NCBI GenBank assembly: GCA_019636555.1
Contig: JAHBXH010000001.1
Span: forward strand, 558,001 to 622,000
Length of the DNA stretch: 64,000 bases
DNA from: Phycisphaeraceae bacterium
GTDB lineage: Bacteria; Planctomycetota; Phycisphaerae; Phycisphaerales; UBA1924
Direction: 5' to 3'
Shown here: piece by piece, positions 1 through 64,000 of the stretch
How positions within the stretch are numbered: the first letter of the stretch is position 1
Layout of the letters: the number at the start of each line of letters is the position of its first letter
Notes under the pieces: generated by a model
Seen by the model: the letters and a program-made list of their open reading frames with translations, nothing else
What the model was told of the DNA's origin: nothing
Databases searched by the model: none
Translations under genes and position numbers: made by a program

Positions 1-465
1 CGAAACTCCCGAAACGTTGCTGATCACGTTCACGCGGAACGTCTGAAAGTAGTTTTGGTACGACTTGTAAGGCTCGTAGGCGAAGAAAGTATTGAGCGTG
101 TTGGTCGTGTGCGTATTGAACGTCGCCTGCTGGGTCGAGAGATATCCGTCGCCGACGACGACCAGATTGAGCCTGTTGTTGGCGGCGCCGCGATCGGCGA
201 ACGGAAGTTCTCGACCCTGCGTGTCGAGCATCGTGACGCTCGCGGGGATTCGCTCGATCGCGCCCTGTTCGTTCCGCGGCAAGTAGGGCACGTCGGCTTT
301 GACGACGCAGCCGTTTCCTTCCCACAGGCCTTCGTTGATCGGGGCGAATCGCATGGGCCCGGCATTCGTCGCCTCGGGAGGATTGGGGAGAGCAAGGCAG
401 ACGGCTGAGGAGGAAAGGCTCAGGACAACGGCCAGGGTGTGGGTTGTGCGGCTTTGAGTCTGCAT
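1..465 (-). CDS. Secreted M64-type (IgA protease-like) peptidase, N-terminal part only
   Basis: The reading frame opens at an ATG (bases 463-465) and runs off the left edge with no stop, giving the first 155 residues. Residues 1-26 form a signal peptide (short polar start, hydrophobic stretch LAVVLSLSSSAVCLAL). A conserved block at residues 98-140 (NRLNLVVVGDGYLSTQQ, then FFAYEPYKSYQNYF) is the segment that opens the catalytic domain of peptidase family M64, whose members are secreted zinc metallopeptidases. The HExxH zinc site would lie beyond the window, so activity cannot be judged. It is transcribed away from the next gene, with about 100 bp between the two starts. The assignment rests on the VVxGDGY...EPYKSY signature; the cleaved substrate is unknown. 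Confidence 0.72.
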   Translation of the reverse strand, partial: MQTQSRTTHTLAVVLSLSSSAVCLALPNPPEATNAGPMRFAPINEGLWEGNGCVVKADVPYLPRNEQGAIERIPASVTMLDTQGRELPFADRGAANNRLNLVVVGDGYLSTQQATFNTHTTNTLNTFFAYEPYKSYQNYFQTFRVNVISNVSGVS

Positions 466-571
466 GAGTGGTGTCTCCAGCTTCTTCCGATCCGCGATGT
501 CCGGAAATCTGTTTCTACCATGATTGTTCTTTGGCGCAAAGTGTTTATTCCGAGATCATTTGCGGCAAGCG

Positions 572-1054
572 ATGAGACAGGCCCGCGGCATGCCGACAAC
601 GGAAGCGAGAGCATGGTTCGAAGCGATTCAGCGCCCGTCGCTGATCGCGGCGCTCGAGGCGGTGTATGTTTTCATTTCCGATCAGATCGAGGCCCGCGGA
701 CCTGCGTGCTGGGCGAGCGGCAGGTGCTGCAACTTCCGCGAGGCGGGACATCTGCTCTACACGACCGGCATCGAGGTGGCGTATTGCATGTCGAGGCTCG
801 AAAGCCCGCTCACATCGCGGGCGATCGAAGAAGCCTCGGCGAATGGCGGCTGCGCTTTTCAACTCGCAAACGTTTGCGGCGTCCATGCGATCAAGCCGAG
901 CGGCTGCCGCGTGTATTTTTGCGATCGTTCCGCGCAGGCGTGGCAGAATGAATTGACCGAACGCGCGATCGAGCAGATCAAGCGAATTCACAAAGAAGAG
1001 AACATCGAATACCGCTACGGCGAGTGGAACACGATGCTGAGGATGTTCGTCTAG
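572..1054 (+). CDS. YkgJ-type Cys-cluster (zinc/iron-chelating) family protein
   Basis: A protein of about 160 residues with Cys-rich motifs: GRCCNF near the start and CGVHAIKPSGCRVYFC near the end. This resembles the CxxCxxCC-type zinc- or iron-chelating family (YkgJ/UPF0153), a cytosolic family whose biochemical role is unsettled. The frame is open from 524, but the segment before ATG 572 has no family-like sequence. A second ATG at 590 (MPTTEAR) is also possible, and neither has a clear Shine-Dalgarno. The C-terminus (about residue 125 onward) is charged and helical. The next gene, an ABC ATPase, starts 21 bp downstream, so the two are probably co-transcribed. The frame is certain, the family is likely, and the function is unknown. 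Confidence 0.7.
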   Translation: MRQARGMPTTEARAWFEAIQRPSLIAALEAVYVFISDQIEARGPACWASGRCCNFREAGHLLYTTGIEVAYCMSRLESPLTSRAIEEASANGGCAFQLANVCGVHAIKPSGCRVYFCDRSAQAWQNELTERAIEQIKRIHKEENIEYRYGEWNTMLRMFV

Positions 1055-1074
1055 CTGGCGCGGTACTCTTTGCC

Positions 1075-1851
1075 GTGAGTCTCGTGCTCCGGAATGTCTC
1101 GTTTGGATACGAAGCGGTGCGGCCGGTGCTGCGCGGTGTAAGCGTGGAGTTTGCGCCGGGCGCCGTGACCGCGATCATCGGCTGCAACGGGGCGGGGAAA
1201 TCGACGATGCTCCGGCTGCTGGCGGGGCTCCGCCGCCCGACGAGCGGGAGCGCGACGGTCGGAGCGGACGAGGTCGCGGAACTCTCCGCTTCCGAGAGAG
1301 CGCGGCGCGTGATCTATCTTCCGCAGCAATCGTCGGTCGCGTTTGATTACTCGGTGCGAGAAGTTGTGGCCATGGGGGGATTTGCGCTCTCATCTGCGGA
1401 GGGCGCTGCGGACGAAGCGCTCGCACGCGTGGGCCTCGTCGATCGCGCGAGTGATCTGTTTCTGACGCTCAGCGCCGGTCAGCAGCAGCGGGTGAATCTG
1501 GCCCGCGCGATCGCACAGATCGGGTCGAGCCGCGATGAACAATACCTGCTCGCCGACGAGCCGGTGAGCGCGATGGATCCGCATCACGCGCAGCTTGCGA
1601 TGCGGCTGCTGAAGGAAATCGCTTCGTCGGGCGTCGGCGTCGTCGTCGTGCTGCACGATTTGTCGCTGGTGCTGCGGTTTGCCGATGAGGTCGTGCTGCT
1701 CGGCGAGAGAGGCCGGATTCACTCGCGCGGCGGCACGGCGAGCGTGATGACCCCAGGCGCGCTCGAAGAAATCTTTGAAATCGGATTTGAGCAGCTGCGC
1801 GATGCGCGGGGGATTGCCGCGGCATTTGTACCGTCGGTGGTGAATCCGTAG
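1075..1851 (+). CDS. ABC transporter ATP-binding protein, HmuV/FecE-like (heme, siderophore or B12 type)
   Basis: A 258-residue ATPase subunit. Walker A is GCNGAGKST (residues 36-44), the signature is LSAGQQQRV, Walker B is LLADEP followed by the D-loop SAMD, and the H-loop is VVLHDLS. The Walker B and D-loop wording LLADEPVSAMDPHH and the length fit the iron-chelate/heme/cobalamin importer subclass (FecE, BtuD, HmuV). The subunit would energise substrate entry through an inner-membrane permease. GTG 1075 (VSLVLRNVSFGY) is chosen because the usual N-terminus begins there; the frame is open further upstream to 1024, which would overlap the previous gene. No permease or binding protein lies next to it. 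The only candidate binding protein in the window is the BtuF-like lipoprotein 35 kb away at 36423-37430. Confidence 0.85.
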   Translation: MSLVLRNVSFGYEAVRPVLRGVSVEFAPGAVTAIIGCNGAGKSTMLRLLAGLRRPTSGSATVGADEVAELSASERARRVIYLPQQSSVAFDYSVREVVAMGGFALSSAEGAADEALARVGLVDRASDLFLTLSAGQQQRVNLARAIAQIGSSRDEQYLLADEPVSAMDPHHAQLAMRLLKEIASSGVGVVVVLHDLSLVLRFADEVVLLGERGRIHSRGGTASVMTPGALEEIFEIGFEQLRDARGIAAAFVPSVVNP

Positions 1852-1871
1852 CAAGTGTCGACGCGGATTTG

Positions 1872-3125
1872 TTACCACAAGACCCGCACGCGGATCGTCT
1901 CGGGGATTTCTGCGAGCTTCTTGCGGATCGCTTCGCCGTCGCTCGGATCGACATCGAGCACGACGTAGCCGACGTCTTCGTTGGTACGCAGATACTCGGC
2001 GCTGATGTTGGCGTTCATGTCCGCGATGAGCGTGTGCATCTTGCTCAAGACGCCCGGCACGTTCTTGTGGAAGTGAAGGATGCGGTGGGGTCGCACGCTC
2101 TTTGTGCCGTCGCGGATCAGTTGCTCGGGCAGTTCGACCTCGGGCACGTTGACCGCGCCGGTGGTCGAGCCGATGTTGACGAACTTGATCAGCTTGTCGC
2201 AGACGTCTTCGGCGATGGCTTCCTGCGCTTCCTCGGTGCTGCCACCGACGTGAGGCGTCAGAAGAACGTTTGCGACGCCCTGGAGCGGGCTCTCGAATCT
2301 GTCGCCTTTCGCGGCGGGTTCATCGGGAAAAACGTCGAGCGCGGCGCCGGCGATGTGCCCGCTCTTGAGTGCCGCGGCGAGCGCGACAACATCCACCACG
2401 CTGCCCCGCGCGTTGTTGATGAGATAGCTGCCCTTCTTCATCCGCGCGATCTCGGCCTTGCCGATCATTTTCTCGGTTTGCTTGGTCGCGGGCACGTGCA
2501 ACGTGACGACATCGCTGGCTTCCAGAAGTTCTCTGAGGCTGCGCACAGCGCGGGCATTTCCGAGCGCCATCTTCGGGATGATGTCAAAAAACACCACGCG
2601 CATCCCCATCGCTTCCGCGAGCACCGAGACCTGCGAACCGATGTGCCCGTAGCCGACGATGCCGAGCGTGCGCCCGCGTACCTCGTGCGAGCCCGCGGCA
2701 GACTTATCCCAGTCGCCGCGATGCATCTGCATTGTTTTGTCGCCGAGGCCACGGTGCAGGCCGATGGCTTCGGCGATCGTGAGTTCGGCCACGCTGCGAG
2801 TGTTGCTGAACGGAGAGTTGAAGACGGGCACGCCTCGCTTGCAGGCGTCGTCAACAGCGATCTGGTTTGTCCCGATGCAGAACGCGCCGATGGTGAGAAG
2901 CTTGGGAGCCGCGGCGAGTATCGCCGAAGTGACGTCGCTTTTGGAGCGGATGCCGAGGACGTGCGCATCGGCGACCATTGTGGCGAGTTTCTTGGCGTCG
3001 GGCGCGCCTGCCATGCTCTGCACCTGGAATCCCTCGGACCTGAAAAGGTCGACCGCGCGCGGGTGAATCGATTCCACCAGAACGACGTTGATCTTGGCTT
3101 TGGGGAACGAGGTCTTGGAGGTCAT
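1872..3125 (-). CDS. serA: D-3-phosphoglycerate dehydrogenase
   Basis: Catalyses NAD-dependent oxidation of 3-phosphoglycerate to 3-phosphohydroxypyruvate, the first committed step of serine synthesis, in the cytosol. The 417-residue length and order match the E. coli-type enzyme: a catalytic domain, a Rossmann NAD-binding domain with GIVGYGHIGSQ, the Arg segment NNARGSVVD, the Glu and His segment (DVFPDEP and LLTPHVGGST), then a C-terminal ACT domain (about residues 345-417, RPHRILHFHKNVPGVLSKMH) that in this family binds serine for feedback inhibition. ATG 3125 (MTSKTSF) is preferred; the frame is open 11 codons upstream to another ATG at 3158. It converges on the ABC ATPase gene with a 20-bp gap. 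No other serine genes are adjacent. Confidence 0.95.
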   Translation of the reverse strand: MTSKTSFPKAKINVVLVESIHPRAVDLFRSEGFQVQSMAGAPDAKKLATMVADAHVLGIRSKSDVTSAILAAAPKLLTIGAFCIGTNQIAVDDACKRGVPVFNSPFSNTRSVAELTIAEAIGLHRGLGDKTMQMHRGDWDKSAAGSHEVRGRTLGIVGYGHIGSQVSVLAEAMGMRVVFFDIIPKMALGNARAVRSLRELLEASDVVTLHVPATKQTEKMIGKAEIARMKKGSYLINNARGSVVDVVALAAALKSGHIAGAALDVFPDEPAAKGDRFESPLQGVANVLLTPHVGGSTEEAQEAIAEDVCDKLIKFVNIGSTTGAVNVPEVELPEQLIRDGTKSVRPHRILHFHKNVPGVLSKMHTLIADMNANISAEYLRTNEDVGYVVLDVDPSDGEAIRKKLAEIPETIRVRVLW

Positions 3126-3247
3126 GGCGGGCGGATTGTTGGGAGGCGACAAGTCCATAATCGGACCGAAGGCGGTGCAGCTTGGGCCGACACTCCTGAT
3201 TCATGCAGCTTGCCCGCTTCGGCCCAACCGCGGATCGACAGGCGGCA

Positions 3248-4123
3248 CTACTTTGCCACGGTCACGATGCCCGCCAGAGCAAGAGCAAGGAGAAGCACGC
3301 CGACAATGATTCGGTAGATGCCGAACGCCACGAGGCCGTGCTTGTTCAGGAACCCGACGAGCCAGCGAACCGCGATGAACGCGCTGATCGCGGCGACCGC
3401 GATCCCGATCAGAATCGGCTTCGCTCCAAGCACTTCGAACATGTTCTTCGTGCCCGCAGCCTTGTGCTCGGCGTGATCTTTGTACAGCGTGTAGAGCGTG
3501 GCGGCGAGCAGCGTGGGCATGCCGAGGAGAAAGCTGAACTCTGCCGCGGCACCGGGCTTGAGACCCCGGAAATACCCCGCGGTGATCGTCATCATCGAGC
3601 GGCTGGTTCCCGGCCACATCGAAAAGATTTGGAGCAAACCGACGAACAAAGCATCGCCGGTCTTCATGTTCTCGATGGCTTTGCCCTCGACGCCCCCCTG
3701 CATGGGCTTGCGCGAGCGGCGCCAGAGTTCGACGCCGATCATGTAGATGCCGCCGAACACGAGCGCGAAGACGACGGGCCAGAGATGAAAGAGCCAGGCT
3801 TCGATGGTCTTTTTGAGAATCACGCCGACGACTGCCGCGGGAATGAACGCGACGACGATGTTGACAAAGATGCGGAGCCCGGCGCGGTCTCGCCCCAGAA
3901 GTCCCATGAGCATCTGCACGAACCGCGGCAGATAGAGAAGCAGCACCGCGAGGATCGCGCCCCCTTGGACGATGACGCTGAACGCATCGAACGCGGCCTT
4001 GGTCTCGGGCCGATCGAGCTTCATCAGGTCGCCCGCGATGATCAGGTGACCCGTCGAACTGATGGGGAGATACTCGGTGATTCCTTCAACAAGACCGAGG
4101 ACGATCGCCTGCCAGGTTTCCAT
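3248..4123 (-). CDS. uppP: Undecaprenyl-diphosphatase
   Basis: Integral membrane phosphatase that converts undecaprenyl diphosphate to the monophosphate, recycling the lipid carrier for peptidoglycan and polysaccharide assembly. The 291 residues carry the two hallmark segments: LVEGITEYLPISSTGH (residues 11-26, with Glu13, Glu17, Ser22 and His26) and MWPGTSRSM (169-177, with the catalytic-region Arg175). About eight hydrophobic helices are visible. The length is slightly above the usual 265-280 because of a hydrophilic insert near residues 135-155. The start lies 3 nt after the stop of the preceding zinc-ribbon membrane protein gene, so the two probably share a transcript. No canonical Shine-Dalgarno is visible at the start, which fits translational coupling. 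Confidence 0.96.
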   Translation of the reverse strand: METWQAIVLGLVEGITEYLPISSTGHLIIAGDLMKLDRPETKAAFDAFSVIVQGGAILAVLLLYLPRFVQMLMGLLGRDRAGLRIFVNIVVAFIPAAVVGVILKKTIEAWLFHLWPVVFALVFGGIYMIGVELWRRSRKPMQGGVEGKAIENMKTGDALFVGLLQIFSMWPGTSRSMMTITAGYFRGLKPGAAAEFSFLLGMPTLLAATLYTLYKDHAEHKAAGTKNMFEVLGAKPILIGIAVAAISAFIAVRWLVGFLNKHGLVAFGIYRIIVGVLLLALALAGIVTVAK

Positions 4124-4126
4124 CTT

Positions 4127-4693
4127 TTATCCAGGAGGTAGGCCGGCTCGCGAACGCCCACCACATTCGGGGCAAGGAGAATCGTCCGGCGCGCCGCGGC
4201 GATCGTACCCGCATTGCAGGCACTGGCCAGCGTATCGGCGATGCCGCGCTCGCCAGTGCAACAACAATGAAATGGCCGCGGGAATCAAGGCGAACATCCA
4301 GATTGGAATACAGATGAAGCTTGGTGGCCAAGTACTGGGCAGCACCACCAAATGCGGAGAGGGCGGGTAAATCCATCCGTCTTTCCATCCCGGAATGCCG
4401 CCTTTGGATTGATCTGGGCCGTGCCAGATCGGCTTGCGAAATGGAAGAATGAGTTCAATTTCCCAGAATCGAGCGTCGCTGGCCACCCACCTAGGACCTT
4501 GAATTGGAGAGTCTGTTTTCGGGCGGGGCAAATTGACAGCGAGCCTTCCAAGTCCAAGAGAGATGAAGCCGCTGCGCCCCAGAAAATAGGTCAGGTTGAA
4601 AAACGCGGAGGCTGCCCAAAGCAGGAGAACGGCCAGAGTCAGCAGGAGGCCGATCATCGGAGGGCGCAAAAACGTGGGCCGTCGAAATCTCAC
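4127..4693 (-). CDS. Membrane protein with C-terminal zinc ribbon, unknown function
   Basis: About 188 residues from GTG 4693 (VRFRRPTFLRPP); ATG 4657 (MIGLLLTL) is an alternative start. The frame is open further upstream, but that part would run into the divergent RNA methyltransferase region and looks non-coding. One transmembrane helix lies at the N-terminus (LLLTLAVLLLWAASAFFNLTYFL), a second near residues 130-152 (ICIPIWMFALIPAAISLLL), and a zinc ribbon CLQCGYDRRGAPDDSPCPEC closes the protein. The CxxCGYDxRG...CPECG ribbon is a recurring feature of uncharacterised Planctomycetota membrane proteins; a related one is at 60776-61462. The function is unknown. Coupling to uppP (3-nt gap) suggests an envelope role, but this is inference only. 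Confidence 0.65.
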   Translation of the reverse strand: MRFRRPTFLRPPMIGLLLTLAVLLLWAASAFFNLTYFLGRSGFISLGLGRLAVNLPRPKTDSPIQGPRWVASDARFWEIELILPFRKPIWHGPDQSKGGIPGWKDGWIYPPSPHLVVLPSTWPPSFICIPIWMFALIPAAISLLLHWRARHRRYAGQCLQCGYDRRGAPDDSPCPECGGRSRAGLPPG

Positions 4694-4788
4694 GTCGCTA
4701 GTGTAATTGACGCATGGCAGCAACGGCACTGCCCTTGCGACTTTCCGGTCCGCCTTGCACTGTCGCACCGCCTCGATGTCTCTTCCAC

Positions 4789-5637
4789 ATGCACCCGTTG
4801 ATTGAAGTCTCGCATTCCTCCGACCCGCGCGTTCGCGAGTACCAGTCACTCAAAGAAGGGGACCTCGCCCGCGGCATCGACGTCTCCTGCCCGCACGGTT
4901 CATTCATTTGTGAGGGAGCGCTCGTCGCGGAACACCTTCTCGCTTCCACCTATCCGTGTCGGTCATTTCTGATCGCGCGTTCCAAGCTCGATGCTCACCG
5001 CGATCTGCTGGAGAGGGCGCCCGCGGCCGCGCCGGTCTACGTCGCCGATGATCCGGTGCTGCACGAAGTGGTGGGGTTCAAGTTTCACAGGGGCCTGCTC
5101 GCCTCGGGCGCGCGCAAAGCGCCGCTCTCCGAGGTGGAATCGCTTCGCGTGATGAAGGCAGCGCCGGCGCTCATTGCGCTCGAAGACCTGACGAATCTCG
5201 ACAACATGGGCGGGCTTTTCCGCTGCGTCTCCGCGCTCGCGCCCGAAGGCACTGTTGTCGTGCTTTCTCCTCAATCGGTCGATCCGCTCTATCGCAAGGC
5301 GATCCGCGTTTCGATGGGGCATTCGCTTCGGATCCCGTTTATCACTCTGCAAGACTGGGCGCAAGCGCCGGAGCAGATCTGCAGCGCCGGGTTCGAACTC
5401 ATCGCCCTCACTCCCGACCCGGACGCGGAAGCGATGCAAGGCGTGGTGCGGGGGCAATCGGCATCGAGCCGCAAACTCGCTCTCGCGCTCGGGGCTGAGG
5501 GCCCCGGACTCTCGAAGCACTTTCTGGCCTCGGCCGATCGGCGCGTGCGCATCGTGCAACGCCCCGGAGTCGATTCGCTCAACGTCATGGTTGCGGGCGC
5601 GATCGCAATGTCAGCGCTTTTCCGGCCCGGGGGCTGA
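4789..5637 (+). CDS. TrmH/SpoU family RNA 2'-O-methyltransferase
   Basis: SAM-dependent 2'-O-ribose methyltransferase of the SPOUT (trefoil-knot) class, acting on rRNA or tRNA. The 282-residue protein has an N-terminal substrate-binding-like domain and the three SPOUT motifs: NLDNMGGLFRCVSAL (motif 1, catalytic Asn and Arg), LALGAEGPGLS (motif 2) and GVDSLNVMVAGAIAMSAL (motif 3, knot). ATG 4789 (MHPLIEVSHSSD) is chosen because homology-like sequence starts there; the frame is open back to 4714. The target nucleotide cannot be inferred: TrmH, RlmB and related enzymes share these motifs. Its last 27 bp overlap tail-to-tail with the membrane-fusion protein gene on the other strand. Confidence 0.88.
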   Translation: MHPLIEVSHSSDPRVREYQSLKEGDLARGIDVSCPHGSFICEGALVAEHLLASTYPCRSFLIARSKLDAHRDLLERAPAAAPVYVADDPVLHEVVGFKFHRGLLASGARKAPLSEVESLRVMKAAPALIALEDLTNLDNMGGLFRCVSALAPEGTVVVLSPQSVDPLYRKAIRVSMGHSLRIPFITLQDWAQAPEQICSAGFELIALTPDPDAEAMQGVVRGQSASSRKLALALGAEGPGLSKHFLASADRRVRIVQRPGVDSLNVMVAGAIAMSALFRPGG

Positions 5638-6702
5638 CTGCTTCTTCGCGGTCGCATCGAAGAAAACGTCCACCGCTTGGCCCGGCACAATGCCGAATGA
5701 ACCGCCGGTGCCGTCGTTTCCGACGATCGACATCACGACGTCGATGATTCGCGTGTCGGTGCGTTCGGAGTTCGCGCCGGAAAGGTTGAGCTTGGGGCGC
5801 GCGAAAGGCTCGATCCGGATGATTGTCAGTTCCAGTTCCTGGGGCGATGCACCGCGCGTGCGCCCGACCGCCTTGGAATCCGAGCCGATGAGCGCGAAAT
5901 CTTCTTCATCGACCTGCGCGCGAACATCGAGCCGCGAGAGATCGCCGAGAACCAGAGGCGGGCGTGCCATGTTGGGGCCCTGGACATACTCGCCGGGCTC
6001 GACGTCGCGCCGGAGAACGGTTCCTTCGCGCGGCGCCCGCACGGTCATTCGTTCTTTCAGAACCTGGAGTGCCGCGATCTGCGCCTTGGTGGATTCGAGG
6101 TTGGCCTCGGCAACCTGGAGGTCGGCTTTCCAGCCGCCCGCTTTCAGCTTCGCGAGTGCCGCGTTTGCGGAAGCGACTTCGGCTTTGGCGACATCGACCG
6201 AGGCCTGCGCGGAGGCCACATCCCGCGCGGACATCGCGCCGCTCTTGACCGCATCACTGGCGCGCTGGAGTTTGTCCTGCGCATCAACGAGGTGGGCCTG
6301 AGCGCGCTGCACTTCGGCCTCGAGCGGCGGGATATCTTCGGCGCGGGGGATCGCGCGCCAGCGATCGATCTCGGCCTGCCGCGCCTTGAGTTCGCCCTCG
6401 GCGCGGACGATCTGAGAATCGATTGCGCGGGTGTCGAGCTGCATCAGCGGCTGATCCTTGCTGACCACATCGCCCACGCCGACGAAAACCGAAGTCACCA
6501 GGCCGGGTTCCGGCGCCGCGATTTCGATGATGCGTCCGGCGGGCTCGACGATGCCGAGCGCCGCGACGCCACGCCCGAATGGATTGACGCTGGCCGGCCG
6601 CGCGAGAGGCGTGTCGGGGATCGTGCGCTTCCCTGTCGTGACGGCGAGAATCGCGATCGCAACCCCGATGATCGAAAGAATGATTGTGGCGAGACGCACC
6701 AT
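5611..6702 (-). CDS. HlyD/DevB-like membrane-fusion protein of an ABC exporter
   Basis: Periplasmic adaptor subunit (363 residues) that links an inner-membrane ABC exporter to the outer membrane. Residues 1-23 are an uncleaved signal anchor (VRLATIILSIIGVAIAILAV). A lipoyl-like half-motif (VEPAGRIIEIAAPEPGLV) is followed by a long alpha-helical coiled-coil hairpin (about residues 95-215, rich in Ala, Glu, Gln and Arg), the second lipoyl half (VRAPREGTVLRRDVEPGEYV), and beta-barrel segments to the C-terminus. The architecture matches DevB/HlyD_D23 adaptors. The downstream position relative to the FtsX-type permease at 6730-7866 (27-bp gap) fits a DevBC-type exporter. The usual third partner, a DevA-like ATPase, is not adjacent. 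The exported substrate is unknown. Confidence 0.88.
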   Translation of the reverse strand: MVRLATIILSIIGVAIAILAVTTGKRTIPDTPLARPASVNPFGRGVAALGIVEPAGRIIEIAAPEPGLVTSVFVGVGDVVSKDQPLMQLDTRAIDSQIVRAEGELKARQAEIDRWRAIPRAEDIPPLEAEVQRAQAHLVDAQDKLQRASDAVKSGAMSARDVASAQASVDVAKAEVASANAALAKLKAGGWKADLQVAEANLESTKAQIAALQVLKERMTVRAPREGTVLRRDVEPGEYVQGPNMARPPLVLGDLSRLDVRAQVDEEDFALIGSDSKAVGRTRGASPQELELTIIRIEPFARPKLNLSGANSERTDTRIIDVVMSIVGNDGTGGSFGIVPGQAVDVFFDATAKKQSAPGPEKR

Positions 6703-6729
6703 CGCGGATCTCCTCGAATCGCCTGAAAT

Positions 6730-7866
6730 CTACAAGACCGCACTGAACACGCTGCCGGGGCTGACGCCGATGACTCTTCGCAGGCTGAGGACGCTGCCGA
6801 GCATGACCGTGAGCACCATCGCAAAGAGTGAAATCAGGAGCAGCTCCCACGGTAACTTGGCGGAGAGCTCGCTCTCACTCCGGACCGTGAAAATGGTAAA
6901 GGCGCCGGCCAGACCGACGCCGATTCCGTAACCGATGATGCCGACGACGAACGCCTGAGCAAGGACCATGCCCGAGAGCGTCCAGCCCGAAGCGCCGAGC
7001 GCCTTGAGCGTTGCGAACTGGCGCAGATTCTCGAGAGTGAACTGATAGAAAACGCTCGCGGAGAGCAGAAGCCCGACGACAAAGCCGAGTGCGATGGTGA
7101 TCCCGAAGTTGAAACCGATGCCGGTCGCGACGGTGATGTAGCTCATCGTGCGCTGGCGGAACTCTTCGGTCGTGAGCGCGGTGACGTCGCCGAGCGCGTT
7201 GATGCGCTTCTGGACTTCGGCGAGTTCCGCCGGGTCTTTGACTTTGACGAGGATGTACGAGATCGCCTTGCGTCCGACCGGCGTGAACCGCGTCGCGTTG
7301 TCGAACGTGGTGTAAATGATCGCGTTGCTCTCGAATCCTTGTCTCGCCTTGCAGAAGCCGACGACAACGGCGCGCTTGTCGTTGATCTTCATCGTGTCGC
7401 CGATCTTGATGCCGCCGAGCTTGTCCTTGCTCTTGATCTCGACGATGATCGCGTCGGGCGTCCAGAGGTCTTCGAGGCGTCCCTCGACCATCTCGGGCGG
7501 GCGCCCCGCGAGCGTGGTGCGCGAAAGGCCGATGATCTGCACGCGTTTGAATTGACCGTTGCGGAGTTCGGTGATCGCATAGTTGCTGAAGAAGGGTTCG
7601 GCCCACGCGACACCCGCGATGCTGCGGACGCGCCCGAGCTTCTGGTCGCTCAAGGGCCGGTATTCCGCGACCCAGTCGGTGCCGGGATCGACGACCCAGA
7701 GATCGGCCTGGCCGACGTTCTGCAAGGGCCCGGTCGCCTGCGTGAGGAGCCCGAGGAAGATCGCTCCCTGCTGATTCATGAGCATGGTGGCGAACGCGAG
7801 CGAGAGCACCAGAGTCAGGTACTTCGTGCGATCACCAAAGAGCATTCGCAAGGCGATGCGGAACAC
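6730..7866 (-). CDS. FtsX-like ABC transporter permease, DevC type
   Basis: Inner-membrane permease of the MacB/DevC class (378 residues). An N-terminal transmembrane helix (YLTLVLSLAFATMLMNQQGA) is followed by a periplasmic MacB-like domain (about residues 40-240). A C-terminal FtsX domain has three helices: FNFGITIALGFVVGLLLSA, AQAFVVGIIGYGIGVGLAGA and LLLISLFAMVLTVMLGSVLS. The conserved FtsX stretch QFATLKALGASGWTLSGMV lies between the first two. It is upstream of the membrane-fusion protein gene in the same direction, so these two proteins would form the transmembrane part of one exporter. No ATPase gene is next to either, which is unusual because devBCA clusters normally encode all three. 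Substrate unknown. Confidence 0.9.
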   Translation of the reverse strand: MFRIALRMLFGDRTKYLTLVLSLAFATMLMNQQGAIFLGLLTQATGPLQNVGQADLWVVDPGTDWVAEYRPLSDQKLGRVRSIAGVAWAEPFFSNYAITELRNGQFKRVQIIGLSRTTLAGRPPEMVEGRLEDLWTPDAIIVEIKSKDKLGGIKIGDTMKINDKRAVVVGFCKARQGFESNAIIYTTFDNATRFTPVGRKAISYILVKVKDPAELAEVQKRINALGDVTALTTEEFRQRTMSYITVATGIGFNFGITIALGFVVGLLLSASVFYQFTLENLRQFATLKALGASGWTLSGMVLAQAFVVGIIGYGIGVGLAGAFTIFTVRSESELSAKLPWELLLISLFAMVLTVMLGSVLSLRRVIGVSPGSVFSAVL

Positions 7867-7898
7867 GGTGCAGGGTAGGTAAAACGAATCGCAGCCTG

Positions 7899-8666
7899 CT
7901 ATTTGTCAATCAGTTGGAGCGAGACCGGGAATTTCTCAACGTCCTCGGTGTCGACTGGTTTGAGTTGAGTCACCCAGCGAAGAAGTTCTTCGTCGCTCGC
8001 GCTCTTGTTTTGAAACGCCACGAACAGACCGACATGCCGGACCGGATCGCCGACTTCGAGGGTCACGGTGCACTTCCATGGTTCTTTGGCGTCCCGGGTG
8101 ATCCCGATCGTTGTTTCGCCGACCTCTATCACCTTGTCCAAATGTCCTCGCATCACAGCGTCGGTCAGGCGCATCGCGGCACGTGCGCGTTCCCCATTGC
8201 TCATCCGGGCAAAGTCAAAGAAAGAGTGCGCCAAGTCTTCGTTGAGTCTTGCGCGTGAGGCGAGCGTCAAGAACTCCGGCATTTCTGTCCAGCACGGATT
8301 CACCCGTATGACCGTCATACGGGGAGATTTCACAACCACAGCTTCCCACTTTCGCGTGATCGACTGCCCCTCTTCAACGGGAATCCGGACCAGGCCGATG
8401 TCGAGCAACTGATCGGTCGGGAGAGGAATGTTGGATTCTTCGCTCCACTCGACGAGGGGCACAGATCCGATCGTGTCGCGTAACCGGCACAGCATGCGAG
8501 CTTCCACAACGCGGCGCGCATTGAGAACGGCGAAGAGAGCCGCCGCAACGACCACGCAACCCGTGATCGCAAGAAAAAGACTCCAAGCGCGGAATCTGAA
8601 TGGTTCGATTCGCGCGCTCGAATCGGGCGGTTTGACGCGTGCCGGAGCTGCCACACTTAGTCCCAC
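7899..8666 (-). CDS. Membrane-anchored protein of unknown function
   Basis: A 255-residue protein with a 27-residue cytoplasmic N-terminus, one transmembrane helix (SLFLAITGCVVVAAALFAVL, about residues 29-48) and a large extracytoplasmic domain without recognised motifs. The domain alternates beta-like segments (VIRVNPCW, IGITRDAKEPWKCTVTLEVGD) and a helical stretch (RLNEDLAHSFFDFARM). Its start overlaps the stop of the upstream glycosyltransferase gene by 10 bp, implying a shared transcript and probably translational coupling. I do not recognise a family. It could be an accessory factor for the glycosyltransferase or an unrelated envelope protein. Confidence 0.7.
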   Translation of the reverse strand: MGLSVAAPARVKPPDSSARIEPFRFRAWSLFLAITGCVVVAAALFAVLNARRVVEARMLCRLRDTIGSVPLVEWSEESNIPLPTDQLLDIGLVRIPVEEGQSITRKWEAVVVKSPRMTVIRVNPCWTEMPEFLTLASRARLNEDLAHSFFDFARMSNGERARAAMRLTDAVMRGHLDKVIEVGETTIGITRDAKEPWKCTVTLEVGDPVRHVGLFVAFQNKSASDEELLRWVTQLKPVDTEDVEKFPVSLQLIDK

Positions 8667-9397
8667 AAGTTCCTGCGGATGATCGTTGCAAGCGCCGCAA
8701 CACCGTCCCTCCAGCCGATTTTCTTCCCTTCGGCGTAGGTGCGCCCGGCATAACTCACGGCGACTTCATAGACACGGACGCCCCGGTTCTCGGTTCCGAC
8801 GCGCATGCGGGCCAGCCGGGCGATGATCTCGGGCTCGATGCCGAAGCGGTCTTCCTTGAGCACCATGTTCTTTGCAACATCGGAAGTGAACGCCTTGAGG
8901 CAGCACTCGATGTCGCTGAGATTGAGATTGGTCAGGATGTTGCTGAAGGTGGTGATGAACCGGTTGGCGAGCGAGTGCCAGTAGTACAGGACTCGGTGGG
9001 TGTGTCCCAGGAACCGCGATCCGATCACCGCGTCCGCACGGCCGTCGAGCAGCGGGGCGACCAGCGCCGCGTGGTCCGCAGGGTCGTACTCAAGGTCCGC
9101 ATCGTGGATGACGATCAAGTCGGCCCCGGCGTCGAGCGCGCGGGCGATGCCGCGCCGCACCGCCGCGCCCTTGCCCGCGTTGGGAGATTGCGCTTCGAAC
9201 TTGACGCCCGGTCGCTCGCCAATCCGGCGGCAGACCTCGGTCGTCCCGTCGGTCGAGCCGTCGTCGATCATGACCAGCAGCCGCTCAATCTCCCGGCCCG
9301 ACGCATCGCGGCAGAGCGGGCACGCCAGCAGGCGATCGACCGAGCGCTCAAGGAGCGCCGATTCGTTGTAAACGGGCATCACGATCGCCATCTTCAT
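8657..9397 (-). CDS. Family 2 glycosyltransferase, dolichyl-phosphate mannosyltransferase-like
   Basis: Cytosolic GT-A fold enzyme (246 residues) that transfers a sugar from a nucleotide donor, probably to a polyprenyl phosphate. The N-terminal signature is MAIVMPVYNES, the donor-binding segment VMIDDGSTDGT, and the metal-binding DxD-like motif IHDADLEYDP. DAVIGSRF and an acceptor-loop segment LNLSDIECCLKAFTSDV match the DPM1/GtrB-type subgroup (typically D-x-xCCxKxF). There is no C-terminal membrane anchor, as in soluble DPM1-type enzymes. The gene is followed with a 10-bp overlap by an unknown membrane-anchored protein. The sugar and the acceptor cannot be read from the sequence. Confidence 0.9.
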   Translation of the reverse strand: MKMAIVMPVYNESALLERSVDRLLACPLCRDASGREIERLLVMIDDGSTDGTTEVCRRIGERPGVKFEAQSPNAGKGAAVRRGIARALDAGADLIVIHDADLEYDPADHAALVAPLLDGRADAVIGSRFLGHTHRVLYYWHSLANRFITTFSNILTNLNLSDIECCLKAFTSDVAKNMVLKEDRFGIEPEIIARLARMRVGTENRGVRVYEVAVSYAGRTYAEGKKIGWRDGVAALATIIRRNLWD

Positions 9398-9443
9398 GGG
9401 CCACGAGTGTAGCGAGCGCCCGTTTTCGAAGCCCCGTGCGACT

Positions 9444-10550
9444 TCACCGATGAAGACACCGAGCGATTAACCCGCGATGCGCGTTGCTGATTGCCACCGT
9501 GTGGAGTTCATCATGTCGTATCCACCGTCGAAGACCCGGCTTCTTCGTCGGCTGCGTGGCGTACCACGTTCGAAAATGAACTTCCCGGTGCGTGGTGCAG
9601 AACACGCTGCAAGTTGGAGCGCTGCTCTCCAGTTCCAGATCATGGAGCCCGAGCTGCGCGGCGAGCGCGGGCCCGTCCGGCATTTTTTTGTCCCCTTCCC
9701 GTGCCGGTGGCTGCCAGAGCCCCGCCCACAGGCCATTTGCCGGACGCTGCTCGAGCAGATACGAGGCCTTCCCAGATGCGTCGCGCCGCCACACAACGAT
9801 GACGTCGTGAAAGACTCGCCGAATCCGCGCCCGCGGCTTCGGAACTGGAATAGCCCCAGACAATTGCTCATTGCTCGCGACGCAAATCGAGCGCAGCGGG
9901 CATTGGCCGCACCGCGGGCGGTCCGGTGTGCAGATTGTCGCACCCAGTTCCATCAAGCCTTCGTTGAACTGGGCAACCTGCTCGCCGCGGACGGACAACG
10001 CGACGAGCGCGCCCGCGCGCGACCAGGCCCAGTCGATAACCGCCCGTTCGCTGGCGTGCCCCCGCTTCGCATCCAGTCTTTGCAGCACGCGGCACACATT
10101 GCCGTCCACGATCGGAGCCAGCTCGCCGAACACGATCGACACGATCGCTCCCGCTGTGTACTTTCCGATTCCCGGGAGCTGCACCAGTTTCTCGATGGAA
10201 TCCGGGACTGTTCCGGCGTGATCGCGCACGATGATTTTCGCGCACGCGTGCAGGAGCCGCGCGCGCCGGTAGTAGCCCAGCCCGGACCACGCCGCGAGCA
10301 CTTCGGCCTCGTCTGCCGCGGCAAGCACCTCAACGGTCGGAAACTTCTCGAGGAACGCCTCAAATTTCTCGAGCACGCGCGAAACCTGCGTTTGCTGCAG
10401 CATGAGTTCGCTGACCAGCGATGGATACGCAAGCCGTGGGTTCGTCCGCCAGGGAAGCGCTCTCGCGTTCTTCGAGAACCACGCGGCCAGATCCCGCACG
10501 ATTCGTCGGTCCCGGGCGGTTTCCCGTAGCCGACTCGGACGGGTGCTCAT
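9444..10550 (-). CDS. mutY: A/G-specific adenine DNA glycosylase
   Basis: Base-excision repair enzyme that removes adenine mispaired with 8-oxoguanine. The 368 residues show the full set of features: catalytic Glu48 in SELMLQQTQV, the helix-hairpin-helix LPGIGKYTAGAI (125-136), catalytic Asp149 in VDGNVCRV, and the [4Fe-4S] cluster ligands Cys207, Cys214, Cys217 and Cys223 (C-x6-C-x2-C-x5-C). A C-terminal NUDIX-like domain (from about residue 245) recognises 8-oxoG in this family. ATG 10550 (MSTRPSRL) is chosen; the frame is open to 10646, but that extension overlaps the upstream Nfu-domain gene and is basic low-complexity sequence. It sits downstream of the Nfu-domain gene, an apt neighbour for an iron-sulfur enzyme. 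Confidence 0.95.
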   Translation of the reverse strand: MSTRPSRLRETARDRRIVRDLAAWFSKNARALPWRTNPRLAYPSLVSELMLQQTQVSRVLEKFEAFLEKFPTVEVLAAADEAEVLAAWSGLGYYRRARLLHACAKIIVRDHAGTVPDSIEKLVQLPGIGKYTAGAIVSIVFGELAPIVDGNVCRVLQRLDAKRGHASERAVIDWAWSRAGALVALSVRGEQVAQFNEGLMELGATICTPDRPRCGQCPLRSICVASNEQLSGAIPVPKPRARIRRVFHDVIVVWRRDASGKASYLLEQRPANGLWAGLWQPPAREGDKKMPDGPALAAQLGLHDLELESSAPTCSVFCTTHREVHFRTWYATQPTKKPGLRRWIRHDELHTVAISNAHRGLIARCLHR

Positions 10551-10594
10551 CCTTTGCTTCGGTTTCGGTGCGATTGCTGCTCGCGGCACCGTTC

Positions 10595-10879
10595 TCACTC
10601 CGCCTCGGCGAGCGCCTTTTCGACGGCGCCCTTCACCGATTTCCACGTCGCATCGGCCCGCTTGCCCACCGTCAGCCAGTCCGTCGCGATGAGCACGTTT
10701 TCGACTCCCGAAACCCGGAACAGGCGCGCCGCCAGAGGATCTTGCGCGGCCGATTCCGCAGACCGATACGACCGTGGAGTCTCGCTGCGACCTTCCAGTG
10801 GCGAAATCGGGGCGTCGACGACGATCTTCACCGCGCTGGGGTTGGGCGTTTCCTGGAACTCTCGCACTCTATAACCCAT
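10595..10879 (-). CDS. Nfu N-terminal domain protein (iron-sulfur scaffold-related)
   Basis: A 94-residue single-domain protein matching the N-terminal domain of Nfu/NfuA-type scaffold proteins: QETPNPSAVKIVVD at residues 9-22, then LAARLFRVSGVENVLIATDW and the terminal VKGAVEKALAE helix. In full Nfu proteins this domain precedes a CxxC cluster-carrying domain. That domain is absent here, and no Cys remains in the protein, so it cannot itself hold a cluster through thiols. It sits just upstream of mutY on the same strand, which suggests a role around Fe-S enzyme maturation; that link is inference from position. Confidence 0.82.
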   Translation of the reverse strand: MGYRVREFQETPNPSAVKIVVDAPISPLEGRSETPRSYRSAESAAQDPLAARLFRVSGVENVLIATDWLTVGKRADATWKSVKGAVEKALAEAE

Positions 10880-10950
10880 ACAAGCCGAAGAGTAGACTCA
10901 TGGGCTTGCGGGGCCGCTTCCCCGCAGGCTTCAGGGACTGTTGATTCACC

Positions 10951-11907
10951 GTGTTTCCCACTCGCCTCAATGACCTGTTCACGCGCCTCTCGGCCTACTC
11001 GGCCCTGGTGGTCGCCTTCGAACTCGCGATCATCTGGGTCTGCGTGTACGCGATCGTGCGCTTCGTGCAGGGAACGCGCGCCGCGGGGGCGCTCAAGGGT
11101 CTGCTGCTCATCGGGATCGTCGCGGGCATCGCGGCCCGCGTGCTCGGCGGCGCCGAAGTTTTTCAGCGCATCGGCTTGCTCTATGACCGGCTCCTCGCGT
11201 TCCTGGCGATCGGACTGGTCGTCATCTTTCAGCCCGAATTGCGCCGCGCGCTCGTTCGCCTCGGCGAGACCCCGTTTTTCAAATCATCGCCCAAGGAAAT
11301 CGCCCTCGTCATTGACGAGATCTGCGAGGCGTGCAAGAACCTGAGTCGCGCCCGCTTCGGCGCGATCATCGTCATCGAGCGCTCCATTGCGGTCGCCGGC
11401 GCGGTCGAGGGCGGCACGCCGATGAACGCCGAACTGAGCGCGCGGCTGCTCCAGACTATTTTCTTCCCCGGTTCGGCTCTGCACGATCTCGCGGTGGTGG
11501 TGAAAGGCAAGAAGATCGCTGCCGCGGGCGTGCAGCTGCCGCTCGCCGAGCCCGACGAGATGCCCGACAAACGGCTGGGCTCACGCCATCGTGCCGCGGT
11601 CGGTGTGAGTAAGGAATGCGACGCGCTCGTCGTCGTGGTGAGCGAGGAGTCCGGGCAGATCCGAATCGCCGAACGCGGCCGGCTCTCGGTCATGTCGAAT
11701 TCCGAAGAACTCGAGATCGAACTTAAGAAGCGGCTCAACCCACAGGCGATCAAACAGGCCATCGACGAAGCGGTTGCCGCGGCCCAAGCAGAAGCCGCCG
11801 CGGAAGACGCGTCTGCCGCCAATCCGTCCAACGAGGCGACCAACTCGTTCGAGGCGATCGGTCAAGAACAGCAGGGCGACGAGGAGTTCGGCAAGGGGGC
11901 CGCCTGA
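10951..11907 (+). CDS. cdaA: Diadenylate cyclase (membrane-bound CdaA type) with variant DGA motif
   Basis: Synthesises the second messenger cyclic di-AMP from two ATP. The 318-residue protein has three N-terminal transmembrane helices (about residues 20-36, 48-65 and 78-94), a linker helix, the DAC domain (about 110-255), and a low-complexity acidic tail (Ala, Glu, Gln-rich) after residue 275. The RHR nucleotide motif is intact (GSRHRAAVGVS, Arg212-His213-Arg214). The metal and catalytic DGA motif reads Asp179-Leu180-Ala181 (SALHDLAVVV), so the normally invariant Gly is Leu. It starts with GTG and is followed after 2 nt by the YbbR-domain gene, its usual regulator; glmM, the common third gene, is absent. 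The family is certain; full activity with DLA is uncertain. Confidence 0.92.
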   Translation: MFPTRLNDLFTRLSAYSALVVAFELAIIWVCVYAIVRFVQGTRAAGALKGLLLIGIVAGIAARVLGGAEVFQRIGLLYDRLLAFLAIGLVVIFQPELRRALVRLGETPFFKSSPKEIALVIDEICEACKNLSRARFGAIIVIERSIAVAGAVEGGTPMNAELSARLLQTIFFPGSALHDLAVVVKGKKIAAAGVQLPLAEPDEMPDKRLGSRHRAAVGVSKECDALVVVVSEESGQIRIAERGRLSVMSNSEELEIELKKRLNPQAIKQAIDEAVAAAQAEAAAEDASAANPSNEATNSFEAIGQEQQGDEEFGKGAA

Positions 11908-11909
11908 AC

Positions 11910-12908
11910 ATGGTCGAACGCATCAAGACCATCCTCCTCGTCTCGGTCATCACCGTCCTGGTATGGGTTTTTGCGGAGGCGGAGAGTCTGCAGCGCCGCG
12001 ACCTTCGGTTCTCGCTGCAATTTGTGTCCGATGCGCCGAACGAGCGTGCCGTTCAACCCGAGGAATCCTTCCGCGGCACGATCACGATCAGTTTCTCCGG
12101 AAGCGCGAGCGCCTTTGCCCCGGTTGAAGAGTTTTCTCGTGCCGGCCCGCTCTCGCTCACCATCGGTTCGCCCGGAGTGCCCGCATCTCCCGGTGAGCAT
12201 GTCATCCCGCTTCGAGACGCGCTCCGATCGGATCAGACTCTTCGAAAACTCGGCCTGACGATCGACCGGGTGGAGCCGCCGACGGTCACTATTCGCGTCG
12301 AGTCGATGGAGGTTCGAACCGCACGCGTGGTCGTGGATGTCGGCGATTCCGATCTTGATGGTGTACCCGAAGTCAGCCCGGCGACCGTGAAGGTCTACCT
12401 TCCCACGGATATCGCCGGCGCCGTCGGATCGACGCCCGAAGTATTCGCGACGCTGAGGCCCGACGACCTTTCGCGTCTTCTCGCCGGTCGGCGCGAAAAG
12501 GTGTCGGGTGTTCGTCTCGAGCTCCCCATCGCGCTCAAGAACAAACGATCGGTTCGGATCGAGCCGCCCACCGCGTCGGTCACGCTCGCCATTCGCAATC
12601 GGCAAGCAACAACCGAACTCACGGGCGTTCCCGTCCAGGTGCGCATGGCGCCCGGAGAACTTTCCCTCTGGGACGTCTCCATTCCCGAGCAGGATCGCTT
12701 TATTCCCAAGGTCACCGTCAGCGGCCCGGCAGAGCTGATCGACCGCGTCAAGCGGGGAGAGATCAAGATCGTGGCTTCGGTCAATCTCTCGTTTGAGGAT
12801 CTTGAGAAGGGCATCACGCAGAAAGACATCGTGTTTTCCGATGTCCCCTCGCTCCTGAAATTCGATACCGAAACCCGCCTCGTGCGCGTGAGCATCAAGA
12901 AGCGCTAG
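11910..12908 (+). CDS. cdaR: YbbR-domain protein, CdaR-type regulator of the diadenylate cyclase
   Basis: A 332-residue protein with one N-terminal transmembrane helix (ILLVSVITVLVWVFAEAE, about residues 8-25) and an extracytoplasmic region of repeated YbbR-like beta domains. Recognisable segments are PPTVTIRVESME, VPVQVRM and KVTVSGPAELIDRVKRGEIK. In Firmicutes, CdaR interacts with and modulates the membrane cyclase CdaA. The 2-nt gap to cdaA and an AAGGGGG Shine-Dalgarno inside the cdaA 3' end indicate one operon. Identification as CdaR rests on this pairing plus the YbbR-like repeats, which are weak in sequence. Direct evidence of regulation in this lineage is lacking. Confidence 0.85.
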   Translation: MVERIKTILLVSVITVLVWVFAEAESLQRRDLRFSLQFVSDAPNERAVQPEESFRGTITISFSGSASAFAPVEEFSRAGPLSLTIGSPGVPASPGEHVIPLRDALRSDQTLRKLGLTIDRVEPPTVTIRVESMEVRTARVVVDVGDSDLDGVPEVSPATVKVYLPTDIAGAVGSTPEVFATLRPDDLSRLLAGRREKVSGVRLELPIALKNKRSVRIEPPTASVTLAIRNRQATTELTGVPVQVRMAPGELSLWDVSIPEQDRFIPKVTVSGPAELIDRVKRGEIKIVASVNLSFEDLEKGITQKDIVFSDVPSLLKFDTETRLVRVSIKKR

Positions 12909-12965
12909 CGTCCGTTTCCCGTTATTGGGGCCGGATTCGGCCGACGAGAGCAGCCGGTTTCTTGC

Positions 12966-12993
12966 TTGCATCGAATCGACCCGGGGTTAGACT
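12966..12993 (+). promoter_or_regulatory. Candidate sigma-70-like promoter for the secreted DDADF-tail protein gene
   Basis: A -35-like TTGCAT (12966-12971) and a -10-like TAGACT (12988-12993) are separated by 16 bp, about 46 bp before the GTG start at 13040. A strong GGAGG Shine-Dalgarno lies in between. Matches are partial (4 of 6 each), so this is a candidate only. Confidence 0.35.
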
Positions 12994-13039
12994 GATAGTG
13001 CGGGTTCTGAAGGCCCGTTTCGCACTTTGGAGGTGTCTC

Positions 13040-14053
13040 GTGAAGTTTGCTGCATACGCGCTCGGCGTTGCGGGAATGTGCTTGTGCGCTCACGCGCAGA
13101 ACATCTGGTCTCCGAAAATTGATCGAACAACCGGCGCCGCGACTTTGGTCTACTTCTGGGGTCCGACCCCGGCGGTGTTCACGACGTACGCACCCATGCC
13201 GGTTCCCGCGAATCACTTTGTGTCGGGCTTGGAATTCACGCCCGACCACCGACTCTTCGCGACCGTGCAGGGGCCTGAAGGTTCGATGGTTCAGGGGCTC
13301 TACAGCGTCAACCTCGCGACCGGCGCGACGACCCAGGTCGGCCCTCCGATCGGGCTTGCATCGAATGAAGTCATCACCGATCTCGCGTGGAATCCGGTGA
13401 CGCACCGCTTTGTCGGCGTCGCGACTCCAACCAGCGGCGGGCTCACCTCCCGCCTCGTCACCTTTGATATCAACACCGGCGCGATCATCTCCTCGGCGAC
13501 GCTGCACTCCGATGTCAACGTGCTCCATGTCGGTGTGACCTGCCGCCCGAGTGGCGAGTATCTGCTCATGGAAGTGTTCAACAGCTGGATCGCGCACGTT
13601 GTGGGTGACGAGGCGATCTGGCTCGGCAACGTTCTCAGTTTCAAGCCGGTCTTCAATCAGGGAATCGGAACCGACTTTCAGACCGGCAGGATCTGGTACG
13701 CGTCATTCAAGCTCATCAACGCGCTGCAAGGCACCGGCCAGCCTTCTTTGCGAACGGTCAACCCGACGACTGGCGTCGACACGTTCATCGGCGATCTTCC
13801 GGGCGGCAGCAACGCGCTCTACACCGACGCCGCAGTCGAGCCCCAGCAGATCCACTGCCCCGCTGATCTCACCCACGACGAACTCGTGGAAGACGGCGAC
13901 TTTGTCGTCTTCGTTTCGCAATACGCCGCCCTCGAGTGCGGCACGCCCGCGATGACCGGGGGCTGCTCGGGCGATTTCAACTTCGACGGCGTCGTGGACG
14001 ATGCCGACTTTGTGATCTTCGCCGCGGCATACGACGCGCTGGTTTGTCCTTGA
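13040..14053 (+). CDS. Secreted protein with C-terminal double Ca-loop (dockerin-like, DDADF) tail
   Basis: A 337-residue exported protein. The signal peptide is residues 1-19 (VKFAAYALGVAGMCLCAHAQ, GTG start). The central part (about 20-270) has repeated beta-strand-rich segments with periodic GxxTTxxG-like turns (GATTQVGPPIG, HRFVGVATP, TGRIWYASF), resembling a beta-propeller. The tail (about 273-337) holds two Ca-binding-like loops, DLTHDELVEDGDF and DFNFDGVVDDADF, each followed by a YxxLxC segment. The first loop is degenerate (Glu in place of the usual Gly). The GTG start is fixed by a GGAGG Shine-Dalgarno at 13029-13034. The same tail ends four other proteins or remnants in this window, so it probably acts as a surface-anchoring or sorting module; this is inference. 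Confidence 0.85.
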   Translation: MKFAAYALGVAGMCLCAHAQNIWSPKIDRTTGAATLVYFWGPTPAVFTTYAPMPVPANHFVSGLEFTPDHRLFATVQGPEGSMVQGLYSVNLATGATTQVGPPIGLASNEVITDLAWNPVTHRFVGVATPTSGGLTSRLVTFDINTGAIISSATLHSDVNVLHVGVTCRPSGEYLLMEVFNSWIAHVVGDEAIWLGNVLSFKPVFNQGIGTDFQTGRIWYASFKLINALQGTGQPSLRTVNPTTGVDTFIGDLPGGSNALYTDAAVEPQQIHCPADLTHDELVEDGDFVVFVSQYAALECGTPAMTGGCSGDFNFDGVVDDADFVIFAAAYDALVCP

Positions 14054-14083
14054 CCGTGCATCTGGTTCGCATCAGCCTCCGAA

Positions 14084-14116
14084 CCCCGGACCCAATCGGT
14101 CCGGGGCTTTGTTTTT
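14084..14116 (+). terminator. Rho-independent terminator after the secreted protein gene
   Basis: Stem CCCCGGACC / GGTCCGGGG (9 bp, 5-base loop, 14084-14106) followed by CTTTGTTTTT. It lies 31 bp after the stop at 14053 and separates this gene from atpA. Confidence 0.85.
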
Positions 14117-14318
14117 GGGCGCGCCGGCTTGCTTCTTCGGACGTCCCAAACCCCCGGTTCGGCTCAGCAATCCGGCATTTGGCAGGGTGTCGGCCGACGC
14201 CCACGGCTCGCAAAAGGGATGACCTTTTGCGGGGATAGACCTATGGTTGCAGCCCATCCGGGAGCCTCAGACTCAGTGTCGGGGCTCGACGCGGGTGCGG
14301 GCTGAAAAGGACCCCGCC

Positions 14319-15878
14319 GTGAAGATCAAGACCGACGAGATCGCCAGCGTTATTCGTCAGGAAATCCAGCAGTTCGCCACGCAGCTCGAAGTGTCCGAAG
14401 TCGGGCGCGTGATCGAGATCGGCGACGGCATCGCCCGCATCTACGGCCTGTCGAACGCGATGGCCGGCGAACTCCTCGAGTTCCAGACCAGCGAAGGCGC
14501 GGTCATGGGTCAGGTCTTCAACCTCGAAGAAGACACCGTCGGCGCGGTCATTTACGGCGACTACAAGTCGGTGAAGGAAGGCGACGTGGTCAAGGCTACG
14601 GGCCGCCTGCTCGAAGTGCCGGTCGGCGAGGCGCTGCTCGGCCGCGTGGTCGATCCGCTCGGCCGCCCGATCGACGGCATGGGCCCCATCAACACCACCG
14701 AGTTCCGCAAGGTCGACATCATCGCCCCGGGCATCGCCGAGCGTCAGCCCGTGACCGAGCCGGTGCAGACCGGCATCAAGGCGATCGACTCGATGATCCC
14801 GATCGGCAAGGGCCAGCGCGAACTGATCATCGGCGACCGTAAGACCGGCAAGACCGCCGTCGCGCTCGACACGATCATCAACCAGAAGCAGTATTGGGGC
14901 ACGAAAGACGCGGTGGTCTGCATCTACGTCGCCGTCGGCCAGAAGGAATCGACCGTTGCCGCCGTCGTTGAGACGCTCCGCAAGCACGGCGCGATGGACT
15001 ACACCATCGTCGTCACCGCCGGCGCATCCGACCCGGCCCCGATGCAGTACATCGCGCCCTACTCCGGCTGCGCCATGGGCGAGTACTTCATGTGGCAGGG
15101 CAAAGACGCGGGCAGCAAGCAGCCCAAGCACGCGCTCTGCATCTACGACGACTTGTCGAAGCAGGCCGTCGCCTATCGCCAGCTTTCGCTCCTGCTCCGC
15201 CGTCCGCCGGGCCGCGAAGCGTTTCCGGGCGACGTGTTCTATTTGCACTCCCGTCTGCTCGAGCGCGCGACCAAGCTCTCGGATGAGAACGGCGCAGGCT
15301 CGCTGACCGCGCTCCCCGTCATCGAGACGCAGGAAGGCGACGTCTCGGCGTACATCCCGACCAACGTCATCTCGATCACCGACGGTCAGATCTACCTCGA
15401 GCCCGAACTCTTCTTCTCCGGCGTGCGCCCCGCCATCAACGTGGGTATCTCGGTCAGCCGCGTGGGCGGCAACGCCCAGGTGAAGGGCATGAAGAAGATC
15501 TCCGGTTCGTTGCGACTCGACCTTGCCGCGGCACGCGAGCTCGAAGCGTTCGCCCAGCTCGGCACCGAACTCGACAAGGCCACGCAGCGCCAGCTCGACC
15601 GAGGCCGCCGCATGGTCGAACTGCTCAAGCAGGGTCAGTACACGCCGTTCCACGTGACCGATCAGATCATCTCGATCTTCGCGGGAACCAAGGGCTACCT
15701 CGACGACGTGCCGGTCCCGGCGGTTCGCCAGTTCGAAACCGGCCTGCTCGAATACATGAGCACGCTCGGCAAAGCAACGCGCGATGAGCTCGATCAGAAG
15801 AAAGCGCTCGACGCCGGCCTTGAGAAGAAACTTGAAGACGCGATCAAGGCGTACAAGAGCACGTTCAAGGCGAAATAG
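14319..15878 (+). CDS. atpA: ATP synthase F1 subunit alpha
   Basis: Non-catalytic nucleotide-binding alpha subunit of the F1 sector, which alternates with beta in the hexamer at the inner membrane face. The 519 residues match the normal length. The P-loop is GDRKTGKT (Lys where many have Gln). The Arg-finger segment is GISVSRVGG within [18 protein letters not shown], and [17 protein letters not shown] is present. GTG 14319 ([14 protein letters not shown]) is chosen over the upstream ATG because an AAAAGGA Shine-Dalgarno (14306-14312) precedes it and homologues begin there. Unusually, no other atp gene is adjacent: a terminator precedes it, and a hairpin cluster with a strong terminator follows. 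It therefore appears monocistronic, with the rest of the F1Fo genes elsewhere. Confidence 0.97.
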
Positions 15879-15890
15879 GCTTGATCGTGG

Positions 15891-15942
15891 CACCGCCCTT
15901 CCGGGCGGTGTCATCTCCGAAGACCCTTCCCCGAGGGAAGGG
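15891..15942 (+). repeat. Two consecutive hairpins downstream of atpA
   Basis: CACCGCCC-ttcc-GGGCGGTG (15891-15910) is followed by CCCTTCCC-cga-GGGAAGGG (15924-15942). Neither has a T-run. They may stabilise the atpA mRNA 3' end or be interspersed palindromic repeats. Confidence 0.6.
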
Positions 15943-15977
15943 GTTGGGGACAGGAGATTCTCCGTCACACAAACAAC

Positions 15978-16008
15978 AAAGGGAGACGCATCACGCGTCT
16001 CCCTTTTT
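15978..16008 (+). terminator. Strong rho-independent terminator after atpA
   Basis: A 12-bp perfect stem AAAGGGAGACGC / GCGTCTCCCTTT with a 4- to 5-base loop runs into TTTTT. The A-rich left flank makes it plausibly bidirectional. Confidence 0.88.
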
Positions 16009-16607
16009 CATTGGACTGAATGCAACAGTTAGGCTGCTGATTCGCCCAACATTCGCTCTGCGGCTTGCAGATGCAAAAGACTCCGCTGCCCGGGCCATCA
16101 ATCGGCACGCGGGGAAATCGGAGTTGCAGATCGTCCGGGCGCGTGCGTCGCTGAAGGGAATCTCTTTTTTTCACCACAAAGAACACGAAGAGCACAAAGG
16201 GGCACAAAGAAGAGGCAAGAAAGGAAAGGCGGTTCGCCACGGAGAGCGCAGAGAACGCGGAGAAGACGGGAGAGTTCAACTCAAAGGGCTCGAAGGGCTC
16301 AAAGAGATAGCGGGGCGAAGAGGCGGCCTCTACGAGCCCGAAGCGCAAGCGAGGACGCGGAGATATCCATTCCGGCGCGACGGCCCGGTTGACTCTGCCC
16401 CCTGCCACTGTGTGACCGCTTCCGCCGCGACTTTTCGCGCTCGCGCCGAACATATGCCCGCTGGCGCCGGGAGAGCTGGCCGCCCTCCCCGGCACCCCTC
16501 CGGCGAATGGAAATGCCTTATATCTGGCTTGTCGTTTACTGTCGGCTGCGATCGCTCCCCAACGCCCTGCGAACGGTGTATTCTCGTGGCGACCGGAGAG
16601 ACCCGTT
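16009..16607. other. Intergenic stretch with interspersed repeats, no gene seen
   Basis: Between the atpA terminator and the restriction gene. Bases 16171-16270 carry the CACAAAGAACACGAAGAGCAC and CCACGGAGAGCGCAGAGAAC repeat type, which recurs at 21037-21250. Around 16330-16357, TACGAGCCCGAAGCGCAAGC resembles a short repeat I associate with planctomycete genomes. Short open frames here have no coding character. Confidence 0.6.
16171..16270. repeat. A/G-rich interspersed repeat (CACAAAGAACACGAAG type)
   Basis: Runs of the near-periodic unit CACAAAGaaCACgAAGag, then a variant CCACGGAGAGCGCAGAGAACGCGGAGA. The same consensus in both orientations occurs at 21037-21250. Such repeats are scattered in many bacterial genomes; here they mark the border of accessory DNA. 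Confidence 0.7.
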
Positions 16608-17282
16608 GTGCCCGAACAGCCACCAAGAGAAAAACCAGCCAAACGACAGTCCTTCGCCCAGCGAAGCGCTGCCACACTCGCATCGTCTGATGCGAGTCTA
16701 AAGGGAAAGATCCCAGACGACGTCCTCGATCTTTACGAGGTTCATCAATGGAAGCACGCGGCGGCCATACTCAAGACGGATTTTCCGACCGAGTTTTCGG
16801 ATCTCATGTCAGTGCTGCGTGATTTCAGGATTCACAAGCGCCAAGTCATGGTCGGAGGAGGCGGCAAAACAGACATCGCCGCAAGCCTCGATGCGGGACT
16901 GTACAAGCGCGGGTGGTCGAAGAAGCGCTGGGATACCAAGATCGTGGTTGACGTTGAAGAATCGAAGTCGCCAACGCACGAGGTTGACAACTTCAAGAAT
17001 CGGGTGGCGGTCGAGGTCGAGTGGAGCAACAAGGACCCGTTCTTTGATCGAGATCTCAACAACTTCCGGCTCCTCTTCGACTTGCGAGTTATCAGCGTCG
17101 GAGTCATTATTACGAAGTCGGACAACTTGGCAGCGGTCTTCGATGACCTGGGTATCTGGTCCAAATACGGCACTACGACAACGTGGATGCACAAGCTGAT
17201 TCCGCGCATTGAAGGTGGGGGCGGGGGCGGTTGTCCGCTTCTGGTGTTCGGCCTAACAAGAAAGATCTTCGTTGAGGATTAG
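16608..17282 (+). CDS. BglII-like type II restriction endonuclease
   Basis: A 224-residue nuclease of the BglII/BstYI group (PD-(D/E)xK fold), predicted to cut a short palindromic DNA site. The core HEVDNFKNRVAVEVEW gives the active-site pattern Asp127-x8-Glu136-x-Glu138. The following KDPFFDRDLNNFRLLFDL and VISVGVIITKSDNL are the most conserved parts of the family. GTG 16608 is preceded by GGAGAG at a suitable distance. The gene ends 3 nt before the MT-A70 methyltransferase gene, so the pair forms a restriction-modification operon with the nuclease first. GC content is lower than in neighbouring housekeeping genes (30 of 60 in the line at 17101), consistent with transfer. The recognition site cannot be read; GATC-containing sites are typical of BglII relatives. 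Confidence 0.85.
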   Translation: MPEQPPREKPAKRQSFAQRSAATLASSDASLKGKIPDDVLDLYEVHQWKHAAAILKTDFPTEFSDLMSVLRDFRIHKRQVMVGGGGKTDIAASLDAGLYKRGWSKKRWDTKIVVDVEESKSPTHEVDNFKNRVAVEVEWSNKDPFFDRDLNNFRLLFDLRVISVGVIITKSDNLAAVFDDLGIWSKYGTTTTWMHKLIPRIEGGGGGGCPLLVFGLTRKIFVED

Positions 17283-17285
17283 CCG

Positions 17286-17987
17286 ATGAACGATAAATCT
17301 AAAGCCAGAGAAGAAGCGAGATTGGCCGCAGCCGACCTAATGGAATTTGGTTCTGGTTCCGTCGCCACTATTCTCGCCGATCCCCCGTGGCAGTTCTCGA
17401 ACAGCACGGGCAAGGTGGCACCGGAACACCGCAGGTTGCTTCGGTACCCCACTATGAATCTAGCGCAGATCATGGAGCTGCCGATTGCGCAAGTCGCCGC
17501 ACCCAAGGCCCACCTCTACCTGTGGGTTCCAAATGCGCTCATCGCGGAAGGGCTCGAGGTTCTGAAGCGTTGGGGCTTCAAGTACAAGAGCAACATCGTG
17601 TGGTACAAGGTGCGCAAGGATGGCGGCCCCGACCGGCGCGGTGTCGGCTTCTACTTCCGCAACGTCACCGAGGTCTGCTTGTTCGGCATTCGGGGCCGGA
17701 ACAACCGGACGGGACCTGCCGGACGCCGGCAGCCGAACGTGATCGTGTCCCGCAAACGCGAACACTCGCGAAAACCGGACGAGATCTACAACATCGTCGA
17801 GTCGTGCAGCCCGGGGCCGTATATGGAACTGTTTGCTCGCCACACTCGGCCGGGGTGGTTGCAATGGGGCAACGAGGTCGGATCGCCTGCCGCAAAGCTG
17901 CATCGCGGATACCGCGGCGGATCAATCCCTGTCGCTCAAGTCTTGCCCACTTCCAGCGACCACGGCATGCGATTGATTGCTGTGTAG
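17286..17987 (+). CDS. MT-A70 family adenine-N6 DNA methyltransferase (modification partner)
   Basis: A 233-residue SAM-dependent methyltransferase. The catalytic motif DPPW is at residues 32-35 (TILADPPWQFSN). The MT-A70 signature continues with LYLWVPNALIAEGLEVLKRW and GFKYKSNIVWYKVRKDGG, and SRKREHSRKPDEIYNIVE is the SAM-site loop typical of the family. In bacteria such enzymes make N6-methyladenine, often as cognate methylases of type II systems. The 3-nt gap after the BglII-like nuclease gene and the shared direction support that role: it would protect host sites from the nuclease. A GAGG Shine-Dalgarno overlaps the nuclease stop. The residues after about 210 are not family-like and may be a lineage extension. 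Confidence 0.9.
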   Translation: MNDKSKAREEARLAAADLMEFGSGSVATILADPPWQFSNSTGKVAPEHRRLLRYPTMNLAQIMELPIAQVAAPKAHLYLWVPNALIAEGLEVLKRWGFKYKSNIVWYKVRKDGGPDRRGVGFYFRNVTEVCLFGIRGRNNRTGPAGRRQPNVIVSRKREHSRKPDEIYNIVESCSPGPYMELFARHTRPGWLQWGNEVGSPAAKLHRGYRGGSIPVAQVLPTSSDHGMRLIAV

Positions 17988-18000
17988 GCCCCTTCCCCTG

Positions 18001-18327
18001 CCGGCGGCGGATTGTACATTTGGAGTGACGGACCACGCGATCGGAGTTCGGGGGCTTGGGGCGCGCGGCGGGAATCTCCGTGGCGCTCCGCCGACAGGGG
18101 AACGGGCTCGGTGTGCAGTTGTGCGGGCGCGTGCCGCGCGGCGGACAGGCTGAAAAGTTGGTTGGCTCGGATGCGCACCGCGCCGAAGTTCGCAGCGGTT
18201 GACCGACACGCCGCAGAGCAAGCCCATACCCCGCTCGGCGGAGCATCGCGTCGGCATCCATCACCGCAGAACGCGCACGCCGTCCAAGCGCTTCGGATGC
18301 GGCGATCCCTGTACAATCCGCCGCCGG
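18001..18327. mobile_element. 327-bp element bounded by perfect 17-bp inverted repeats (MITE-like)
   Basis: The left end CCGGCGGCGGATTGTAC (18001-18017) is the exact reverse complement of the right end GTACAATCCGCCGCCGG (18311-18327). Similarity continues outward in C-rich sequence with mismatches. The interior has no credible gene. It begins 14 bp after the methyltransferase stop. Size and ends fit a non-autonomous element or a large fold-back; no target duplication was established. The rest of the gap to 18437 shows nothing recognisable. Confidence 0.55.
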
Positions 18328-18437
18328 GCGGGGTGTGGGCGGTCCTTGAACGGCCACCCTTGGTAGTACCTTGCAGTCGAACAAACTTCAGAGGACCCGT
18401 TATCCCGCATTGCGCCCTCAGGGTCGAGCAAGCTTGA

Positions 18438-19241
18438 TTATTCAACGGGCTTGGTGGCGGGTGGGCCGCTCCTCACGAACGTTGCATATTGGATGGCATC
18501 CAAATTCGGCGCTTCAGGATCGGCCGCCGTCCCCTGCTCGCTATAAACCGATATCAACGTCCCGACGACTCGTGGGTTGCCGTCTAGATCAAAAGCAATC
18601 ACCGGCGCGCCCGACCAGCCGGGCCTGATTCCCTTCGCGTCGGGCCGCAGGTATGCCAAGCCGGTTGTGTCATCCGAGTCACGGAAACGGCGAGAGGGGG
18701 TCGCTACGACAGTGGCGGGCACAACCATCTGCGGAACGTCAAAGGTCATTTGCGGCGTGATCGCCGAGACGACACGATCAAAGCCGACTACTGCGACGCG
18801 CGTGCCCGGAGGAAGATCGCCCAAACCGTCAAATGGCAAACCGCGAATTGCAGGATGAGGAGCAAGCCGCAGCTGCGCCCAGTCATCCCCTTGTGAACCA
18901 GCGCGAAACTTTGAGTAGTCTCCGCCGTGGACGGTATCCCATTCGACGGGGGTGCCGTCCAGAAAGCCGCTCTTATAGCTCTTCAAAAAAAAACCCGAGC
19001 CGGGGTGAATCTCCAGTACGTGCTTGGCCGTTCGAAACTCACCGTTCTCCAACATGACGCCAATGGCGCCGCGCCGGAGACCCGGCGCGGCGCCTTCCCA
19101 GCAAAGAACTCGCACCGGCAGATCGCCCGCCGCCGCCGGCTCGGCCGGATTGGCTTCCGGCAAGTGGCGTTGGTGCTCACAGCTACCCGCGAGCATCACG
19201 GCGAGCGCCCCGGCAGTGCGAAAGAGTGCGGACCGACTCAT
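18438..19241 (-). CDS. Putative trypsin-like serine protease, lipoprotein-like
   Basis: A 267-residue exported protein. The N-terminus MSRSALFRTAGALAVMLAGSC is a signal peptide ending at Cys21, an atypical lipobox (A-G-S-C). The rest fits a chymotrypsin-fold catalytic triad in order: His74 in FRTAKHVLEIH, Asp120 in GDDWAQLRL and Ser210 in GWSGAPVIAF, where the usual sequence is GxSGxPV. The segment DLDGNPRVVGTLIS after the Ser motif is also typical of this fold. It would act in the periplasm or on the surface. It is the second gene of a pair with the lipoprotein gene ending at 19259 (17-bp gap). Triad assignment is by motif and spacing only; an inactive homologue is possible. Confidence 0.65.
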   Translation of the reverse strand: MSRSALFRTAGALAVMLAGSCEHQRHLPEANPAEPAAAGDLPVRVLCWEGAAPGLRRGAIGVMLENGEFRTAKHVLEIHPGSGFFLKSYKSGFLDGTPVEWDTVHGGDYSKFRAGSQGDDWAQLRLAPHPAIRGLPFDGLGDLPPGTRVAVVGFDRVVSAITPQMTFDVPQMVVPATVVATPSRRFRDSDDTTGLAYLRPDAKGIRPGWSGAPVIAFDLDGNPRVVGTLISVYSEQGTAADPEAPNLDAIQYATFVRSGPPATKPVE

Positions 19242-19258
19242 TTCTCAGCAAATGCGAT

Positions 19259-20056
19259 TCACCGCACCCTCCCGAGGGGTCGGATCGGATGATATTGCTC
19301 CGGAACGAGCGCCATGTTCGAAGAGTATCGAGTGTAGAGCACGTCAAAGTCAATGAAGCCGACAACCGAGTTGTTCGCGGCAATGATTGGCGTCAGCGTA
19401 CCGACACGGAACTCCAGGAACAGTTCCGGAACCACGCCGTCGGAAGGGACGACCATTCGGCGGACGCCTGCTTCAGCCAGATACGAAGCAACCTGACTTG
19501 TGGAACCGCTGACAGTCGTGTCGCTTCCCGACTGCGAAACCGTTACGTCGAACGGTGACGTATCGGGCCAGTGAAAGAGCGACGCGGTGGGAAGTGTGAA
19601 AGTCGCCATGTCGTTCTCTTCGTCGAGCAGTCCGCCGCCGACCGTGTTGCCCGATGGCGGCTCTTCGCCGTTCTCGTCAATGGGGGGAACGCCCGTGCTG
19701 CCGCCTTCATCGTCCGGGCGGGCGGGCTCGATGACGACCTGTGGAAAGCCGCCACCGCCCGGAACTTCGCCGGTAATTTCAAACTCCGCACACCTCATGC
19801 CGAAATAGGTCGGGATACACACGTACTTCTTCCCATTGGGCGCTTTGTAAACGGGCAACCCGTCAGGAGAAGTGCCCACCTGAACGCTGCCGGGCGGCAG
19901 GGCTTCTGGCCATCCGGTCCAAACCTTCAGTGTTCTTCCGTCCGGATCCACATAGTGGATTGTAACTCCCGGCTTGTAGGCGCATGAAGCCACAACCGCA
20001 GAGACCACGGCGATCGCCGCACCCATCCGAACTGCCGGCGCCAATCGAAGTGCCAC
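19259..20056 (-). CDS. Lipoprotein of unknown function
   Basis: A 265-residue protein with a lipoprotein signal (AAIAVVSAVVASC, modified Cys at residue 25). A short folded N-terminal region contains KVWTGWPEALPPG and NGKKYVCIPTYFGMRCAEFE (possible disulfide between two Cys). It is followed by a Pro/Gly/Glu-rich linker (about residues 105-150) and a C-terminal domain with LAEAGVRRMVVPSDG and SVVGFIDFDVLYTRYSS. No known family is recognised. It is the upstream gene of a two-gene unit with the trypsin-like lipoprotein (17-bp gap), so it may be its partner or substrate; this is inference from position. Confidence 0.65.
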   Translation of the reverse strand: MALRLAPAVRMGAAIAVVSAVVASCAYKPGVTIHYVDPDGRTLKVWTGWPEALPPGSVQVGTSPDGLPVYKAPNGKKYVCIPTYFGMRCAEFEITGEVPGGGGFPQVVIEPARPDDEGGSTGVPPIDENGEEPPSGNTVGGGLLDEENDMATFTLPTASLFHWPDTSPFDVTVSQSGSDTTVSGSTSQVASYLAEAGVRRMVVPSDGVVPELFLEFRVGTLTPIIAANNSVVGFIDFDVLYTRYSSNMALVPEQYHPIRPLGRVR

Positions 20057-20222
20057 TGCTCGACCTCACTTACTTCCGCGACCCTTGGTTTTGTCCACAT
20101 TGCAAATAGGCGGCAGGATCGCGCCCCACCCTGCATTCCCGACTTGCACAAACACGCCGGAACGGGCAGAACTTATCAAAACCAACGTCGGAGTCAAGTC
20201 GAACTCATAGTCTTTACATTGA

Positions 20223-20254
20223 ACAGCAATTCCACAAACTTGTGGAATTGCTGT
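20223..20254. repeat. Perfect 15-bp palindromic hairpin
   Basis: ACAGCAATTCCACAA (20223-20237), a 2-base spacer, then TTGTGGAATTGCTGT (20240-20254): a perfect inverted repeat. It lies 63 bp after the stop of the gene at 20318 and about 165 bp before the lipoprotein start, both on the minus strand. There is no T-run on either side, so it is more operator-like than a standard terminator. Confidence 0.7.
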
Positions 20255-20317
20255 GGTACTTACAGAGTCCTCGCGAATATGGCTCGGAAATTGATCGTTT
20301 CGTGTGTGTCAGTGGGT

Positions 20318-21001
20318 CTACGCCGCCACCGTCGCACTCACCGGCTCCGACCACGGGCCCGCAACCCCGCCTGCGGAAATCCATCTCAGCATGTAGACGG
20401 CTGTCTTGCCCCCGTCTTTGACTTCGAATTCGGCCGTGGCCGTACCGTCGGTGGAAAGAGAAAGGAACTGCAGCGCGCTCGGGTCCGTGGGCGTGGGGGT
20501 GCCCGCATCCACAAGTTTGAGGCGCAGTTCCGCGCCCAGCGTGCCCTTGGGCTTGGCGCGGCGGGTGGGCGTCGCCGCGTCGGTAAAGCGGATCGTGTGA
20601 CGCAGACGCAGGGCGGTATCCACCCGCGCGATCGGCGCGCTGGTCGGCGTGGGGGTGGGGGTGCGGCCCGAAGCCCGAACAGTCAAACCCATCGAAGCGC
20701 GGTCGGCGTCGGTGACCGTGGGAAAACCCTGGATCGCGCGGGCCGCTTCACGCGCGAGCGATTCGTACGCGGCGCGGGCCTCGTCCTTCTGCTGCGTCGC
20801 CGCCTCGGCCGCGGCCTGCTTCTGCACGTGCTGCGCGTAGGTCGCCTGCCAGAGAATCTGCGCGTTGAGCAGGCGGAGCGCGAGGTCTTCCGAGATCAGG
20901 TTGTTGATCAGAAAGTCGGCGGCGGGAGACGCAAAGCCGTTCTGCCATGTGTCGAACTCGGCGTCGGCGCGGGGGATGTAGTTGGGGCGTGATGCGGCCA
21001 T
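20318..21001 (-). CDS. Conserved-type protein of unknown function (SRPNYIP family)
   Basis: A 227-residue soluble protein without a signal peptide. It begins MAASRPNYIPRADAEFDTWQ and continues with a long Ala/Gln/Glu-rich helix (about residues 55-90) and a VTDADRASMGLTVR segment. A Thr-Pro linker (TPTPTPTSAP) then leads to a C-terminal beta-sandwich, fibronectin III-like in appearance, ending in YMLRWISAGGVAGPWSEPV. I recall proteins with the same NYIP...DADR...GLTV order in several bacterial phyla, but with no assigned function. The gene is immediately preceded by paired repeat arms (21037-21250), an unusual setting that suggests it travels as a unit. It is a solid reading frame; its role is unknown. 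Confidence 0.7.
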   Translation of the reverse strand: MAASRPNYIPRADAEFDTWQNGFASPAADFLINNLISEDLALRLLNAQILWQATYAQHVQKQAAAEAATQQKDEARAAYESLAREAARAIQGFPTVTDADRASMGLTVRASGRTPTPTPTSAPIARVDTALRLRHTIRFTDAATPTRRAKPKGTLGAELRLKLVDAGTPTPTDPSALQFLSLSTDGTATAEFEVKDGGKTAVYMLRWISAGGVAGPWSEPVSATVAA

Positions 21002-21036
21002 GATGAGGACTCCTGCGGGTGCGTGGGCGGGTGGGG

Positions 21037-21250
21037 CTTCACCACAGAGGACACAGAGAGCACAAAGCGGTGCGAAGCGGAGCGAGAAACAAAAAAGGAA
21101 AACCCTTTCCGCTCTTGATGATTCCTGACACTCTCTTCTGTCTTCCTCCGCGTTCTTTGTGTCCTTTGTGCTCTTTGTGGTGAAGTGCTTGGCGCCTTCT
21201 CCTTCTTCGCTGTCTCTCTCTGTGTTCTCTGTGTTCTCTGTGGTGAACTG
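21037..21250. repeat. Inverted array of CACAGAG/CTCTGTG repeats upstream of the SRPNYIP gene
   Basis: The left arm CTTCACCACAGAGGACACAG runs on to GAGAGCACAAAG (21037-21067). Opposing arms are CTTTGTGCTCTTTGTGGTGAAG (21164-21185) and a TCTCTGTGTTCTCTGTGG run ending TGAACTG (21213-21250). The arms can pair into a long imperfect hairpin. The consensus is shared with 16171-16270. The rest of 21002-21562 holds no recognisable gene. Confidence 0.75.
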
Positions 21251-21562
21251 CCTTTGTTTCGTTCCGGCGTGCGACCAAGCCGCGGCGGGGTACCGGCTTG
21301 CTCCTTTCCGGATCGAGCGGAGAAGCGTCCGACTTGAGCGGATTCGTGTACTTCTCGGCTAGACGCGCGAACGGATCGCGCGGAGCGAGCGACGGCTGTG
21401 CCGGAGAGGCGTCCGGATGAGCCGGAGAAGTGTCCAATTTGGCCGGAGGATCATTCGAAAGAAGCGGAAGCAACACCGCGAAGTCAGAGCGCGACCCCGG
21501 TTCGGGTCGCGCGGAATCAAAGCCCACATCGCCAGCAGCAACCCCACCCCCACCCCCATCCC

Positions 21563-21739
21563 GCCGACGGCCGGGTGGACGACGCCGATTTCATTCTCTT
21601 CTCCGCGCAGTACGACCTCATGCTCTGCGCCGATCCGCTGATGCCCGATTCGTGCAGCGCCGACTTCAATCAGGACGGCTTCGTGGACGACGCCGACTTT
21701 GTTCTGTTCGCCGCCTACGACGCGCTGCTGTGCCCGTGA
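21563..21739 (+). pseudogene. Orphan DDADF-type C-terminal tail, remnant of a secreted protein gene
   Basis: The last 58 codons encode a tail of the kind that ends the neighbouring secreted proteins: DGRVDDADFILFSAQYD, a Cys linker, then NQDGFVDDADFVLFAAYDAL and a terminal Cys-Pro. The frame is open upstream to 21398, but that part (Arg/Pro/His-rich, HPHPHP) has no signal peptide or domain. The first Ca loop lacks its initial Asp/Asn residues. It looks like the 3' end of a lost gene fused to repeat-rich DNA. No start or Shine-Dalgarno supports expression. Confidence 0.65.
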
Positions 21740-21920
21740 GTTCTCGCCGCGCGAAGCAGCCGTGCGCGTCAACACGTTGTAGGGAGATTTCCGGTTTTTG
21801 TGTGCTCTCTAACTTGCCTGGCTCGGCTTGTCGCACTGACCAATCCGGGTTCTTGACGCGACAGCTACCCTGACGTTCTGGCTGGCCGTCGTTCAGAATT
21901 CCCGCGAGAAGGAGATCAGT

Positions 21921-23015
21921 ATGGGCGTTCAGGTTCCCATTTTGTTCGCTTTCGTCCCGCTCGTCGCGCTCAGCGGCACTTCGTTCGCAGGCCTTTCCCA
22001 GAACGTGATCGCCTCGCCCGGCGGCTTTTTGCAGGCTGGCTGCGATCCGGGCCCGACGGGCGGCGGGTTTTTCTGGCCCGGCTACGACCTGGCCGGCGCC
22101 ATCAGCGGCGCCGGGTCGATGCTGAACGAGAGTTCGTTCGTCGGCCTGAGCGTTGCCGCGAATTCGGCCAGCTCGTCGGCGACGAATCTCAACAACAACT
22201 CCTCGGGTATCGCGGGCATGGGCTACGTGCTCATCAACGCGTTCAACAACGCGCCCAACAACAACCAGTTTCCACTCGGCGCAGTCAACGGCGGATGGAA
22301 AGAAACCTTTACAGTCACGAATCCGAACTACACCGGACAAGCGGGATATCTGGTGTTCGAAGTTGCGGCCTCGGGATTCCTGAAGGCGACCGGTTTCGCG
22401 GGTGCGGCCTCGGTGCTGGTGACCGCGTACAAAGACAACAACCAGCTGATGGCGAACCAGTACTTCAACCCGGGCGATTCCGATCTTCTCAGCACCGATC
22501 GTCAGTACGGCAACTGGGCGATCGCCACCTACGGCAACCCGAGCGTCGATAGCAAGTCGTTCAATGATTCGGTCACGATGGCTGTGCCCATCACTTTCGG
22601 AACGCCATTCACGCTCGGTGTGTACGCGTGGGGCAAAGCGGGCATGCGCTCTTCGAGCGGCGTGGCGGGTAATTCCACCGCCTTTATTCAGGACGGCAAG
22701 GTTCGCTGGGGCGGCATTCTCAATGTTCTCGCGGGCGGCAATTCGGTCATCGCGACCAGCACCGTGAGCGGTGCTTCGGGTAAAGACTGGGGGCCCGGCA
22801 CGCAGCCGCCCGACCCCTGCCCGGGCGATCTCAACAACGACGGCTTTGTCGACGACGCGGACTTCGTGGTCTTCGTCAACGCGTACAACATTCTCGACTG
22901 CGCCGATCCGTCGATGCCCGTTCTGTGTCCTGCGGATATGAACGGCGACGGGTTTGTGGACGACGCGGACTTTGTCCTCTTCGTCGCCGCATACAACGAT
23001 TTGGTGTGCGTCTGA
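21921..23015 (+). CDS. Secreted protein with DDADF dockerin-like tail, tandem copy 1
   Basis: A 364-residue exported protein: signal peptide about residues 1-23 (VPILFAFVPLVALSGTSFAG), a beta-rich domain of about 270 residues beginning LSQNVIASPGGFLQAGCDPG, and a tail with two loops (DLNNDGFVDDADF and DMNGDGFVDDADF), each followed by a YNxLxC segment. AAGGAG at 21909-21914, 6 nt before the ATG, fixes the start. The body is not a recognised enzyme. It has no catalytic-looking motif, and GPTGGGFFWPGYDLAGA suggests a structural or adhesive surface protein. The next gene (23389) is a close paralogue with nearly the same tail, so the pair arose by tandem duplication. Function is unknown; surface attachment through the tail is inferred. 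Confidence 0.85.
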   Translation: MGVQVPILFAFVPLVALSGTSFAGLSQNVIASPGGFLQAGCDPGPTGGGFFWPGYDLAGAISGAGSMLNESSFVGLSVAANSASSSATNLNNNSSGIAGMGYVLINAFNNAPNNNQFPLGAVNGGWKETFTVTNPNYTGQAGYLVFEVAASGFLKATGFAGAASVLVTAYKDNNQLMANQYFNPGDSDLLSTDRQYGNWAIATYGNPSVDSKSFNDSVTMAVPITFGTPFTLGVYAWGKAGMRSSSGVAGNSTAFIQDGKVRWGGILNVLAGGNSVIATSTVSGASGKDWGPGTQPPDPCPGDLNNDGFVDDADFVVFVNAYNILDCADPSMPVLCPADMNGDGFVDDADFVLFVAAYNDLVCV

Positions 23016-23020
23016 TCTGG

Positions 23021-23160
23021 CCTAGCAGGCTGTTGAAATTCTGATTGTGCCTACTGCGCCGACGCATTGCAGACAACTTTCTGGCCCTCAGACCCGGGTC
23101 GCGAGGGTAGATGGCGGTTCGAAATTGCGACTGGTTGGAGTTTTTCAACAGCCTGCTAGG
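23021..23160. mobile_element. 140-bp MITE-like element with 18-bp perfect terminal inverted repeats
   Basis: The left end CCTAGCAGGCTGTTGAAA (23021-23038) and right end TTTCAACAGCCTGCTAGG (23143-23160) are exact reverse complements. The interior has no gene. The GCTGTTGAAA / TTTCAACAGC end type is common among insertion-sequence-derived elements, but the parent family was not determined. It sits 6 bp after the stop of tandem copy 1. Confidence 0.7.
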
Positions 23161-23310
23161 TTCTGTGCGGCGAAATGTACCTCAAGGGGAATCCGTCCCC
23201 TGGGGCATCGACCGGACCGAGGCTGTTCACACCCACCGATTTGCGATCTGGCCGCAGGCGCCGTGCAATTCCCATGGTAAAAAACATGTCGCAAACCGCC
23301 CAAATCTCGC

Positions 23311-23340
23311 TTGTCGAGCTTTGATCGCGTCCGGTATGCT
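23311..23340 (+). promoter_or_regulatory. Candidate promoter for tandem copy 2
   Basis: TTGTCG (23311-23316) and TATGCT (23335-23340) are spaced by 18 bp, about 49 bp before ATG 23389, which has its own AAGGAGAG Shine-Dalgarno. The 23161-23310 stretch before it holds only a small hairpin (AGGGGA/TCCCCT near 23183-23199). Confidence 0.4.
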
Positions 23341-23388
23341 CGGTTTCTCTCGACGGCGCCATGCCCATCGCCGAGGAAGGAGAGAGCA

Positions 23389-24468
23389 ATGCCGTCACGG
23401 TTGTGTTTCGTCTGGATGGCCACGCCGACCGTCGCGCTTGCCGGACTATCGCAGAATGTAATCGTTTCGCCCGGCGGCTTCCTTCAGGCCGGCTGCGATC
23501 CCGGCCCGATCGGCGCCGGGTTTTCCTGGCCGGGGACCGATTTGGCAGGTTCTGTCGGCGGCGCAGGAGCGATGCTCAACGAAGGTTTGTTCAGCGGCCT
23601 CGGGGTCGTCGCGCGCTGGGCGAATTCTTCGGCCCCCGATCTGCACAACAGTTCTTCCGGCACCGCCGGCATGGGTTACGTGCTCCTTGATGCTTTCAAC
23701 AGCGCACCGAATTTCAACCAGTTTCCGATCGGCGCCGTCAACGGAGGCTGGAAGGAAACATTCACCGTGAATCACCCGGCTCATACAGGCCAGCCGGGGT
23801 TCTTCATCTTCGGGGTCGCCGCGTCGGGCTTTCTCGAAGCGACCGGGTTCACGGGAAACGCGAGCGTGATGGTCACGGCGTACAAAGACGACTTTCAGTT
23901 GGCGATGAACCAGCATTTCAATCCCGGTGATTCCGATCTGCTGAGCACCGATCGCCAGTACGGCCACTGGTCTGTTCCAACGCAAGGAATTCCGGACATT
24001 TACAGCAAGGCTTTCAACGATTCGGTCACCATGGCAGTGCCGATCACATTCGGCACTCCTTTCACGCTAGGGGTGTACGCGCGAGCCTTGTCCGGCATGG
24101 GCTCGTCAAGCGGGTTCCCCGGCATCTCGACCGGTCTGGTGGAAGGAACCAAAGTCCGCTGGGGAGGCATCCTCAACATACTCGCCGGCTCCACGCCTGT
24201 CATCGCGGGCAGCGCGGTCGTAAGCGCGACGGGCAAGGACTGGGGTCCGGGCACGCAACCGCCGGACCCGTGCCCGGGCGATCTCAACAACGACGGCTTT
24301 GTTGATGATGCGGACTTTGTCATTTTCGTCAACGCGTACAACATTCTCGACTGCGCCGATCCGTCGATGCCCGTGCTGTGTCCTGCGGATATGAACGGCG
24401 ACGGCTTTGTCGATGATGCCGACTTCGTTCTGTTCGTCGCGGCGTACAACAACCTGGTCTGCACCTGA
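23389..24468 (+). CDS. Secreted protein with DDADF dockerin-like tail, tandem copy 2
   Basis: A 359-residue paralogue of the 21921 gene, similar over its whole length. Shared segments include LSQNVIVSPGGFLQAGCDPG, GMGYVLLDAFNSAPN, QFPIGAVNGGWKETFTV and GDSDLLSTDRQYGHW, and the tail differs in only a few residues (NNLVCT against NDLVCV at the end). The signal peptide is short (MPSRLCFVWMATPTVALAG). ATG 23389 is supported by AAGGAGAG just upstream; an in-frame upstream extension to 23311 overlaps the candidate promoter and is rejected. Differences concentrate in the middle of the body, as expected for an older duplication with retained tail. Surface location is inferred; function is unknown. 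Confidence 0.85.
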   Translation: MPSRLCFVWMATPTVALAGLSQNVIVSPGGFLQAGCDPGPIGAGFSWPGTDLAGSVGGAGAMLNEGLFSGLGVVARWANSSAPDLHNSSSGTAGMGYVLLDAFNSAPNFNQFPIGAVNGGWKETFTVNHPAHTGQPGFFIFGVAASGFLEATGFTGNASVMVTAYKDDFQLAMNQHFNPGDSDLLSTDRQYGHWSVPTQGIPDIYSKAFNDSVTMAVPITFGTPFTLGVYARALSGMGSSSGFPGISTGLVEGTKVRWGGILNILAGSTPVIAGSAVVSATGKDWGPGTQPPDPCPGDLNNDGFVDDADFVIFVNAYNILDCADPSMPVLCPADMNGDGFVDDADFVLFVAAYNNLVCT

Positions 24469-24513
24469 AACATCGGAACGCTGGAACGTTTCTCGGTTTG
24501 GGAGCTTGCGAAG

Positions 24514-25449
24514 TTAGCCGTTTCGTCGCTCGATCTCGAAGCGGCATTCGGTCTCGAGCGCTTCGCCGGGCTTGAGGATCACGGTTCCGGTGCCGCGCAC
24601 GCCGCGCGCTTCGAGGTTGAAGCCGTCGTTGACCTGCGTTTGCGGTTCGACCGCGATGAAGGGCAGGGGAGTGCCCGAAGTTCCGTTCGCGTGCGGTGCG
24701 AAGACAACGAGATGGCGCATCCTGCTCGAGGCGACGAGGCGCAAGGTGACGCCGCTCCCGGGCCAGCGGATTTCGGCGCTTCCCTCGAAGCCGGCGAAGA
24801 CCGCGTCGATGTGCTCATCGGGAAGCGGCGCGAGTGTGGCGAGTCGCCGTGAGAGTTCATCAGGGGACGGCGCTCCCGTGGCGCACCCGGCGATGACCGG
24901 ATAGCGTCCGCTCACCGGCGCGTGCACCTCGACAATGTCGCTGTCGTTCCACAATCGGCGCGAGAAATATGGGTGCAGCCCGGACCCCGCCGGGAACGCG
25001 CGGCTATCGCTATTGAGAACGCGCAGCCGCACGATGAGCGCCGCTTCTTCCAGGTTGTACTCGACGCGGCAGCGATAGGCCCACGGCCAGTTCGAGTCGG
25101 CGTGTGCCGCGCTGTCGTATTCCAAAGTTGCAGAGCCGGCATCCTGAGCGGTGACGCTCCAAGCTCGCTTGCGTACGTCGCCGTGCTGCGCCATCCCGTC
25201 CGCCGACGTTGGTTTGAGCGCGATCTCCTTTCCCTCAAACACAAACTTCGCGTTCGCGATCCGATTCGCCCACGGCGCCATGATGAAGCAGCCAAGCAGA
25301 GAGGCGTTTGTCTCATCCGGCGCGGCCCGCCTGAGAACGGGATAGAAGAATCCGCTCGGACCGAGCACGGAAAAATCGGCGATTCCCGCGCCGAGTTCCG
25401 GCGTGATCGTGATCCGAAACCCGGCGCGCTTGAGCGTGATCTGCGGCAT
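24514..25449 (-). CDS. Aldose 1-epimerase family protein
   Basis: Galactose-mutarotase-fold enzyme (about 311 residues) expected to interconvert anomers of aldoses. Family features in order: FIMAPWANRIANAKFVFEGK (sugar-binding Asn-Arg), the conserved His in MAQHGDVRKRAW, the second His in GSGLHPYFSRRLW (catalytic His region), and the Glu segment PFIAVEPQTQVNDGFN (catalytic Glu). ATG 25449 (MPQITLKRAGF) fits the usual N-terminus; another in-frame ATG lies at 25473. There is no signal peptide, so it acts in the cytosol. No sugar operon surrounds it: the neighbours on both sides are secreted tail proteins on the opposite strand. The substrate sugar is not determinable. Confidence 0.88.
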   Translation of the reverse strand: MPQITLKRAGFRITITPELGAGIADFSVLGPSGFFYPVLRRAAPDETNASLLGCFIMAPWANRIANAKFVFEGKEIALKPTSADGMAQHGDVRKRAWSVTAQDAGSATLEYDSAAHADSNWPWAYRCRVEYNLEEAALIVRLRVLNSDSRAFPAGSGLHPYFSRRLWNDSDIVEVHAPVSGRYPVIAGCATGAPSPDELSRRLATLAPLPDEHIDAVFAGFEGSAEIRWPGSGVTLRLVASSRMRHLVVFAPHANGTSGTPLPFIAVEPQTQVNDGFNLEARGVRGTGTVILKPGEALETECRFEIERRNG

Positions 25450-25736
25450 GAAGATCTCCGGCGTGCCCTTCACCCCCTCGCGAGTCCGCTTCCGAAAGGG
25501 TTATCAGGATACACGTTGCCGCGATCAACGGCGGTTTGGATCCGGCGGGAATCACCCTGAACCGAGCTGTTTGCTCAATCCGATTCGCTCAAATCATCTT
25601 GAACCAGGATGTTCCGTTCGATTAGCATGAGTGGCGTTCAGTGGGCCAGCGGATGCGGCCACAACTCCCGTTCGGACCTCGTTCCGGCTCTCATCCTGCT
25701 GAATATGCCAATGTGTTGTCGGAATCGTGCGATCGG

Positions 25737-26915
25737 ATGGAACAGGCCATGTTGCGAACGACAAGAATCTGGGGCGGCTTTGTCTCGGCGATCGCGGCGG
25801 TTTCGGCTGTTGCCGGTTGGAATACGGGCGACATCGTCTACGTCACTTCGGCGTCGGGTATCGGGCCGAGCATCCGGCCCGCGGTGCTGCGCATCCAACC
25901 TTCGCCGCTCGCGGTCTTCACGGTGCTCGCCGACAGCGGTATCCAGGGAAACGGCGCTTTCGATTCCTTTCGGAATCGGGCCGTGATCGTGCGCTCGGGT
26001 CAGTTCGGCGGCGTGATGTCGCTCCTCGATTCGAACGGTTCATTCACCGACATGCCCTATCCCGGAAACCAGGATGCGCAGCTCGTCGCGCCGACGGGCG
26101 ACGGCCGGATTTATTTCCAGCGCTTCGGAAAGATTTCGTACTTCGATGCGGGCGGCACGGTCCACGATTTGCTGAACACAATCGGGTCGGGTGTGTTTGT
26201 GCTGCCGCGCCAGTGGGCGCGGATGTATTTCGATCCCACGACACACAGTCTCTTCATGGGTACCAATAGCGGCATCAACGCGCTGATCACCAAGATCCCC
26301 CTGACGCTGGACGGAACCCGAATCGCCGCGTCGCCGATCGACACGATCTTCGTGACCGCTCCGCTCGTAAGCCCTGTTGTCGTCGGCTTTTCTCCCGGGC
26401 CGAGCGGCACGGTCTTCATCAAGCTGGATGACAACTCCAATAACACCGCTCCGCGCATGCTGCTGATGAACCCGGCGACAATCGATATCTCGGTCTTTGC
26501 AAACAGCGGCTACTTCGGTGTAGGGGGCGAGATCGCGGGCTGCTACAGCTCCGTTCTGAATGCCGCGCTCGTGGTGGACAGCCTGAGCGACAAGCTTCGC
26601 ATCTTCACGCTCGGTTCTTCAGGCGAAGGTCTGGCCAGCAATCAGCCATTGATTTCTTCGGGCGGAGGCTCGGGTGAAAACGCGGAGATGTTTCCGGTAA
26701 CAGCATCGACCGCGTCGTGCCCCGGCGACATCAATAACGACGGATTTGTCGACGACACCGATTTCATATTCTTTGTTCAAGCTTACAATATTCTTGATTG
26801 TGCCGATCTGTCGATGCCGCCGGGTTGTCCGGCCGATTTCAATCACGACGGCTTTGTCGACGACTCGGATTTCCTGATCTTCGTGGTGGGATACAACGAG
26901 TTGGTCTGTCCGTAA
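25737..26915 (+). CDS. Secreted protein with DDADF dockerin-like tail
   Basis: About 392 residues from ATG 25737 (MEQAMLRTTRIWG); ATG 25749 is equally plausible and gives a cleaner signal peptide (TRIWGGFVSAIAAVSAVAG). The body (about residues 30-325) has regularly spaced beta-strand segments (GQFGGVMSLLDSNGSF, GRIYFQRFGKISYFDAGG, AALVVDSLSDKLRIFTLG) typical of a beta-propeller. The tail carries two Ca loops, DINNDGFVDDTDF and DFNHDGFVDDSDF, with Cys residues in the same places as its relatives. It is a family member of the 13040, 21921 and 23389 products only through the tail; the bodies differ. It converges on the GDSL esterase gene with a 15-bp gap. Confidence 0.82.
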   Translation: MEQAMLRTTRIWGGFVSAIAAVSAVAGWNTGDIVYVTSASGIGPSIRPAVLRIQPSPLAVFTVLADSGIQGNGAFDSFRNRAVIVRSGQFGGVMSLLDSNGSFTDMPYPGNQDAQLVAPTGDGRIYFQRFGKISYFDAGGTVHDLLNTIGSGVFVLPRQWARMYFDPTTHSLFMGTNSGINALITKIPLTLDGTRIAASPIDTIFVTAPLVSPVVVGFSPGPSGTVFIKLDDNSNNTAPRMLLMNPATIDISVFANSGYFGVGGEIAGCYSSVLNAALVVDSLSDKLRIFTLGSSGEGLASNQPLISSGGGSGENAEMFPVTASTASCPGDINNDGFVDDTDFIFFVQAYNILDCADLSMPPGCPADFNHDGFVDDSDFLIFVVGYNELVCP

Positions 26916-26930
26916 CGATCGCTCCGCGCA

Positions 26931-27731
26931 TCAACGCGCCGGCGCCCAGCGATCCACGTGCGACTGAATCGCCTCCGCCCAGATCTCGTATCCTTTCTCG
27001 GAAAGATGCAGAAAATCGGGCATGATCTCTTTCGAAATCGTGCCGTCCTTTTCGAGGAAGCGATCGGAAATGTCAACGAAGTGAACGCGCGACATCGCGC
27101 GTTCGCCGTCTCCACCCTCGCCGATGTCTTTGAGCAAATCGTTTGTCTCGGCGACAAGCCTGCGGCGTTCATCCGGCTTTTCCGAGCGCGGGAAAATGCC
27201 GAGCACCAGTATGTGCGCACCGGGCAGTTTGTCGTGGATCGCACCGACGCAGGCGCGCACGCCCTCGTTGATTTGCGGCGCCGTGTTCGCGCTCGCGTCG
27301 CTCCCTTGGCCCGTGTTGTTCGTGCCGATCATCAGAATGACCAGCCGCGGCGAATTCCCGCTGGCGGGCGTATCGAGCCCATTCAGGTTTCCCGTGCTGG
27401 CGCGATAAAGCACGTGCTGGGTGCGGTCGCCGCTGATCCCGAAATTCACGGCGTGCCGCTCGCCATAGTGCTTCCGCCAGACTTCCTTGCCCGGCCCTTC
27501 CCAGCCCTGCGTGATCGAATCGCCCATGAAGATGATGTCGATGTCGCCCTTCTCTGCTCCCTGCTTCGCACGCGCGTTGAACGAGTTGTTTCGATCGACC
27601 CACCATTGGTCCTTGCGGGCCGCGGGGACTGCCGCAAAGTTCACCTGTACGACCGGGTCGTCCGACCCGGGAGTCGGTGCGGGATTACCCGGTTGAATCA
27701 GAATGAGCGTCGTCAGAAGCAAATGGAGCAT
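26931..27731 (-). CDS. Secreted GDSL/SGNH-type esterase (PAF acetylhydrolase-like)
   Basis: A 266-residue SGNH hydrolase. It starts with a hydrophobic signal (MLHLLLTTLILIQPG), so it is exported. The blocks are in order: FMGDSITQGW (catalytic Ser, block I), FGISGDRTQHVLYR (Gly, block II), LMIGTNNTGQGSD (Asn, block III) and DFLHLSEKGYEIWAEA (catalytic Asp and His, block V). This wording (GDRTQHVLYR, GTNN, HLSEKGY) resembles the platelet-activating-factor acetylhydrolase beta/gamma subunit group, whose bacterial members deacetylate sugars or lipids. All catalytic residues are present, so an active esterase is likely; the substrate is unknown. Neighbours give no pathway clue. Confidence 0.9.
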   Translation of the reverse strand: MLHLLLTTLILIQPGNPAPTPGSDDPVVQVNFAAVPAARKDQWWVDRNNSFNARAKQGAEKGDIDIIFMGDSITQGWEGPGKEVWRKHYGERHAVNFGISGDRTQHVLYRASTGNLNGLDTPASGNSPRLVILMIGTNNTGQGSDASANTAPQINEGVRACVGAIHDKLPGAHILVLGIFPRSEKPDERRRLVAETNDLLKDIGEGGDGERAMSRVHFVDISDRFLEKDGTISKEIMPDFLHLSEKGYEIWAEAIQSHVDRWAPAR

Positions 27732-27806
27732 GCGGCGGAGCGTACCGCGCGGAGCAAGCGATGAAAAGATGTGAGGCCTGGAGAGTGAGGTGCAGGGCTA
27801 TCGCGA

Positions 27807-28226
27807 TCAGTACGTCGGCCAGACACCCGGCGTCGCCAATTCGAGCAAGTGCCCGTCGAGATCGCGGAAGTAGAGACTGGTGCCGCCACGTTCCCAATTC
27901 ATCTCGCTCTCGATCGAGATTCTCAGCGATGCCAGGTGCGTGCGCCATGCGGTAAGATCAGCTTCGGGAATGGCAAAGGCAAAGTGTGTCGTGCCTTGCG
28001 CATCGTGCGGTGGGATTGATCCGCCCGCAAATGTCAGCGTGCTCGTCGACCCGCCTTTCTTGAAGATCAGCAGCACCTGCGCGCCGGGTAGCCCGAGCGC
28101 CGACAATCGTTCGTCTTTGTTGTCGGGATTGAGCGGCCTCAGGCCGAACACGCGGCCGTACCACTCTCGCGACGCGGCAACGTCGGCAACATGGATCGCG
28201 GTTTCGAGGAGCCGAAAGGGCGGCAT
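27807..28226 (-). CDS. VOC (glyoxalase/bleomycin-resistance fold) protein
   Basis: A 139-residue two-module VOC protein. The first module begins RLLETAIHVADVAASREWYG and the second follows FAFAIPEADLTAWRTHL. Candidate metal ligands of the fold are His12 in AIHVAD, His81 in GTTHFAFAI, and a Glu in the last strand (DLDGHLLELATPG). The fold covers glyoxalases, dioxygenases and drug-binding proteins, and the sequence does not single out one. It lies just downstream of argS on the same strand (52-bp gap), with no evident functional link. Confidence 0.85.
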   Translation of the reverse strand: MPPFRLLETAIHVADVAASREWYGRVFGLRPLNPDNKDERLSALGLPGAQVLLIFKKGGSTSTLTFAGGSIPPHDAQGTTHFAFAIPEADLTAWRTHLASLRISIESEMNWERGGTSLYFRDLDGHLLELATPGVWPTY

Positions 28227-28278
28227 ATCTATTTGATGTGCGCGAGCAAAGCCCGTTTCGGTGCAAACGGCAAAGCGC

Positions 28279-30195
28279 TCACATTCGCCCGACGATCGGT
28301 AGCCCGAGTGTTGTCAATCCATCTTCGAGCACACGCCCGGTCAGATCGCAGAGGCGCAGACGCGACAGCACCGTCGCCTCGTTGTCGGCGTTGAGCACCG
28401 GACATGCATCGTAAAAGCTGCTGAAAGCGCCGGCGAGGTCGTACAGAAACCCGCCCAATCGGTGCGGTTCGCACGAATCTGCCATCGCGCGCAGCACGCC
28501 TGGGTATCGAAGGATCGCCAGGGCGAGCGTCTTTTCCTGCGGCTGAACGATCGCGAGCGGAGCCTTGCGGAACGGCGCGCTCGGGCCGGTATCGATTTGC
28601 TTTTCGGTGCTCGCCTTGCGCAGAATGCTCTTGATGCGGGCGAAAGCGTAAAGAAGGTATGGCCCGGTGTTTCCTTCGAACGCCACCATGCGGTCGAAGC
28701 TGAAGACGTAGTCCTTCATCCGGTCGTTGCAAAGATCGGCGTACTTGATCGCCGCGACACCGACGACTTCCGCGATGCGATCGCGTTCCGCTTCCGGCAG
28801 TGCCGCGGACCGGCGATTCACTTCAACACTCGCGCGTTGGTGCGCTTCGTCGATGAGGTCGGTCAGCTTGACGTTGTCGCCGCTGCGTGTCTTGAACGGC
28901 CGGCCGTCGTCGCCGAGCACCATGCCGAATCCGGCGTGGCGCAGCGTTGCATTCTTGCCGCCACGCGATGCGTCTGCCAACTTTGCATACCCCGCCTTCC
29001 GTGCCGCGGCGAACACCTGCTGAAAGTGCAGGCTCTGGCGTGCATCGACCGCGTAGACGAGCCTTGAAGCCCCGAATTTCCGAACTCGCCTGCGTATCCC
29101 GGCAAGATCGGTTGTGGCGTAAAGAAATCCTCCGTCCGATTTCCGGATGATGCAAGGCTCCGAAATCTTCTGGCCGCGATCGTCGAGATCGTCCGGGCCG
29201 TCGAGCCGGACAACGAGGGCGCCGTCGGATTCTTCCGCGATTCCGCGCTTGACAAGATCATCGACGATCTCGCCAAGTTCGTTCGAATAACTCGATTCGC
29301 CGGCCGTGTCTTCGGCGCGCACGGTCGCGTGCAGCCGCGCGCACACAGCCACGCACTCGTCGACCGTGATCTTGGCGATGCGCTGCCAGACCGAATAGAT
29401 CTCGGGGTCGTGCGCCTGCAACTTCACAAGGGTCTGTTTCGCCGCGGCAAGCTTTTCTCGCGCGCCGAAAACCTGCTCTTCCAATTCCGCCCGTGCTTTG
29501 GGGCCGAGCTTGAATCGCTCGACGGCCGCGAGTCCGGCCTCGTCGGCGGTGCACTCGCGCTGCGCCTGCTTGTACGCGAGATCAAGATCATCGAGCGTGA
29601 GCTTGTCGAGGCTGATTTTTCCCGACTTCGCATCCGCCGCGACCTTCGCCGTCACCATCGCGATGGGGAGGCCCCAGTCCCCGAGATGATTCTGCCGCAC
29701 GACCTTGTGCCCAAGCCGCTCGAAGACGCGTGCCAGCGCATCGCCGATGATCGTCGCGCGCAGGTGGCCGACGTGCATCTGCTTCGCGAGATTGACGCCG
29801 CAAAGATCGACCGCGATCGTTTCCTGTGTCTCGGGTTTGGGCACGCCGAGCGCCGGCGTGTCCATCGATGCGAGGAGTGCCGCGAGCGCATCACCTTTGA
29901 GGCGGATATTGATGAAGCCGGGCCCCGCGATCGACTTGTCCGTGATCGGCTCGGCGATTTTGGCGAGGTCGGTGTTCGCTCCGGCTTTGGCGACGATCGC
30001 CGTCGCCACTTCGCGAGGAGGCTTGCCGACCCGTTTCGCCAGGCTCATGGCCACGTTGGATTGAAAATCGCCGAGGGCCGCCTGCTTGCTCGCGGTGATG
30101 AGCGGATCGACTTCGCCCGCTTCAGGAAATGCCGAGGCGGTCGCGCCCCGAAAGGCGGAATCGAGGAGCATAATTGGATCGGAGAATTCGGACAT
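28279..30195 (-). CDS. argS: Arginyl-tRNA synthetase
   Basis: Class I aminoacyl-tRNA synthetase that charges tRNA-Arg with arginine, in the cytosol. The 638 residues show an N-terminal Add-1 domain (from MSEFSDPIMLLDSAF), the HIGH-like motif in LAKQMHVGHLRATIIGDAL, LVYAVDARQSLHFQQVFAAA, and the degenerate KMSKS region (GRPFKTRSGDNVKLTDL) expected for many ArgS enzymes. A DALR anticodon-binding domain reaches the C-terminus (FYDACPVLNAD, LGLPIVGRM). ATG 30195 is chosen from the family N-terminus; the frame is open a further 80 codons upstream through sequence belonging to the divergent promoter region. It is divergent from the hydrolase-methyltransferase gene at 30416. Confidence 0.97.
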   Translation of the reverse strand: MSEFSDPIMLLDSAFRGATASAFPEAGEVDPLITASKQAALGDFQSNVAMSLAKRVGKPPREVATAIVAKAGANTDLAKIAEPITDKSIAGPGFINIRLKGDALAALLASMDTPALGVPKPETQETIAVDLCGVNLAKQMHVGHLRATIIGDALARVFERLGHKVVRQNHLGDWGLPIAMVTAKVAADAKSGKISLDKLTLDDLDLAYKQAQRECTADEAGLAAVERFKLGPKARAELEEQVFGAREKLAAAKQTLVKLQAHDPEIYSVWQRIAKITVDECVAVCARLHATVRAEDTAGESSYSNELGEIVDDLVKRGIAEESDGALVVRLDGPDDLDDRGQKISEPCIIRKSDGGFLYATTDLAGIRRRVRKFGASRLVYAVDARQSLHFQQVFAAARKAGYAKLADASRGGKNATLRHAGFGMVLGDDGRPFKTRSGDNVKLTDLIDEAHQRASVEVNRRSAALPEAERDRIAEVVGVAAIKYADLCNDRMKDYVFSFDRMVAFEGNTGPYLLYAFARIKSILRKASTEKQIDTGPSAPFRKAPLAIVQPQEKTLALAILRYPGVLRAMADSCEPHRLGGFLYDLAGAFSSFYDACPVLNADNEATVLSRLRLCDLTGRVLEDGLTTLGLPIVGRM

Positions 30196-30415
30196 TGGGG
30201 GCAAGTGTATTGGGCCAGGGAGTGGGGAAAGCTCCGGACTTCTGCGCCGGAAGCCTTTGCAGGCAACTGAACGGCTGGATATCCCAAGATGTACCTGGGA
30301 TGGTCCGACTTCAAATCCGGTATCGTGTGTCTGTTTCGCTGGGGGATGGAGCGGTGCCGCGGGACGCAGATCGGCATGCGCAGCAGGATCGGGCGAGCGT
30401 CTGGGGAGAAACACC

Positions 30416-32137
30416 ATGCGGATGACAGAACACACGATGGCGGCGAGAGACGGCGCGGAGATTTTTTACCGTGCGTGGTCCCCGGAGAGTCCGCCGAAGA
30501 AGTTCGTGCTCTTGTTCCATCGTGGGCACGAGCACTCGGCCCGTTGGCAGGAGACCGTGGAAAAGCTCGCGATCGATGACTGCGCTGTTTTCGCGTGGGA
30601 TCAGCGCGGCCACGGAAGGTCATCGGGCAAGCGCGGTCATGCTCCGAATCTCGCGGCGGTTGTGAAGGACGCCGATGAATTCTCTCGCCATCTTTGTGAA
30701 GCGCACGGTGTGAGACTCGCGGACACAGCGGTGATCGCGCACAGCGTCGGCGCCGTCGTCGCGACGGCGTGGGTGCACGACTACGCGCCGCCGATCCGCG
30801 CTCTCGTCCTCGGCGCTCCAGCGTTCCGCGTAAAGCTCTACGTGCCGCTCGCGGTGCCGATGCTGCGGCTGAAGCAGAGGGTCTTGGGGCCGGGCATCGT
30901 GAAGAGCTACGTCAAGGCGAAGATGCTCACGCACGACGCCGAACAGGCGGAGAGCTATCGCAAGGATCCCATGATCTTCCGCGAAATCGCGGTCAACATC
31001 CTTTTGGATTTGAAAGACACCTCAACGCGATTGATCGAAGACGCCGGCGCCATCACGGTTCCGACACTGATCGTGGGGGCGGGGAACGATTGGGTCGTCA
31101 CGGTGAAGGCACAGCGCGAGTTCTTCCGCAAGCTCGGCTCACCGATCAAACAGTTTGACATTTTCCCGGGAATGTTCCACGCGATGTTCCACGAGAAGGG
31201 GCGCGAAAAAGTCATCAAACGCATCCGATCTTTTCTGGATGAGAGATTCTCTACTGCCGCGAACTCAGTCGGAAATCTCGATGCCGACAAGGGCGGTTAC
31301 ACCCGGACCGAATTTGATGTTCTCCGCGCGCCCGGGCCCGCGTACTGGTCTCTCGTGCGGTCTTCTTTGAAACTGGGAGGACGATTTAGCGAGGGAATCG
31401 GGCTGGGCTGGCGAACCGGATTCGATTCAGGCGTGACGCTGGATTACGTCTATGAGAACAAGCCCAAGGGATTCTCGCCGCTCGGAAAGGCCGTTGACTA
31501 TTTCTATTTGAACAGCATCGGGTGGCGCGGAATCCGTCTGCGGCGAGAGAATCTGCAGCGAGTCCTCCAGCAGTGCATCGATGATTTGAAACGCGAAGAT
31601 AAACCGATCGGATTCCTCGATATCGCGTGCGGTGCCGGCCGTTATGTGCTCGAAACGATGGCGGCAAATGGCGCGACTGATTCGAGCGCGGTTCTCCGCG
31701 ACTACAAACCCGAGAACCTCGACGCGGCACGCAAACATGCAGCGCGTCTGGGTCTCAATTCGGTGGTCTTTGAACAGGCCGATGCATTCGATCGCGCGTC
31801 GATCGCGGCCATCCGACCCAGGCCGACGATCGCCATTGTGTCGGGGCTGTACGAATTGTTCCCGGAAAACGCGCCACTCCGCCGTTCGCTCGAGGGATTG
31901 GCCGAAGCGGTCGAAGAGGGCGGCTTTCTCGTGTACACATGCCAGCCGTGGCATCCGCAGGTCGAATTCATCGCGCGAGCGCTCACCAACCGAGAGGGTC
32001 AACCCTGGGTGATGCGTCGCCGCACGCAAGCGGAAATGGACGAACTGGTTCGCGCCGCGGGCTTTGAAAAAATTGCACAGGAAATCGATCCGTGGGGGAT
32101 CTTCACGGTTTCCGCTGCACGCCGGGTGACGAAATGA
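30416..32137 (+). CDS. Alpha/beta hydrolase fused to SAM methyltransferase (YnbC-like)
   Basis: A 573-residue bifunctional protein. Residues 1-285 form a Hydrolase_4 (monoacylglycerol lipase-like) domain: oxyanion region LLFHRGHEHSARWQ, DQRGHGRSSGKRGH, nucleophile Ser in IAHSVGAVVATAW, catalytic Asp in VGAGNDWVVT and His in FHAMFHEKG. Residues 325-573 form a Methyltransf_20-type domain with the SAM motif FLDIACGAGRYVLETM. This fusion is the layout of E. coli YnbC. GGGGAGAA before ATG 30416 fixes the start; the longer open frame to 30086 runs antisense to argS. The gene ends with an ATGA overlap with the YnbD-like gene, so the two are translationally coupled. Lipid substrates are likely but unproven. 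Confidence 0.88.
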   Translation: MRMTEHTMAARDGAEIFYRAWSPESPPKKFVLLFHRGHEHSARWQETVEKLAIDDCAVFAWDQRGHGRSSGKRGHAPNLAAVVKDADEFSRHLCEAHGVRLADTAVIAHSVGAVVATAWVHDYAPPIRALVLGAPAFRVKLYVPLAVPMLRLKQRVLGPGIVKSYVKAKMLTHDAEQAESYRKDPMIFREIAVNILLDLKDTSTRLIEDAGAITVPTLIVGAGNDWVVTVKAQREFFRKLGSPIKQFDIFPGMFHAMFHEKGREKVIKRIRSFLDERFSTAANSVGNLDADKGGYTRTEFDVLRAPGPAYWSLVRSSLKLGGRFSEGIGLGWRTGFDSGVTLDYVYENKPKGFSPLGKAVDYFYLNSIGWRGIRLRRENLQRVLQQCIDDLKREDKPIGFLDIACGAGRYVLETMAANGATDSSAVLRDYKPENLDAARKHAARLGLNSVVFEQADAFDRASIAAIRPRPTIAIVSGLYELFPENAPLRRSLEGLAEAVEEGGFLVYTCQPWHPQVEFIARALTNREGQPWVMRRRTQAEMDELVRAAGFEKIAQEIDPWGIFTVSAARRVTK

Positions 32138-33483
32138 AGTGGAAGGCGCTGCGGGCGTCCGTGTTGCTCTCGGCGCTCTTTTTGCTTGTCTATGGCGCAA
32201 CCAATTACCTCGCCGCGGCGAGAGAGAACGTCGGCAGCTGTGTTTGCGGCTGGGAGAAGCACATCCCGTTCGTACCGTGGTTTGTGATTCCGTACATGTC
32301 GATCGACTTGTTCTTCGTCGGGGCGCCGTTTGTTTGCCGCACCGAACGGGAGCTTCGAGCCTTCACGAAACGGATCGCGTTCGCGATCGTGGTTTCCGGG
32401 TTGTTCTTTCTGTTTCTCCCGCTGCGTTTCGCTTTCGAACGTCCTCCCGTCGCCGGCTTGCTCGGCGTTGTGTTTGATGGATTTCGTGCTCTCGATCAGC
32501 CATTCAATCAGTGCCCTTCGTTGCACGTCTCGCTGAGCGTCCTGCTCGGCGCGGTCTATCTTCGTCGGACCAATGGAATCGTGCGTTTCGTGGTCGCCGT
32601 GTGGTTTGGTTTGATTCTGCTCTCACCGGTTCTGACCTATCAGCACCACGTGGTCGACGTCGCAGGCGGGCTTGCGCTTTCGGTTTTGTGCGTTTTTCTG
32701 TTCCCTGAGCGGGCACCGAAGTTGCTGGTTCTGCCCAACCGCCGCGTCGGGTCGTACTACATCACGGGTGCGCTGCTTTGTGCCGCGGCGTGCCTTGTTT
32801 TCAGGCCGTGGAGCTGGATCATGCTTTGGCCGGCCGTCGCGCTCGGAGCGATGGGGGCTGCGTACTTCGGAGTCGGGCCCGGGGTCTACCGAAAACGAAG
32901 AGGTCGATTGCCCTTGACAACGCGGCTTGTGCTGTGGCCCGTCCTTGCAGGGCAATGGCTTTCGTGGAAGCACTACGTCCGTCGATGCAACCCGTGGGAC
33001 AGAATTACGGATCGCGTTTGGATCGGCGGAGTGCTCACCGAGCGCCAAGCTCGGCACGCGATCGATTCCGGCGTGTGTGCCGTGCTCGACTTGACCGGTG
33101 AATTCTCCGAGCGGGAGTCGTTCCTTTGCGCAAAGTACCGGCAGGAACCTGTTCTCGATCTGACCGCTCCAACGCCGGAAGTGCTTGACCGGGTTGTTGC
33201 GTTCATCGAACGATGCTCGACGTTCGGCGTTGTCTACGTTCACTGCAAAATCGGCTTTTCCCGAAGCGCCGCGGCGGTCGGTGCTTACCTGATTTATGTC
33301 GGGATCGCCGGGAGCGCCCAAGCGGCGATGAGCATCTTGCGTGAGAAGCGCCCCTCGATCGTGATCCGGCCCGAAGCGGCGGACGCAATCAAGGGGTACG
33401 CAAACCGATCTCTTCGTGCGCGGCAGACTGAGCCGCGACGCGTCGACGTCGTAGTTCCATTGCCCACAATGCCGCAACCGTGA
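32134..33483 (+). CDS. PAP2 phosphatase fused to dual-specificity phosphatase (YnbD-like)
   Basis: A 449-residue membrane protein. Residues 1-230 are a PAP2-type lipid phosphatase with several transmembrane helices and the motifs CPSLHVSLSVLLG (His of motif 2) and TYQHHVVDVAGG (motif 3). Two more helices follow, then a cytosolic dual-specificity/tyrosine phosphatase domain (about 290-430) with the P-loop VHCKIGFSRSAAAVGAYL (Cys and Arg of HCxxGxxRS intact). This PAP2-DSP order is that of E. coli YnbD. ATG 32134 overlaps the stop of the YnbC-like gene as ATGA. The last 95 bp overlap, tail to tail, the small membrane protein gene on the other strand. It is predicted to dephosphorylate lipid phosphates at the membrane. 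Confidence 0.87.
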   Translation: MKWKALRASVLLSALFLLVYGATNYLAAARENVGSCVCGWEKHIPFVPWFVIPYMSIDLFFVGAPFVCRTERELRAFTKRIAFAIVVSGLFFLFLPLRFAFERPPVAGLLGVVFDGFRALDQPFNQCPSLHVSLSVLLGAVYLRRTNGIVRFVVAVWFGLILLSPVLTYQHHVVDVAGGLALSVLCVFLFPERAPKLLVLPNRRVGSYYITGALLCAAACLVFRPWSWIMLWPAVALGAMGAAYFGVGPGVYRKRRGRLPLTTRLVLWPVLAGQWLSWKHYVRRCNPWDRITDRVWIGGVLTERQARHAIDSGVCAVLDLTGEFSERESFLCAKYRQEPVLDLTAPTPEVLDRVVAFIERCSTFGVVYVHCKIGFSRSAAAVGAYLIYVGIAGSAQAAMSILREKRPSIVIRPEAADAIKGYANRSLRARQTEPRRVDVVVPLPTMPQP

Positions 33484-33838
33484 GAACATCGCTTGCGATA
33501 TGGAACGTGCGCACGCCGTCGAACGCCGGAGGCACAAGTGTGGGCTCGATGAGTTTCGAAACCGCGCCGACCGAGGCTTCCGCCGAAGCAGCCGATGATT
33601 GCTTGAGCGCATCAAGAACGGCGAATCGCTGAACCGTCACATCCTGAATGGCGCCTAGGTTTTTGTACGCGAAGAAGCAATAGAGAATGGTGACCAGGAG
33701 GGTTGTGAGTCGATCCGGAGTTTTTCGGACCGAAGCGAACGCGAGCAGGCCGCCGATCACGATGACATACAGCGTCCAATACCACTGCAGCGCGTTCGAT
33801 CGTTCAAAGTAGACTTGGACCAGCTCCGCGTATGTCAT
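33389..33838 (-). CDS. Small membrane protein at the end of the phospholipid operon
   Basis: A 149-residue protein from ATG 33838 (MTYAELVQVYFERSNALQWYW). It has two adjacent hydrophobic helices (TLYVIVIGGLLAFASV and LTTLLVTILYCFFAYKNLGA), then a helical stretch and a possible third helix (IASDVLTVAALWAMELRRR). No family is recognised. It follows the acyltransferase gene by 88 bp on the same strand, so it is probably the last gene of the ynbA/ynbB/plsC-like operon. Its 3' 95 bp overlap the convergent phosphatase gene. The frame shows ordinary codon bias, but the overlap lowers confidence in the exact C-terminus. Confidence 0.6.
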   Translation of the reverse strand: MTYAELVQVYFERSNALQWYWTLYVIVIGGLLAFASVRKTPDRLTTLLVTILYCFFAYKNLGAIQDVTVQRFAVLDALKQSSAASAEASVGAVSKLIEPTLVPPAFDGVRTFHIASDVLTVAALWAMELRRRRVAAQSAAHEEIGLRTP

Positions 33839-33926
33839 GTTGAACTCGCACGAGATTCCGGAATTGCCCGAGAAGCGCCGCATTCTCCTGCAATTGCGCG
33901 TGCTTGTCAAAGAGCGACCGCGTCGA

Positions 33927-34643
33927 TCACTCAAGCTTCAGCGCGCGCACAGCTTCTTCGCATCGTGCCGCGACGGAGGTCCACCCGCTGCGGTCGTTGC
34001 TCGCATCCTGGAACGTGAGCGCCGGCCCGATCAAAAGCACGAGCCTTCGCGGCCGAGGAAGCCACTTTCCGGGTGGAAGCGCGTCGACCGCACCGTAAAA
34101 GTGACACGGAACGACCGGAATGTTTGATCCCGCGATCATCATCCCGAGGCCCGCCTTGAATCCGGTCATTTCTCCGGTACGGCTGCGCGTTCCCTCGGGG
34201 AACAGAATCAGCCCGCAGTGTCCCTCCGAAAGTCTCGCCCGAAGATCTTCGAGTGCGTGCGAGGTCACTCCTTTGCGATAGAGCGGCAACGCGTTGAGAA
34301 AGAGCGAGGCAAACAACGATGAGGCGCTGTTTCGAAAGAAAACGTCTCCCGCGGCGACCGGAAAGGTATCGAAACGCGCGCGAATGGGGAGCGATACGCT
34401 CAGCGCGAGCGCGTCGAGGTGGCTGGAATGGTTCGAAATCAGAACAAATGGCACGCGCCGCGGCAGGAATTGCCTGCCGCGCACCTCAAGCCTGTGATAC
34501 GCGAAAAAGTAGAGCCTCAGCAGCGCCGTCGTCGCGTAGTGACCCGCGAGCGAGACGAGCCCGGGTTCGCGCTTCACGCTCCGCATCCGAGCGCCCGGCG
34601 CGAGCCCGAGATCGGCGGCTTTGTCGTAGGTCCAATCGTTCAT
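33927..34643 (-). CDS. PlsC-like 1-acyl-glycerol-3-phosphate acyltransferase
   Basis: A 238-residue lysophospholipid acyltransferase-family protein expected to place an acyl chain on lysophosphatidic acid or a related lipid at the inner membrane. The catalytic HX4D motif is NHSSHLDAL, the substrate-binding block LILFPEGTRSRTGEM (FPEGTRS), followed by IPVVPCHFYGAVDAL. One hydrophobic helix precedes the HX4D box. Its ATG overlaps the stop of the CdsA-like gene as ATGA, so it is co-translated with it. E. coli ynbABCD lacks such an acyltransferase, so this is an added activity that would supply phosphatidic acid to the CdsA-like enzyme. Confidence 0.9.
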   Translation of the reverse strand: MNDWTYDKAADLGLAPGARMRSVKREPGLVSLAGHYATTALLRLYFFAYHRLEVRGRQFLPRRVPFVLISNHSSHLDALALSVSLPIRARFDTFPVAAGDVFFRNSASSLFASLFLNALPLYRKGVTSHALEDLRARLSEGHCGLILFPEGTRSRTGEMTGFKAGLGMMIAGSNIPVVPCHFYGAVDALPPGKWLPRPRRLVLLIGPALTFQDASNDRSGWTSVAARCEEAVRALKLE

Positions 34644-35650
34644 TGAAAGAGTGAAGCGGTAATCACACGCGCCGGCCGGCTGAGCCCGAAGCCAAGAAAG
34701 TATCCGATGAAGTGGAAGGTGGCGGGCGCAACCAGCAATACGGAATTGAACCGATCCAGAAACCCGCCGTGGCCTGGCAGCGTCGTCGCCATGTCCTTGA
34801 TGCCGAGGTCGCGTTTGATCGAACTCAGCACCAGGTCCCCCATCTGCCCGCCGATGGAAATGATCAATCCGAGCGCAAGGAGCAGAAGCGGCGTGTCGAG
34901 GCGCTTGCCGACGAACACGAAGTGACCGACGACCGCGGTGAACGTCGTTGTCAAAATGATCGCGCCGAGATGCCCGCCGAGCGTCTTGTTGGGGCTGGTA
35001 TTCGGAAACACCTTTCGCCGCCCGAACGATTTACCGCAGATGTATGCAAAGATGTCGTTGAGTTGCACCGCGACGAGTATCAGCAGCATGATCGGTCGAT
35101 AGTCCGGTTCGTTCGCCATGTATCCGAGATGCCCGAGTCCCATACCGAAAAGAAGAAAGGCGACGCATGCAAGAGCCACACGCTGCACGTAGCCCTTCGG
35201 CGAATCAACCAAGACCGCGCCGGCGGCGAGCGAGACGATGGTGAGCGGGGTCATCGCTGCGAACATGCCGTACCAGTTGTCGAGGCAGGTCAGTCCGACT
35301 CCGACGATTCCGAGGACAACTATCGCGCTGAGCGAGTGATGCCGAAACAGGCCCGTCGCGCGGGCGTACTCGCGGTAGCAGAGAATTGATGCGGCGGTCA
35401 CCATAACCATGGCAGCGGCAGGGCACCAGAGAATCGGGACGACGACCGCGGGCGTGATGAACAGCCATGTTCTGTAGCGAATCCACACGTCGCGGCGCGT
35501 GTTCTCACCGAGGACCTTGAATCGCGAAAGAACAACCGTCGCGACCGGAGCCGCGACAAACGCGACGATGATCAGCCCGACGATAAATCGAGTTGCCGGC
35601 TGTTCAAACGCGCCGGCGCGGGAAAAGAGGTAACGCAGGCCTTCGTTCAC
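34640..35650 (-). CDS. Phosphatidate cytidylyltransferase, CdsA/YnbB-like
   Basis: A 336-residue polytopic membrane enzyme (about eight helices) predicted to convert phosphatidic acid and CTP to CDP-diacylglycerol. The C-terminal signature region is present: LNDIFAYICGKSFGRRKVFPNTSPNKTL, read here in two parts as LNDIFAYICGKSFGRRKVF and TSPNKTLGGHLGA, then SIGGQMGDLVLSSIKRDLGIKD and LPGHGGFLDRFNSV. The ending SIKR(D/x)xGIKD...PGHGGxLDRxDS is normally followed by Asp; here it is Asn. GTG 35650 overlaps the upstream stop as GTGA, which fixes the start; the open frame continues to 35722 without support. It is part of the ynbA-ynbB-plsC-like coupled set. Confidence 0.9.
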   Translation of the reverse strand: MNEGLRYLFSRAGAFEQPATRFIVGLIIVAFVAAPVATVVLSRFKVLGENTRRDVWIRYRTWLFITPAVVVPILWCPAAAMVMVTAASILCYREYARATGLFRHHSLSAIVVLGIVGVGLTCLDNWYGMFAAMTPLTIVSLAAGAVLVDSPKGYVQRVALACVAFLLFGMGLGHLGYMANEPDYRPIMLLILVAVQLNDIFAYICGKSFGRRKVFPNTSPNKTLGGHLGAIILTTTFTAVVGHFVFVGKRLDTPLLLLALGLIISIGGQMGDLVLSSIKRDLGIKDMATTLPGHGGFLDRFNSVLLVAPATFHFIGYFLGFGLSRPARVITASLFQ

Positions 35651-36342
35651 TCGGCGCGGCTCCGTAGTTGCGAAGCGATCGAAGCGATGCGTCTCCACGC
35701 GGTGGCGACTTCGCCGACGCAAATGAGAACGAGCACGAGCGCGAGCACTCCCAATTCGGGAACGGGCCCGCGCGCCGGAGTTACAAAGCGCCAGGCCTCC
35801 GGCGCGAATCCAAGATACACGGAGCCAACCGTCGCCAGGAACATCCGTTGCTGCTTCGCCATCGGGCCACGAAAGTCGCTCGGCAGACCGAGCGAACGAC
35901 CGAGCGCCCGCACATACGTCACGAAGAGCGCGCCCGCCGCCGCAAGGTAGCCGAGAGTCGGGCTTGATGTCAGCGCGTATCCGGCGCCGATCAGCACGAC
36001 GCTATCAGAGATCCGATCGGGCACCTCGTTATACAGGTCGCCGGTCGGCGACTTTCGATTTCCCTCGATCGCGACCATTCCGTCGAGCATGTTCGCGAGG
36101 AGGCGCACCTGGATCCCGAGCGCTGCGAGCAGGAACAAGGCACGCTCCGATGCATTCTCTCTCCCGGTCAAGGCAAGGCAAACGCCCGCGCCGCACGCGA
36201 CGAACATCCCCGTGATCGAGATCGAGTTGGGCGTGACACCCGTGGCGGCCAACGACGCAGCCGCCCGCCGAAAAAATGGTACATCACGCGCCGCAATCGG
36301 GCGTCGATCGAGAAGCGAACCGGTCGGTGCTCGCTTTTCCAT
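35647..36342 (-). CDS. CDP-alcohol phosphatidyltransferase family protein with variant motif (YnbA-like)
   Basis: A 231-residue membrane protein of about six helices. The family motif D-x2-DG-x2-AR-x8-G-x3-D-x3-D is present at exact spacing but altered: Asn84 replaces the first Asp, Ile92 replaces Arg, and Asn105 replaces the third Asp. Asp87, Gly88, Ala91, Gly101 and Asp109 are kept. Canonical enzymes join CDP-diacylglycerol to an alcohol such as glycerol-3-phosphate, inositol or serine. Asn for two metal-ligand Asp suggests a distinct subfamily or altered chemistry. ATG 36342 is chosen; the upstream frame overlaps the next gene. It is GTGA-coupled to the CdsA-like gene, which would provide its CDP-lipid substrate. 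Confidence 0.85.
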   Translation of the reverse strand: MEKRAPTGSLLDRRPIAARDVPFFRRAAASLAATGVTPNSISITGMFVACGAGVCLALTGRENASERALFLLAALGIQVRLLANMLDGMVAIEGNRKSPTGDLYNEVPDRISDSVVLIGAGYALTSSPTLGYLAAAGALFVTYVRALGRSLGLPSDFRGPMAKQQRMFLATVGSVYLGFAPEAWRFVTPARGPVPELGVLALVLVLICVGEVATAWRRIASIASQLRSRAE

Positions 36343-36422
36343 GATGGCAATCTTTGCCTCGGCGAAGATTCCTGGAGTGCACCCGACGTATCGGTCCGAA
36401 GATTCTCGGCGCCCCACCGGAA

Positions 36423-37430
36423 TCAGTTTCCGCTTGATTGTCCGGTTTCCGTCGCTGCCTCGCCCCACCCCGAAACGATCTCCGCGACTTCGTCCGCAAC
36501 CTTAATCATCGCTGTGCTCGGCGTCAGGCAGTACGGGTCATCGATGAGAGCGACGCGTTTGTTCTTGAACGCGGGAATCGGCAGTTCGCCCCCGCGCCCA
36601 AACAGCGCGATCAGCTCCTCGGGTTTCGGTGCCGCGGTGGGTTCCGACCGCGGCGGGCGGGGCGAGAACAGGATAATCCCGTCCGGCGCCAACTTGTGGA
36701 GGTCTTCCATATCGAGCGTGATCCACGGGCCGCCGCTGCTCGGAACAGGCGTCGCGCCCAGCCGCTGCAGTAATTGAAAGTGAAAGCTACCCGGCCCCAG
36801 CGCGCCGATCGGTTTCGTGCCCGATACGAGAAGAATTCGGCCCGCCGCTTTCATGAGCGGCCCGCGATCGCTCCACGCCATGTGCATCGAATCTTCAAAC
36901 GGCATCGCGGGTTTGATGTGCTCGGGCTGACCCGCAGGCGCATCGGGCACTTTGCCCTTGAGGCCGCGCGTCGCAAAGTCAAAGATGGTTTGATCCATTT
37001 CCCGTGCCGCAAGCTCGATCTCGTCGAGTGTGAGCGGGTTCAGGTCTTTGATCACCCAGTTGTTGGCGCTCGCGAGTTCGGTGAGCCGCGCGGGCAATTC
37101 CTGGGCGCCCCACTGAATAAAGATGTGCGTCGGCCGCGCCTTTACGAGCGATTCATAGTCGATCGTGCCGAGCTCGCCGCAAGCGGGAATTGCCGGGTCG
37201 AGTGCGACGTCGTACGCGTGCCGCCCGACGATCTGTCCTTCGTACCCGAGGTCTTTCAGGATGATCGCGAGCGCCGGGCTCAGCGCCACAATCCGCAGTT
37301 CGGTCGATTGAGCAGAGGTGCCCCCGGCCGTCGGCGTCACCGACGTACTTGCGGCAGGCGTCTTGCGATCGCACGCCGCGAACTCGGTAAGCACCAGCAG
37401 CAACGCGAGAAGAACGCATGCGAATCGCAT
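36423..37430 (-). CDS. BtuF-like ABC transporter substrate-binding lipoprotein
   Basis: A 335-residue exported protein with a lipoprotein signal (LLALLLVLTEFAAC, Cys20), then a Thr/Ser-rich linker. The class III periplasmic binding fold follows: LRIVALSPALAIILKDLGYEGQIVG, YESLVKARPTHIFI, a long connecting helix, and LHKLAPDGIILFSPR in the C-terminal lobe. The order fits cobalamin or iron-chelate binding proteins (BtuF/FecB). No permease or ATPase gene is next to it. Because it lies upstream of the lipid operon with an 80-bp gap, it may be transcribed with it by chance. The HmuV-like ATPase at 1075 could be its partner, but the distance makes this weak. Confidence 0.82.
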   Translation of the reverse strand: MRFACVLLALLLVLTEFAACDRKTPAASTSVTPTAGGTSAQSTELRIVALSPALAIILKDLGYEGQIVGRHAYDVALDPAIPACGELGTIDYESLVKARPTHIFIQWGAQELPARLTELASANNWVIKDLNPLTLDEIELAAREMDQTIFDFATRGLKGKVPDAPAGQPEHIKPAMPFEDSMHMAWSDRGPLMKAAGRILLVSGTKPIGALGPGSFHFQLLQRLGATPVPSSGGPWITLDMEDLHKLAPDGIILFSPRPPRSEPTAAPKPEELIALFGRGGELPIPAFKNKRVALIDDPYCLTPSTAMIKVADEVAEIVSGWGEAATETGQSSGN

Positions 37431-37555
37431 GCAAGACGCTAGGTGGATTCGGGCGCCGGCAGTCGGCGACTTCAGGATGGATCAAGCGCCCACGTGGGCA
37501 AGTACTCAAAACCCGATAAAGTAAACAAGCCGCACGTCTTCCGGGAGACTGGAAA

Positions 37556-38332
37556 ATGAACATGTACACCTACTCGTGGATCATCGCACTATTTCTGTTC
37601 TTCGCAGTCTTGCTGATGCTCGAGCTTGGGCGCCGAATCGGGAAGCGCCGAAAGCGAGAGGGAATGGATCCCGGCAAGTCCGGAACTGGCCCTGTTGATG
37701 CCGCGGTTTTTGGTCTGCTCGGCCTGCTTATTGCGTTCACGTTTTCCGGTGCCGCGAGCCGCTTTGATGCCCGGCGCATCCAGATCGTGGACGAGGCCAA
37801 CGCTATCGGAACCGCGTACCTGCGCGTCGATCTGCTCCCGCCCGAATCTCAGCCGCCGATCCGAGAGCTTTTCCGCCAGTACACCGATCAGCGCATCGCC
37901 GTGTACCAGGCGATTCCCGATTTGCAACGCGTCCGTCAAACACTCGCGGATTCGCAAAAGACCCAATCGCAGTTGTGGCAGTTGGGTGTTTCCGCTGCCC
38001 GGTCAGCGTCTTCTCCCGCGGTGACTTCGCTCGTCATTCCGGCCATGAACGACATGTTCGATCTCGCCAATTCCCGCACCGCCGCCGGCTTCATGCATGT
38101 TCCGTCGATCGTGTTCATCGTCTTGCTCGGGATGGCCGGGGCAAGCGCGCTCCTGGCGGGCTTCGGGATGGCAACCGACAAAGGGCCGAGCCTCCTGCAC
38201 TACGTCGGCTTTGCGCTGGTCATGTCACTGGTCGTTCTCGTGATTCTCGACCTCGAATTCCCCAGGCTGGGCTTTATCACCCTGGAGGAATTCGATCAAT
38301 ACATACGCCAAGTCCGGGCCGACATGGGCTGA
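37556..38332 (+). CDS. DUF4239 (bestrophin-like) membrane protein
   Basis: A 258-residue protein with an N-terminal helix (SWIIALFLFFAVLLMLELG), a second helix (VFGLLGLLIAFTFSGAASRF), the family-typical stretch RRIQIVDEANAIGTAYLRVDLLP, a long helical domain, and two C-terminal helices (VPSIVFIVLLGMAGASALLAG and HYVGFALVMSLVVLVILDL). This is the layout of DUF4239 proteins, sometimes labelled bestrophin-like, of unproven function. It is monocistronic: the gene upstream is divergent, and rplL follows 225 bp downstream without a shared signal. That 225-bp stretch contains no recognised gene; rplJ, expected before rplL, is absent. Confidence 0.82.
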   Translation: MNMYTYSWIIALFLFFAVLLMLELGRRIGKRRKREGMDPGKSGTGPVDAAVFGLLGLLIAFTFSGAASRFDARRIQIVDEANAIGTAYLRVDLLPPESQPPIRELFRQYTDQRIAVYQAIPDLQRVRQTLADSQKTQSQLWQLGVSAARSASSPAVTSLVIPAMNDMFDLANSRTAAGFMHVPSIVFIVLLGMAGASALLAGFGMATDKGPSLLHYVGFALVMSLVVLVILDLEFPRLGFITLEEFDQYIRQVRADMG

Positions 38333-38557
38333 TCGGATTGTCCCGCGCGAGAGGCTGTTTTTGCCTTCCGAGGGTGTCGCGCCCCACAATCACGGGCGAC
38401 TTGTCCCAGTCCTTTGTCTCGTCAATAATCCTCTCCACGTCTGACTGGCCCGCACGGCGAAAGCCGGGGTTAAAGAACGGGATTGCCCCGTGACCTCTTG
38501 GACGGCGTTGGGATGCACGGCATTGCCGCAACTCCCTGTTTTGGAAGGGTTTGAATC

Positions 38558-38959
38558 ATGTCCGACACTGCTGTTGACGCGAAAGTGAAAGAAATCGGCG
38601 ACAAACTGGCTGGCCTCAGCCTCAAGGAAGCCGTTGACCTCGGCAAGTACCTGAAGGATGCCTACGGCATCGAAGCCGCTGCAGGTGGCGCGGTGGTGAT
38701 GGCGGGTGGCGCAGCCGGCGGCGGCGCGGCCAAGGCCGAAGAGAAGGACAGCTTCGACGTGATCCTCAAGGCCGTCGATGCCGCCAAGAAGATCCAGGTC
38801 ATCAAGGTCGTCCGCGAGGCGACGGGCCTCGGTCTTGCCGAGGCGAAGGCGTTCGTCGATGCCCCGGGCAAGCCGATCAAGACCGGCCTCTCGAAGGACG
38901 AGGCGGAGAAGCTCAAGAAGACCATCACCGACGCGGGCGGCACGGTCGAGCTCGCCTAA
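38558..38959 (+). CDS. rplL: 50S ribosomal protein bL12 (L7/L12)
   Basis: Stalk protein of the large subunit that recruits translation GTPases. The 133 residues show the N-terminal dimerisation domain ([20 protein letters not shown]), a flexible Ala/Gly hinge ([18 protein letters not shown]) and the conserved C-terminal domain ([39 protein letters not shown]). The hinge is slightly longer than in E. coli. The usual upstream genes rplK-rplA-rplJ are missing: a bestrophin-like gene precedes it. A terminator follows, so only a fraction of transcription would reach rpoB. Confidence 0.97.
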
Positions 38960-39323
38960 TCCATCGTCGCACGAACGTCCGGTTGGAACAGTGCGTATTC
39001 ACGGAAGGCCCGGGCAACCGGGCCTTCTGCCTTTTTGGTCGCCCGAACTTATTGCGAACAAAACTTCTGCCAATTCGGCGAAAGTTTTGAGAAAAAACTC
39101 AAGAAGCCCTTGCGGGGGTCGTGCGGGGTTGATCTAGGGGTGCGTATACTGATCGGTTCGGCTCCGAAAGAGCGAACACGGCGGCGGCACTCGTTTTGGC
39201 ACTTGGGCGATTGAACTGAAACTCTCGGCGTGAGCACAAAAGGCTTGTGAACCAGGTCGGGGTATGACTCCCTGCGACGACTTCGTCGGCGCGGCGTGTT
39301 ATCCATCGGACGAAAGGACTTCG
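38960..39323 (+). promoter_or_regulatory. rplL-rpoB intergenic leader with terminator and possible promoter
   Basis: It contains the terminator at 39004-39036, then about 290 bp before rpoB. A -10-like TATACT lies at 39145-39150 without a clear -35, so an rpoB promoter here is only possible. The rest is an untranslated leader ending in GAAAGGA before ATG 39324. No other gene was seen. Confidence 0.35.
39004..39036 (+). terminator. Rho-independent terminator/attenuator after rplL
   Basis: A 10-bp stem GAAGGCCCGG / CCGGGCCTTC with loop GCAA, then TGCCTTTTT. It lies between rplL and rpoB, as the partial terminators of rpl-rpo operons do. Confidence 0.85.
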
Positions 39324-43199
<3,876 letters not shown>

Positions 43200-43211
43200 G
43201 GAGGCTGTGTC

Positions 43212-43595
43212 GTGGCGAGCTGGGCAGATCTAGCGGTCGAGGCACGTGACGCTTCCTTCGCATTGAAGGAAGGTAATAGGTTGCGCGCCGCGGCAAACCG
43301 GGCCTACTACGCCGCATTCTCGGCATTGACTGCCACGGCGATTCGCTCCGGCGTTACGATGCCCTTGGACCAAGAAGGACCCTCCCATGCCAAAGCCATC
43401 GACGGAACGATCGTCGCATCGCTCCATAAAGTGAAACCGGAAGATCAGGGCCGATTGTTCTCCATTATGCCGAATCTTTACCGATTGCGCACGATTGCGG
43501 ACTACCGACCGTCCATGTTGCTGGATGATTCGGATATTCGATTGGCACTCGGAGACATGATGAAGGCCTTTGAAATTCTGAAGGAGGAAGAATGA
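43212..43595 (+). CDS. HEPN-domain protein inserted between rpoB and rpoC
   Basis: A 127-residue all-alpha protein of the HEPN superfamily (COG1895/COG2250-like). The first helix pair carries LRAAANRAYYAAFSAL (residues 24-39). A His-containing segment EGPSHAKAIDGTIVASLH follows, then the R-x-x-x-D-Y-like stretch LYRLRTIADYRP (89-100) and a final helix. The Rx4-6H ribonuclease motif of toxic HEPN proteins is not evident, so RNase activity is doubtful. The start is GTG 43212, with AAGGAGG (43198-43204) overlapping the rpoB stop. It overlaps the next gene by ATGA. GC is 30 of 60 in each of two internal lines, below rpoB and rpoC, consistent with acquisition. A toxin-antitoxin or defence role is inference. 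Confidence 0.8.
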   Translation: MASWADLAVEARDASFALKEGNRLRAAANRAYYAAFSALTATAIRSGVTMPLDQEGPSHAKAIDGTIVASLHKVKPEDQGRLFSIMPNLYRLRTIADYRPSMLLDDSDIRLALGDMMKAFEILKEEE

Positions 43596-43873
43596 CGATT
43601 CCCGCTTCGCCTCCGCCTTCCGGCGTGATTGAGAAGGTTAATATCGCGATCCAGCATGACGGCGATGCATCGCGGTACGGTTTTCAAGTGCTGGCTGAGA
43701 GTTCGCGCACCGAAGGAGATTGGACGTATCTGGTGATCGATCCGACTAAGCGGAACGGACTCCGCGCGTACGAATTTGCTTCCATTCTCGGTCGCGTGGA
43801 GGCCGAGGTTCGGAAGTCTGTTCAGGAAACGAAGGTCATTTTGCTTCCAGCCTCCGGCACCGTGAATCCGTAG
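43592..43873 (+). CDS. Unknown 93-residue partner of the HEPN protein
   Basis: A small alpha/beta protein: beta-like segments ([31 protein letters not shown]), a helix ([18 protein letters not shown]) and a last strand ([10 protein letters not shown]). It lacks the GSx...DxD motif of the MNT nucleotidyltransferases that usually accompany HEPN proteins, so it is a different partner type. Its ATG overlaps the HEPN stop (ATGA), giving strict translational coupling. rpoC starts 50 bp later with its own AAGGA site. A role as antitoxin, inhibitor or nucleic-acid adaptor for the HEPN protein is possible, but nothing in the sequence shows which. Confidence 0.72.
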
Positions 43874-43923
43874 ATCAATTTAGTTTCGGTCGTCCGAAGC
43901 TGGTACTGAGAAGGACTACTGCA

Positions 43924-48294
<4,371 letters not shown>

Positions 48295-48325
48295 GTTTCG
48301 CTTGATTTGAGTGGTTGAATCGATC

Positions 48326-48354
48326 ACGGCCCGGGCGATTGCTCGGGCCGTTTC
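48326..48354 (+). terminator. Rho-independent terminator after rpoC
   Basis: ACGGCCCG / CGGGCCGT stem extended inward by a G-T, G-C and C-G pair around a GATT loop, then TTTCTC. It ends 5 bp before the stop of the convergent BFD gene and may serve both strands. Confidence 0.75.
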
Positions 48355-48358
48355 TCAT

Positions 48359-48595
48359 TCATGGCTGCTGCTCGCTGTTGGATGCGATGATCGAATCCGC
48401 TTGTTGACTGGTCAGAACAGGCAAATCGGTGATCCCCGTCGCCAGCATCACGCGGATGTACGGAATGCACATGCCGCAGCCCGTGCCGCAGCCTGTGCGT
48501 TTGGATAATTCGTCGAGATCGCGCACACCGTTCTCCGCGAGCCTCTTCAGCTCGGCGAAGGTCACGTCGTGGCAGATGCAGCGGTCAACGGCCAT
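48359..48595 (-). CDS. BFD-like [2Fe-2S]-binding protein (bacterioferritin-associated ferredoxin type)
   Basis: A 78-residue single-domain protein. VDRCICHDVTFAELKRLAEN supplies the first Cys pair (CxC) and RTGCGTGCGMCIPYIRVML the second (C-x3-C-x2-C arrangement), as in the BFD-like [2Fe-2S] domain, where four Cys hold the cluster. In E. coli, Bfd reduces bacterioferritin iron for release; the same fold also occurs in nitrite reductase and other oxidoreductases. ATG 48595 (MAVDRCICHD) is chosen because the domain begins there; the longer open frame to 48799 lies over the pseudopilin gene. No bacterioferritin gene is near, so the partner is unknown. Confidence 0.85.
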   Translation of the reverse strand: MAVDRCICHDVTFAELKRLAENGVRDLDELSKRTGCGTGCGMCIPYIRVMLATGITDLPVLTSQQADSIIASNSEQQP

Positions 48596-48644
48596 GAAAA
48601 AAGTTTCGGAGTGGCAAAGGGGCAGAGATGAAGAGCACGGGCGC

Positions 48645-49580
48645 TCAGTTCTTCCATTCATTCCAGTCCGGCACATATCCGGGGTCGGGCGACTTGGAGA
48701 GATTCCCCGTGCCGAGGGCGCGTCCTTTCGAGTCGCGCTGGAGCAGGTCTTGCGAGGCAGTTGCCGCTGCGGCACTCCCGTCCGCCCGCGCGGCAACATT
48801 CGCCTTGAACTTCACCCCGTGCCGGAATGCCGTCGTGGGCGATGAATTGTTCTGCCAGCCCGCGTTCTGCGAATAGAGCATCGGAGGATCGAGCAGCGCG
48901 GTGCTCCGCGGCAGCGCAGTCGCGTTTACACCCGCAAGCAACGTATCGGCGAACACCAGGAGCTCCGACGGCATCGTGATGTCGGCCGTCCGGCGCCACG
49001 GGCGAAAAGAAATGTCTCCGGCCCAACCCGGCGTCATCGCGGGCGAAAGGTAATAGCCGTTGTAGCCATATGTCGTCGACACTTTCAGGTTCTGCGTCTG
49101 AGGGGTGTATGTTCCGGCCGCCTGCTCCGGGCATTCAAGCGCGGAGCGCTCGGCGCGAGCGGTCGCGATATAGGGCATCAGCGTGCCGCTCGACGGCGCC
49201 GCATCCGGCGAATCCGCGCCGAACCAGTAGACGACCGGACCGGAGCCGATGTATTCGGCCTGCCAATATGCCGCGGGAACCGCCCGGTCGTGATAGTCGT
49301 TCGCGTAGAGCGACCACGCGAGCGCGAGTTGGCGCTGATTCGCGAGGCACTTGGCCGTGCGCGAGGCCGCGATCGTGCCGCGCAAGGCGGGGGCGAGGAT
49401 CGACAGAAGCAGCGCGATGATGGCGACCGTGATGAGAAGTTCGATGAGCGTGAAAGCGGGAAGAACTCTCACCACAGAGGCTGGGAGCCACGGAAAAACA
49501 CACGAGCGGTTTGGAATGGCTAATTCCAACTCCGCTCCCCTCCGCGACTCTGCACCTTTGTTGTAGCGAATGCCGTTCAT
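48645..49580 (-). CDS. Prepilin-type protein with H-x(n)-DG motif (type II secretion pseudopilin-like)
   Basis: A 311-residue protein with the prepilin signature FTLIELLITVAIIALLLSIL, preceded by Ala instead of the usual Gly at the cleavage site (LPAFTLIEL). The C-terminal part holds FRHGVKFKANVAARADG, a variant of the H-x9-DG motif common in planctomycete pilin-like proteins, with 12 intervening residues. A single N-terminal helix anchors it in the inner membrane. ATG 49580 overlaps the upstream stop as ATGA and has GGAGGGGAGGAG before it. It gives an unusually long leader of about 40 residues; GTG 49475 or 49472 would give a short one. It is the third gene of the surface-protein operon. Confidence 0.8.
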   Translation of the reverse strand: MNGIRYNKGAESRRGAELELAIPNRSCVFPWLPASVVRVLPAFTLIELLITVAIIALLLSILAPALRGTIAASRTAKCLANQRQLALAWSLYANDYHDRAVPAAYWQAEYIGSGPVVYWFGADSPDAAPSSGTLMPYIATARAERSALECPEQAAGTYTPQTQNLKVSTTYGYNGYYLSPAMTPGWAGDISFRPWRRTADITMPSELLVFADTLLAGVNATALPRSTALLDPPMLYSQNAGWQNNSSPTTAFRHGVKFKANVAARADGSAAAATASQDLLQRDSKGRALGTGNLSKSPDPGYVPDWNEWKN

Positions 49581-51268
49581 CTCCTCCCCTCCGTTTGCTC
49601 CTGCGTTTCGTTCGCACGGAGGAGGATGGAAAGAAGATCGCGGTCGGCGAGCGTGATTTGGCCGTCACCGTTGACGTCGCGACTGCCGCGGGATTGCTCC
49701 CACGCGTAAAGATCTTCGATGTCGAAGACTCCGTCGGCATTCACATCGACAAGCGCCGGCGCCGGCCCGAACGCGACGAGCCCGCCCGTGCCGATCGCAT
49801 AGAGGTTGCTTCCCGCGACCGCGGGCGAACCCGAGATACTGGATGCTGATTGAATCACCGTGAACGGCGAAGAGGCGCTCGTAATCGAGGCATCGAGAAT
49901 GCGCAGCACGTTGTCGTTGCCGCAGACGGCGAGTTGATCCGAAGCGGACGAGTAGACCGGTTGCGTGTTCCAGCCGCCGCAGGGGACGAATTCGCCAGAG
50001 TCGATGACGCCGTTGTGGTTTGCGTCGCTCCATGTGCGAGTGTGGCTCGACCAGGCGAGCGCGGCAGACGATGAATCGCTCGAAAAAACCTGAAGCGAGG
50101 GGAGCGAACCGAAGCCCTGAATACCGGTCGAGAGCGCGAGGCGATTGCTCGGAAGTCTGATCGGTATCGATGCACTGCGATTGCACCCGACCGTCCACTG
50201 CAGTGCTCCGGTGCTCGCACGAATTCTCACGATGTTGCCCGAAGTGGTTCCTCCATAAAAGCCGTATGTCGCCGCATAAAGCGCATCGCCTGAAGCGTCG
50301 AGCGCGATGCCGCCGAAAAAGCCGACGGAGCTCGTGTTGTTGAAAGTCCAGAGCGGAGACGGCGCAACGTGCGAAGTGTCGCCGGGTGCGTGCGCGGGAA
50401 ACGCGAGAATCTGCCCAGGGTTCGCTGCATAAAGCCCGACGGCAGACACAAACACCCGATCGTTCGCCGCGTCGTAGGTGGGGGAGTTGCCCGAAGAAGC
50501 CCCGATCGGTGCCGCCCAGAGAATCTCGCCGGGCTGATGCGGATTTGCGACGGAAAGCGGATCGATGCTGATCGAGTAGAGCGAAGCACTGTCGCCGAAA
50601 CCGTCGTAGTCGGTGATGAAGAGCCGGCCTGTGCCGCGCCATGTGCGCGCGACCACCGGCGATGCGTTGACGATCGGGTTGTCCAGCGTCGTAGACCAAC
50701 GAAGGGTCGGCTGGTAGAGCGCGACGCCGTATAGCGTGCTGCCGCCGGATGCGATGACGGTTGCCGTGCGATGATCGATTGCAGGCGACGCAGTGCTCTC
50801 GAGTTGGGGCGAGTCGATTTGGAGCGACCACGCAACAGCGCCGGTTCGTCTCGCGATCGCGAAGAGCTTCCATGTCGTGCCGCTGGGCTCGTTCACCGAA
50901 CCCGTGGCGTACACAAAGTGAAGCCCGACCGCGACGCCAGCGCGCGCAACAAATGCAATCGCGCGATTGTTCTCGTCTTTTGCGCAGGTCCACGCCGGAG
51001 AAGCGAGGGAAGGAAACGGCTGTGAAGTAGCCGCAGATCGGGCCGCGTCCGCGGCAAGGGTGTTCCAGGTCCCTTGGGCGAGCGTGGTGGAACAGCAGAG
51101 CAGCAGAGCAGCGGAAACAACGATTGTGGATGTCGGATACTGGAGGTTGGCCGGAACAAATCGGACCTTTTTTCTGCTCTCCCGCAGATCTGCAATTCTG
51201 CTGCTCTCAAAAGCCACAACCCGCGCTTTCGCGCGAGCGGTGGTCAGAATTGATTCGCCGCCGATCAC
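49577..51268 (-). CDS. Secreted beta-propeller-like protein with dockerin-type tail
   Basis: A 563-residue exported protein. A hydrophobic segment STIVVSAALLLCCSTTLAQG (about residues 47-66) acts as the signal, preceded by a long N-terminus. The body has repeated beta segments with W and G at turns (LRWSTTLDNPIVNASPVV, GEILWAAPIGASSGN, GALQWTVGCNR), typical of PQQ/quinoprotein-like propellers. The tail has two dockerin-type Ca loops, DVNADGVFDIEDLYAWE and DVNGDGQITLADRDLLS, unlike the DDADF tails elsewhere in the window. GTG 51268 overlaps the PEP-CTERM gene stop as GTGA, with GGAGGAGAAA before it. It is the second gene of a coupled trio. Confidence 0.85.
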   Translation of the reverse strand: MIGGESILTTARAKARVVAFESSRIADLRESRKKVRFVPANLQYPTSTIVVSAALLLCCSTTLAQGTWNTLAADAARSAATSQPFPSLASPAWTCAKDENNRAIAFVARAGVAVGLHFVYATGSVNEPSGTTWKLFAIARRTGAVAWSLQIDSPQLESTASPAIDHRTATVIASGGSTLYGVALYQPTLRWSTTLDNPIVNASPVVARTWRGTGRLFITDYDGFGDSASLYSISIDPLSVANPHQPGEILWAAPIGASSGNSPTYDAANDRVFVSAVGLYAANPGQILAFPAHAPGDTSHVAPSPLWTFNNTSSVGFFGGIALDASGDALYAATYGFYGGTTSGNIVRIRASTGALQWTVGCNRSASIPIRLPSNRLALSTGIQGFGSLPSLQVFSSDSSSAALAWSSHTRTWSDANHNGVIDSGEFVPCGGWNTQPVYSSASDQLAVCGNDNVLRILDASITSASSPFTVIQSASSISGSPAVAGSNLYAIGTGGLVAFGPAPALVDVNADGVFDIEDLYAWEQSRGSRDVNGDGQITLADRDLLSILLRANETQEQTEGRR

Positions 51269-52062
51269 TTTCTCCTCCGGCGGGGCGCGATGAGACAGGC
51301 ATACGCAAGCAGCGGAAGCGCCGCGGGCTCGGGCACTTCCGCGATACCGTCGATGTTGATGTTCCCGCCGTTCCCTTCCGGGTTGCTGATCCGGACGAAG
51401 CGGATGAAATCAAGGCCGGTCGATGCGAAGTCCACACCGGTGCCGCCGCCGCTTCCGTTGTAGCCTGCAACGATCTCGGCAAATGATTTTCCGATCGCGT
51501 TGAACGTCGGATCGACGGGTTTGGTGAAGTCAGTCGGGACGCTTCCGGGCGACGTGTCGTACGGCGAAACGAGATCTGAGTATCCGAGCGTGGCGTAGCC
51601 GCTGGTCGCGAGCACATTCACCGTGCGCCAGTCGCTGCCGTCCTTGGAGACTTCGACGATGCCGCCGGTGTTCCCGAATTTGCCCGTCGCGACTCCATTG
51701 CCATTGTCGGTGTAGAACCAGTTGCCGAAGATGATGAAATCGATGCCGAAAGCGTTGGTCGTGCGGTTATAAACGTCGTGGTCGAAGGTCAGCGTCAGGT
51801 GTCCCCCGCGCCCGATGCTCACGATGTCGCCCGGATCAAACGGCGGGCTGAACGGGCTGACCACGCTCGGGAAACCAAACTGAACTCCGGTAAATCGCGT
51901 CGGCGAGCCGACCGCGGCACTCGGATCGAGATAGCTCGCGCTTGCGCCGGATCCTGCCGAGTAACTGGTCCAACTCGAGGCGTACGGGCTGGCAACCGCG
52001 CCCGAAAACGCGAAAGCAACACCCGCGGCACCTGCCGCACGCATGACAAAAACTCGAGACAT
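51265..52062 (-). CDS. PEP-CTERM sorting-domain protein
   Basis: A 265-residue exported protein: signal peptide MSRVFVMRAAGAAGVAFAFSG, a beta-rich body with YNRTTNAFGIDFIIFGNWFY and a conserved-looking LDFIRFVRISNPEG segment, and the C-terminal sorting signal VPEPAALPLLAYACLIAPRR ending RRK (Pro-Glu-Pro, hydrophobic helix, basic end). Such signals are processed by exosortase, which releases or anchors the protein at the outer envelope. ATG 52062 is chosen because GAGGAG lies 7 nt upstream; earlier ATGs in frame have poorer spacing. It is the first gene of the operon with the propeller protein and the pseudopilin. Confidence 0.88.
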   Translation of the reverse strand: MSRVFVMRAAGAAGVAFAFSGAVASPYASSWTSYSAGSGASASYLDPSAAVGSPTRFTGVQFGFPSVVSPFSPPFDPGDIVSIGRGGHLTLTFDHDVYNRTTNAFGIDFIIFGNWFYTDNGNGVATGKFGNTGGIVEVSKDGSDWRTVNVLATSGYATLGYSDLVSPYDTSPGSVPTDFTKPVDPTFNAIGKSFAEIVAGYNGSGGGTGVDFASTGLDFIRFVRISNPEGNGGNINIDGIAEVPEPAALPLLAYACLIAPRRRRK

Positions 52063-52673
52063 TTCCATCTCCTCGCCGCGGTGCGAACGAAGCACGCCGC
52101 GACATTTCATCCCGATTCGCGCGGGAAGGCCCCTGTGCCGGAAAGCAGCGGCAATTCACGAACAGTCAGTGCCAAAGCGCGAGAAGATCGCGCGGCACGA
52201 ACCCTTTCCGGAGCGTTGAAGCAGGTGGAGCGGCGCGGCAGGGACACGCGGCGGAGCGCTCGCACCAGCCGCCCCGAAAGTCGCGAGGGCCGCCAGTCAG
52301 CCGAGCGGGAACATCCCGCGCGGCGTCTTCGGCAGGTCTTCCGGCTTCGGGTGATCCGCAACCCGCCTTCCCGCGATTCAAAGGGCCGGAGTTGGCCCGA
52401 CGATCGCAGTGGCCGGCACTTGATCCCGTCAAGGAAACAAGTGCCCTGGGTCGCGGCGTGTCCCGTTACGGCGGCGCGTCCGCGGTGGAATTGGCCTTGA
52501 AATCAGGACTGAAATCAGGCTTCACCACACTTCCCTCTTTGCCCCGCCAAAGCGGGGCACCGAAGACAGATGCAGCGTATCGAGAACTGCGCGGGTGTCA
52601 AGTCGGCAACGCTTTGCCCTTAAGCAAAGCTATCGCAAGCCCCTGTCAATTCGTGAATTCCAATTGTTCGACT
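52063..52673. other. Intergenic region before the PEP-CTERM operon, no gene seen
   Basis: It contains a direct repeat of TGAAATCAGG (near 52499-52519), an 8-bp hairpin TGCCCCGC-caaa-GCGGGGCA (52540-52559) without a T-run, and a short palindrome GCTTTGC/GCAAAGC (near 52610-52629). The operon promoter should lie here, but no clear -35/-10 pair was identified. Open frames have no coding character. Confidence 0.5.
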
Positions 52674-53399
52674 TCACCGGATCGAGACCGGCTTCGAAAG
52701 AATCTCGTTCATTACTATCGCTCGGCGCCAGTCCCTGGCCGAGCGAGGAACCATCCCGAATGAATGGCTGATCGCCGGCGATGCCGGAACCGGCTGAGCG
52801 GCGCGCAGGAGGCGCTGCTCGACAGTGGCGGCGCTCGCCGCGGCCCTCGCGGCACGCGCCTGCTGCTCCAGCCGTTCCTGGTTGCGCTTCGCCTCGGCCG
52901 CGAGCTGTTGCGCGCGGATTCTTTGCTGCGCCAGCCTTCGCTTCTTGGCTTCCGAGTCTGTGCGGGATGAAACCGGACGCGGCTGGGATGGGGGCAGCGT
53001 ACGTGCAGGAGACGGCGAGATCGTGCCACCAGTAGTCGTTCCCGGCGGCAGCCCGAGCAGAATCTCGAGCGGGTTTGGCGCGGGCGGTCGCGTTGACTTG
53101 GGGGTCTGCGTTTGGGCCTGAGTTTGCGATTGAGGCTGAGGCGTTCGGCGGGCCGCGGCACGGCGACGGAGTTCGGCCAATTCCTGCCTTCGCCGGTCCT
53201 CGTTGTCGCGCGCCGGACTCGGGCGTGCTTCAGGCTCGTCGGAAGACTCCACACTCTTTCCGGTGCGGAGCATTTCGAGCTCCGCGCGCTGTTGTGCGTG
53301 TTGAAAGCGACGCTTCTCCGCTTGTGCCGCAAGCACCTTGAACAGCCACTGCAGAAATGAGAAACCCGCGACGATGAGGATAAACCATAAGGAATTCAC
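52674..53399 (-). CDS. Membrane-anchored Arg/Gln-rich protein, planctomycete-type
   Basis: A 241-residue protein with an N-terminal membrane helix (SLWFILIVAGFSFLQWLFKVL) and a charged coiled coil (about residues 27-85, KRRFQHAQQRAELEMLRTGK). A Pro/Thr/Gln-rich linker (about 86-145) and a second Arg/Gln/Ala coiled coil (about 147-200) follow. It ends in RDWRRAIVMNEILSKPVSIR. A terminal (R)AIVxxEILxxPxSLR motif recurs in small membrane proteins of planctomycetes as I recall them. No enzyme motif is present. It lies 10 bp after the GT4 gene on the same strand, so the two are probably co-transcribed. Function unknown. Confidence 0.7.
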   Translation of the reverse strand: MNSLWFILIVAGFSFLQWLFKVLAAQAEKRRFQHAQQRAELEMLRTGKSVESSDEPEARPSPARDNEDRRRQELAELRRRAAARRTPQPQSQTQAQTQTPKSTRPPAPNPLEILLGLPPGTTTGGTISPSPARTLPPSQPRPVSSRTDSEAKKRRLAQQRIRAQQLAAEAKRNQERLEQQARAARAAASAATVEQRLLRAAQPVPASPAISHSFGMVPRSARDWRRAIVMNEILSKPVSIR

Positions 53400-53408
53400 A
53401 GACGAAGA

Positions 53409-54680
53409 TTATCCGATCGAAATGGAAGACGGAAATGAGGAGATGTCGGCGATGGGCGTCACCTCCGCCGCGGCTTCGCTGGTTCGTGGAATCCCCACGA
53501 TCTTCTCGTGAATCGACCAGAAATGCTCGAAGGAGCCGAGAATCGAGTACTGCTGGACGTGATCGTGCGCGGAGCTCCCCATTCCGGCTCGCAGCACCGG
53601 ATCACACAGAATCGTGACGATTCGATCCGCCCAGGCCTGGGTGTCGCCGGGTGCGAGAACGAACCCGGTTTGGCCGTGCCGCACAATTTCCTTCGGTCCC
53701 CCGGCATCGGTCACAAGCGTGGGAAGACCGCTCGCCTGAGCCTCGAACGCGACCTGCCCCAAAGTGTCGGTGGTTGATGGAAAGACAAACAGATCGCTGG
53801 AAGCGTAAATCCGTGCGAGTTCCTCGCCGTGTCGAAAGCCAAGAAAGTGCGCGTTCTGACCGGAGAGTTTGTCTTGCATCTCGGCGCGGTACGGGCCGTC
53901 GCCCACAATCACCAGGTGCGCATCGGGTCGAGGGCTTCGCGCGCGAACCCGATTCCAGATTTCGGTGAGCCGCGGCAAGTTCTTCTCCACGCTGACGCGC
54001 CCCACATAGAGCACCTTTGCTCCGGTTTCCGGAATTCTGCACGATTTCCAGAATCCGGCGTCGCGGAATCGCGGGTGGAAACGCGCGGTGTTGAATCCTG
54101 GCTTTAGGCGCACGCAGCGCGAGGGCTCGATTCCGAGACGCTCGAGCGCAGCCTGATACTCGACACTACGCGAAAACACTGTGTGGAAGGGCGCATAGAA
54201 CCAGCGCATGGAGAATGTCGTGAGCGCGGTGAGCCCCGCATCCTCGAAAATGTGTTCGACGTAGGCCGGGAAGTCGGTGTGATACACGCCCGCAACGGGA
54301 AGGCGCGTACGGCGCGCAAACAGTCGGCCGGCGAAGCCGATCGGCCCGGGCGTGCTGATGTGAACTACATCCGGCCGGAAAGCGCGCGCCGCGGCGAAGA
54401 GGCGACGCAGCGGCGGGAGCGCACACTCGAGGTTGGAGTATCCGGGGAGTTGAGCCGCGAGCCGCGGCGGGATGTTCACGATGTTCGGCAGTTCACGAAC
54501 AGGAAACCGCGTGCTCGTCAAGATCTTCAGCGGTCGCCCGAGCTCGAGCGCCTGATCGGCGATGTCGTTCAGGAAACGGGAGACACCGTTGACGTCTCCG
54601 AGGGTGTCGGTGAAGAGCGCGATCCGCAGCGAACCTGTTGGGCCCAAGCGAGTATTCCCGGCGCCATGGCTCGGAATCAT
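53409..54680 (-). CDS. Family 4 glycosyltransferase
   Basis: A 423-residue GT-B enzyme. The N-terminal lobe starts LRIALFTDTLGDVNGVSRF, with the acceptor-side segment DVVHISTPGPIGFAGRL. The C-terminal lobe has VLYVGRVSVEKNLPRL (start of the donor domain), LVIVGDGPYRAEM and the EX7E-type region DTLGQVAFEAQASGLPTLVTD. The closest resemblance is to GDP-mannose-dependent mannosyltransferases and sulfoquinovosyl/monoglucosyl-lipid synthases (MgtA, SqdX); the donor cannot be decided. The gene is divergent from coaD with a 36-bp gap and is followed by a coiled-coil membrane protein gene. It is likely to act at the cytosolic face of the membrane on a lipid acceptor. Confidence 0.9.
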   Translation of the reverse strand: MIPSHGAGNTRLGPTGSLRIALFTDTLGDVNGVSRFLNDIADQALELGRPLKILTSTRFPVRELPNIVNIPPRLAAQLPGYSNLECALPPLRRLFAAARAFRPDVVHISTPGPIGFAGRLFARRTRLPVAGVYHTDFPAYVEHIFEDAGLTALTTFSMRWFYAPFHTVFSRSVEYQAALERLGIEPSRCVRLKPGFNTARFHPRFRDAGFWKSCRIPETGAKVLYVGRVSVEKNLPRLTEIWNRVRARSPRPDAHLVIVGDGPYRAEMQDKLSGQNAHFLGFRHGEELARIYASSDLFVFPSTTDTLGQVAFEAQASGLPTLVTDAGGPKEIVRHGQTGFVLAPGDTQAWADRIVTILCDPVLRAGMGSSAHDHVQQYSILGSFEHFWSIHEKIVGIPRTSEAAAEVTPIADISSFPSSISIG

Positions 54681-54716
54681 GCTTCAAGATATCGCGCCGG
54701 TTCCTACTCTTGTGTT

Positions 54717-55286
54717 ATGGCGCCGCGAAAGCATCTCGCGATCTATCCGGGTAGTTTCGATCCGATCACCTTCGGGCATCTCGACGTGATCAGGCGCGGG
54801 CGCCGTTTGTTTGATGAGTTGATCGTCGCGGTAGGACGCAATCCTTCCAAAGACCAACTCTTTTCGGCCCCTGAGCGGCTGGAAATGACCCGGAAACTAG
54901 TGGACGAGCTGATTCAAAAGGAACCCGATGGCTCGCCCGTTCGCGTGCAGGGGTATGACGGGTTGACCGTCGATTTCGCCCGGCACGCGGGCGCGACCGT
55001 GCTGCTGCGCGGCGTTCGGAACCTTTCGGATCTGCAGTACGAGGTGCAGCAGGCGGTGACGAACCGTGAGGTGGCCGGTCTTGAGACGGCCTTTGTGGTG
55101 GCGGGACAGACATTCGCCTATACGAGCAGTTCGCTCATCAAGCAGATCGCCGCGATGGGCGAGGATCTCACCGGGCTCACCCCGATGGTGCCGGCGCTCG
55201 TCATCGACATGCTGCGCGAGAAAAAAGCTCAGCGCCACCCGGCTCTTGAAGAACTCCGGACCAGCGGCCACGCGCGGGAACACTAA
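54717..55286 (+). CDS. coaD: Phosphopantetheine adenylyltransferase
   Basis: Penultimate step of coenzyme A synthesis: 4'-phosphopantetheine plus ATP gives dephospho-CoA. The 189-residue enzyme has the T/HxGH motif in YPGSFDPITFGHLDVI, the substrate-binding LLRGVRNLSDLQYEVQQA, and the ISSS/T-like nucleotidyltransferase end motif YTSSSLIKQIAA. The C-terminus is about 25 residues longer than E. coli CoaD. ATG 54717 (MAPRKHLAIYPG) is chosen because the conserved strand begins 5 residues later; the long open frame upstream to 54183 is antisense to the glycosyltransferase gene. Four bases separate its stop from the next gene, suggesting one operon. Confidence 0.95.
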   Translation: MAPRKHLAIYPGSFDPITFGHLDVIRRGRRLFDELIVAVGRNPSKDQLFSAPERLEMTRKLVDELIQKEPDGSPVRVQGYDGLTVDFARHAGATVLLRGVRNLSDLQYEVQQAVTNREVAGLETAFVVAGQTFAYTSSSLIKQIAAMGEDLTGLTPMVPALVIDMLREKKAQRHPALEELRTSGHAREH

Positions 55287-55290
55287 GCAC

Positions 55291-55977
55291 ATGGAATGGC
55301 GCGTCATCAGCATCGGAACACTGCCCGCCAATCCGCTCTGGGGCGAAAAGGGTCAGGTCCGCACCGGGCACGCGACAACGACGCTTGTCGTTTCCGGCGC
55401 GAAGCGGATTCTGATCGATCCCGGTCTGCCGGATCAGATTCTGGCGGCGCGGCTCGCCGAGCGGGCAAACATCGCCCCCTCGCAAATCACGCACGTCTTT
55501 CTGACCAGCTTCCGGAGCGACTGCCGGCGCGGCATCGGGGCGTTCGCCAACGCCGAATGGTGGATCTCGGAGGCGGAACGTGAAGGTGTCGGTGTCCCGC
55601 TCGCCGAGCGACTCAAACAGCTGAACCCAGACGACGAAGAAGATCAGGTGCTGAAAGAGGTGCTGTCGCGGGACGTTGCCGTGCTGCAGCGGTGCCGCCC
55701 GGCGCCGGATCGGCTTGCCGAGCGAGTCTCGATCTTTCCGCTCGCGGGCGTAACGCCGGGCCTGTGCGGCGTTCTGTTCGAGGACGCGCGATTTACCGTG
55801 TTGGTTACGGGGGACGCGATACCCACGGTTGAACACTTGGAAAAAGGCCAGGTTCTCGCCGGCGCCGTCGACGGCGCGAAAGCGCGCGAGAGCTTTGCTG
55901 AGGCGATCGAAGTTGCCGATATGTTCGTGCTCGGTCGCGACAATCTTGTCGTCAATCCCACAAAGAAACCGTTCTAG
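55291..55977 (+). CDS. Metallo-beta-lactamase-fold protein lacking canonical metal ligands
   Basis: A 228-residue protein with the MBL topology: TTTLVVSGAKRILIDPGLPD (N-terminal strands), the motif-2 region THVFLTSFRSDCRRGIGAF, and FTVLVTGDAIPTVEHL (later Asp strand). The zinc motif THxHxDH is altered to TSFRSDC (Thr72 to Cys78): two His are Ser73 and Arg75, and the last His is Cys78, with Asp77 kept. It therefore probably does not bind the usual binuclear zinc site and may be a non-hydrolytic or differently metallated member. ATG 55291 is 4 bp after the coaD stop, so the pair is co-transcribed. Its relation to coenzyme A synthesis is unknown. Confidence 0.8.
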   Translation: MEWRVISIGTLPANPLWGEKGQVRTGHATTTLVVSGAKRILIDPGLPDQILAARLAERANIAPSQITHVFLTSFRSDCRRGIGAFANAEWWISEAEREGVGVPLAERLKQLNPDDEEDQVLKEVLSRDVAVLQRCRPAPDRLAERVSIFPLAGVTPGLCGVLFEDARFTVLVTGDAIPTVEHLEKGQVLAGAVDGAKARESFAEAIEVADMFVLGRDNLVVNPTKKPF

Positions 55978-56138
55978 AGCGAAAGCGCTTCACGTGTAGT
56001 AATTTCAATGAGCGTTGACCAAGGACCGAAACCTTGCCGTACGAGCCCGTGCGCAGCGACGGGCCATTGTGCACGACACCGCCAGGCGCACTGAATTTTG
56101 CCCTCGCTACACCCGAAGGCAATCTGGTCTCGTCGGCG

Positions 56139-57239
56139 CTATGGGGTTCCGTATTCGGCGACGTCGTGAGCGAGTTGCTCGATCAGATCTCTATCCGGCG
56201 GCTGCATCGGCCCCGCCAGCTCGAGCGCTCTGCGAGCCGACTTGAGCGCGCTCGCCCTGTCGCCGTTTATGAACTGCACGCGCGCGAGTACGGCGAGCGA
56301 ACGTGGGTTCTCGTTGTGATCAATCTTCGCGGCTCGCTCCGCGGCACGGAGCACGAGAGCGCGCAGACGCTCTTCTTTTCGCGGATCGAACGGGGAATCG
56401 CTCGCGAGAAGGTCGCGCGCGAATTGCAGGAGATCGTCTCGCAAGCGTTCCACGAACTCCGGTGAAGGCGGATCCGCGAATTCGGTCGTCAACCGCTCGC
56501 CCGACTTGAGCAGCCGTTCGATGTCCTTTGCCCGCTGCGCGCGGATGATGTCGATGCGTATCCATCCGAGGTCTTCGACCGACTCGATCTCGTTCCGCGC
56601 GCGGCCGAGATCCCAGGTTCCGGCAAGTACCGGATCGAGGATCTGCGAGGTGAATCCCGGCGGCCCGTACCACGCCAGCCGCCCCTTGGGATCGATCACA
56701 TACACCATCGTGGGCTGCTGCTCGCCCGTCGCCGTGAGATACGCCGTGCGAGTTCGGACACCCTTGTCCCAGGCGAGCGGAAAACGAATCTTGCCGGTCA
56801 TCGCTTCGACTTTCGCGCGCCACGTCTCAAGCGACATCCGCTCCTCCTCGCCCGCGACGCCGAGCACCCGCACCGGCCGATCCGCGAAACGATCAGAGAG
56901 CATCGAGATCGATTCCAGAACCGGGCCGACACCGCTGTAGGAAGATCGCACGAACACCACGACATAGGCAGCGCCTGTTCTGAAAGCGTCAACCGGATCC
57001 CCCGCGCTCCATTCCTCAACTTCCAGTGTCGGCGCCGGGTCACCGATCCGCAACGTTCGTTCTGGCTGTTTTTCCCGTACGAAGAGCCGGGGCCGTTCGG
57101 CGTATTCGGGGTCATCCGAGGCGAAGACGCCCGCGCGACTCAGGTCTGGTCCGCATACGGGAGCCTCGGGCGCTGCACCAAAGCCGAGTGCGATCGCCAG
57201 GAGAATGGCTTCCATCGTCAGGGCATTGCCTCGGTTCAT
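56139..57239 (-). CDS. Exported thioredoxin-fold protein without CxxC, TlpA paralogue
   Basis: A 366-residue protein with a signal peptide (LTMEAILLAIALGFGAAPEA) and a redoxin-like domain (about residues 64-230): RIGDPAPTLEVEEWSAGDPV, AAYVVVFVRSSYSGVGPVLE, then VYVIDPKGRLAWYGPPG with the cis-Pro-side strand. Where TlpA has WCGPC, this protein reads SSYSGVG, so the redox cysteines are missing. The C-terminal half is helical and ends in a TPR-like stretch (ALKSARRALELAGPM). ATG 57239 (MNRGNALTMEA) is chosen because the signal peptide follows it. The neighbour at 57325 is a paralogue with an intact CxxC and the same overall layout, so the two arose by duplication. Probably a non-redox binding partner. 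Confidence 0.8.
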   Translation of the reverse strand: MNRGNALTMEAILLAIALGFGAAPEAPVCGPDLSRAGVFASDDPEYAERPRLFVREKQPERTLRIGDPAPTLEVEEWSAGDPVDAFRTGAAYVVVFVRSSYSGVGPVLESISMLSDRFADRPVRVLGVAGEEERMSLETWRAKVEAMTGKIRFPLAWDKGVRTRTAYLTATGEQQPTMVYVIDPKGRLAWYGPPGFTSQILDPVLAGTWDLGRARNEIESVEDLGWIRIDIIRAQRAKDIERLLKSGERLTTEFADPPSPEFVERLRDDLLQFARDLLASDSPFDPRKEERLRALVLRAAERAAKIDHNENPRSLAVLARVQFINGDRASALKSARRALELAGPMQPPDRDLIEQLAHDVAEYGTP

Positions 57240-57267
57240 CGTGCCGGTTGCATGATTTGGCGCGGGG

Positions 57268-57301
57268 AAAAAGAAAAGCCCCGGCCGAACTGCCGGGGCC
57301 T
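57268..57301 (-). terminator. Rho-independent terminator after the TlpA-like gene
   Basis: On the minus strand GCCCCGGC / GCCGGGGC with a 6-base loop (57278-57299) is followed by TTTTCTTTTT. It lies 24 bp past the stop of the gene at 57325 and separates it from the paralogue downstream. Confidence 0.85.
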
Positions 57302-57324
57302 TGGCACGTTGAGCTTTGTGGTCC

Positions 57325-58311
57325 TTATTGCATTCTGGCGAGCGATTCTTCGAGGTCCTTCCGCAGCTCATCGCTCTTGGCGAAACCGATCGCCTTCTTC
57401 TCGGTGGCGACGGCATTCGTCTTGTCGCCGTTCGCAAAATAGGCCCACGCGAGCGTGTCGAGCAAGCCTGCCTCGGAATTGTTGGTCGCGTCGTTGGCAC
57501 GTTTCGCGGCGTCGAGCGCGAGTTCGGCCAGCTTCTTGTTGGTGGTGAAGTCGAGGCCGCGAGCCGGGTCGACGATCGACCACGCCACAAAGTTCATCGC
57601 GTCGGAATCATTCCCCCGCGTCTCGATGAGTTTGCGTCCGCTCTCGAGCATGCCGGCAGTGTCTTTTTTCTTGCCCGCCATGGAGAACCGCATCCAGTCA
57701 AGGTTCTTCTGCTGCTCGGGTTCGAACCTGCTCCGCTCTGCCGCAACATCCCAATTCCCCGCGACGATCTCCGCCAGCGGCTTGTCCATCTTGAACGGGC
57801 TGCCGATCCAGGCGATCGTTCCGGTTTGATCGACGATAAAGGCTGTGGGGATGCCCGGCTGCGCCGCCGCGATCATGTAGGCGTTGCTCGTCTTGCGATC
57901 CTGATCCCAGGCGACGGTGTAGCCCATCGTGTCGCCTTTCTCCGTCGTCATTTTCTCGACGCCAGCGAGCGAGTTGCGCGGATCGATGCTGGTGACGCCG
58001 ATGATCGTCACACCCTTGTCCTTGTATTCTCTTTGCAGCGAGGACAGATGGGGCATGCTCGCTTTGCACGGGCCGCACCACGTCGCCCAGAATTCGACGA
58101 CCGTGACCTTGCCCTGCTCGAACGAAGACACAGGTGCGCCTTTCACCCACTTATCGATGACGAGGGCCGGAGCCTTGTCCCCCACGGTCAGCGAGCCGAC
58201 CTGGATTTCCGATGTGGCACTGGCGGGCTTCGCGAGAGCGGGTTCCTCCGCGAAGAGCGCCGGCGCGGCCAAACCGAGGGCGGTAACGAGCACGATCGGG
58301 GCGATTCTCAC
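57325..58311 (-). CDS. TlpA-like thioredoxin-fold protein
   Basis: A 328-residue exported thiol-disulfide protein. The signal peptide (VRIAPIVLVTALGLAAPALF) is followed by the thioredoxin domain (about residues 43-180) with active site WATWCGPCKASMPHL (Cys79 and Cys82), SSLQREYKDKGVTIIGVTS, and the cis-Pro loop PGIPTAFIVDQTG. Members act in the periplasm to reduce or isomerise protein thiols. The C-terminal half (about 200-328) is helical with a TPR-like region (LLDTLAWAYFANGDKTNAVA). GTG 58311 is preferred because GGGAGCTACCC precedes it; the open frame runs to 58353. It shares the fold and the helical end with the following gene at 56139, where the CxxC is lost. Confidence 0.88.
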   Translation of the reverse strand: MRIAPIVLVTALGLAAPALFAEEPALAKPASATSEIQVGSLTVGDKAPALVIDKWVKGAPVSSFEQGKVTVVEFWATWCGPCKASMPHLSSLQREYKDKGVTIIGVTSIDPRNSLAGVEKMTTEKGDTMGYTVAWDQDRKTSNAYMIAAAQPGIPTAFIVDQTGTIAWIGSPFKMDKPLAEIVAGNWDVAAERSRFEPEQQKNLDWMRFSMAGKKKDTAGMLESGRKLIETRGNDSDAMNFVAWSIVDPARGLDFTTNKKLAELALDAAKRANDATNNSEAGLLDTLAWAYFANGDKTNAVATEKKAIGFAKSDELRKDLEESLARMQ

Positions 58312-58496
58312 GGGTAGCTCCCTTTGTAACAGAGAATGGATCAACTGGTCCAATGGAACAAACTATTCTACGGGTTCTGATGGAGTTGCTCGCCGCGCCT
58401 CGAGCACGCGTTTTTGGATGCCGATTCGCCGCAACGTGCGGGCGTACTTTCCAATAGAACGGCAAGAAATCTGCCGGAACCACCGAGGGGATCGCC

Positions 58497-60635
58497 ATGG
58501 CAAAGTGGATGATAATTGTTTGGTTGCTGATCGTATCGATCGCGCCGATCTGTCCCGTATGGTCCCGCACAGCATTGATTGCTCCGACGGATCTCAGCGG
58601 CCGGTGGCAAGGCAGCATCAACATCCCCGGCAGCGCACTCGAGGTGAAGCTCTCATTCACCAGCAACGAAGCCGGAACGATCAGCATTCCAGCGCAGGGC
58701 GCAAAGGACCTGCCGCTTGAGAAAGTGCTCGTCGACGGAAAGAAAGCCACCTTTGCGATCCGGGGCGTGCCGGGCAATCCCGTTTTTTCGGGAACATTCA
58801 GCGACAACGGCGAATCGATCGCCGGCGATTTCACACAAGGCGGCGGCACGATTCCGTTCGAGCTCAAACGGTCGCCGGATGCAAAGGCCGCGAGCGCGGA
58901 TTCTCTCGATGGACTCGATCAGTTTCTCGACAAGGCGCGCCAGGACTGGCAGGTTCCGGGGCTTGCGGTCGCGATCATCAAAGGCGAAGAAATCGTCTAC
59001 GCGAAGGGCTTCGGTTTTCGCGATGTTGACGCGAAGTTGCCGGTGACGGAAAACACGCTGTTTCCGATCGGTTCGGCGACGAAAGCCTTCACGACCTTTG
59101 TGATGGGGCAACTCGTTGATGACGGGAAGCTCGATTTCGACAAGCCGGTGATCAATTACCTGCCGGAGTTTCGGCTCTACGACACGGTCTTGACGGAGCG
59201 GATCACGCCGCGCGATCTGGTCACGCATCGTTCGGGATTGCCCCGGCATGATCTGCTCTGGTACGGCAACACGCCGCGCTCGCGCGAGGACATGGTGCGC
59301 CGGCTGGCATATTTGCCGAACAACAAGGACTTGCGCGGCGCGTGGCAGTACAACAACCTGATGTTCCTCACCGCCGGTGTGCTGGAAGAGCGGCTCACCG
59401 GAGAGAGCTGGGAAGAGAACATCCGCGCGCGCATCCTCGCGCCGCTCGGGATGAAGCGGACGACACTGAGGAATACCGATTCGGAGAAGGACTCGGACTA
59501 TGCGCTCGGCTATCGGTTGAACGACGAAACCGACAAGGTGGAGCGGATGGACTTCCGTGATATCACCACGATGGGGCCGGCGGGTTCGATCTGCTCGTCG
59601 GTCACGGAAATGTCGGAGTGGGTGAAGTTGAATCTTTCCGACGGGGCCGTCGGCGGCAAGCGCCTCATCAAGGAATCGACGCTGAAGGATCTGCACGCGC
59701 CGCAGATGTCGATGGGCGAAGGCTCGCCGGAAAATCCGCAGATCATTCCGGTCGGGTATGCGATGGGCTGGTTCGTCGATGTTTTCGGAGGCAATCGGCG
59801 GCTGCATCACGGCGGGAATATCGACGGGTTTTCCGCGATGGTCGCGTTCCTGCCTCGCGAAGATGTCGGTGTCGTCGTTCTCACCAATATGAACGGGACG
59901 GGTCTTCCTGAAACGGTGGCGCGCCATGTGTTCGATCGGATGACGGGCGCGAAGCCGACGGACTGGAATGCGCTCGCGCTCGCACGGCGGAGTGTTGCGC
60001 TGAAGCAGGCGAAGGAAGCGAAGTCGAAGCTGACCGATACGCGCAAGCCGGGAACGCACCCTTCGCATCCGATCACCGAATACGCGGGTCAATACGAGCA
60101 CGCGGGCTACGGCATCATCGAAGTGGCGGTCGAGGAGTCATCGGGCGATGCTTCGCTGAATTTCACATTCAACGGAATCGCGACTCCCCTCGAGCATTGG
60201 CACTACGACGTTTTCAGCGGCAAGCGCAACGAAGAAGACCGCACGTTCGAGGGCTTCAAGATTCAGTTCGAGAGCGGCCTCGACGGAGAGATCGATTCGC
60301 TTCGCGCTCAGATGGAATCGGCCGAAGAACCGTTCGAGTTCAAGCGGCTCGGCGATGCGAATCTCCGCGACATCAAGTTCCTCGAAAAGCTCACGGGCGA
60401 TTTCTCGATCGAGACGCAGCCCGTCAAGTTTTCGATCGCCGGAAACGTGCTGACAGCCACGCTCCCCGGGCAGCCGGTGTATGAACTGGAACCCGCGCGT
60501 CACAACACGTTCCGCATCAAGGAGCTTCCCGGTTTCTCGATTCAATTTCTTGCGGGAGAAAACGGCGGCTTCGACGCGGCCAAGTTCGTTCAGCCCAACG
60601 GCGTGTTCACGGCGAAACGGGTGCCTGCGAAATAA
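58497..60635 (+). CDS. Serine hydrolase, class C beta-lactamase-like
   Basis: A 712-residue exported protein: signal peptide MAKWMIIVWLLIVSIAPICP, a beta-rich N-terminal domain (about residues 32-125), then a beta-lactamase/DD-peptidase-like catalytic domain (about 138-465). The SxxK motif is Ser193-x-x-Lys196 in IGSATKAFTT, the YxN motif is Tyr285-Asn-Asn, and the KTG-equivalent is RLHHGGNIDG. A C-terminal DUF3471-like beta domain follows (from about 520), with residues 618-712 forming another beta segment. Members include esterases, D-amino peptidases and penicillin-binding proteins. All catalytic residues are present, but the substrate is not fixed by sequence. It is divergent from the TlpA-like gene. 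Confidence 0.9.
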   Translation: MAKWMIIVWLLIVSIAPICPVWSRTALIAPTDLSGRWQGSINIPGSALEVKLSFTSNEAGTISIPAQGAKDLPLEKVLVDGKKATFAIRGVPGNPVFSGTFSDNGESIAGDFTQGGGTIPFELKRSPDAKAASADSLDGLDQFLDKARQDWQVPGLAVAIIKGEEIVYAKGFGFRDVDAKLPVTENTLFPIGSATKAFTTFVMGQLVDDGKLDFDKPVINYLPEFRLYDTVLTERITPRDLVTHRSGLPRHDLLWYGNTPRSREDMVRRLAYLPNNKDLRGAWQYNNLMFLTAGVLEERLTGESWEENIRARILAPLGMKRTTLRNTDSEKDSDYALGYRLNDETDKVERMDFRDITTMGPAGSICSSVTEMSEWVKLNLSDGAVGGKRLIKESTLKDLHAPQMSMGEGSPENPQIIPVGYAMGWFVDVFGGNRRLHHGGNIDGFSAMVAFLPREDVGVVVLTNMNGTGLPETVARHVFDRMTGAKPTDWNALALARRSVALKQAKEAKSKLTDTRKPGTHPSHPITEYAGQYEHAGYGIIEVAVEESSGDASLNFTFNGIATPLEHWHYDVFSGKRNEEDRTFEGFKIQFESGLDGEIDSLRAQMESAEEPFEFKRLGDANLRDIKFLEKLTGDFSIETQPVKFSIAGNVLTATLPGQPVYELEPARHNTFRIKELPGFSIQFLAGENGGFDAAKFVQPNGVFTAKRVPAK

Positions 60636-60775
60636 CACGCCGCGGTTTCCGGCTCTCCGCTCGGGACGATTAGGGGATTGATGCAACGTGTGTCGCACTC
60701 TCTGCGAATCGACCGCGGGTGTTTGGGGTACTTTGTCAATTCTCGTTGCAGGTTTTGGGATGCCGGCCTCCCTCA

Positions 60776-61462
60776 ATGTGGCCGGAAGCGCTTTGCTTCG
60801 GCGCGGTGCCGTTTTTGCTGTCGTGCCTGGCTGTGCGCAGCATGGTCGCCTTCACTCGTTCGATCCGGGGTGGTGGACACTCTCTTGTCTGCGGACGTTG
60901 CCGGTACGACCTCTCGGGTCTCGATCAGGAAGCCAGGTGCCCGGAGTGTGGGGCGGACTCGTTTGAACGAGCGCGACCCGCGGAAACCGAGCGCGTCGCG
61001 GTTCAAGGGGGGCTACTTGATGTATTCATTGCCGTGGCGGCGCCAGTCGTCGTTTTGCCGATGCCAAGTCAGGCGACCTATTTCGGCCTTCGTTGGCACG
61101 GGTTCTCGGAGAGCGCCTGCCGCGCGATTGCGGCGACCGAGGGATGGGTTCCGATCGCGTCCTGGCTCGCCATTTTCTTCGCGTGTGCCGCGGCGGCGCG
61201 CCTTCTGCGATTCGCGAAACCCGCGTGGCGTCACCTTTCCCTTGGGCTGGTCGTGCTGCTCCTGTCGTCAGCGTACTTCTTCCTTTGTGAAAGCGCGGCA
61301 CCGCTTGTGCGGAATGGATCGGACGTCGAGGGTGTGATGGTTCTCGCCGCAATCCTCTCGATCGTGACCTGGATCACCGTCTGCTCGTTCGAGCACAACA
61401 AGGCGGATCGGAGAGATCCATCCGGCCCCTCGCCCAACTCAGAGCCGGAGCGTCAGGCTTGA
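60776..61462 (+). CDS. Zinc-ribbon membrane protein of unknown function
   Basis: About 228 residues from ATG 60776 (MWPEALCFGAVPFLLSCLAV); GTG 60719 further upstream is an alternative. One membrane helix opens the protein, a zinc ribbon CGRCRYDLSGLDQEARCPEC follows (about residues 39-58), then an interior with four hydrophobic stretches (LDVFIAVAAPVVVLPMP, ASWLAIFFACAAAARLL, LGLVVLLLSSAYFFLC, VMVLAAILSIVTWITVC). Its ribbon is of the same type as that at 4127-4693, where it sits at the C-terminus. The gene lies 10 bp before the S9 peptidase gene and may share its transcript. Function unknown. Confidence 0.6.
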   Translation: MWPEALCFGAVPFLLSCLAVRSMVAFTRSIRGGGHSLVCGRCRYDLSGLDQEARCPECGADSFERARPAETERVAVQGGLLDVFIAVAAPVVVLPMPSQATYFGLRWHGFSESACRAIAATEGWVPIASWLAIFFACAAAARLLRFAKPAWRHLSLGLVVLLLSSAYFFLCESAAPLVRNGSDVEGVMVLAAILSIVTWITVCSFEHNKADRRDPSGPSPNSEPERQA

Positions 61463-61472
61463 TAACCTTTCG

Positions 61473-63620
61473 GTGATGATCCGACTCTCATTTCTGCTTT
61501 CGTGTCTGTGGGTAACAGTGTCGCTCGGCCAGTTCGCTCCGCCGAAGGCAGAGAAGATTCCGCACGAGACACCGATCCATGGCGTGGTGCTTCACGACGA
61601 CTATTTCTGGCTGCGCCAGCGCGAAAACCCAAAGGTGATGGATCTGCTGAAGTCCGAGCGGGCGTACTGCGACCAGGTCATGGCGCACACGACCGAGCGC
61701 CAGCAGGTGCTCTACGACGAAATGCTCGAGCGGATCGAGCAGACGGACATGTCGGTCCCGTATCGCGAAGGCGATTTTCTTTACTACGACCGCACCGAAG
61801 AAGGCAAGCCGTACAAGATCTATTGCAGAAAGCCTTATCCGGAAGGATCGGGCGAAGAGCAGATCATCTTCGACGCGAACAAGGCCGCGGAGGGGCACCG
61901 CAACTTCCGCGTGGGCGTCATTGACATCTCGCCGGACGGCCGGATGGCCGCGATCGCGACAGACCTCAACGGCGAAGAGAAGTACACGATCACGATCCGC
62001 GATCTGCGGGGCGATACCGATTTGCCCGAGAAGCTGGTCGATGTCTCGGGCGATGTCGCGTGGGCCGCGGACGGACGGACGATCTTCTATACGACGCTCG
62101 ACGAAGCGCACAGGCCGTACAAGCTCTTTCGGCATCTTGTCGCGACGGACCCCGCGGGGGATGCGCTGATCTATCACGAGAAGGACGACGCGTTTTTTCT
62201 CAGCGTCGAACTCTCGCGCAGCCAGAAGTTCATCCTGATCAATTCATCGAGCAAAGACACGAGCGAGTGGCGGTTCTTGAACGCCCGTCTTGCGCAGAAC
62301 AAGCCGACGATCATCCAGCCGCGCGAGAAGGGGCACGAATACTCGGTCGATCATCACGAGAATCGGTTCTTGATCCTGACCAACGACGGCGCGCCGAATT
62401 TCCGTCTTGTCGAGGCGCCGATTTCTTCGCCGGGAATGGAATCGTGGCGCGAGCTCCTCCCGGGCAAGAGCGATGTCCTGCTCGAAAGCATCGAGGCGTT
62501 CAAGTACTACCTTGTCGTCGTCTACCGTCAGGGCGGCTTGCCCCACATCGGAATCCGGAGCTACACCGGATTGAGCAAGGACATCCCGACAACCGAACCC
62601 TCATACGTCATCGCCCCGGAACACAACCCGGAATACGACGTCAAGCACTTCCGTTACACGTACACCTCGCCGATCACGCCGTCCTCGATCTACACGATCG
62701 ATATGGATTCAGGCGATACCAAGTTGCTCAAGCAGCAGCCCGTCATCGGGTACGATCCCTCGCTCTACGAGGTCGAGCTGCAGCAAGTAAAGGCCGCTGA
62801 CGGGCAACTCGTGCCGCTGACGATCGCGTACAAAAAAGGGCTCGTGCGCACCGGAAACAGCCCCGCGCTTCTTTCGGGTTATTCCGCGTACGGGTTCTCC
62901 GCCTGGCCGTCGTTCTCGAACGCGGAAGTCTCGTTGCTGGATCGCGGCTTTGTCCTGGCCGAGGCGCATTCACGCGGCGGCAGCGACAAGGGCCGCTCGT
63001 GGTACGAAGACGGCAAGCTCATGCACAAGAAGAACACCTTCAGCGATTTCATCTCATGTGCCGAGTATCTCATCGCAAATCAGTACACCTCGCCCGAGCA
63101 TCTCGCGATCCGCGGCGGATCTGCGGGTGGTCTGCTCATGGGCGCCGTCGCGACCATGCGCCCCGATCTCTTTGAAGTCGTCATCGCGGAAGTCCCGTTT
63201 GTGGATGTGATAAACACGATGCTCGATCGGACGCTGCCGCTGACCGTGACCGAATACGACGAGTGGGGGAATCCGGAAACGGACAAGGCGGCGTTCGACT
63301 ACATTCGCAGTTACTCGCCTTACGACAACACGCGCCCGGCCAAGTATCCGAACATGCTGCTCACCGGCGGGCTCAATGACCCGCGCGTCAGTTATTGGGA
63401 GCCGGCGAAATGGGCACAAAGACTCCGGGAGAACAACTCCGGTTCGAACGAAATTCTCTTCAAGGTCGAACTCGACGCCGGGCACGGCCACATGGCGGAT
63501 CGGTATGCCGCGCTCCACCAGGAAGCATTCGTGCAGGCCTTCATCCTGGATCGGCTGCATGTGCCCGAGCCCCAGGACCTCGTCAAGAAGGTGGAAGATC
63601 GCAAGAAGAAAAAGAAGTGA
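61473..63620 (+). CDS. S9 family peptidase, oligopeptidase B-like
   Basis: A 715-residue serine oligopeptidase with a short signal peptide (MIRLSFLLSCLWVTVSLGQ), so it is probably exported. The N-terminal propeller starts PPKAEKIPHETPIHGVVLHD and ends near residue 425. The alpha/beta-hydrolase domain holds Ser550 in IRGGSAGGLLMGAV, Asp in LTGGLNDPRVSYWEPAKWAQ and His in LDAGHGHMADRY. GYSAYGFSAWPSFSN and AEAHSRGGSDKGRSWYEDGK are typical of oligopeptidase B. Members cleave short peptides after basic residues, but the exact specificity is not fixed here. GTG 61473 or ATG 61476 starts the frame. A terminator for the opposite gene lies just downstream. Confidence 0.92.
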   Translation: MMIRLSFLLSCLWVTVSLGQFAPPKAEKIPHETPIHGVVLHDDYFWLRQRENPKVMDLLKSERAYCDQVMAHTTERQQVLYDEMLERIEQTDMSVPYREGDFLYYDRTEEGKPYKIYCRKPYPEGSGEEQIIFDANKAAEGHRNFRVGVIDISPDGRMAAIATDLNGEEKYTITIRDLRGDTDLPEKLVDVSGDVAWAADGRTIFYTTLDEAHRPYKLFRHLVATDPAGDALIYHEKDDAFFLSVELSRSQKFILINSSSKDTSEWRFLNARLAQNKPTIIQPREKGHEYSVDHHENRFLILTNDGAPNFRLVEAPISSPGMESWRELLPGKSDVLLESIEAFKYYLVVVYRQGGLPHIGIRSYTGLSKDIPTTEPSYVIAPEHNPEYDVKHFRYTYTSPITPSSIYTIDMDSGDTKLLKQQPVIGYDPSLYEVELQQVKAADGQLVPLTIAYKKGLVRTGNSPALLSGYSAYGFSAWPSFSNAEVSLLDRGFVLAEAHSRGGSDKGRSWYEDGKLMHKKNTFSDFISCAEYLIANQYTSPEHLAIRGGSAGGLLMGAVATMRPDLFEVVIAEVPFVDVINTMLDRTLPLTVTEYDEWGNPETDKAAFDYIRSYSPYDNTRPAKYPNMLLTGGLNDPRVSYWEPAKWAQRLRENNSGSNEILFKVELDAGHGHMADRYAALHQEAFVQAFILDRLHVPEPQDLVKKVEDRKKKKK

Positions 63621-63630
63621 CAAGGCGCAC

Positions 63631-63657
63631 AAAAAACCCCGTGGGATGCCACGGGGT
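63631..63657 (-). terminator. Rho-independent terminator between S9 peptidase and pirin-like genes
   Basis: ACCCCGTGG / CCACGGGGT stem with a GATG loop (63636-63657). On the minus strand it runs into TTTTTT, serving the pirin-like gene; on the plus strand it may help end the peptidase transcript. Confidence 0.8.
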
Positions 63658-63671
63658 CTTTGCGAACTTGC

Positions 63672-64000
63672 TCAGGCCAGATCAAAGAGCAGAACTTCGG
63701 AAGGTGTCTTGCCGGTCAGGTTGATCTCGCCTTCGTTCTCGATGGATGCGCCGTCGCCCGTTTTCAATTCGTGCCCGTTCAGATCGACCGAGCCGTTGAC
63801 GACCTGCACATACGCGCCGCGTCCGGAAGCAAGTCGGTGCGAAACGCTCTTCCCCGGTGAAAGAAGAGTCGCGTACAGGTTCGCATCCTGATGAATTTTG
63901 AGCGGCGCGCTCCCCGACCGCCCCGAAACCAGGAGCGCGAGCTTGTCGCGTTTTTCTGAGTCGGGAACGTCGCGCTGTGCGTACGAGGGTTTGTGACCTT
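63672..64000 (-). CDS. Pirin-family (YhhW/quercetinase-like) protein, C-terminal part
   Basis: The frame ends at TGA 63672-63674 and runs off the right edge, giving about 109 C-terminal residues. They match the C-terminal cupin of YhhW-type pirins: GSAPLKIHQDANLYATLLSP, SVSHRLASGRGAYVQVVNGS, VDLNGHELKTGDGASIENEG and the conserved end PSEVLLFDLA. Pirin-family cupins bind iron, and some have quercetin dioxygenase activity. The N-terminal cupin and its metal site lie outside the window. It converges on the S9 peptidase gene, with a terminator between them. Confidence 0.85.
   Translation of the reverse strand, partial: GHKPSYAQRDVPDSEKRDKLALLVSGRSGSAPLKIHQDANLYATLLSPGKSVSHRLASGRGAYVQVVNGSVDLNGHELKTGDGASIENEGEINLTGKTPSEVLLFDLA

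Follow-up and report, generated by a model that had tools for sequence, protein, structure and literature searches.

A two-gene insert in the RNA polymerase operon

What are two small genes doing between rpoB and rpoC, and does their position tie them to RNA polymerase? The question arises from a window of 64,000 nucleotides of a Phycisphaeraceae bacterium (GCA_019636555.1, contig JAHBXH010000001.1, forward-strand positions 558,001 to 622,000). The initial annotation of this window placed a HEPN protein in the rpoB–rpoC gap, together with a partner lacking the MNT motif, and sequence and profile searches confirmed the arrangement. The locus comprises the following features, in window coordinates:

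38558..38959, + strand: rplL (ribosomal protein L7/L12), an upstream operon gene (Pfam PF00542, PF16320)
39264..43199, + strand: rpoB, longest open reading frame, true start possibly further in (Pfam Rpb2 domains)
43198..43204, + strand: AAGGAGG ribosome-binding site overlapping the rpoB stop codon (sequence)
43212..43595, + strand: HEPN-fold gene, 127 aa, predicted toxin, with conserved H59, R93 and D97 (profile, structure and alignment)
43592..43873, + strand: partner gene, 93 aa, predicted antidote, with an alpha-beta-beta-alpha-beta model
43874..43923, + strand: remainder of the rpoB–rpoC spacer, 50 nt (sequence and geometry)
43924..48294, + strand: rpoC (Pfam Rpb1 domains)

The ribosome-binding site over the rpoB stop codon and the ATGA overlap of HEPN stop and partner start, both described in the annotation, were found in the sequence, and its hand-counted GC values were exact on recount. 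Since only 12 nt separate rpoB from the HEPN gene, the pair is probably expressed from the rpoBC transcript. Third-position GC was 63.0 and 62.4% in the two small genes versus 84.6 and 85.8% in rpoB and rpoC, which is consistent with recent arrival. Inspection by eye revealed neither repeats nor mobility genes at the window junction, and no target duplication when the site was compared with empty spacers of the same genus. The HEPN gene had one match within its own genome. This genome also contains three HepT-like (PF01934) matches, the best at G000:C1:266195-266476.

The HEPN protein and its partner

The window protein is predicted to adopt the HEPN four-helix fold, with 2hsb as its best structural match. 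It scored 18.6 bits against Pfam PF05168, below the curated cut-off of 22, and 12 of 15 homologues carried precomputed PF05168 assignments. The canonical Rx4-6H motif is absent from the window protein, which reads R93-TIADY. Of the 64 distinct modules assembled in this study (a set that leaves out L006, a weakly matching HEPN gene without a partner, and L048, the remnant of G038), 7 had a histidine five to seven residues after R93, while H59, R93 and D97 were each present in 63. An alternative active site has been proposed for HEPN proteins of the AF0298 type, in which the arginine is kept, the motif histidine is replaced and a second conserved histidine lies upstream (PMC3710099). Judging by its residues, the window protein has the same configuration and may act as a metal-independent RNase through a His59/Arg93/Asp97 site of this type. 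It thus resembles AF0298-type HEPN-T (PDB 2hsb; Pfam PF05168) in the alternative His/Arg site, but it falls under the Pfam cut-off, its partner is not an MNT protein and its gene comes first. AbiV, the HEPN RNase of a two-component anti-phage system, is also among the closest known systems.

The annotation's description of a partner without MNT was borne out: Pfam returned no nucleotidyltransferase family at E ≤ 1, which rules out an ordinary MNT antitoxin. A search of NCBIfam gave no match either, and none of the 106 proteins collected for the partner family has a Pfam domain. No confident fold emerged from structure comparison of the alpha-beta-beta-alpha-beta model. Weak likeness to RbfA and other small proteins that we label KH-like was equalled by the unrelated YiiP C-terminal domain, Ohr and SAM synthetase, and we make no family assignment.

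Gene order also sets the pair apart. The MNT gene is almost always 5' in HEPN/MNT pairs (PMC3710099). Unlike HEPN/MNT (HepT/MntA, type VII), the pair described here has the HEPN gene 5', a non-MNT partner 3' and no canonical Rx4-6H. By profile, a partner lies 3' of the HEPN gene in 54 of the 64 modules, and the window has the same order; the remaining 10 (including L015) have a small open reading frame after the HEPN gene, such that every one of the 64 HEPN genes is followed by a small frame. In one subfamily (L014, L025 and L124) the partner is extended at its C-terminus and reaches 166–175 aa. A second partner-like frame is present at three ilvN–ilvC modules (L126, L134 and L137), and at L126 it is located upstream of the module.

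With start codons chosen by script, the geometry was similar across the 17 modules found between rpoB and rpoC. The HEPN start lay −4 to 60 nt from the rpoB stop in 16 of them, the 17th being the second copy of a tandem pair. In all 17 the HEPN and partner genes overlap or nearly touch, the partner start ranging from 37 nt upstream to 2 nt downstream of the HEPN stop. Apart from the first tandem copy, 26–97 nt separate the partner end from rpoC. Pairwise distances of HEPN and partner proteins were correlated (r = 0.56, 35 modules). As in type II-like systems, two small adjacent genes travel together.

The pair recurs in many housekeeping operons

Whether the pair recurs between rpoB and rpoC or elsewhere, a question left by the initial annotation, was answered in both ways. 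A scan of named genome contigs yielded 18 loci, in 8 of which the HEPN gene lies between rpoB and rpoC. The complete chromosome of ZRK34 (L018) has the module at this site, and one locus (L012, 5884-7768) has two tandem HEPN–partner modules of different lineages there. In a census of the class, 51 of 298 genomes matched at E ≤ 1e-8 and 24 (25 matches) at E < 1e-17, the next match being at 1.6e-13. The module occupied rpoB–rpoC in 13 of these 24 genomes (14 matches), although this share is not an unbiased frequency because rpoBC members served as seeds for the profiles. It was found at iscS–iscU in five class genomes, at rpsL–rpsG in one and at other places in five; one genome (G017) has two modules, one at rpoBC and one at iscSU.

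In a sample of 392 genomes from across the phylum, the family occurred in 5 at E ≤ 1e-14, three of which belong to the class. Outside the class, the module was located at gltB–gltD (L115) and, in a Sumerlaeota genome (L013), at atpG–atpD. Armatimonadota, the phylum named in the title of the L025 genome, had 29 matches in 24 of 291 genomes, with sites at rpsJ–rplC, ftsA–ftsZ, etfB–etfA, ilvN–ilvC (3 loci) and iscS–iscU (L149), as well as downstream of groEL and of sufB. Further modules lie downstream of genes for GMP synthase, isocitrate/isopropylmalate dehydrogenase and two 2-oxoacid dehydrogenase acyltransferases, as assigned from the locus by eye and from protein families. In total, we labelled 33 of the 64 distinct modules as flanked on both sides by genes of the same complex or pathway (17 rpoBC, 7 iscSU, 3 ilvNC and six sites seen once each); the remaining 31 were labelled other. 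As far as gene neighborhoods tell, the common feature is nesting in housekeeping operons, with rpoBC as one frequent site. One HEPN pattern scan of viral contigs and a tblastn search of plasmid records, with a single member as query, found no relative.

History of insertion

We asked how modules at the same site are related. In a careful tree of 39 modules, the rpoBC label required 5 changes, at least 2 of which were forced by well-supported branches. Holding all rpoBC modules as one clade cost 57 log units (p-AU = 0.0004), and a single ancestral rpoBC insertion followed by plain vertical descent was therefore rejected. Topologies that forced together four rpoBC copies from the same family (p-AU = 0.03) or made the two tandem copies at L012 sisters (p-AU = 0.0002) also fitted poorly. 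A quick tree of all 64 modules implied 15 site changes, 9 involving rpoBC and 4 iscSU. Yet site labels were more clustered on both trees than in shuffles, six rpoBC modules of one family grouped together in the 39-module tree, and HEPN distances were correlated with those of the host RpoC (r = 0.73 for 15 modules, 0.33 for the 11 left after removing same-genus duplicates). The site changes on the one hand, and the label clustering and RpoC correlation on the other, point to repeated insertion with inheritance in between. Within one genus, five of six genomes have an iscS–iscU gap of 40–82 nt; the remaining genome carries the module there, and its gap measures 702 nt. By these comparisons, the module appears to have entered such gaps repeatedly.

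Selection and partner-only genomes

Both genes are under purifying selection, with omega values of 0.18 for HEPN and 0.11 for the partner (dS of 0.76 and 0.68, respectively; L096–L100). This constraint in relatives, together with recurrence, rules out a mispredicted frame, which the initial annotation had listed among the outcomes that would count against its reading.

With a threshold of E ≤ 1e-6, the partner profile found 24 of the 298 class genomes, 19 of them among the 24 HEPN genomes. The five HEPN genomes that it missed (G019, G045, G103, G238 and G287) have a small open reading frame after the HEPN gene. In the five other class genomes, partner sequence occurs with no intact HEPN gene of the family beside it, at rpoB–rpoC in G153, G136 and G212 and elsewhere in G071 and G185. 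Remnants of HEPN persist in G153 (the last 25 codons) and in G212 and G071 (the first part), and none was visible in G136 or G185. The partner frame is apparently complete only in G153 and G071, being damaged at its N-terminus in G136, G212 and G185. Loss in this direction is compatible with a toxin and its antidote, bearing in mind that the cases are few and that HEPN is the longer and the first gene.

The rpoB–rpoC junction in relatives

Does the rpoB–rpoC spacer simply tolerate inserts? We surveyed junctions in the window's own genome and 60 relatives, finding the head of rpoC in 59 of 61 and a measurable junction in 58. Within this order, the gap was 56–139 nt at 30 of the 58 junctions and at least 240 nt at 28. 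The HEPN pair fills five of the expanded junctions (G000, G017, G019, G045 and G056), and a sixth (G038) holds a fused remnant matching both the HEPN and partner profiles. The other 22 have different open reading frames or, at G041, no clear one. The initial annotation had weighed against its own reading the prospect that close relatives have rpoB and rpoC adjacent and that the pair is never seen again. The first of these holds, given that 5 of the 6 readable junctions in the window's genus are empty, with spacers of 106–121 nt; the second is false, as the 13 class genomes with the pair at rpoB–rpoC and the further sites attest.

Several of the other inserts have features of their own. The sixth junction of the genus (G007, L030) has a different frame of 125 aa, and G031 (L043) one of 122 aa; the two, which might be solitary partner-like proteins, have a similar layout, running into the rpoC start, and neither was reported by the partner profile at E = 0.01. 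A frame of 178–265 aa with a lipoprotein-like start, as judged by eye, replaces the HEPN pair in the rpoB–rpoC gaps of seven same-family genomes (L056, L055, L052, L059, L045, L068 and L058; G008, G014, G016, G018, G023, G029 and G034). In another case, all 6 sampled genomes of one family have at rpoB–rpoC a frame of about 300 aa that looks sulfotransferase-like by eye (L072, L075, L071, L065, L077 and L070; G039, G043, G047, G051, G055 and G059).

These junctions suggest an alternative in which the pair is a passenger of permissive gaps, hitch-hiking with some other small function and placed by drift, whether or not the operon around it is essential. That 28 of 58 junctions are expanded, 22 of them with other frames or, once, none, agrees with such an origin, as does the clustering of site labels on the trees. 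We nevertheless judge it unlikely, because the same module sits at iscS–iscU and rpsL–rpsG and, in another phylum, at rpsJ–rplC, ftsA–ftsZ and other places, and because HEPN and partner stay together and are both constrained. Alternatively, the pair might regulate its host operon, with a non-catalytic or mRNA-cleaving HEPN and an RNA-binding partner setting the ratio of upstream to downstream products. This is still less probable: close relatives manage without the module, modules sharing a site do not form a single lineage, and several operons host the same lineage, which would not be expected of a dedicated regulator.

Comparison with HepT-like loci

As a control for neighborhood, the class was scanned for HepT-like (PF01934) matches, which occurred in 90 of 150 genomes, and thirty of these loci were taken. 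The control window was 1000 nt, as against 500 nt for the modules, and the comparison concerns neighbor families rather than nesting in one operon. For the modules, neighbors were scanned at 44, leaving out L009, L010, L011 and the 17 rpoBC modules; the scans covered 74 of 77 upstream frames (three long ones were omitted, and that of L015 was swapped for its iscS frame), 79 of 79 downstream frames and 105 of 105 control frames. No rpoB or rpoC match occurred at the 30 control loci. Control neighbors were miscellaneous, some of them housekeeping (GltX-type, RuvB, RecO, MutS and IlvD), and among those listed (25 of 29 and 25 of 38 families) there was no ribosomal, RNA-polymerase, ATP-synthase, FtsA/FtsZ or NifS/NifU family.

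A specific tie to RNA polymerase, through proteins that bind it as partner or phage sensor, is very hard to credit even though rpoB–rpoC is the commonest site in the class, since the same family occupies many operons unrelated to RNA polymerase, and we reject a module specific to that enzyme in view of the sites at iscS–iscU, rpsL–rpsG, rpsJ–rplC, ftsA–ftsZ, ilvN–ilvC and atpG–atpD. What stands of the RNA-polymerase-linked toxin–antitoxin proposed as speculation in the initial annotation is the toxin–antitoxin-like layout, which recurs; a specific link to RNA polymerase is not supported.

Discussion

Gene order and sequence lead us to favor, with modest confidence, a toxin/antidote-like HEPN module that nests in essential operons and is not specific to RNA polymerase. 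Such a pair would live on the transcription of a vital host operon, with both proteins made from the operon mRNA and the partner binding and silencing HEPN. If transcription of the host operon were to collapse, for example when a phage takes over the cell or stress is severe, the partner, if less stable, would vanish first and the RNase would be freed. Nesting in vital operons would thereby tie the supply of antidote to genes that the cell cannot spare. Because removal from an essential operon is risky, selfish persistence could by itself account for where the module sits, with no need for a benefit to the host.

More tentatively, and with more doubt than conviction on our part, the modules may form a new class of addiction or sentinel elements that nest in the cell's most vital operons (RNA polymerase, ribosome, Fe–S assembly, ATP synthase and FtsA/FtsZ). 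Shut-off of core expression would starve the antidote and fire the toxin, and loss of the module would endanger the operon. Phage sensing by the pair is speculative.

Toxin–antitoxin modules are usually regarded as insulated, self-regulated and often carried on mobile DNA. As far as we searched, the combination of a known toxin fold, a new partner and this lifestyle has no published report: titles and the beginnings of abstracts, with few subscription papers and no preprints among them, contained no account of such nesting, and a full-text search found no paper with "between rpoB and rpoC" plus "inserted". The partner family is a new candidate antidote family. Even junctions such as rpoB–rpoC, rpsL–rpsG and ftsA–ftsZ prove open to invasion. 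If true, repeated settlement of the spaces that separate subunit genes in essential operons, spanning two phyla or more, would represent a different mode of persistence and expression, and the module offers a concrete route to asking whether host shut-off is the signal that is sensed.
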